A stretch of DNA of 22,359 bases, taken from positions 1 to 22,359 of the IMG/VR virus record IMGVR_UViG_3300027721_000083. One strand, given 5' to 3'. This DNA is from a virus. The translations under genes and the position numbers were made by a program. Of this stretch, positions 1 to 22,359 are shown piece after piece (the first letter of the stretch is position 1; each line of letters opens with the position of its first letter). The notes below the pieces were generated by a model. The model made no database searches. It had not been told where the DNA came from and worked only from the letters and a program-made list of their open reading frames with translations.

Positions 1-1
1 C

Positions 2-210
2 GGAACTCAGGGTCTTACGGGTGCACAAGGTATTGCCGGATCGAATGGTTTGAATGGTGCACAAGGTATTGCCGGATCGAATGGTTCGAATGGTGCACAA
101 GGTATTGCCGGATCCAACGGTTCGAATGGATCGCAGGGTGCGCAGGGTGCTGTCGGATCCAACGGAACCAACGGATCGCAAGGCGCGACGGGTGCAACCG
201 GTCCATCGAC
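2..210 (+). repeat. Gly-X-Y coding repeat with near-perfect 36-nt tandem units
   Basis: Three 36-nt units at 21-56, 57-92 and 93-128 are almost identical and encode GAQGIAGSNGSN-like dodecapeptides. They are followed by less regular Gly-X-Y triplets. The high nucleotide identity contrasts with the larger collagen genes in this window and points to recent expansion. Confidence 0.9.
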
Positions 211-661
211 CGCAATCAATGCTTCCGCATATTCGTCGGGAACGCACTATCCGGTCATGGTCGCAGGAACGGGTACCAACCAGACTCCTCGCGCATGTAC
301 CTCCATCTTCTACTACTCAGCCGGTACCACATACTCGACCGACTTTGCCGCAACCTCGGATGCTCGCCTCAAGACCGTTCTAGGATTCGTGGATGGCGCA
401 GTCGAGATTGTCGAGCAGTTGAACGGTATCAAGTACGTCTGGAATGACCTCGCAGCAAATCTAGGCTACGAGAGCAGTCATCCGGGTGGAGTTGAACTCG
501 GTGTCCTCGCGCAAGAAGTCGAGGCTGTATTGCCAGAAGCAGTCTATAAGGACGATAAGGATTATCTCCATGTCTCCTATGACAAGTTGGTTCCTGTCCT
601 GATTGAAGCTATCAAGGAATTGAATGCTCGTATCAAGGTTCTGGAAGCGGCGAAGGAATAA
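2..661 (+). CDS. Collagen-like tail fibre protein with C-terminal peptidase_S74 chaperone (5' partial)
   Basis: The reading frame is open from base 2, so the start lies left of the window; an internal ATG at 50 falls within the collagen repeat and is not the true start. About 65 residues of Gly-X-Y repeat (GAQGIAGSNGSN-type units) are followed by a short linker and then a peptidase_S74 domain from about residue 119 of the visible part. The S74 marks are [19 protein letters not shown] and a closing helix rich in Leu, Glu and Lys ([20 protein letters not shown]). Known family members fold trimeric fibre tips and then cleave themselves at Ser-Asp; here that bond lies at about nt 358/359. The protein is inferred to be a trimeric receptor-binding fibre or adhesin. 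The next gene begins 3 nt after the stop. Which baseplate or fibre part it attaches to cannot be told, because its N-terminus is missing. Confidence 0.9.
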   Translation, partial: GTQGLTGAQGIAGSNGLNGAQGIAGSNGSNGAQGIAGSNGSNGSQGAQGAVGSNGTNGSQGATGATGPSTAINASAYSSGTHYPVMVAGTGTNQTPRACTSIFYYSAGTTYSTDFAATSDARLKTVLGFVDGAVEIVEQLNGIKYVWNDLAANLGYESSHPGGVELGVLAQEVEAVLPEAVYKDDKDYLHVSYDKLVPVLIEAIKELNARIKVLEAAKE

Positions 662-664
662 TCC

Positions 665-1657
665 ATGGCAACGGTAGGCTCTAATCCAACTCTACTATCT
701 TCCGTGAAGTCCGTCTTTGGCGGCGCAGCCACCATGCTCGGATACTATCGCGGTGGAAGCAATGTGAAGAACATTGCTAACGCATATCCTAGTGTTGCGC
801 AGTCTGGAACACTCAGCCTATTGTCGTTTGCGGGTGTGATCAATCCGACTACGTTCCTTACTGCTAATACGGACGCATCAGATTCTCAGAACGATGGATC
901 CGGAGCAGATGCGGGGATTTATGCGGGTAATGAGTACGGAAGTAACATACTTCATACTCCCAATGGTGGTAATCCCACATGGCTATTGGCGGGAAATCGT
1001 GGTGACTATGAGATTCAATTGACAAAAACTTCTGGAACCACTCCTACCGGAAGTGCTGTCAATACATGGTTCAATATGGGCAGCACTGGCATTACGTGGT
1101 ATCTCTCTCAGACACCAAATAACGGCAGTAAGACCTTCTATGGGCAATTGAAGATTCGTATGTCAGCCTCGCCACAGACGATTCTGAATACCGCAGGCGT
1201 GTATCTATACGTCTTCGCAGCATCAAACCAGTGTCCTCAGTGCTGCTTCACGCCAGATACGCTTATCTCCATGGGCGATGGAACGACCAGAGCAATCGCA
1301 ATGGTCATGGTTGGCGACGAGATTCTCGTTCGCGGCGGAACGAAGCGAGTCACGGAAGTCATCACTCGGACGAATCGCGTCATGTACCAGATTCAGTTCG
1401 CAGATGGTCGCGTCCTCAATGCCTCGGAAGACCACCCTCTATACGTGGTGGACAAGGGTTACGCAGCCATCAACCCCGGTGTCGGTGGAGACTACAAGGA
1501 CTTGGGTATTCCGGATCAGTTGTACGTGGGCGACCTTGTACTCGACTCGGAAGGCAGAGAGAATCAGATTGTCGATATCATTGACCTTGACTATCCAGAA
1601 ACGGTCTACACCTTTGCAGAATCGGAGTTCTACGCGAACGGAATGCTCGTCTACTAA
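665..1657 (+). CDS. Tail-fibre-associated structural protein with C-terminal Hint (hedgehog/intein) domain
   Basis: 330 residues. Residues 1-60 resemble a diverged copy of the IQTEFGGSNP fibre N-terminus (SVFGGAA...GYYRGGSNV...SFAGV). Residues about 105-186 form a beta domain (TWLLAG...AVNTWFNMGS...KIRMSAS) that matches the protein at 13572-14099. From Cys194 a Hint domain begins. Block A reads CFTPDTLISMGDGTT; the block B-like segment is NASEDHPLYV, with His257 and Ser in place of the usual Thr254; the block F-like end is FYANGMLVY, followed directly by the stop. Canonical inteins end in His-Asn and continue into a C-extein; both are absent. Splicing is therefore unlikely, but N-terminal thioester formation and cleavage at Cys194 remain possible. 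CPQCC (190-194) places two further Cys beside the nucleophile. An AAGGA lies about 8 nt upstream of the ATG. A structural role is inferred; no function is proven. Confidence 0.85.
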   Translation: MATVGSNPTLLSSVKSVFGGAATMLGYYRGGSNVKNIANAYPSVAQSGTLSLLSFAGVINPTTFLTANTDASDSQNDGSGADAGIYAGNEYGSNILHTPNGGNPTWLLAGNRGDYEIQLTKTSGTTPTGSAVNTWFNMGSTGITWYLSQTPNNGSKTFYGQLKIRMSASPQTILNTAGVYLYVFAASNQCPQCCFTPDTLISMGDGTTRAIAMVMVGDEILVRGGTKRVTEVITRTNRVMYQIQFADGRVLNASEDHPLYVVDKGYAAINPGVGGDYKDLGIPDQLYVGDLVLDSEGRENQIVDIIDLDYPETVYTFAESEFYANGMLVY

Positions 1658-1661
1658 TTCC

Positions 1662-1668
1662 CTAAATA
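1662..1668 (+). promoter_or_regulatory. Putative T4-type late promoter (CTAAATA)
   Basis: CTAAATA lies in the 35-nt gap between the Hint protein and the next gene, 24 nt before its ATG (1693). It matches six or seven positions of the T4 late promoter TATAAATA. A Shine-Dalgarno-like AGAGGA follows at 1681-1686. The promoter role is inferred from sequence and position. Confidence 0.55.
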
Positions 1669-1692
1669 GGTGGAATCCTCAGAGGAACCTCC

Positions 1693-2022
1693 ATGTACGC
1701 AGAACTTACCATTGATCAGGGCGCGACTTTCTCCTCGGTCATCAATCTAACGAACGACGACAATTCGGTGATTGATATCACCAATTCCACGTTCTCAGCC
1801 GAAATTCGCAAGTCGTATTACTCGACCAATGCGACAGCCATCATTACCGTGACCAAAGAAGACGCTGCCAACGGCATCGTTCGGCTCGCCATCCCTGCGG
1901 CTAACACAGCCAACATCAAGCCGGGACGCTATCTCTACGACCTCAAGATGACCGATGTATCCAATGTGACTGTGCGCGTCATTGAAGGCATTGTGACGAT
2001 TACGCCACAGGTCACTAGATGA
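1693..2022 (+). CDS. Small beta-rich phage structural protein (BppU N-terminal-like)
   Basis: 109 residues, soluble, with no signal peptide or membrane segment. The pattern fits an all-beta sandwich: an initial 'LTIDQGATFSSVINLTNDD' strand pair, an 'AEIRKSYYS' strand, 'GIVRLAI', 'IKPGRYLYDLKM' and a closing 'RVIEGIVTITPQVTR'. This layout resembles the N-terminal Ig-like domain of siphophage upper-baseplate proteins (BppU) and small proteins encoded beside collagen-like fibres in T4-like phages; the likeness is from memory, not a search. AGAGGA sits 6 nt before the ATG. The stop overlaps the next start as ATGA, so it is probably co-translated with the 1200-residue collagen-like protein and may be its adaptor or anchor. 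That role is inferred. Confidence 0.75.
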   Translation: MYAELTIDQGATFSSVINLTNDDNSVIDITNSTFSAEIRKSYYSTNATAIITVTKEDAANGIVRLAIPAANTANIKPGRYLYDLKMTDVSNVTVRVIEGIVTITPQVTR

Positions 2023-5000
2023 AAGTAGAGATTAAGTCTCAGAACAAAGTCGGTAAGGTTGAAGTTTCTCCGGTAGCATCCGTAGGAACCGTCAGCATCA
2101 AGACCGGCGTTCCCGGCGCATCAGGCGTTGCGGGAAATACCACTATTGTCAGCGATAGCTTTGTCGCAGGCTCGTCTGAGACTACCTTTCAACTCAGCTA
2201 TCAGCCGTATGGCACCGATTTCGTCATCGTCACGCTCAACGGTGTCGTTCAGGTTCCGGATACTCACTACACGATCAGCGCAAATACTCTTACCTTCACA
2301 CAGACACCCGACGAAGGTGATGTGGTCGAAGCCCGTATCTTCACCTCTGTCGGTATCATCGACGGCGTTCAGGGTGCGACCGGTGCACAGGGTTTGGTCG
2401 GCAGTGGAACACAAGGCGTACAGGGTGCGCTCGGAATTCAGGGTTTAGCCGGTGAAGACGGATTCATTGGTTCAGACGGTGCGCAAGGTGCGCTCGGTGT
2501 CCAAGGTTCGCAAGGCGTTCAAGGACTCGACGGAACGGCTGTCGCTCAAGGTGCGGTTGGCGCACAGGGAACCGTAGGTGAATCTGGCGCACAGGGAGCC
2601 GTAGGCGCAGGCACTCAGGGTGCGCAAGGTGCGCTCGGAGTTCAGGGTATCGCGGGTGAAGATGGATTCATCGGCTCTGACGGCGCACAAGGATCTACCG
2701 GTGCACAAGGATCTACCGGCAGTGACGGTACTCAAGGTCTGACGGGATCACAAGGACTCACCGGATCGCAAGGTCTGACCGGAACTGGCACACAGGGACT
2801 CACCGGATCGCAAGGTTTGACGGGTACTCAGGGTCTTACCGGTGTTCAAGGCTCGCAAGGCGTTCAAGGAATCATCGGCATCCAAGGTGTCCAAGGTCTA
2901 ATTGGTGTTCAAGGTCTGACGGGAACACAAGGACTCACCGGAACTCAGGGTTTGACAGGCTCGCAAGGTCTGACGGGTGTACAAGGCACGCAAGGTGTAC
3001 AGGGACTAATCGGAACGCAAGGTCTGACCGGAACACAGGGTTTGACTGGTGTGCAAGGTTCGCAGGGTGTCCAAGGCACTCAAGGTGTCCAAGGCATTCT
3101 CGGTGAACCCGGTGATCAGTACGTCACAACCTCGTCCACTTCACTTCTAATTTCCGTCGCGCAAAAGACGCTGACGGTAGACACTGGCTTGGCTTACTCT
3201 CCCGGTCAGACGGTCATCATTGCATTCAATTCTGGCAATTCGATGGAAGGTGTCGTCAACTCCTACAATGCCGGAAACGGACAGTTGGTGGTGGACGTAT
3301 CTTCTGTACTAGGATCCGGCACCTATACCTCATGGAGCATCAACCTCGCAGGAACTCCCGGTGCGACCGGTCCTCAAGGCACAACGGGTCTACAAGGCAC
3401 ACAGGGTCTAATCGGATCGCAAGGTCTGACGGGAACACAAGGACTCACTGGTGTTCAAGGTTCTCAGGGACTCACTGGAACTCAAGGTCTAACCGGCACT
3501 CAAGGTCTGACGGGATCGCAAGGTCTGACAGGATCACAGGGACTCACCGGAACTCAGGGTTTGACAGGCGTTCAAGGATCGCAGGGTGTCATTGGAACTC
3601 AAGGTCTGACCGGAACACAAGGACTCACTGGAACTCAGGGACTCACTGGTGTTCAGGGTGATCTAGGTACTCAAGGTCTAACCGGAACACAAGGACTCAC
3701 CGGAACTCAAGGTTTGACCGGAACACAAGGACTCACTGGAACTCAGGGTCTAACTGGCGTTCAAGGTTCGCAGGGTGTCATCGGCATACAAGGTCTAACT
3801 GGAATTCAGGGACTCACTGGCACTCAAGGTCTAACTGGAACTCAAGGTTTAACTGGAACTCAAGGTCTGACCGGCACGCAGGGACTCACTGGTGTTCAAG
3901 GTTCGCAGGGTGTCATCGGCACACAAGGTCTAACCGGCGTTGGAACTCAAGGAACCATCGGAACGCAGGGTGATCTAGGAACTCAGGGTGCTACGGGCGC
4001 AGGAACTCAAGGCACTCAAGGTGCTACGGGTGCAGGCACTCAAGGCACTCAAGGTGTCCAAGGTCTTACCGGCACAGGAACTCAGGGTGCGCAAGGTGTT
4101 CAGGGTCTTACCGGAACTGGAACTCAAGGTGCAACGGGTGCGGGAACTCAGGGTGCACAGGGTTCTCAGGGTGTCATTGGAACTCAAGGTCTAACTGGCA
4201 TCGGCACGCAAGGCACTCAGGGTGTCCAAGGTCTGACGGGTACTGGAACGCAAGGCACAATCGGAACTCAAGGCGACCTAGGAACTCAAGGCACAACGGG
4301 TGCAGGCACTCAGGGTGCACAGGGTTCTCAAGGTGTCCAAGGTCTAATTGGTACAGGCACGCAAGGTGCACAAGGCGTTCAGGGACTCATCGGCACAGGC
4401 ACACAGGGTACACAAGGCGTTCAGGGTGTTCAGGGTCTTACGGGTGCGCAAGGCGTACAGGGAACCTATGGTGAAAACGGTGCGGTACCTTATTCATTCA
4501 ACTCTGCTACGGCTGACGCTGACCCCGGCAACGGAAAGTTTGCGTACAACAACGCAACGCCTGCGAGCGTCACGTTCATCTACATTGATGACCTCGACAA
4601 CGAAGGTCACGACAAGACCGCATGGTATGCGCAGTGGGATGACTCGACTACAACTTCGCCAAAGGGTTACTTGATTGTTCGCGGATCGTATGGTTCTGCG
4701 ACTTCTCAGGTATTCTCTATAACGGGTGCCGTCACAGACGCAGCCGGATACTTCAAGATTCCTGTTGCGCATCTGAGCGGAACGAATCCTTCTAATGGAA
4801 CCATCAAGTCCATCGAATTCTCGCGGACGGGTGATGCCGGTGCGCAGGGAACGCAAGGTGTTCAAGGTCTGACGGGTACTGGAACTCAAGGTACTCAGGG
4901 TGTTCAAGGTCTGACGGGTACTGGAACGCAAGGTGCGCAGGGTGTCCAAGGTCTGACCGGCGCAGGAACGCAGGGAACTCAAGGTGCACAAGGCACAACG

Positions 5001-5621
5001 GGTGTCGGTACTCAGGGTGCGCAAGGCGTACAGGGACTCACAGGCGCAGGAACGCAAGGTGCACAAGGCACAATCGGTACTCAGGGTGATCTAGGAACTC
5101 AGGGTGCTACGGGTACGGGTTCGCAAGGTGCACAAGGCGCGACGGGTACTCAAGGCACTCAAGGTGCGAATGGTGCGCAAGGTGTTCAAGGCGTACAGGG
5201 ACTCACTGGCACAGGAACTCAAGGCACAACGGGTGCTATTGGTCCGCGCACGATTTCGTTCCTGATTTCGGGCGGCGGCGCAGTCATTACGACAGGCGCA
5301 ACCGAAGCCGCTCAGACGAAGGGCTACATCTATACCTCGCAGACGCTTGTGGTGGATTCGTGGACGATTCTATCGAATGCATCCGGCAGCATTGCAGTCG
5401 ATGTATGGACAGGAACGTATGGCGCATTCCCAACATTGGTGATCGCATCCGGAACGAATGAACCACTACTCTCAGCAGCATCCAAGAACACTGGATCAAA
5501 TACGGGTTGGGGTGTCACGCAGTTCAATGCGGGTAACGTCATTCAGTTCCGTGTCAACTCTAATCCTACGGTGACTGTCTCGGATGTTACGGTGGTGATG
5601 AATGTTATTGCTACAACATGA
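2019..5621 (+). CDS. Giant collagen-like tail fibre/adhesin
   Basis: 1200 residues. Order of parts: a short N-terminal lead; a beta domain at about 50-110 (FQLSYQ...VTLNGVVQVP...YTISANTLTF...EGDVVEARIF); Gly-X-Y repeats at about 116-365; a beta insert at about 367-444 (VDTGLAYSPGQTVIIAF...SWSINLAG); repeats at about 445-821; a second insert at about 823-938 (FIYIDDLDNEGHDKTAWYAQW); repeats at about 940-1074; and a C-terminal beta domain at 1076-1200. The repeats are mainly GTQGLT, GVQGSQ and GVI triplets with almost no Pro, and are broken by Gly-X-Gly slips (GTGTQG, GAGTQG). Trimerisation is expected from the collagen pattern. There is no S74 domain, so the C-terminal domain must nucleate folding or bind a partner. 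The start overlaps the previous stop (ATGA). The family is common in environmental T4-like phages; the receptor is unknown. Confidence 0.88.
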   Translation: MKVEIKSQNKVGKVEVSPVASVGTVSIKTGVPGASGVAGNTTIVSDSFVAGSSETTFQLSYQPYGTDFVIVTLNGVVQVPDTHYTISANTLTFTQTPDEGDVVEARIFTSVGIIDGVQGATGAQGLVGSGTQGVQGALGIQGLAGEDGFIGSDGAQGALGVQGSQGVQGLDGTAVAQGAVGAQGTVGESGAQGAVGAGTQGAQGALGVQGIAGEDGFIGSDGAQGSTGAQGSTGSDGTQGLTGSQGLTGSQGLTGTGTQGLTGSQGLTGTQGLTGVQGSQGVQGIIGIQGVQGLIGVQGLTGTQGLTGTQGLTGSQGLTGVQGTQGVQGLIGTQGLTGTQGLTGVQGSQGVQGTQGVQGILGEPGDQYVTTSSTSLLISVAQKTLTVDTGLAYSPGQTVIIAFNSGNSMEGVVNSYNAGNGQLVVDVSSVLGSGTYTSWSINLAGTPGATGPQGTTGLQGTQGLIGSQGLTGTQGLTGVQGSQGLTGTQGLTGTQGLTGSQGLTGSQGLTGTQGLTGVQGSQGVIGTQGLTGTQGLTGTQGLTGVQGDLGTQGLTGTQGLTGTQGLTGTQGLTGTQGLTGVQGSQGVIGIQGLTGIQGLTGTQGLTGTQGLTGTQGLTGTQGLTGVQGSQGVIGTQGLTGVGTQGTIGTQGDLGTQGATGAGTQGTQGATGAGTQGTQGVQGLTGTGTQGAQGVQGLTGTGTQGATGAGTQGAQGSQGVIGTQGLTGIGTQGTQGVQGLTGTGTQGTIGTQGDLGTQGTTGAGTQGAQGSQGVQGLIGTGTQGAQGVQGLIGTGTQGTQGVQGVQGLTGAQGVQGTYGENGAVPYSFNSATADADPGNGKFAYNNATPASVTFIYIDDLDNEGHDKTAWYAQWDDSTTTSPKGYLIVRGSYGSATSQVFSITGAVTDAAGYFKIPVAHLSGTNPSNGTIKSIEFSRTGDAGAQGTQGVQGLTGTGTQGTQGVQGLTGTGTQGAQGVQGLTGAGTQGTQGAQGTTGVGTQGAQGVQGLTGAGTQGAQGTIGTQGDLGTQGATGTGSQGAQGATGTQGTQGANGAQGVQGVQGLTGTGTQGTTGAIGPRTISFLISGGGAVITTGATEAAQTKGYIYTSQTLVVDSWTILSNASGSIAVDVWTGTYGAFPTLVIASGTNEPLLSAASKNTGSNTGWGVTQFNAGNVIQFRVNSNPTVTVSDVTVVMNVIATT
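2364..3115 (+). repeat. Collagen-like Gly-X-Y coding repeat, block 1 of the 1200-aa fibre
   Basis: About 250 residues of Gly-X-Y triplets. Early triplets are varied (GAQGALGVQG, GEDGFIGSDG). Later ones become regular GTQGLT hexapeptides encoded by 18-nt units that differ mainly at synonymous positions. Confidence 0.9.
3350..4480 (+). repeat. Collagen-like Gly-X-Y coding repeat, block 2 of the 1200-aa fibre
   Basis: About 375 residues, the longest block here. The first part is an almost pure GTQGLT/GVQGSQGVI array. The second part, from about 3930, is punctuated every few triplets by Gly-X-Gly slips (GVGTQG, GAGTQG, GTGTQG). Confidence 0.9.
4835..5240 (+). repeat. Collagen-like Gly-X-Y coding repeat, block 3 of the 1200-aa fibre
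   Basis: About 135 residues of Gly-X-Y with frequent GTGTQG and GAGTQG slips. It leads into the C-terminal beta domain after GAIGPRT. Confidence 0.9.
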
Positions 5622-5635
5622 TAGGGTGATCTGAA

Positions 5636-6385
5636 ATGCCTGCTCCAACTTTTCGTGCGAACTCTACTATTGTCTCTGGTTTGGGTAACATCACAATTAC
5701 CTATCCGGCAGGATATGCTGCGAATGACATTCTTGTTCTTGCGCTAGAAGGCGCAAACCAGTCCAACGCGCAGGCTCACACCAACCTGACGAACAACAAC
5801 TGGATTCGTGTTGCGAACTCTAACGTAACACAAGGAACTCTCGGTGCGACAACGGCTACTAAGGTTGACATTTGGTGGCGGCGAGTAACTTCGAACTCAA
5901 ACACCGCAGTAACCATCGTTGACTTTGGTGATCACACGATTGCTGTCATGGCAGCGTTCTCAAATTGCGTAACGACGGGTGATCCATGGGATACAGGCAC
6001 GGCTGCGGGTGTAAACGTTGTCGTCGGAACTGCAACCTCTCAGGTCACGTTCAGAAACGTCACAACCTCAGAAGCGAACACGCTCGTCCTGAACTGGATT
6101 ACTTCTCCGCGTGACGCTGCCGCAGCGCATATCAACGCATCTCCTATCATCATTACTTCTCCTTCGGGCGACGAAACCGATATCACTGAGCGAATTGATT
6201 GGGGTGCGACCCAAGGTAACGGTGGTTCGATTGCGCTGCTCACCTATCGTAAGCCGTCCGCAGGACAGACCGGCAACCTTCGCGCCAACACTGTCACATC
6301 GACTACAGGCGCGTTGTGGACGGGCGCATTGCGAGGAATTCCAGACCCACAGGCAAAGCCATGGGCGCGGTCGGTATTCATCTAA
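5636..6385 (+). CDS. Phage beta-sandwich structural protein of unknown function
   Basis: 249 residues, rich in Thr, Asn, Ala and Val, with no Gly-X-Y repeat, signal or membrane helix. A recognisable phage pattern is present: an early 'YPAGYAANDILVLALEGAN' strand, 'KVDIWWRRVTSNSNTAVTI', 'DFGDHTIAVMAAFSNCV' and 'TTGDPWD'. I associate this GDHT...AF...TTGDPWD pattern with beta-rich phage virion proteins, but no function is established. It lies 14 nt after the giant collagen-like protein, with a weak AGGGTGAT upstream, and its stop is embedded in a CTAAATA motif. A distal tip or decoration subunit for the preceding fibre, which lacks its own S74 domain, is a plausible inference. Nothing in the sequence suggests an enzyme. 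Confidence 0.75.
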   Translation: MPAPTFRANSTIVSGLGNITITYPAGYAANDILVLALEGANQSNAQAHTNLTNNNWIRVANSNVTQGTLGATTATKVDIWWRRVTSNSNTAVTIVDFGDHTIAVMAAFSNCVTTGDPWDTGTAAGVNVVVGTATSQVTFRNVTTSEANTLVLNWITSPRDAAAAHINASPIIITSPSGDETDITERIDWGATQGNGGSIALLTYRKPSAGQTGNLRANTVTSTTGALWTGALRGIPDPQAKPWARSVFI

Positions 6386-6388
6386 ATA
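6382..6388 (+). promoter_or_regulatory. Putative T4-type late promoter (CTAAATA)
   Basis: CTAAATA overlaps the TAA stop of the 249-aa protein and lies 23 nt before the ATG at 6412. It would give a short leader for the 1028-aa fibre gene. Inferred by similarity to TATAAATA. Confidence 0.5.
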
Positions 6389-6411
6389 CCGGATAACACC
6401 GGAAGAACAAC

Positions 6412-9400
6412 ATGCCAAACAAGCCTACATCCAAACAAATCTCGCTCGGCACCGGCAATACGCTAGACACTATCGTATACGCGAACGGTGTCATCAATGC
6501 GGTCGAGATTCAGGTGGGTGGCGTTCCAGTCATCAACTCCGAGGGCTATTTCGTCGGCACAGGCGGCGGCTCGGGTAACGATGGCGCACAGGGAGCGCAA
6601 GGCGTACAGGGAACAGGCTATGTAGGATCAGACGGTGCACAAGGCGCACAAGGAACAGAAGGATTTGTTGGTTCGGATGGTGCACAGGGCGTACAAGGTC
6701 TTACTGGCACAGGCACTCAAGGTCTTACTGGCACAGGCACTCAAGGTCTGACGGGCGCACAAGGCGTACAGGGTCTAGTCGGCGCAGCAGATCAGGATAC
6801 GCTCGACGGTAAGCGTAATCGCCATGGCTTCCCCTATGACATGGATGATGGATACGAAGTCACTCTATCCTACTCGCGAGTCAATAGACAGGTCACGATC
6901 ACTCCCATTGGCGCATCGTGGAATGTTTGGATTCATGGTGTGCGCAATGAATTCAATACACCGTTAGTTTCCGTCGCACATACGACTGCCACTCAGACTC
7001 ACTACGTCTACTTCGACGGAGTGACGGGTGTACTCACAACTAACACAAGCCCATGGAACATTCTGCGCGATGTGCCGGTCTGTGCTATTGTCTACAATGG
7101 AGACATTGAGCAAGAGACATTCGCACTCTTCGAACTACATACCGCAGATCGAAATCTTGAGGTTCACTATCGTCTTCACTTTGGCGACGGCACGAAGATC
7201 GCTTCGAAGCCGGGTGCGCCTGTGTTCACGAACTGGACGACAGGTTCGGACACTACTGCTGCCGTTACATGGGATGCGACAGCCGTTCGCATTCTAGACG
7301 AAGAAATTGAACTACAGACAGGCACGATCAGTGGCGACTCTGCGACTGCGTATCGTGTGCTATGGAAGAGCAACACATCAGGCGGCTTCATCACCGAAGT
7401 CAATGCGTTCGCAGACACTAAGGGCATTCCGTTCCTCACGAACGGCAGCGTCATCTGTTGGAACCAGTTGAGCGGAAGCGATTGGCTCAAGACTCCATTG
7501 ACCAATGGGCAGTACGTCAACATGTACCTCTGCGCGACGACCGATATCACGCAAGCAAACCGTTACTTCCTCGTCGCAGGACAACGTTTTCACACCGTAC
7601 TGGATGATGCACTGGATGAAGCTCCTTCCGTTCTCGTATGGAGTGGCGCATTCCCCGAAGAACTCGTTGTTCTCGGCAAGTTCACCTATCAGCATCTAGA
7701 CACGAACTCGACTAACACTCATAAGGCATTGCTGAGTGCGGTCGAAGTTGTCTATGACAACTACGCAGTCTCTACTGTTACGGGTCAAGCCGGTCCTATT
7801 GGTCCGCAGGGTGAAATCGGCGTTCAAGGCTCGCAAGGTGTTCAAGGTCTAGACGGTCAGTTCGCAGGGCAGGGTATCACAGGTGCACAAGGACCGCAGG
7901 GTTCGACCGGTACACAAGGTCTGACAGGTACTCAGGGACTTACGGGTGTTCAAGGCTCGCAAGGTCTGACGGGTACTCAGGGTCTTACCGGCGTGCAGGG
8001 ATCGCAAGGTGTCATCGGCACTCAAGGACTTACGGGTGTTCAAGGCTCGCAAGGTGTCATCGGAACACAAGGTCTGACCGGCGTGCAGGGATCGCAAGGT
8101 GTCATCGGCACTCAAGGACTTACGGGTGTTCAAGGATCGCAAGGTGTCCAAGGTCTTACCGGCATTGGCACCCAAGGAACGCAAGGTGTCATCGGCACTC
8201 AAGGTCTGACCGGAACGGGTACTCAAGGAACGCAGGGTGCGACGGGTGCAGGAACTCAAGGTCTGACGGGTGCGCAAGGTGTCCAAGGCGTTCAAGGTGT
8301 CATTGGAACACAAGGTCTGACCGGAACAGGTACTCAAGGTCTGACCGGAACTCAAGGTCTTACGGGTGTGCAAGGCGACCTAGGAACTCAAGGCACAACG
8401 GGTGTAGGTACTCAGGGTGCGCAAGGTGCAATCGGTATACAAGGTGTTCAAGGTGATCTAGGTGTACAAGGCGTAATTGGCTCTGGCACTCAAGGCGCAA
8501 CGGGCGCAACGGGCGGCGCGACTGCCGCAGGCGCAGACACGTACATTCAATACAACGATGGTGGTGTGCTAGGTGCATCAGCCAACCTCACGTTCAATCT
8601 TTCTTCTAATATCACTTTCATGTATAAGGCTGAAATTGATACGACCATTCGATTGAACAATCAGGCAGAGATACCCGCCGCTCCACCCGCAGGAAATGTC
8701 TCCATCTTCGGTCGCTCGGTGGGTGGACGCATGATGCCTGCGTTCATCGGTCCTTCGGGACTCGACTCCGCACTACAGCCGTTCATCGGACGTAATCGTG
8801 TCGGTATGATTCAGTGGTCTACGACAGGTGCGTTCGCAAACGTCAACTTTGGTCTGCCTGTTCCGACGTATACCGGAACGGTGAACGCAAGGGTTGTCAA
8901 CCCCGCGACTCTTTACCTCTCCACCCGAAGAGTCGGATTCGTATCGGCGGCAACTGCGGGTTCCAACGCAGCCGCACGTATCGCGACGGCTCAGTATCTT
9001 CGCGGTAACACCGCAGACATGGGTGGATTCACCTTCTGCCACAGATTCGGTGTGGCTGACGCGGCTCCTGTTGCGAATGCGGTCATGTTTGTGGGTCTAC
9101 ACCCAACGACTGGTCAGATCGCGAACAACACAAACACCGCAGCAATGGTGAACGTGATTGGTGTGGGACAGGTTCCACTGTCCAACTCGCTACACATCAT
9201 TACCAACTCTGCATCCGGTGCCGCGCACATCATCGACACTACGCTTCAATGTAATGTCGGCAACACCGCACTATGGGATGTGACAATGTTCGCCGCGCCT
9301 AATGACGATAAGGTTCAGTTCGCGATTCGAAACCTCGCGAACTCTTCACAGACCTTCTCCACCACAGTTACTTCTAATACCAACAATCTGCCGCTCGGCA

Positions 9401-9498
9401 ACACCATCCTGACATGGCAGACTTGGAGAAGCAACAACGGTGCGGCAGCAGCAGTCGCAATAGACCTGATCAGTCTGTACATCGAAACAGACCAGTAA
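6412..9498 (+). CDS. Large collagen-like tail fibre protein with central and C-terminal beta domains
   Basis: 1028 residues. The N-terminus (NKPTSKQISLGTGNTLDTIV) matches that of the fibre starting at 14691, so both probably use the same attachment adaptor. Gly-X-Y repeats span about 56-123. A large non-collagen region at about 124-458 begins 'ADQDTLDGKRNRHGFPYD' and contains YVYFDGVTG and FALFELHTADRNLEVHYRLHFG, a pattern I associate with phage fibre shafts. A second Gly-X-Y block covers about 460-703. The C-terminal beta-rich domain (704-1028) starts 'ADTYIQYNDGGVLGASANLTF' and ends 'DLISLYIETDQ'. There is no S74 chaperone. It is read as a trimeric fibre whose C-terminal domain recognises a receptor; that role is inferred. 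The ribosome site is weak (GGAAGAA). A 44-nt gap with a promoter-like motif follows. Confidence 0.87.
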   Translation: MPNKPTSKQISLGTGNTLDTIVYANGVINAVEIQVGGVPVINSEGYFVGTGGGSGNDGAQGAQGVQGTGYVGSDGAQGAQGTEGFVGSDGAQGVQGLTGTGTQGLTGTGTQGLTGAQGVQGLVGAADQDTLDGKRNRHGFPYDMDDGYEVTLSYSRVNRQVTITPIGASWNVWIHGVRNEFNTPLVSVAHTTATQTHYVYFDGVTGVLTTNTSPWNILRDVPVCAIVYNGDIEQETFALFELHTADRNLEVHYRLHFGDGTKIASKPGAPVFTNWTTGSDTTAAVTWDATAVRILDEEIELQTGTISGDSATAYRVLWKSNTSGGFITEVNAFADTKGIPFLTNGSVICWNQLSGSDWLKTPLTNGQYVNMYLCATTDITQANRYFLVAGQRFHTVLDDALDEAPSVLVWSGAFPEELVVLGKFTYQHLDTNSTNTHKALLSAVEVVYDNYAVSTVTGQAGPIGPQGEIGVQGSQGVQGLDGQFAGQGITGAQGPQGSTGTQGLTGTQGLTGVQGSQGLTGTQGLTGVQGSQGVIGTQGLTGVQGSQGVIGTQGLTGVQGSQGVIGTQGLTGVQGSQGVQGLTGIGTQGTQGVIGTQGLTGTGTQGTQGATGAGTQGLTGAQGVQGVQGVIGTQGLTGTGTQGLTGTQGLTGVQGDLGTQGTTGVGTQGAQGAIGIQGVQGDLGVQGVIGSGTQGATGATGGATAAGADTYIQYNDGGVLGASANLTFNLSSNITFMYKAEIDTTIRLNNQAEIPAAPPAGNVSIFGRSVGGRMMPAFIGPSGLDSALQPFIGRNRVGMIQWSTTGAFANVNFGLPVPTYTGTVNARVVNPATLYLSTRRVGFVSAATAGSNAAARIATAQYLRGNTADMGGFTFCHRFGVADAAPVANAVMFVGLHPTTGQIANNTNTAAMVNVIGVGQVPLSNSLHIITNSASGAAHIIDTTLQCNVGNTALWDVTMFAAPNDDKVQFAIRNLANSSQTFSTTVTSNTNNLPLGNTILTWQTWRSNNGAAAAVAIDLISLYIETDQ
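6576..6780 (+). repeat. Collagen-like Gly-X-Y coding repeat, block 1 of the 1028-aa fibre
   Basis: About 68 residues. It contains a perfect 24-nt tandem duplication (6697-6720 and 6721-6744) encoding GLTGTGTQ, the unit that carries the Gly-X-Gly slip. Confidence 0.88.
7790..8515 (+). repeat. Collagen-like Gly-X-Y coding repeat, block 2 of the 1028-aa fibre
   Basis: About 240 residues. A 45-nt unit encoding GTQGLTGVQGSQGVI occurs four times (7972-8151) and forms a higher-order 90-nt repeat. Later parts carry Gly-X-Gly slips (GIGTQG, GTGTQG). Confidence 0.9.
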
Positions 9499-9508
9499 GG
9501 TGCAGTGG

Positions 9509-9515
9509 CTAAATA
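9509..9515 (+). promoter_or_regulatory. Putative T4-type late promoter (CTAAATA)
   Basis: CTAAATA lies inside the largest intergenic gap of the window (9499-9542), not overlapping a stop codon, 27 nt before the ATG at 9543. An AGGA follows at 9533-9536. This is one of the two clearest promoter candidates, because it cannot be explained by a stop-codon context. Confidence 0.58.
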
Positions 9516-9542
9516 GTCACACGCACACCTATAGGATGAATC

Positions 9543-12500
9543 ATGGCAGACTTCCCTTCTAATCCGACTATCGGCACGATCTTCACTTCCAACGATGGTA
9601 CGTCTTGGGAGTGGGATGGCTATTCTTGGAAAGCGGGTGGTGGACTCGGCGGTGGCGGTGGAATCTCTGAGATTTTCGTATCCGCAAACTCCGCATCGAC
9701 GGTCAATGCCAATGGATTGAACTTCATCAACACTGCGTCCGTTCTGGTCAGTGTCGTTCAGGGTGTTACCGGTAACGCTAATGTATCCTTCCATGCGAGC
9801 GGTATTCAGGGTGCGCAGGGTACACAGGGAACTCAGGGTCTTAGTGGTATTCAGGGTGTCCAAGGCACTCAGGGTGTGCAGGGAGTTCAGGGAATCCAAG
9901 GCACTCAGGGTGTACAGGGTCTAGACGGTCAGTTCGCAGGACAGGGTGTGACCGGCGCACAAGGTTCGACCGGTGTTCAGGGAACCGAAGGTTCAGCCGG
10001 TGAAACGATGATGTGGACGGATTCGTTCACGGCATCCGCAAACCAATCAGCATTCACTCTCAGCATTGCTCCGAATGACGAGAAGTATACCATCGTCACT
10101 CGCAACGGTGTTGTTCTTGTTCCGACGACTCACTACACCGTTTCCGGCACGACTCTTACTCTTACCTCTAACACTCAGCTAAACGATATTGTCGAAGCTC
10201 GTACCTTCGAAACGTTGGGTATCGGTGTTCAAGGTGTACAGGGTGCACAGGGATCGCAGGGTGTTCAAGGTGTACAAGGCACGCAAGGTGTCCAAGGCAT
10301 ACAGGGGTCTGTCGGCGTTCAAGGTGATCAAGGTATCATCGGTGATACTGGTCTACAAGGTCTGACCGGCGCACAAGGCACGCAAGGCGTACAGGGAACT
10401 CAAGGTGTACAGGGACAAATTGGTATTCAAGGTCTTACTGGCGCACAAGGTCTTACTGGCGCACAAGGTCTTACTGGCGCACAAGGAACTCAGGGTGTCC
10501 AAGGTCTGACCGGTATTCAAGGTCTGACGGGTACTCAAGGTCTAACCGGCGCACAAGGCACGCAAGGTGTTCAAGGTCTGATCGGTGTGCAGGGACTCAC
10601 AGGAACTCAAGGTCTGACCGGAACTCAAGGTTTGACCGGTGCGCAAGGCACACAAGGACTCACCGGAACTCAAGGTTTGACTGGAACACAGGGACTCACC
10701 GGAACTCAAGGTCTAACCGGTGTGCAAGGCGTTCAAGGTGTCCAAGGCATCATTGGTTCTCAGGGTGTTCAGGGTGTAATGCAGGATATCTCCGGTAAGG
10801 TGAACAAAACCGGCGATACGATGACTGGCGCATTGTCGTTTGACATTGCCGCAAACAATAATCACATGTACGGCAGCGCAAATAATAAGGGCAACTTCGC
10901 GCTGCTCTTCGGTGCTGCGTATGACGGCACCATTACTCCACAGATTCGCGGATGGGATTATCTCGCGACGGGTGGACAAGCAGGCAACCTTTCCATCGGC
11001 ACTGCGTCGAGCTACGGCAACACAGCCGTCATCTTCAATACACCAAAGGTCACGATGAGTGGTGATTTGGTTGTCAGTGGATATGGTGTGTATGCCGGTG
11101 GTGGGTTAGAAGTCCAAGGACTCTATCCGCAAATCAAGTGGTATCAGAGTGACGGCGCAGCTAACGAAAAGAATTCGGTCGTTCTTACGGACGGTGGAAC
11201 GTGGGATTTGCGATTCTACGATGACACAAATTCGAATTACTCCTCACCTCTAGGCATCACTCGGTCTGGATATCTCCCATCCAACATGACTGTGAACGCA
11301 AACGTCATATTCTGGACTGCGGGTGAGCCTAATGCGACATTCTATCGTCCTTCAAAGAGTCCCGGTGTCGGTATCGGTCTTCTCTGTTGGGATGGACTAA
11401 ATTCTTCCGACGCTCGCGTATCCTACGCTCGACTACAGACAGAAATTGTAGCCAACACCGCAGGCGCACACACCGGCACATTCCAAATTGAAACGTCTGT
11501 TGCGGGTGTGATGACGGCGGTTCTTTCGGCAAACGGCGCGAACGTTGGTATCGGCACAGATACGCCATCGTCTAAGTTCCGCGTTCTAGGTTCAGCCGCA
11601 GGAATGCACATCGGTTACAACGCAACCGACAACTACATTGACGGAAGCGTGACGTATTTCAGAACCTTTGGTGGAAGCCCTCAGATTAGCGTTGGCAGCA
11701 ACCTAGCCTCTAACATTGGCGTGAACATCGACACCGCAGGCTCACAACTTACCCTGCGCGAAACAGACGGTCCCGACCCGGCAGACAGAGCCATCGTTGA
11801 AGTCAATGGTGGCAACTTCAATATCTACACACACGACAGTTCGGCAAATTATTGGAGTTTACCATTCTCCGCGAATATCGCGACAGGTAACGTCACGATT
11901 GGAAACTGGTATGTCTCGGGTTCAGATAAGTCTGTGCGCAAGATTGCCATGTCCGAAGAAACCTTTACCTATGATGGTGACGCACTGGCGCATTACGGAC
12001 TTTCATATTACTCAGACAGTGTAACCGGTGGTAGCACCGCAGCACTCGCGGGTTACTACGGCATCAACCTCTTTACGGCTGGTCAGAGAAGAGTGGAGAT
12101 TGACTCGGGTGGAACACTAAACACTCGCGTAGATGGTAGCAACGTAGTCGCACTCGCTCTACGCAATGACACAGTGAGCCAATTGGCTAACACCACAATT
12201 CATATGGGCTTCAGCACATCTGGATATGGGTGGCGCATTACAAGCAACAACAACCCATCGTCTACCTACGCAGGACGCTTGGAGTTTTGGCGCGGCAATA
12301 GTGGATACAAGCTTTCAGCATTCCTTGAAAATGACGATAGATTCAATATGACCGGTGCTTCATCGTCGGCAAACTGGTCTGAAACTGTACCCGGTCTGAC
12401 GAAAGGAACGATTCATCTAGGACCGGCATCAACAGATAACTACGGCTGCGCAATTACCTTCGGTGCGTCTGACGCAAGCGATGGTCTGAATGCTCAAGCA

Positions 12501-13283
12501 GGCATCTATACCCGCACTGACGGTTCTTATGGCACGAAGATGTATTTCGCTACATCGGATAACTACGTCACTGGTGCGTCGGTCAGAATGTCCATCGACC
12601 ACAGTGGTCATGTTTATGTCAGGACGGGTAACTTCCACATTCCTGCGGGACAAGTTGCTTATCTGGATGGAACCACTGCTACCAAATACATCGGTGACAA
12701 TGCTTCAAGCACGTATGGTGCGTTGAGAATCGGCGGTAATAAGGGTTCATACGGTGGATTCTACGATGTGTATTCCGGTGTGAATATGATGTGGGATAGC
12801 TCCGGTAACGGTGGCATGTATCGTGAAGCAAATGGACGATGGATGTTCTATCACAACATCGGCAACGGCTCTCTAGGCATCGGATCATCTACTACATCCG
12901 CATCCTATGCGGTCTATGTCAACGGTGCTATCTACGCAACGGGCGACATTGTGGCATTCTCGGATGCTCGCAAGAAAGAGAACATCTACACGATTGACTC
13001 CGCACTGGCTAAAGTCTGCGCACTTCGCGGTGTCTACTTCAATCGTATTGATGATTCTGAGAAGCGCAAGCAGACCGGTGTAATCGCTCAGGAAGTTCTG
13101 GAAGTCGTTCCAGAAGTTGTTACGCACGCAAACACAGAAGATAAGGAAGGTAACACTGGCGAAGAGTATGGAGTCAACTACGGTGCGCTTGTCGGCGTGC
13201 TGATTGAGGCAGTGAAGGAACTCAACGCAAAGGTTGACGCACAAGCAAAATTGATTGAGGAATTGAGAAATGGCAAACACTAA
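9543..13283 (+). CDS. Large collagen-like tail fibre protein with C-terminal peptidase_S74 chaperone
   Basis: 1246 residues, the largest protein here. The N-terminus (ADFPSNPTIGTIFTSNDGTSWEWDGYSW) is a Trp-rich fibre start different from the other fibres. Gly-X-Y repeats at about 89-151 lead to a beta domain at about 153-228 (AFTLSI...RNGVVLVPTTHYTVSGTTL), paralogous to the one in the 1200-aa fibre, then more Gly-X-Y to about 412. Next comes 'VNKTGDTMTGALS', a motif typical of T4-like fibre shafts, and a long beta-rich shaft (413-1139) with 'NVGIGTDTPSSKFRVLGS'. The S74 domain starts at Ser1140-Asp1141 (SDARKKENI), followed by GVIAQEVLEVVPE and a terminal coiled helix. Self-cleavage after trimer folding is expected from the family. 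The last 14 nt overlap the next gene. Host receptor binding is inferred. Confidence 0.9.
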   Translation: MADFPSNPTIGTIFTSNDGTSWEWDGYSWKAGGGLGGGGGISEIFVSANSASTVNANGLNFINTASVLVSVVQGVTGNANVSFHASGIQGAQGTQGTQGLSGIQGVQGTQGVQGVQGIQGTQGVQGLDGQFAGQGVTGAQGSTGVQGTEGSAGETMMWTDSFTASANQSAFTLSIAPNDEKYTIVTRNGVVLVPTTHYTVSGTTLTLTSNTQLNDIVEARTFETLGIGVQGVQGAQGSQGVQGVQGTQGVQGIQGSVGVQGDQGIIGDTGLQGLTGAQGTQGVQGTQGVQGQIGIQGLTGAQGLTGAQGLTGAQGTQGVQGLTGIQGLTGTQGLTGAQGTQGVQGLIGVQGLTGTQGLTGTQGLTGAQGTQGLTGTQGLTGTQGLTGTQGLTGVQGVQGVQGIIGSQGVQGVMQDISGKVNKTGDTMTGALSFDIAANNNHMYGSANNKGNFALLFGAAYDGTITPQIRGWDYLATGGQAGNLSIGTASSYGNTAVIFNTPKVTMSGDLVVSGYGVYAGGGLEVQGLYPQIKWYQSDGAANEKNSVVLTDGGTWDLRFYDDTNSNYSSPLGITRSGYLPSNMTVNANVIFWTAGEPNATFYRPSKSPGVGIGLLCWDGLNSSDARVSYARLQTEIVANTAGAHTGTFQIETSVAGVMTAVLSANGANVGIGTDTPSSKFRVLGSAAGMHIGYNATDNYIDGSVTYFRTFGGSPQISVGSNLASNIGVNIDTAGSQLTLRETDGPDPADRAIVEVNGGNFNIYTHDSSANYWSLPFSANIATGNVTIGNWYVSGSDKSVRKIAMSEETFTYDGDALAHYGLSYYSDSVTGGSTAALAGYYGINLFTAGQRRVEIDSGGTLNTRVDGSNVVALALRNDTVSQLANTTIHMGFSTSGYGWRITSNNNPSSTYAGRLEFWRGNSGYKLSAFLENDDRFNMTGASSSANWSETVPGLTKGTIHLGPASTDNYGCAITFGASDASDGLNAQAGIYTRTDGSYGTKMYFATSDNYVTGASVRMSIDHSGHVYVRTGNFHIPAGQVAYLDGTTATKYIGDNASSTYGALRIGGNKGSYGGFYDVYSGVNMMWDSSGNGGMYREANGRWMFYHNIGNGSLGIGSSTTSASYAVYVNGAIYATGDIVAFSDARKKENIYTIDSALAKVCALRGVYFNRIDDSEKRKQTGVIAQEVLEVVPEVVTHANTEDKEGNTGEEYGVNYGALVGVLIEAVKELNAKVDAQAKLIEELRNGKH
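9807..9995 (+). repeat. Collagen-like Gly-X-Y coding repeat, block 1 of the 1246-aa fibre
   Basis: About 63 residues dominated by GVQGTQ and GIQG triplets. It contains a GLDGQFAGQGVTGAQG segment that also occurs in the 1028-aa fibre, with 23 identical nucleotides (9918-9940). Confidence 0.88.
10228..10775 (+). repeat. Collagen-like Gly-X-Y coding repeat, block 2 of the 1246-aa fibre
   Basis: About 183 uninterrupted residues of Gly-X-Y. It includes three perfect 18-nt tandem units (10431-10448, 10449-10466, 10467-10484) encoding GLTGAQ. Unlike the 1200-aa fibre, no Gly-X-Gly slips were seen in this block. Confidence 0.9.
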
Positions 13284-13569
13284 TATCACGTTCACATGGT
13301 ACGATGAAACCGCGAACACCACCGATTTGTACGTCCATGAAATGACGACAGATGACATGGACCGTATCATCGAAGCGGGTCGTCGCATCTTCGGCACGAT
13401 GAATGCCGAAACGATGACGCTAGAACTGGCATCCCGAAACAAGTCTCGCAAGAGCATGTCCAAGGAAGCCCTGCGCCTCTGGAAAGAGCGTGCGCGGCAG
13501 GAAGAAATCATCGTCGCACAGGACGGTGTGGCTGCGAACATTCCTCCGATTGATTCTACGGAAATCTAA
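13270..13569 (+). CDS. Small hydrophilic protein of unknown function
   Basis: 99 residues. The N-terminal third looks like beta strands (ITFTWYDETANTTDLYVHEMTT). The middle is a charged helix region (MDRIIEAGRRIF; SRNKSRKSMSKEALRLWKERARQEE). The tail is Pro- and Ile-containing (NIPPIDSTEI). The start codon lies inside the end of the S74 fibre gene (14-nt overlap) and is preceded by GAGG at about 13256-13259 with good spacing, so translation is coupled to the fibre. I do not recognise the family. The position suggests a fibre assembly factor or an adaptor between the fibre and the next structural protein, but nothing in the sequence proves this. No signal peptide, membrane segment or catalytic motif is visible. 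Confidence 0.8.
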   Translation: MANTNITFTWYDETANTTDLYVHEMTTDDMDRIIEAGRRIFGTMNAETMTLELASRNKSRKSMSKEALRLWKERARQEEIIVAQDGVAANIPPIDSTEI

Positions 13570-13571
13570 CG

Positions 13572-14099
13572 ATGGCACTTCCGACTTCCGTACTTGGCAT
13601 GGGCGCAATTCAGACAGAGTTTGGTGGTTCAAACCCAATCGCGCTGTCTGAATACTATGGCGTGAATGCCAATGTCGCAAGTTCGGGACAGATTCGAATG
13701 GCGCAGTTCCTAGGAATCTCAAACGCTCCTGTTGTTACGTTGCCTGCGAATACTGCTATTGCGGCAATAGACGTATACCCTGCTACATCCAACGCATACA
13801 TAAGGTTTACGTCTGCGGGAGGATATCAGGGTTCCGGTTTTGCCTCTGGAACTTGGTTGACTTCTGGTTCTGCTTCGCAGGTAGATATTCACCTAAGATA
13901 TTCCAGTGGAAGTCACAATCCTTCCGGAGATGCGGTGAACTCATGGTTGAACCTTGGAACGTCGCGCCAATGGCAGTTGCTCAATCCAACAGACCAGACA
14001 ATCAGAACCTCTAATATGATTCTCACATTGAGAGATGCTAGCACGTTGTCCAATTTGATATCGCGTACTGTGACCTTCTATTCTGAGAATGAGAAGTAA
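13572..14099 (+). CDS. Tail-fibre-associated beta protein, IQTEFGGSNP family
   Basis: 175 residues. Residues 1-55 carry the widespread phage fibre N-terminus: 'IQTEFGGSNPIALSEYYG', then 'SSGQIRMAQFLGIS'. Residues about 94-171 form a beta domain (TWLTSG...AVNSWLNLGTSRQW...LTLRDAS...TVTFYSE) clearly related to residues 105-186 of the Hint protein at 665-1657. Here the chain stops at the end of that domain, where the Hint domain begins in the paralogue. It starts 2 nt after the previous stop and is followed 2 nt later by a sulfotransferase-like gene. It is probably a virion protein attached to the fibre or baseplate network; exact position and ligand are unknown. There is no enzymatic motif. Confidence 0.8.
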   Translation: MALPTSVLGMGAIQTEFGGSNPIALSEYYGVNANVASSGQIRMAQFLGISNAPVVTLPANTAIAAIDVYPATSNAYIRFTSAGGYQGSGFASGTWLTSGSASQVDIHLRYSSGSHNPSGDAVNSWLNLGTSRQWQLLNPTDQTIRTSNMILTLRDASTLSNLISRTVTFYSENEK

Positions 14100-14101
14100 C
14101 C

Positions 14102-14680
14102 ATGCTGCTGTGTAAATCTCTGAAAATTCTAGTCTTACTGAATCCGAAAACTGGCTCACAGTCGCTACGGCAGTTGATGGTGTATTTGAATTCGACTCGC
14201 AGCATCTTCACGGTGTCTGAAATCGGATTGCGGAATAGCCGCATGTCTCGGTTTTCGGCATACTTTCCAAACGAAGACCTGACAGGATATCGCATTTTTG
14301 CTTTCTATCGTGACCCGCTTGAACGCTTTCTTTCCGGTATGGAACACCATCAGACGAAATTTCCGGTTGAGTTTCCGAGAACCATGAGCGTATCCGAATA
14401 CCTGAATGCGTGTGGTGGCTTCACTCCACAGGTTCTACATCTGAATCCCGAAGGATATACTCTGGAACTCTTCAACTTTGAGGACTTCAACAATGAGGTA
14501 GTGCGCATGGCAGCGGAGTTCGGCTATACCATCAACGCTGCGCAAGTGCCTAAAATCAATGAGAGTGCCAATCGCAAACGGCGTTCGGATTTGACTGCGC
14601 AGGAGATTCAACTAATCAGGAATCACTATGACGCTGATTATCAATTCTTCGCAAGCAAGGGCATCACGTTTCCTATCTAA
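14102..14680 (+). CDS. Sulfotransferase-family protein (PAPS-dependent, putative) 1
   Basis: 192 residues. The 5'-phosphosulfate-binding loop is visible as NPKTGSQSLRQLM (residues 14-26), at the end of a first hydrophobic strand (LKILVLL). The 3'-phosphate-binding segment is FYRDPLERFLSG, with Arg70 and Ser78 in the family spacing. The C-terminal part (ANRKRRSDLTAQEIQLIRN, then YDADYQFFASKGI) matches the usual end of carbohydrate sulfotransferases, where a helix and 'Y..D...F' close the fold. It is shorter than most cellular members and has no signal or transmembrane anchor, so it would act in the infected cytoplasm using host PAPS. The acceptor is unknown: host glycan, capsule or LPS precursor, or a virion protein. 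The gene begins 2 nt after an IQTEFGGSNP structural protein. Kinase-like or nucleotide-binding alternatives fit less well, because the loop lacks a Walker GxxxxGK[ST]. Confidence 0.8.
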   Translation: MLLCKSLKILVLLNPKTGSQSLRQLMVYLNSTRSIFTVSEIGLRNSRMSRFSAYFPNEDLTGYRIFAFYRDPLERFLSGMEHHQTKFPVEFPRTMSVSEYLNACGGFTPQVLHLNPEGYTLELFNFEDFNNEVVRMAAEFGYTINAAQVPKINESANRKRRSDLTAQEIQLIRNHYDADYQFFASKGITFPI

Positions 14681-14683
14681 ATA
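14677..14683 (+). promoter_or_regulatory. CTAAATA motif at gene junction (possible late promoter, poor spacing)
   Basis: CTAAATA overlaps the TAA stop of the sulfotransferase gene and lies only 7 nt before the ATG at 14691. A T4-type late start would fall at or just before that ATG and leave almost no leader. It may be a chance stop-codon context, or give leaderless or downstream-gene transcription. Confidence 0.3.
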
Positions 14684-14690
14684 AGCAACC

Positions 14691-15962
14691 ATGGCATACA
14701 ATAAACCCACTGCTAATCAGATTTCTCTAGGTTCATCTACGAATCTGGACCAAGTTATCAATCCCTCTGGCGTGTGGATTGGTAGTCCTACGAATTTGCA
14801 GGGCGCACAAGGATCGCAGGGTGTGCAAGGGGTTCAGGGGGTTCAAGGTACCCAAGGTGTGCAGGGAGTTCAGGGCGCGACCGGAACTCAAGGTCTTACT
14901 GGTGCACAGGGACTCACTGGTGCACAGGGTATAATTGGTGTGCAGGGTGTGCAAGGCGTTCAAGGCACACAGGGCGTTCAAGGACCGGGAGGATTGACGA
15001 CCACCGACGCAACCACCCTCGACTCTCTAGACTCGACCGATTTCGAAAGACGTTACCCACTCTCAAATACCGGCATGACTGCGGGATGGTACACGATTGC
15101 GGCTAACTTCGGTAGCCGCGCTTTCGGTAAGTTCACACTCATCGACCAGACTTCATCCGCGCATCAGAGTGTAAGCTTCGAAGCATCACACCACTATGGC
15201 GCAGGAAATGCCATTACTGTAACCCACAACGCAGCATTCTCAATCTCACCGTTCCGATACATTCGAATTATGGAAGGCGGCACCTATGACGGTGCTATGC
15301 TTCAAGTCTATGTTGACAGTACGATAAGTGGAACTGGTCTTGTCGTCATGACCGCAAATAACCAGATTGCGGGGTGGGTGGTCAAGTCATTCATTCCTGC
15401 GGCATCAGACCCCGGCACCGTAAACGTATTCGCTTCGCTGACCAATACAGCAGCAAACGTTGACCTCGACATGAATGGTGCGGGTAACAACATTCTTATC
15501 ACCACTGGTAACGTCTATGCGGGTGGAGATACTACTCAGTATCAGGTCATTCACAAGGGATGTACGGCTGAACCGCTACAGTTAGGAAGTCTCGGTGTCG
15601 GCACGGCTGCGTCTGGAACAACCGGTGAAATCCGTGCGACCAACAACATCACCGCATACTACTCGGACATGCGCCTCAAGGATAAGCTATACAACATCCC
15701 CGGTGCGCTCCATAAGGTCATGTCGCTGTCTGGATTCTACTTCACTCCTAACCAAATCGCACAGGATTTCGGCTACGAACTCAAGCGTGAGGTGGGTGTC
15801 TCGGCGCAAGAGGTGGAAGCAGTCCTACCAGAAGCCGTTGCGCCTGCGCCTATCTCCGACGAATACCTGACCGTCCGCTATGAGAAACTGGTGCCGCTAT
15901 TGATTGAAGCCATCAAGGAACTCAAGCAGGAGTTGGACGAACTGAAAGCCAAGGTGAACTGA
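14691..15962 (+). CDS. Collagen-like tail fibre protein with C-terminal peptidase_S74 chaperone
   Basis: 423 residues. The N-terminus ([20 protein letters not shown]) is paralogous to that of the 1028-aa fibre, indicating the same docking site. Gly-X-Y repeats, mainly GVQG and GTQG, run about 37-100. '[15 protein letters not shown]' links to a beta domain at about 115-300 containing [20 protein letters not shown] and a [19 protein letters not shown] segment typical of phage fibre heads. The S74 domain begins at Ser325-Asp326 (SDMRLKDKL), followed by [15 protein letters not shown] and a terminal Leu/Lys/Glu helix. Cleavage between Ser325 and Asp326 is predicted from the family. No convincing Shine-Dalgarno precedes the ATG; the start is fixed by the conserved N-terminus. 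The next gene starts 1 nt after the stop. Confidence 0.9.
14799..14990 (+). repeat. Collagen-like Gly-X-Y coding repeat of the 423-aa fibre
   Basis: About 64 residues, mainly GVQG and GTQG triplets, with no Gly-X-Gly slip. It ends with GPGG, one of the few prolines in any collagen block of this window. Confidence 0.88.
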
Positions 15963-15963
15963 C

Positions 15964-17457
15964 ATGCCAGTTCCTACCTATCCTAGCGCAATCACGCTGA
16001 CCGATATTCAGACCGAATTCGGCGGCAGCAATCCGGCATCCCTGAACGAATACTACTCGGGTGGAACCTATGTCAGCAGTGGCATTGCGAACTCCACCGG
16101 CACGGTCATTCCTACGAGCGGCGCAATCAACTTCCTGAACTTCTCAGGTGCGGTTTCGTTTCCGGTTGACCCAACACAGCCTACAATACTAGACCACTGG
16201 CACGGTAAGTGGAGTTGGAATAACGAGTTGATGTATGATATGTTTGTGAGTAATAAAACAGGTCACATCTACGCTAGGTCGGTCAGCGCAAACGGCTTCT
16301 GGTGTCTGGATGGGTCGGGCGCAAAGGTGTTCGCGAACAATTATACTTCTCAGCAATATAGGTGGGCTACGTCTCAAAAAAATCCATATTACATCTACTG
16401 GAACAGTGGGAGTGGAGTCACGCTGCGTATTGGAAAATCCTCTAACACCGGAGTCATAGTAAAGCAATCCAACATCAATTGGGGAGCAGGCAATACTTCG
16501 GCTTACCCTTGGTCATTAGCACCAATATCCGGAACATCCAATGCGACCACCTCCGTATTCGGTGTATTCTCAAACAGTACCAATCTCGCTGCTGCCACAG
16601 GCACCATCTGTAAAATCAACGCGACGGATATGGTTACGGTTGAGTGGGCAAAGACAACCTCGGTCAGTGCCTCTGATTTAACATCCAATATTAGACCGAC
16701 TTTTATCTTTGCCACAGGCGATGAGAGTCAGGTGATTGTTTCCGGTGCGAGAGGTACGAGCAATACCGTAGTGTTGGTTCTAGCCGCATCATCCGGAGCC
16801 ACAGTACAGAGTTGGCAGACCGCGCCCCAGTATACTATGTTGCGCAAGCCAACGGCGGCTAACAATATCGCATTACAAAATACCTTTATGCTCAATTTGA
16901 AATCCAACACCGGAGCAAATGTTGCTAATCTATACATTTCCAATACATCGTGGAAATCAACCGGCGCGATTTATGGCTATGACGTAGACTACGATTCCAA
17001 CATCTATTGCGCGGGTCGTAGAGTAGTAGGTGGCGGAGGCGCATATGAAGTTATGGTTGCGAAGTACAACACTTCTGGAACTCGACAGTGGCAAGTAAAG
17101 ATTGCGCCTACGAACTCAGCGAATGGTTTGTTGGTTAACGGTTTCGCTGCCACCAATAATAGAGTTATCCTTCAACTAGAGGAATTCACTGAAACTTTTG
17201 ATGGTAAGAAGTGGTATACGAGTAGTTATGGTGTGGTTAGGTATGTAAGTATCGACGCGGCATCCGGAAATACCGGAACCATTGGTGAGTATACCGTCAC
17301 AACCGATACTACGAGCGTTTGGTCTGCGGGAACCGGAAACACTGGATTGTGGGCATATACGTACAGTCCAAGAGACACTTACGACTTTACACTGGCAGCT
17401 AATACCCTTGGCGGCGGAACCGCTAATGCGGGAACCTTCACGGCGACAGCACTATGA
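15964..17457 (+). CDS. IQTEFGGSNP-family structural protein with putative beta-propeller adhesin domain
   Basis: 497 residues. Residues 10-62 carry the phage fibre N-terminus (IQTEFGGSNPASLNEYYSGG...PTSGAINFLNFSGA), shared with 13572-14099. The remainder is all-beta and rich in Ser, Thr, Asn and aromatic residues. The segment at about 337-381 (DVDYDSNIYCAGRRV, then MVAKYNTSGTRQWQVKI) resembles one blade of an SBBP-type beta-propeller. Earlier parts (KTGHIYARSVSANGFWCLDG, about 95-115) could be diverged blades. It begins 1 nt after an S74 fibre and overlaps a sulfotransferase-like gene by 4 nt (ATGA). A receptor-binding or glycan-binding tip is inferred. The blade count cannot be fixed by eye, so the propeller call is tentative, while the fibre N-terminus is secure. 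Confidence 0.78.
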   Translation: MPVPTYPSAITLTDIQTEFGGSNPASLNEYYSGGTYVSSGIANSTGTVIPTSGAINFLNFSGAVSFPVDPTQPTILDHWHGKWSWNNELMYDMFVSNKTGHIYARSVSANGFWCLDGSGAKVFANNYTSQQYRWATSQKNPYYIYWNSGSGVTLRIGKSSNTGVIVKQSNINWGAGNTSAYPWSLAPISGTSNATTSVFGVFSNSTNLAAATGTICKINATDMVTVEWAKTTSVSASDLTSNIRPTFIFATGDESQVIVSGARGTSNTVVLVLAASSGATVQSWQTAPQYTMLRKPTAANNIALQNTFMLNLKSNTGANVANLYISNTSWKSTGAIYGYDVDYDSNIYCAGRRVVGGGGAYEVMVAKYNTSGTRQWQVKIAPTNSANGLLVNGFAATNNRVILQLEEFTETFDGKKWYTSSYGVVRYVSIDAASGNTGTIGEYTVTTDTTSVWSAGTGNTGLWAYTYSPRDTYDFTLAANTLGGGTANAGTFTATAL

Positions 17458-18158
17458 TAATTTCACCAGACAAAACCAAGGTCTTCCTTGCTGTTACCAA
17501 GAACGGCTCAACCACTGTGGAGCATCTGTTGTCTCAGATTCCCGGTGTCATTCATCTGAACGACATGAAGGTAAGGCACGGAAATCGCTGCGACCTTCAA
17601 TCTCAGACAGAACAAAATCCCCTGTTAGCGGGTATGGATGCTTGGGCAGTCGAGTGCTATGCGTTCATCCGTAACCCCGCAGACCGCTTCTTCTCAGCCT
17701 GTAACTACCTCAAGCGATTCCCGTATGCGCTCGTCAACCTGTTTCCAGAGAAATTCTCCATCGAAGAGTTTGCCATTCCTGCTAATGATTATCAGCGCAG
17801 ATGGACTCTAGCCGAATGGTTTTCTATGCCACTGGCTCTCAGGGTGAGAATTCGCAATCTGACCGTAGAGGATTTTCTGAGCATTCCCCAATATCGACTC
17901 GGCTACGTCATGCGCGAACAGTGGCACTGGTTTGAGTCGGGAACAACAGGACTTCGCTATGACGACTTCCAGAACGAGACTCGCAGGCTAATTGGACTCT
18001 TCGGCGGCGATACGACGGTAAACATTCCAAACCTGAATGCTGCGGACGATTTTCCGACAGCCACACCATACGTCAAAACTCACGACATTTACATGGAAAT
18101 GCACCGTCGATATGAGCTAGATTATCGACTATTAGAAGCATACGGCATAGACCACTAA
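17454..18158 (+). CDS. Sulfotransferase-family protein (PAPS-dependent, putative) 2
   Basis: 234 residues. The phosphosulfate loop is VTKNGSTTVEHLL (about 14-26) after the strand KVFLA. The 3'-phosphate motif is FIRNPADRFFSACNYLKRF, with Arg73 and Ser81 at the same 8-residue spacing as in the first sulfotransferase. A middle region with YRLGYVMREQWHWF and LRYDDFQNETRRL recalls the family's acceptor-side loops and 'yE.L..d' strand; the end (RRYELDYRLLEAYGI) matches the closing 'Y..D...l..yG' pattern. It has no signal peptide or membrane anchor and is predicted cytoplasmic. Outside the two PAPS motifs it shows little similarity to the protein at 14102, so recent duplication is unlikely. Its start overlaps the stop of the IQTEFGGSNP/propeller protein (ATGA), which implies coupled translation. 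The acceptor is unknown. Confidence 0.75.
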   Translation: MIISPDKTKVFLAVTKNGSTTVEHLLSQIPGVIHLNDMKVRHGNRCDLQSQTEQNPLLAGMDAWAVECYAFIRNPADRFFSACNYLKRFPYALVNLFPEKFSIEEFAIPANDYQRRWTLAEWFSMPLALRVRIRNLTVEDFLSIPQYRLGYVMREQWHWFESGTTGLRYDDFQNETRRLIGLFGGDTTVNIPNLNAADDFPTATPYVKTHDIYMEMHRRYELDYRLLEAYGIDH

Positions 18159-18169
18159 AGGACACCACA

Positions 18170-18466
18170 ATGAAAATTCGACCAGTCTACAACTTCCTCC
18201 TGCTGCGCCGCTCTTGGATTGGCGGCATCACCATCTACCCGTTCATCTTCTTCAAGCGCACTCGCGAGGAAGTGACCGACCGGCTGTTCCGGCATGAGTT
18301 GGAGCATATCTATCAGGTGCGGGAAGAGGGTTGGTTCCGATTCTACTTCACCTATATCCTAGAGTCCATTCGCCATGGCTATAAGGGTAATAAGTACGAA
18401 ATCGCAGCCGACCTGTTGGAAAACACCCCTCTGACGGCTGAAGAGCGAGCATTGAAAGACTCCTAA
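18170..18466 (+). CDS. Small HExxH-motif protein (putative zinc metallopeptidase-like)
   Basis: 98 residues. RHELEHIYQV contains His42-Glu43-x-x-His46, the zinc-binding HExxH signature. Glu77, in YEIAADL, is a candidate third ligand, which would give a gluzincin-like arrangement. The sequence before the motif (VYNFLLLRRSWIGGITIYPFIFF) is hydrophobic and could be a membrane-associated segment or buried core. The segment GWFRFYFTYILESIRHGY after it is aromatic-rich. Similar compact proteins with RHE..H..Q and a downstream YE..A are known in bacteria and phages, but their substrates are not established. AAAGGA overlapping the previous stop provides a good ribosome site 7 nt before the ATG. Placement between fibre and neck genes would suit a role in virion maturation, but this is inference; HExxH alone can be fortuitous in a short protein. 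Confidence 0.7.
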   Translation: MKIRPVYNFLLLRRSWIGGITIYPFIFFKRTREEVTDRLFRHELEHIYQVREEGWFRFYFTYILESIRHGYKGNKYEIAADLLENTPLTAEERALKDS

Positions 18467-18469
18467 ATA
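18463..18469 (+). promoter_or_regulatory. Putative T4-type late promoter (CTAAATA) upstream of gene 13
   Basis: CTAAATA overlaps the TAA stop of the HExxH gene and lies 21 nt before the gp13 ATG (18491). A strong AGGAG ribosome site follows at 18481-18485. The spacing suits late transcription of the 13-14-15-16-17 operon. Inferred by similarity to T4 TATAAATA. Confidence 0.55.
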
Positions 18470-18490
18470 GGATACCATCAAGGAGTTACC

Positions 18491-19315
18491 ATGGCTAACC
18501 CAACCGACAGAACAACCCTCAAGGACTACTGCCTGCGCAAGCTAGGCTTTCCGGTCATTGATATCAACGTGGACGACGATCAGGTAGAAGACCGCATTGA
18601 TGATGCGCTGCAAACCTATGCCGAATTCCACTACGATGCGACTCACGCCGACTACCTGATGATCAAGATGACTCCGGAAATGCTCGCGAACGGAAGCAAT
18701 ATCTCGTCGGCTCAGAATGCCAATGGCTCTATTGCGAACTCTACGTATTCATGGGTACCTCTGCCGGATAACGTCATGGGCGTATCCCGCATCTTCCCTC
18801 TCACCGGAACTACAGTCTCGGGTGGTGGAAGCTCGGCTGACTTCAACATCTTCGACCTGAACTACCAGTTGCGCCTGAACGAACTGTACGAATTCACCAG
18901 TTCATCCTACCAGTATTACTGGATTGCTCGTACCCACATCCGTATGCTTGAACTGCTACTGATCGGTCAGAATCCAATTCGGTTCAACAAGCACATGGGT
19001 CGCCTGTACATTGACATGCATTGGCGTGCGCCGGAAGTTCCGGCTAACACCTACATGCTGATTGAGTGCACCCGCGTTCTGGATCCGGTGGAATTCCCCA
19101 AGATCATGAACGACAAGTGGCTCAAGGAATATGCCACCCAACTGATCAAGCGTCAGTGGGGTGAGAACATGAAGAAGTACGGCAACTATACCCTTCCGGG
19201 TGGTATGGTCATCAACGGGCAGGGCATCTATGAGGAAGCTATTGCTGATATCGCTCGGTTGGAACTCCAACTCCGCGACACATGGGAAGAGCCACCACAG
19301 TTCTTGATCGGGTAA
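18491..19315 (+). CDS. 13: T4 gp13-like neck protein (head completion)
   Basis: 274 residues, somewhat shorter than T4 gp13 (309). The diagnostic N-terminus is LKDYCLRKLGFPVIDIN followed by VDDDQVEDRIDDALQTYAEF (residues 9-45). In T4, gp13 binds the portal vertex after DNA packaging and, with gp14, forms the neck to which the tail joins. A middle region (FNIFDLNYQLRLNELYEF; YYWIARTHIRMLELLL) and 'NDKWLKEYATQLIKRQWGEN' also fit the family. The ribosome site AGGAG is 5 nt before the ATG, the best in the window. It starts the block whose order matches T4 genes 13-17. Confidence is high because order, size and sequence agree. Confidence 0.93.
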   Translation: MANPTDRTTLKDYCLRKLGFPVIDINVDDDQVEDRIDDALQTYAEFHYDATHADYLMIKMTPEMLANGSNISSAQNANGSIANSTYSWVPLPDNVMGVSRIFPLTGTTVSGGGSSADFNIFDLNYQLRLNELYEFTSSSYQYYWIARTHIRMLELLLIGQNPIRFNKHMGRLYIDMHWRAPEVPANTYMLIECTRVLDPVEFPKIMNDKWLKEYATQLIKRQWGENMKKYGNYTLPGGMVINGQGIYEEAIADIARLELQLRDTWEEPPQFLIG

Positions 19316-19321
19316 TTCATC

Positions 19322-20248
19322 ATGCCAACTAGCGTCTACTTCAACAACCAGAACGCAACTCGGGAGCAGATGCTCCTTGAGGATCTTGTCATTGAGAGCA
19401 TTCGCAATCATGGCATTGATGTGTACTATCTGCCGCGCACTTCGCAGTCCATCCTCGACTCGCTGTTCGGTGATGATCCGGTCAAGTATTACGATCAAGC
19501 CATCAAGATCGACATGTATCTGGAAACCTTCCAAGACTTCGGTGGTCAGCAGGAATTCTTCTCCAAGTTCGGTCTACAGATTGAAAAGACGGCGCGGCTC
19601 GCAGTCGCCCGTCGCACGTTCGAAAAGTACGTTCCGACCGCACTGCGCCTGATTCCGAAGGAAGGCGACCTGATCTACATGCCTATTCAGCGAAAGCTAA
19701 TGGAAATTAGATTCGTGGAACGCGACATGTCCTTCTTCCAGTTGGGCAAGGTGGTTCCTTACATGTACGGCTTGTCTCTTGAAACCTTCAAGTACAACGG
19801 CGAATTCCTCAACACCGGTATCGAAGAGATTGACGCAGTGGCAGACGAATCCGCACAGTCCATCAACTTCTACGTGTCCAACACATCCTACGGATCATCG
19901 GCAACCTTTGAGCGTGGAGAGGTTGCATTCCAAGGCGCAAGCCCTGCTTCCAACGTCTTCGGCATCGTGGTCAACTTCGACCGTCCCGCAGGCATTCTAC
20001 GGCTGCGCAACATCCGTGGTGAGTTTTACGCGAATACGAACACGGCTAATACGGTTTCCGTTATCACTGGTCAGACCTCGGGTGCGACGGCTAAACTCAC
20101 GACATACACCATCCTCTACAATGCAACGATTCCGCAAGGTGACGTTGCCGACAACGTAATCATCGAAGAGGAAGCCGGATCGTCTACGGGTGCGCCGGGA
20201 AGTGGCGTGATCGACTTCTCCGAGAACAATCCATTTGGTGAGCCATAA
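19322..20248 (+). CDS. 14: T4 gp14-like neck protein (head completion)
   Basis: 308 residues, about 50 longer than T4 gp14 (256). The N-terminal part matches the family: TSVYFNNQNATREQMLLEDL, HGIDVYYLPRTS, AIKIDMYLETFQDFGGQQEF and LQIEKTARLAVARRTF. In T4 it forms the neck with gp13 and closes the filled head. The extra length is explained by residues about 200-262 (EVAFQG...VVNFDRPAGILRLRNIRGEF...SGATAKLTTY), a small beta domain related to one in the following gp15-like protein. The C-terminus (GSGVIDFSENNPFG) resumes the usual gp14 ending. It starts 6 nt after gp13 with no clear Shine-Dalgarno, so it is probably translated by coupling. Its stop shares a base with the next start (TAATG). Confidence 0.92.
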   Translation: MPTSVYFNNQNATREQMLLEDLVIESIRNHGIDVYYLPRTSQSILDSLFGDDPVKYYDQAIKIDMYLETFQDFGGQQEFFSKFGLQIEKTARLAVARRTFEKYVPTALRLIPKEGDLIYMPIQRKLMEIRFVERDMSFFQLGKVVPYMYGLSLETFKYNGEFLNTGIEEIDAVADESAQSINFYVSNTSYGSSATFERGEVAFQGASPASNVFGIVVNFDRPAGILRLRNIRGEFYANTNTANTVSVITGQTSGATAKLTTYTILYNATIPQGDVADNVIIEEEAGSSTGAPGSGVIDFSENNPFGEP

Positions 20249-21252
20249 TGCTAAACTATAACGGTGAACAGATTCACTACTATCACCGCATCATTCGTAA
20301 GCTAGTCGTTAGCTTCGGAAGCCTGTTCAACAACATGCGTCTGGTGCGCTATGCCAACGATGGTACGACTGAGATTGAGCGCATCAATGTGCCTCTCATG
20401 TACGCATCGAAGGAAAAGTTCTACATGCGCATCACGAACTCACCCGATTTCATCAATCCGGTGAACCTCACGCTGCCGCGCATGGCATTTGAAATGAACG
20501 GTATTTCCTACGATCCATTGCGCAAAGTCTCTAATCACACTGAGATTTTCGCAGCCGGTACGCCGCTCGGCTTGAAGAAAGCACGCTACACTCCGTATAA
20601 CTTCGACTTCAACCTGTACTGCTTTGTCCGCAACACCGAAGACGGCGCACAGATCGTGGAGCAGATTCTTCCATTCTTCACGCCGGATTACACGGTGACT
20701 CTGGATTTCGTGGATATCAACGACATGAAGCTCGACGTTCCGATTGTGTTCAACTCCATCACCTACGATGACTCGCATGAAGGTGATACTGAGTCTACCC
20801 GTAGCATCATCTGGACGCTGAACTTCACCGCAAAGGGCTACCTCTTCGGACCTATCGGTGACATTCGCCCCATCAAGAAGTCCATTGCCAATATCTACGA
20901 CAACACGTTTGAGAACAATCCTGTCAAGGAAGTCACGCTCGGCACAGGCACCGGAGACTATAAGTACAATGAGTTGGTCTTCCAAGGGCGCGATGTATCT
21001 GAGGCTACAGCCACCGGCTACGTGCGCACATGGGATAGTACCGCGAACACCCTGACCATCTATGACACCAATGGCGACTTCAAAGCCAACACGCTGCTTG
21101 TCGGCGCAGTCTCGGGAGCTAAGTACAACGTGGCTACCTACGGTGTAGCGAACTCCATCCTCGCGCAGATCACGGTTCAGCCGATTCCTTCCGATGCCAA
21201 CACGGAAGCCGAAGCGTTTGGTTTCTCCACCAATATCAGAGAGTACATGTAA
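20248..21252 (+). CDS. 15: T4 gp15-like tail completion / sheath terminator protein
   Basis: 334 residues against 272 in T4. Recognisable gp15 marks are YYHRIIRKLVVSFGSLFNNM, NVPLMYASKEKFYMRI (47-62; T4 has a closely similar VPITYASKEHF) and 'IVEQILPFFTPDY' (about 136-148). In T4, gp15 forms a hexamer that caps the tail tube and sheath and links the tail to the neck. Residues about 242-301 (ELVFQGRDVSEATATGYVRTW, then NTLTIYDTNGDFKANT and VSGAKYNVATYG) form an added beta domain like that in gp14. Both ends overlap neighbours by one base (TAATG), a tightly coupled operon. The call rests on sequence, gene order and size. Confidence 0.92.
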   Translation: MLNYNGEQIHYYHRIIRKLVVSFGSLFNNMRLVRYANDGTTEIERINVPLMYASKEKFYMRITNSPDFINPVNLTLPRMAFEMNGISYDPLRKVSNHTEIFAAGTPLGLKKARYTPYNFDFNLYCFVRNTEDGAQIVEQILPFFTPDYTVTLDFVDINDMKLDVPIVFNSITYDDSHEGDTESTRSIIWTLNFTAKGYLFGPIGDIRPIKKSIANIYDNTFENNPVKEVTLGTGTGDYKYNELVFQGRDVSEATATGYVRTWDSTANTLTIYDTNGDFKANTLLVGAVSGAKYNVATYGVANSILAQITVQPIPSDANTEAEAFGFSTNIREYM

Positions 21253-21701
21253 TGAGTGAAGTTGAACAGAACCTTGCCACGATTCTAGAGATAGAATCAG
21301 AGGAACGGGTTGTGATTGAGGGTGAGTTGGTGGTCGCAGAGGAACACGCTGTCGTAACCGTCACCGAAGATCCACAGCCTAACACTAATCGTGATGTGGA
21401 GTACGACTACGAGTATACCCGCAATCTCCATCGTGATCTTCTTGAACAGGGGCAGGATGCGCTTCCTGAATTGCTTAAGGTCGCGAAAGAGTCTCAGCAC
21501 CCTCGCGCCTACGAAGTCGCATCCGGCTTCCTCAAGAACCTGTCAGATATGGCAGACAAACTCATGATCCTTCATGAGAAGAAGAAAGCTCTCGACGGTA
21601 AGGAAGGCGGTCCCGGTCCTTCGCAGCAGACCGTGAACATCGACAAGGCTGTTTTCACCGGATCCACGGCTGACCTATTGAAGCAGATCAAGAACAAGTA
21701 A
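21252..21701 (+). CDS. 16: T4 gp16-like small terminase subunit
   Basis: 149 residues, close to T4 gp16 (164). The acidic N-terminus (about 1-50, rich in Glu and Val) is variable. The conserved part starts at NRDVEYDYEYTRNLHRDLLEQGQDALPELLKVA and continues through ESQHPRAYEVASGFLKNLSD to a long helix ending near KKKALDG; this fits the central coiled-coil oligomerisation region. The C-terminal stretch (QQTVNIDKAVFTGSTADLLKQIKNK) is typical of the family and probably contacts gp17. In T4 the subunit forms a ring that recognises viral DNA and regulates the large terminase. It starts by a one-base overlap with gp15 and ends 3 nt before gp17. Confidence 0.92.
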   Translation: MSEVEQNLATILEIESEERVVIEGELVVAEEHAVVTVTEDPQPNTNRDVEYDYEYTRNLHRDLLEQGQDALPELLKVAKESQHPRAYEVASGFLKNLSDMADKLMILHEKKKALDGKEGGPGPSQQTVNIDKAVFTGSTADLLKQIKNK

Positions 21702-21704
21702 ACC

Positions 21705-22359
21705 ATGGTCGATATCCTAAATTTCAAGCCGTACTTGGGCAACAAGAAGCTCAAGCGTATTGGCGTAAAGCAGAGCATGACGCAGGCGCAAATGGACGAG
21801 TTTGCCCGTTGCGTCGATGACCCTGAGTATTTCATCAATCGCTACGTCAAGATCATCACTCTAGACAAGGGTTTGGTGCACATTGACCTGTACCCATACC
21901 AGAAGGACGCTATCCCTATCATCAAGGATAACCGTCAGGTCATCATCAAGGCGGGTCGCCAGATCGGTAAGACTACCCTGACTGTGGGTATCATTCTCTG
22001 GTACATTCTGTTCAACGAAGCGAAGACCGTGGCTATTCTGGCTAACAAGGCTAAGACCGCACGCGAAATTCTGAACCGTATCAAGGTAGCCTACGAGGAA
22101 CTGCCACACTGGATTCAGCAGGGTGTCCGCGTCTGGAACAAGGGTGACATTGAGCTAGAGAACATGTCCCGCGTACTGGCTGACTCTACCGCATCCTCGG
22201 CAATCCGTGGTTGGTCTATCAACTTCCTCTATCTGGACGAATTCGCGTTCGTTCCAAACAACATTGCCGAAGAGTTCTTCACCTCGGTCTACCCGACCAT
22301 CACCTCGGGTGAAACCGCGAAGATCCTCATTTCCTCCACCCCGAATGGCATGAACCACT
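21705..22359 (+). CDS. 17: T4 gp17-like large terminase subunit (3' partial)
   Basis: Open from ATG 21705 to the right edge; 218 complete codons are visible of roughly 550-600 expected. The adenine-binding Q motif region is IDLYPYQKDAI (60-70). Walker A is AGRQIGKTT (83-91; T4 has SRQLGKTT). Walker B is FLYLDE (174-179), with Glu179 as catalytic carboxylate. The coupling motif is SSTPNGMNH (210-218), immediately before the edge. These define the ATPase domain of the DNA-packaging motor, which docks on the portal and pumps DNA into the prohead. The nuclease domain lies outside the window. The start is chosen because the N-terminus (MVDILNFKPYLGNKKLK) is complete and gp16 ends 3 nt before it. 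Confidence 0.96.
   Translation, partial: MVDILNFKPYLGNKKLKRIGVKQSMTQAQMDEFARCVDDPEYFINRYVKIITLDKGLVHIDLYPYQKDAIPIIKDNRQVIIKAGRQIGKTTLTVGIILWYILFNEAKTVAILANKAKTAREILNRIKVAYEELPHWIQQGVRVWNKGDIELENMSRVLADSTASSAIRGWSINFLYLDEFAFVPNNIAEEFFTSVYPTITSGETAKILISSTPNGMNH

Follow-up and report, generated by a model that had tools for sequence, protein, structure and literature searches.

Hint domains are known as inteins, as the processors of hedgehog proteins and as the releasers of bacterial toxins. Hog domains have an Asp/His that activates cholesterol. In the Hog family, a sterol- or adduct-recognition region lies behind the Hint domain, as described in an excerpt of PMC2362128. Two types of BIL domains are distinguished in the available part of PMC7765530: A-type BILs, which carry a conserved His-Asn at the C-terminal end, and B-type BILs, which have the intein motifs minus the C-terminal one and undergo cleavage on the N-terminal side. 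The BIL2 domain of Tetrahymena thermophila BUBL1 forms an isopeptide with lysine, by which its N-terminal part is conjugated to other proteins, according to passages of PMC8616854. In phages, the parts of PMC3556154, PMC5259590, PMC6753286, PMC8790156 and PMC5526547 that were available place Hint domains in terminase, reductase or helicase, and a search of open-licence PMC articles found no paper claiming a Hint domain in phage tail or virion proteins.

The stretch of DNA analyzed here (the window) is a virus record of 22,359 bases. It contains a tail-fibre cluster of the collagen-like type and, according to PHROG matches to head-tail adaptor, head closure and tail sheath stabilizer, neck genes that are T4-like. 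A protein of the tail cluster carries a C-terminal Hint domain, and the ORF ahead of its gene encodes an S74- and collagen-type fibre (Table 1). A longer version of this fibre gene is present in contig L001, which is the window virus or a near copy (100 percent) and represents the window rather than an independent sample. As to fibre identity of upstream genes in other contigs, an S74 match was found upstream in L023, not directly adjacent to the Hint gene, and the upstream genes of L013 and L029 gave no family match. ORFs resembling the gene downstream of the Hint gene also come after it in L002/L007 and L003/L008. Sulfotransferase genes were observed in the tail-fibre cluster of the window at 14102-14680 (PF03567, 1.2e-8) and 17454-18158 (a weak match, 0.056), and galactose-3-O-sulfotransferase PHROG 3347 was also matched in this cluster; by eye, similar ORFs adjoin the Hint gene in L012/L099 (L012 1963-2550) and lie near it in L031 (631-1131).

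Table 1. Positions in the window of the Hint-bearing ORF, its parts and related genes
Feature	Position	Strand	Remark
Upstream fibre gene end	50..661	+	Collagen-like repeats, S74 chaperone; 4 bases ahead of Hint gene
Tail-cluster protein, C-terminal Hint domain	665..1657	+	330 aa, TAA stop
N-terminal part, residues 1-189	665..1231	+	'SxxxxFGG..' start, then beta-rich domain; also in the Hint-less paralogue
Junction Cys190-Pro-Gln-Cys193-Cys194	1232..1246	+	Residue -1 is Cys193; Hint residue 1 is Cys194
Hint domain, residues 194-330, 137 aa	1244..1654	+	Endonuclease insert absent
Block B S-E-D-H (Ser254, His257)	1424..1435	+	
Tyr-Lys-Asp, residues 277-279	1493..1501	+	Between blocks B and F; Tyr in 31/31
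Block F-like FYANGMLVY and stop	1628..1657	+	Tyr330 in the intein penultimate His place; stop in the Asn place
Downstream gene	1693..2022	+	PHROG 1084 (unknown function)
Paralogue of N-terminal part, Hint-less	13572..14099	+	Ends just ahead of the place of the Cys junction
Codon of Cys190	1232-1234		
Codon of Cys193	1241-1243		
Codon of Cys194	1244-1246		
Codon of Ser254	1424-1426		
Codon of His257	1433-1435		
Codon of Tyr330	1652-1654		
Stop codon TAA	1655-1657		

The presence of a Hint domain at residues 194-330 is well beyond chance. An AlphaFold model of the domain (31 sequences; pLDDT 91.9, pTM 0.86) had a complete Hint fold and matched known Hint structures over its whole length, the comparison by which the original prediction had proposed to check itself. 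The best likeness was to the BIL2 domain of BUBL1 (Z 21.3), with 6y75 superposed at 1.7 A over 135 residues; the gp41-1 intein (Z 19.2) and hedgehog 1at0 (Z 16.5, 122 residues) were also found. Altogether, the fold search returned 89 chains at Z of at least 8, and those among the matches listed were Hint structures. The model of the full-length protein was poorer (pLDDT 71, pTM 0.47), with low confidence in the N-terminal half and at residues 187-190 of the junction.

Profiles gave evidence that was weak for the single protein and strong for the family. TIGR01445 (intein_Nterm) matched the Hint domain alone at 25.9 bits (cut-off 24.5), with profile position 1 at Cys194, and Pfam Hom_end_hint matched the protein from residue 194 at 4.3e-6, under the gathering score. 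A family profile of 31 relatives, searched against PDB, matched BIL2 of BUBL1 at 1.8e-18 and the gp41-1 intein at 3.8e-9. In addition, the Pfam AXH domain (Ataxin-1/HBP1 module) was detected on the Hints of L056 (residues 614-716, 43.2 bits) and L027 (residues 545-643, 33.8 bits), both above the curated cut-off (33), and Ataxin-1 structures appeared in the family-profile search at 3.6e-5; a remote link between AXH and Hint is possible.

Structural alignment fixed the residue register. Cys194 (model residue 10) was aligned with residue 1 of the Mtu RecA intein and with hedgehog Cys258. Tyr330, the last model residue, was aligned with BIL2 142, gp41-1 124, Mtu RecA 439, Mxe GyrA 197 and Ssp DnaB 153, which we take to be the penultimate His residues, and it therefore occupies the penultimate-His place, with the stop codon in the place of Asn. 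In the BIL2 structure, N143 is mutated according to the title of the PDB entry. The fold, the register and the profiles together bear out the original prediction of a Hint domain with blocks A and B and a block F-like end, in which His-Asn is replaced by Tyr and a stop. Its start at 1241 was one residue early, as this is the codon of Cys193, and the domain begins with Cys194 at 1244.

Relatives were collected in several scans. A first alignment scan, whose pattern included CCFTP, picked up 25 viral-contig loci and a single locus from a Desulfuromonadales MAG; because of this pattern, Cys conservation in that scan is biased. A scan with the Cys-free C-terminal half yielded 33 loci, all of them Cys-Cys members wherever the junction region was translated; L042 was read from an internal Met, and the same contig, fully read as L019, has Cys-Cys. 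The Cys-containing N-terminal half yielded 25 loci in the same contigs as the first scan, and all 25 contigs end in Tyr-stop. One pattern of the C-terminal-half scan held the final Tyr, and members caught by block B alone were likewise Tyr-ended. A third scan, with [NGR]F[YF]ANG[VIM][LM][VAT] as its sole pattern, was blind to Cys1, to residue -1 and to the last residue; it supplied the non-Tyr comparison set, and about 80 of 141 relatives were taken in. L155 and L162, in which the end motif is absent in frame, were left out, and L018 and L019 have their 5' ends cut off. Pooling of all scans gave 76 distinct Hint segments.

Among the matches listed, all 76 distinct segments retain both Cys1 and the block-B His, a loss of which had been named in the original prediction as evidence against it. 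In 31/31 distinct relatives, both junction cysteines (Cys193 and Cys194) are kept, together with the block-B His and the Tyr at the end. In the other 45 segments, the usual end is His-Asn or His-Ser, with further residues behind it. Again among the matches listed, a Cys at -1 occurs in every one of the 31 Tyr-ended Hints vs 1/45 others; block B reads Ser-x-x-His in 27/31 Tyr-ended segments and Thr-x-x-His in 44/45 others; and the block-F His is present in 1/31 vs 28/45. A further Cys was found at -4 in 22 of the 31 Tyr-ended segments and anywhere within 8 residues upstream in 28; the GGGG-CC members L055, L056 and L097 have no additional Cys within this distance. The Cys pair with the upstream CPxC, the missing block-F His, the family-wide terminal Tyr and the tail-hub case described below go beyond the original prediction.

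The Hint reading frame is under purifying selection, with dN/dS of 0 to 0.22 among the 22 pairs listed (equal length, dS 0.05-2.5, 15 sequences). Two kinds of stop codon were used in 26 ORFs (22 TAA and 4 TGA). In the tree, 28 Tyr-stop rows formed one supported group (SH-aLRT 98), and three rows ending in Tyr-Asp-Glu-Gln/Glu-Lys (the L061-L064 group) fell outside this main clade, on open or weak forks. The Tyr-stop Hint thus appears to be a conserved domain, and not a broken intein. The co-occurrence of Cys -1 and a Tyr end (31/0 vs 1/44; Fisher, p 1.7e-20) is descriptive only, because few changes suffice on the tree (2 in the type of end, 3 at -1) and its starred branches contain just 1 independent pair; the coupling goes back to one or two origins and does not count as statistically independent evidence. 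The single exception with Cys at -1, L164, and the dropped L155 are ribonucleotide-reductase-type inteins by our own reading, and their -1 Cys appears to be a residue of the host protein. L155, which is ribonucleotide reductase-like, and L162 also resemble split inteins, in which the N-part ORF stops behind block B and the C-part (NFFANGILVHN or NFYANGVLVHN) lies in a separate ORF.

When the whole protein was compared by tblastn with 50,697 phage records, no match was found at 1e-5, and no close annotated cultured phage was identified; for more divergent members, the matches listed were limited to canonical inteins, Hints of pretoxins and genes that were hypothetical or had no annotation. BFVD matches included phage entries named 'Hint domain containing protein', some others being named collagen or fibronectin III proteins; these names look automatic. 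The Desulfuromonadales-MAG contig L031 (4548-5420) and two viral contigs (L013 5557-6420) carry almost identical Hint proteins, a possible pointer either to the host or to a phage contig in the MAG bin.

The horseshoe fold over the whole domain, Cys at residue 1 and S254-x-x-H257 place the domain in the Hint superfamily. However, the defining features tested for class 1 inteins, A-type BILs and Hog domains fail, and the phage Hint therefore belongs to none of these classes. The penultimate His with terminal Asn and a C-extein with a nucleophilic +1 residue are absent; TIGR01445 matched 30/31 relatives, and TIGR01443 (intein_Cterm) matched 2/31 and gave no match to the window domain. In place of the His-Asn end of A-type BILs, the window has Tyr-stop and all relatives have Tyr (31/31). 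Nothing lies behind the Hint that could form a sterol- or adduct-recognition region, as the ORF ends at Tyr330.

Compared with individual systems, the phage Hint resembles BIL2 (PDB 6y75, 6tmm) in fold, profile match, Cys1 and block-B His; however, BIL2 retains Asn143 at the C-terminal end and is, according to PMC8616854, flanked by two ubiquitin-like domains, whereas the phage Hint ends at Tyr in the penultimate place. With the C-terminal autoprocessing domain of hedgehog (1at0, 6tyy) it shares the fold, the alignment of Cys194 on Cys258 and the N-terminal half-reaction only, but it lacks the sterol-recognition region, and its N-terminal part is not a Hedge domain by Pfam. Bacteria would not be expected to provide a cholesterol acceptor. 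The motif set agrees with the description of B-type BILs, as intein motifs are present apart from the C-terminal one, and the phage Hint may be a B-type-BIL-like domain; B-type BILs are said to sit in variable regions of bacterial proteins, whereas the phage Hint sits on tail-type proteins and ends at Tyr. Pfam Hint_2, presumably related to B-type BILs, scored 15.9 bits against the window protein (cut-off 28.4). The A-type BIL or pretoxin Hints of prophage-like toxins (L090 and L091) have the same fold, Cys1 and block B, but they end in VLVHN and VWVHN and carry C-terminal effector-like parts. The HN-type phage Hints (L117-L138, except L128 and L131) are likewise located at or near the C-terminus of phage proteins; they end in His-Asn plus a tail and have no Cys at -1, in contrast to the Tyr-stop subclass. 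A Cys-Cys start combined with a Tyr-stop end is the signature of this distinct subclass.

Other arrangements were observed among the phage proteins. Two or more Hints look to be present in tandem in L061 (1465-3318), L064, L118 (1201-3465) and L108-L115, in which an earlier LLHN or LLVHN end precedes a second CF/CCF start. The Tyr-Asp-Glu-Gln/Glu-Lys ends of L061-L064 are like an intermediate between HN and Tyr-stop. C-terminal Hints ending in VHSE, VNSE or AHSE (Asn to Ser) were found in L139, L140, L143-L145, L150, L153, L154, L156, L158, L159, L163, L166, L168 and L169; of these, L144 has a tail-type 'SSGQIKMSEINTELG' start, as in the Hint proteins of L015-L030.

The N-terminal parts attached to the Tyr-stop Hint are diverse. 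They formed eight blastp clusters, one of which is merely a truncated row, leaving about seven kinds: the beta-rich domain family that includes the window protein (with L008 carrying glycine-rich domain PF21722), a family that looks Ig/BACON-like by our own reading, a subtilase (PF00082) family, an Asn-Tyr repeat protein and others. The clearest genomic context was that of L009, a siphophage tail cluster with tape measure, distal tail protein, the Hint-bearing protein, DUF6950 and tail fibre protein. The N-terminal part of the L009 protein is a lambda-gpL-like tail hub, with homologues in Roseobacter phage CRP-406 ('minor tail protein L') and in phiPSA1 (the tail protein), where the gene order is the same as in L009. 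The L009 Hint sits behind the natural hub C-terminus: the hubs of CRP-406, CRP-831 and phiPSA1 end at, or within about a dozen residues past, the Trp-Gly that precedes the L009 Hint linker. These hub ends and the Hint-less paralogue in the window indicate that the Hint was added behind complete structural proteins. Judged from these fusions, the Tyr-stop Hint appears to be an exchangeable cassette moved between unrelated phage tail proteins.

In the subtilase-family phage proteins L027 (4384-6429), L028 and L051, a protease (PF00082 1.4e-24; in L027 also PHROG 3677 protease) is fused to a C-terminal Tyr-stop Hint. In L127 (212-1417), a lambda gpI-like tail assembly protein (PHROG 32, 2.9e-25) has an HN-type Hint behind a C-terminal glycine stretch.

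We propose that this Hint, like that of hedgehog or a B-type BIL, is trimmed to the first half-reaction, and that it is probably released from a tail-tip or fibre-associated protein by way of a Cys194 thioester. In this mechanism, Cys194 would attack the Cys193-Cys194 peptide bond, and an N-to-S acyl shift assisted by His257 would place the Cys193 carbonyl as a thioester on Cys194. A nucleophile (water, a thiol or an amine) would then resolve the thioester and remove the Hint from the C-terminus, leaving ...CPQC as the new C-terminus of the finished tail protein, in which Cys193 and the upstream Cys might serve as a disulfide gate or as a handle. The C-terminal cut would be impossible, because the block-F His, the penultimate His, Asn and the C-extein are all absent; the original prediction of a domain capable of thioester formation in principle but not of this cut is consistent with the residues kept and lost. 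The fold, the residue pattern, its conservation and its appended position are direct observations; from analogy with other Hint domains, we infer that acyl shift and cleavage may take place. Cleavage appears most likely given intact Cys1 and block-B His, the mostly absent C-terminal profile and the location of the Hint behind complete proteins. Against cleavage are the Ser for Thr substitution in block B of most Tyr-ended members and the possibility that Cys -1 could hold Cys194 in a disulfide instead.

If the thioester forms, it could also be passed to an amine or thiol on the host surface or on another virion protein, fixing the tail protein via its C-terminus in the way that BIL2 joins ubl4 to a lysine, which we regard as a tentative possibility. 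BIL2, the nearest solved fold, is reported in PMC8616854 to form isopeptides with Lys of ubl5 and Ras, so that the idea of ligation has a precedent and is not fanciful; however, the C-terminal Asn retained by BIL2 makes this parallel inexact. Hints on tail-tip proteins, namely the gpL-like hub (Tyr-stop) and the gpI-like tail assembly protein (HN), are in line with attachment, as is the position of Hint genes directly behind larger ORFs: in 16/34 rows, with the subtilase rows uncounted, the Hint gene lies -3 to +21 bases behind a larger or cut-off ORF. A conserved gene beside the Hint gene that would fit as a dedicated acceptor was looked for across genomes and was not found. Neighbours differ between genomes, so that no dedicated acceptor protein is visible. 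In addition, hydrolysis needs fewer assumptions, and, compared with ligation, release through water or a thiol is the simpler course. Self-release alone is no less likely than covalent attachment. A fuller version, in which an exchangeable Hint on tail- or fibre-tip proteins presents an activated ...CPxC thioester and hands the protein to an amine or thiol belonging to the host surface or to a neighbouring virion protein, with Cys -1 and Tyr-stop as coupled adaptations that would force the reaction forward and forbid splicing, is unlikely.

It is also unlikely that the Hint is an inactive fold, which stays on the tail protein uncleaved and serves for structure or binding. Every C-terminal catalytic position is gone, the block-B Thr is mostly Ser, and the invariant terminal Tyr could be a structural anchor. 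On the other hand, neither Cys1 nor the block-B His is ever lost among the matches listed, and the retention of Cys1 across very different N-terminal proteins disfavours a merely structural role, in which loss somewhere would be expected.

A redox-gated cap, in which a C193-C194 or C190-C194 disulfide would block the acyl shift until a reducing environment is met, seems improbable. The strict occurrence of Cys -1 in Tyr-ended members and the frequent Cys -4 would fit such a gate, and the fold matches include 3nzm, a DnaE intein with its N-extein in a redox trap. However, this chemistry is a guess, the cytoplasm is reducing during assembly, and the GGGG-CC members do without an upstream Cys. 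Finally, it is very improbable that the Hint is what remains of an intein after loss of the C-extein. The Hint is homologous to inteins that phages carry in terminase, RNR, helicase and polymerase genes, but this reading is contradicted by the same truncation residue in all 28 distinct Tyr-stop members, the two kinds of stop codon, purifying selection on the frame and N-terminal parts that are complete tail proteins.

Hint domains in phage proteins are known already, as are HN-ended C-terminal Hints including that of L127; what is new is best called a Tyr-stop, Cys-Cys Hint subclass on phage tail proteins. Its members are easy to find by the Tyr-stop and Cys-Cys signature. If active, the domain would be a small natural Hint limited to N-terminal cleavage, useful for the production of protein thioesters. 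The fact that the same trimmed domain ends several unrelated phage proteins suggests a phage-specific release or chemical attachment of tail parts, and an active domain would represent a new step in tail maturation, possibly a thioester-based covalent attachment of the tail.

Follow-up and report, generated by a model that had tools for sequence, protein, structure and literature searches.

In the T4-type pairs of fibre and adhesin or chaperone (T2/S16 gp38, T4 gp38), a short, adhesin-like gene lies directly 3' of the long fibre gene and precedes a dedicated maturation gene, with late expression. Enzymes that glycosylate phage virions are also encoded beside structural genes. The phage sulfotransferases of PHROG 3347 and Pfam Sulfotransfer_2 (PF03567) have been classed only as auxiliary genes or host-takeover genes, with no clear function (PMC10580990), and the literature that we found does not mention a tail-adhesin cassette for them. 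In pelagimyophages and cyanomyophages, a host-recognition cluster located between the fibres and the neck genes contains fibres and modifying enzymes, among which glycosyltransferases are conspicuous (PMC7029224); the word sulfotransferase is absent from that report. Here we analysed a stretch of 22,359 nucleotides (the window) that corresponds to this same site and carries two sulfotransferase-like genes, ST1 and ST2, each behind an adhesin gene. Its gene order is like that of the T4-type fibre and gp38 pair, with no sequence relation shown, and the extra gene is a chaperone there whereas it belongs to an enzyme family in the window. As in virion glycosylation, a modifying enzyme adjoins a structural gene and would work alike, with sulfate in place of sugar. 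ST1 and most members of the family resemble PHROG 3347 and PF03567 proteins, which they match, and contain the PAPS motifs. Neither phage virion sulfation nor a cassette of a tail adhesin and a sulfotransferase was found in the literature searched.

Layout of the host-recognition cluster

The window belongs to a T4-like phage (myovirus), of which it is the host-recognition cluster, upstream of gp13: it constitutes a variable fibre-bearing region directly upstream of the neck genes gp13/gp14, as this cluster is defined for T4-like phages (PMC7029224). The following features were located.

2..661, + strand: collagen-repeat / S74 tail fibre, C-terminal part (collagen repeats and S74 motif); first fibre-adhesin unit, extending beyond the window
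665..1657, + strand: unit 1 adhesin, with a divergent IQTEFGG-type N-terminus, an 'NTW' beta-sandwich domain and a C-terminal Hint domain; no sulfotransferase gene behind it
1662..1668, + strand: CTAAATA, T4-type late promoter motif
9509..9515, + strand: CTAAATA late promoter motif of the ST1 unit
9543..13283, + strand: collagen-repeat / S74 long fibre, first gene of the ST1 unit
13270..13569, + strand: small protein (99 aa) between fibre and adhesin 1, also present in the related locus L127
13572..14099, + strand: adhesin 1 (175 aa), IQTEFGG anchor (residues 1-50) and C-terminal NTW beta-sandwich
14102..14680, + strand: ST1, sulfotransferase-like (192 aa), PAPS motifs present, family His missing
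14677..14683, + strand: CTAAATA late promoter motif of the ST2 unit, overlapping the ST1 stop codon
14691..15962, + strand: collagen / S74 fibre, first gene of the ST2 unit
15964..17457, + strand: adhesin 2 (497 aa), IQTEFGG anchor and variable distal part with a propeller-type repeat
17454..18158, + strand: ST2, sulfotransferase-like (234 aa), 4-nt overlap with the adhesin 2 gene
18170..18466, + strand: small HExxH metallopeptidase-like protein, conserved, preceding gp13 in close relatives as well
18463..18469, + strand: CTAAATA late promoter motif of gp13
18491..19315, + strand: gp13 neck protein (head-tail adaptor Ad2), right edge of the cluster

The order of collagen/S74 fibre, IQTEFGG adhesin and sulfotransferase occurs two times in the window. 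The open reading frames agree exactly with the sequence-only reading, which had placed each sulfotransferase-like gene directly 3' of an IQTEFGGSNP-type protein: the adhesin 1 frame (13572-14099, IQTEFGGSNPIALSEYY) is followed after a 2-nt gap by ST1 at 14102, and the adhesin 2 frame (15964-17457, IQTEFGGSNPASLNEYY) has a 4-nt ATGA overlap with the ST2 start at 17454.

CTAAATA is of the [AC]TAAATA type described for late promoters of T4-like phages (PMC1524935). It was found five times in the window against 1.2 expected, a count reached by 0 of 100 shuffles, and all five matches fall in + strand gene junctions. They split the region into units, with none between an adhesin and its sulfotransferase. 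Judging from the sequence, ST1 and ST2 would be expressed late, together with the fibre and adhesin of their own unit, in which the sulfotransferase is the last or near-last gene. This slot usually holds fibre-specific maturation factors such as T4 gp38 and Tfa. Scans of the window for sigma-70 promoters and terminators gave no excess over shuffles.

The sulfotransferase-like genes

The genes at 14102-14680 and 17454-18158, which the sequence-only reading had picked out as sulfotransferase-like, encode PAPS-type sulfotransferases with a predicted sulfotransferase activity. ST1 matches Pfam Sulfotransfer_2 PF03567 with 35.9 bits (cut-off 22, E=1.2e-8) and PHROG 3347, 'Galactose-3-O-sulfotransferase' (E=1.8e-6). 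ST2 alone is below the cut-off (14 bits and E=0.056 for PF03567; E=0.0023 for phrog_3347), and its assignment comes from its family and its fold. PF03567 is matched by 15 of the 18 aligned family members (E up to 0.1), and a PDB profile search with the sulfotransferase family retrieved the sulfotransferase 3rnl (E=0.002) and a heparan sulfate 6-O-sulfotransferase (E=0.13). When the fold was checked by structure prediction, as had been proposed, the AF2 model of ST2 (pLDDT 89.8) had sulfotransferases as all of its matches 1-6 among PDB folds, 3rnl being the best (E=4e-3, prob 0.98), followed by 3-OST and 2-OST; with a TM of ~0.37, this is a match to a divergent sulfotransferase fold. Searches with phmmer of ST1 or ST2 against PDB, single-protein searches of both in INPHARED and IMG/VR, and INPHARED searches with the sulfotransferases of five related loci (L131, L150, L212, L227 and L229) returned no match, and relatives were recovered solely via gp13 synteny and family alignments. 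Defence-system models and Rfam also gave no match.

Both proteins keep the PAPS motifs and differ elsewhere, as first described. The 5'-phosphosulfate loop (K16-[TN]17-G18) reads PKTGS in ST1 and TKNGS in ST2, and the 3'-phosphate motif R..P..RF.S is present in both (R70/S78 and R73/S81, respectively), its R, P and S being found in 35/35 aligned sulfotransferases. A His between the PAPS motifs, a candidate catalytic base by analogy to heparan sulfate 2-O-sulfotransferase, is shared by 34 of these 35 proteins, including ST2 (H42). ST1 is the exception, and its activity is doubtful because this residue is missing. ST1 and ST2 have 18% identity and fall in separate clades, which rules out a recent duplication and bears out the earlier view of two separate lineages. 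Since the ST1 clade has no confirmed relative among 85,000 bacterial and archaeal genomes, a donor or host could not be named. An APS kinase gene is found in only 1 of 20 sulfotransferase contigs, and PAPS is therefore presumed to be supplied by the host.

Partner adhesins and recurrence of the cassette

The tail protein paired with each sulfotransferase probably grips the host cell. The N-terminal profile IQTEFGGSNP...EYY...SG.I...F.G matches the proteins at 13572 (E 1e-17) and 15964 (E 1e-22) and a third, divergent N-terminus at 665-1657 (E 1e-5), and its consensus is matched by phrog_30374. In the adhesin 1 model, the beta domain has a pLDDT >90 and the anchor part <50; a fold search of PDB gave weak Ig/PapD-like matches and nothing else, and the BFVD matches (E 2e-11) are phage proteins that are uncharacterised. 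We infer that the adhesin is located in the virion. S-CREM2 ORF86, which is related to the anchor protein and lies directly behind the long tail fibre, is represented by 1 unique peptide in a mass-spectrometric analysis of virions (PMC10665884).

Adjacency was assessed in loci chosen by gp13 alone, excluding the window, with an NTW domain model built from proteins that have no link to sulfotransferases. A sulfotransferase directly follows the beta-sandwich-adhesin gene in 4/14 cases versus 4/854 for other genes (Fisher 3e-6). For genes with the IQTEFGG N-terminus the counts are 1/14 versus 3/854 (p=0.06), and thus this coupling is weaker than the window suggests. The conserved adjacency and the co-occurrence beyond chance that the sequence-only reading had set as checks for the IQTEFGG protein hold for the beta-sandwich adhesin and less clearly for the IQTEFGG N-terminus by itself. 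Well over 100 viral contigs contain this module, and a Sulfotransfer_2 match in only 1 of 100 searched rules it out as a general sulfotransferase partner. Many partners have no IQTEFGG, being proteins with the C-terminal beta-sandwich domain only, or collagen / beta-propeller fibre proteins. What the sulfotransferases are coupled to is the late fibre-adhesin unit, not the IQTEFGG module as such.

Related phages show the same arrangement with up to three sulfotransferases, which are interleaved with adhesins in L124, L131 and L207. Each of the nine sulfotransferases in the ST1 clade (support 90/90) comes directly after an NTW-domain (beta-sandwich) protein whose N-terminal anchor is swapped, and within this clade the distances of sulfotransferases and adhesins correlate (Mantel r=0.81, exact p=0.022, 7 non-duplicate pairs). 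One locus, L265, keeps the ST2 cassette intact, with an 80% identical ST2. ST2 is under purifying selection (dN/dS 0.07 in this comparison, versus 0.29 for adhesin 2, whose anchor is 97% conserved and distal part 71%). In this sense, the proposal that the pair is functional is sustained for ST2 and uncertain for ST1, where the family His is missing. Siphovirus-like contigs contain, in this order, an S74 fibre, an anchor homologous by hhalign (97%, E 7e-11) and joined to a beta-propeller, and a sulfotransferase. BLASTP of the 497-aa adhesin 2 against the L209 partner gave no match. Across the whole contigs that were searched, the largest being 172 kb, sulfotransferases lie almost only in fibre clusters. 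In L129, L225 and L253 they are not directly after an adhesin.

Candidate roles of the sulfotransferases

The mechanism that we tentatively consider most likely is that each sulfotransferase acts late on the phage itself, sulfating its partner adhesin or fibre, and self-modification is favoured because the sulfotransferases sit in late-promoter units. In the late-expressed units of long fibre, adhesin and sulfotransferase, each enzyme would be the maturation partner of an adhesin or fibre made from the shared late mRNA. It would take host PAPS in the cytoplasm and, before assembly, transfer sulfate onto Tyr/Ser/Thr of the adhesin or fibre, the putative acceptor, or onto a glycan on that protein, and the anionic group on the tail tip may tune receptor binding. 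Against this reading, many related adhesins (L125, L134, L137, L078) are without a sulfotransferase, so sulfation would be optional; the missing His of ST1 and the sulfotransferases of L129, L225 and L253, not placed directly after an adhesin, also speak against it. It is also conceivable, with less confidence, that an adhesin and the sulfotransferase belonging to it form interchangeable two-gene cassettes, a dedicated virion-sulfation system in which tail-tip sulfate sets receptor specificity. The arrangement points to chemical decoration, by some phages, of their tail tips or of the host surface bound by them. Linking a sulfotransferase branch to late fibre-adhesin units provides the first concrete, testable substrate hypothesis, namely the adhesin or the receptor bound by it. 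If the tail tip is sulfated, phage host range would have a new, post-translational layer, and the cassettes would be a source of small PAPS enzymes that come with their protein partners.

The main rival, which we find somewhat less likely, is that the sulfotransferases act late on host surface-glycan precursors, each matched to the receptor of its adhesin, whereby progeny avoid debris or rival phages are excluded. In its favour, the closest phage family, PHROG 3347, is annotated as galactose 3-O-sulfotransferase in the host-takeover class, the glycan sulfotransferases 3-OST and 2-OST are among the best fold matches of ST2, and an alteration of the host surface was proposed for the pelagimyophage glycosyltransferases of the same cluster (PMC7029224). 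Glycosyltransferase genes behind the sulfotransferase in L150, L174 and L196 favour a glycan target, and the sulfotransferases of Mosig and S-T4 adjoin glycosyltransferases or a NolO-like carbamoyltransferase, that of Pelagibacter phage Mosig belonging to a cluster of glycosyltransferases and methyltransferases outside the fibre region. However, most sulfotransferase loci have no adjoining glycosyltransferase, and a host-surface role does not require late structural units, one sulfotransferase per adhesin cassette, or the fixed partner domain of the ST1 clade.

It is unlikely that the sulfotransferases are hitch-hiking cargo of a plastic insertion site, tolerated next to adhesins, with substrates that are small molecules or unrelated to the adhesins. 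Such a site would accommodate the 2OG-Fe(II) oxygenases and haem enzymes upstream of gp13 in HTVC008M and Mosig, the absence of sulfotransferases from most gp13 loci and the location of three of them elsewhere, but translational coupling, the joint inheritance with a single adhesin domain, the conserved cassette of L265 and the same order in siphovirus-like contigs exceed random placement. More improbable still, the sulfotransferases, or at least ST1, may no longer be enzymes and act instead as factors that bind or fold a specific adhesin. The chaperone-like slot of the gene and the absence from ST1 of a His common to the other 34 aligned proteins are consistent with such a role; against it, the PAPS motifs are intact in ST1 and ST2 and invariant across the family, and ST2 retains the His.

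Window layout and identity of the two sulfotransferases

The 22.4-kb IMG/VR virus record carries a series of fibre genes (collagen-repeat and S74) in its left part and a T4-type gene order in its right part. The latter opens with gp13 (head-tail adaptor, phrog_211, E=5e-36); three genes at neck/sheath-completion positions come next, then a small gene and finally the N-terminus of the large terminase. We found gp13 homologues in 1,174 phage records, the best matches (37-43%) being Pelagibacter HTVC008M and Mosig, Caulobacter Cr30 and cyanophages. In pelagimyophages, a region of this kind between fibres and neck genes is named the host-recognition cluster (PMC7029224). The sequence-only reading was exact in the ORF check for its coordinates, the 2-nt gap before ST1 and the ATGA overlap before ST2.

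13572-14099: adhesin 1, IQTEFGG anchor and C-terminal NTW domain
14102-14680: ST1, sulfotransferase-like, 192 aa
15964-17457: adhesin 2, 497 aa
17454-18158: ST2, sulfotransferase-like, 234 aa
18170-18466: small HExxH-motif protein (phrog_15610 'protease', E=3.5e-5)

The HExxH protein is also conserved immediately upstream of gp13 in L124, L127, L130, L131, L207, L209 and L265. In two isolated pelagiphages (L203 and L206), stretches of genes for 2OG-Fe(II) oxygenases and for haem-related enzymes occupy the slot upstream of gp13.

The description of both genes as sulfotransferase-like was borne out. ST1 exceeds the cut-off of the Pfam profile PF03567 and is, by family, a sulfotransferase. ST2 alone scores under this cut-off, but 15 of the 18 members of its alignable family match PF03567 (at E up to 0.1); its predicted structure (pLDDT 89.8) has only sulfotransferases as PDB matches 1-6, and since the TM-scores are low it appears to be a divergent member. 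Both PAPS motifs are kept in each protein. Between these motifs, a single alignment column holds His in 34/35 non-duplicate sulfotransferases; ST1 is the sole exception and lacks any His between the two motifs. If heparan sulfate 2-O-sulfotransferase is a guide, this His may act as catalytic base, and its absence puts the activity of ST1 in question.

Putative late units

The motif CTAAATA, a putative late promoter in the T4-like phage Aeh1 (PMC1524935), occurs five times in the window, always on the + strand and at gene junctions (1.2 expected; five reached in 0/100 shuffles). A partition into units by this motif is repeated in relatives, and the fibre-adhesin-sulfotransferase units would be expressed late.

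Putative late units of the window, divided by CTAAATA
S74 fibre, Hint-adhesin
1200-aa fibre group
1028-aa fibre
S74 fibre, small protein, adhesin 1, ST1
S74 fibre, adhesin 2, ST2, HExxH protein
gp13 onward

Adhesin partners in related phages

Loci picked solely by the presence of a gp13 homologue held additional sulfotransferases between the fibre genes and gp13, with as many as three in one locus, and a scan with a sulfotransferase alignment gave 24 loci. Among 31 non-duplicate viral sulfotransferases with a readable upstream gene, classed by eye, about 19 lie immediately 3' of a fibre- or adhesin-like gene, in about nine a small gene or another sulfotransferase intervenes, and three (L129, L225, L253) are neither adjacent nor near-adjacent. 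A profile search of 42 whole contigs found almost none beyond fibre/adhesin regions, the exception being G123. The wider family in isolates is not confined to fibre regions: the Mosig enzyme sits within a glycosyltransferase/methyltransferase cluster, and that of S-T4 is on the opposite strand to nearby tail fibres.

Some loci differ in arrangement. One adhesin precedes a tandem pair of different sulfotransferases with a 4-nt overlap in L130:607-1874, L131:8434-9692 and L207:3005-4263, the second belonging to ST2's clade. A small DUF7936-like protein separates adhesin from sulfotransferase in three loci (L122:1151-1504, L124:7028-7342, L146:1094-1426). In L150 (6928-9970), L174 and L196, the genes between the sulfotransferase and gp13 are, in order, a GT4 glycosyltransferase, a DUF6445 gene and a GT2 glycosyltransferase, possibly a sugar-and-sulfate cluster.

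The proposed coupling to the IQTEFGG module holds in the window, where adjacency is exact, but not for the module at large, which is very common (at least 120 contigs) and accompanied by Sulfotransfer_2 in only 1/100 contigs. Across L002-L121, IQTEFGGSNPISLSEYY recurs as an N-terminal module of tail proteins; it is widespread, has no Pfam model and corresponds to phrog_30374 (function unknown). The 'VELG...SLSNLYGKS' N-terminus found in siphovirus-like tail proteins is homologous to it. In Synechococcus phage S-CREM2, ORF86, which combines a LamG lectin domain with the GGSNPISLSEYY module, immediately follows the long tail fibre ORF85, and one unique peptide of it was found in virions (PMC10665884). 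This peptide is the nearest experimental hint that IQTEFGG-type proteins are located in the virion.

What is often constant in sulfotransferase loci is a C-terminal domain of ~100 aa, 'NTW' (named for its motif), confidently predicted as a beta-sandwich and common to adhesin 1, the 665-1657 protein and partners in L123, L124, L127, L130, L131 and L207. With an NTW model built from proteins without sulfotransferase linkage, a sulfotransferase lay directly 3' of 4/14 NTW genes vs 4/854 other genes in gp13-selected loci, window excluded (p=3e-6, treating genes and related phages as independent, which they are not). In the sulfotransferase tree, ST1 falls in a nine-member clade (support 90/90). 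Every member lies directly 3' of an NTW gene, and the N-terminal anchors of these partners vary. Sulfotransferase and NTW distances are correlated (r=0.81, exact p=0.022, 7 pairs). Adhesin domain and enzyme thus move as one unit.

ST2 belongs to a separate clade (support 98/96), and its partner, adhesin 2, is of another type, in which the IQTEFGG anchor is joined to a distal part that contains a propeller-type repeat. The entire ST2 cassette is preserved in the related locus L265, with dN/dS of 0.07 for ST2 (synonymous sites near saturation) and 0.29 for adhesin 2. The anchor of adhesin 2 is 97% identical and the distal part 71%, as one would expect if the protein binds a receptor. In the siphovirus-like contigs L212-L217, the order is S74 fibre, anchor plus SBBP beta-propeller protein, sulfotransferase; the partner's N-terminus is homologous to the IQTEFGG anchor (hhalign 97%, E 7e-11), and the propeller has local similarity to adhesin 2 (hhalign 79%, E 1.6e-5).

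Possible role of the cassettes

We tentatively favour, at somewhat under an even chance, a role for each sulfotransferase in maturing the adhesin or fibre encoded in the same late unit; the arguments are the late coupling, the presence of one sulfotransferase in each adhesin cassette and the constancy of the partner domain. The main rival is that the enzymes sulfate host surface glycans, a less probable but serious alternative to which the glycan-type annotation, the glycosyltransferases adjoining the sulfotransferase in L150, L174 and L196 and the setting of the Mosig enzyme all point. Maturation within the unit and glycan sulfation could both hold if the acceptor were a glycan on the fibre.

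In the literature searched, which took in few subscription journals, we found no description of an adhesin-sulfotransferase cassette, and phage sulfotransferases appeared there only among auxiliary genes whose function is unclear. Phage sulfotransferases and fibre-linked modifying enzymes are each already known.

In three tail proteins (window 665-1657, L131:6517-7392 and L124:6185-7018), the NTW beta-sandwich is followed by a Hint (intein-like) domain, and in L131 a sulfotransferase is next downstream. Hint self-processing within a phage adhesin would be unusual, if it occurs.
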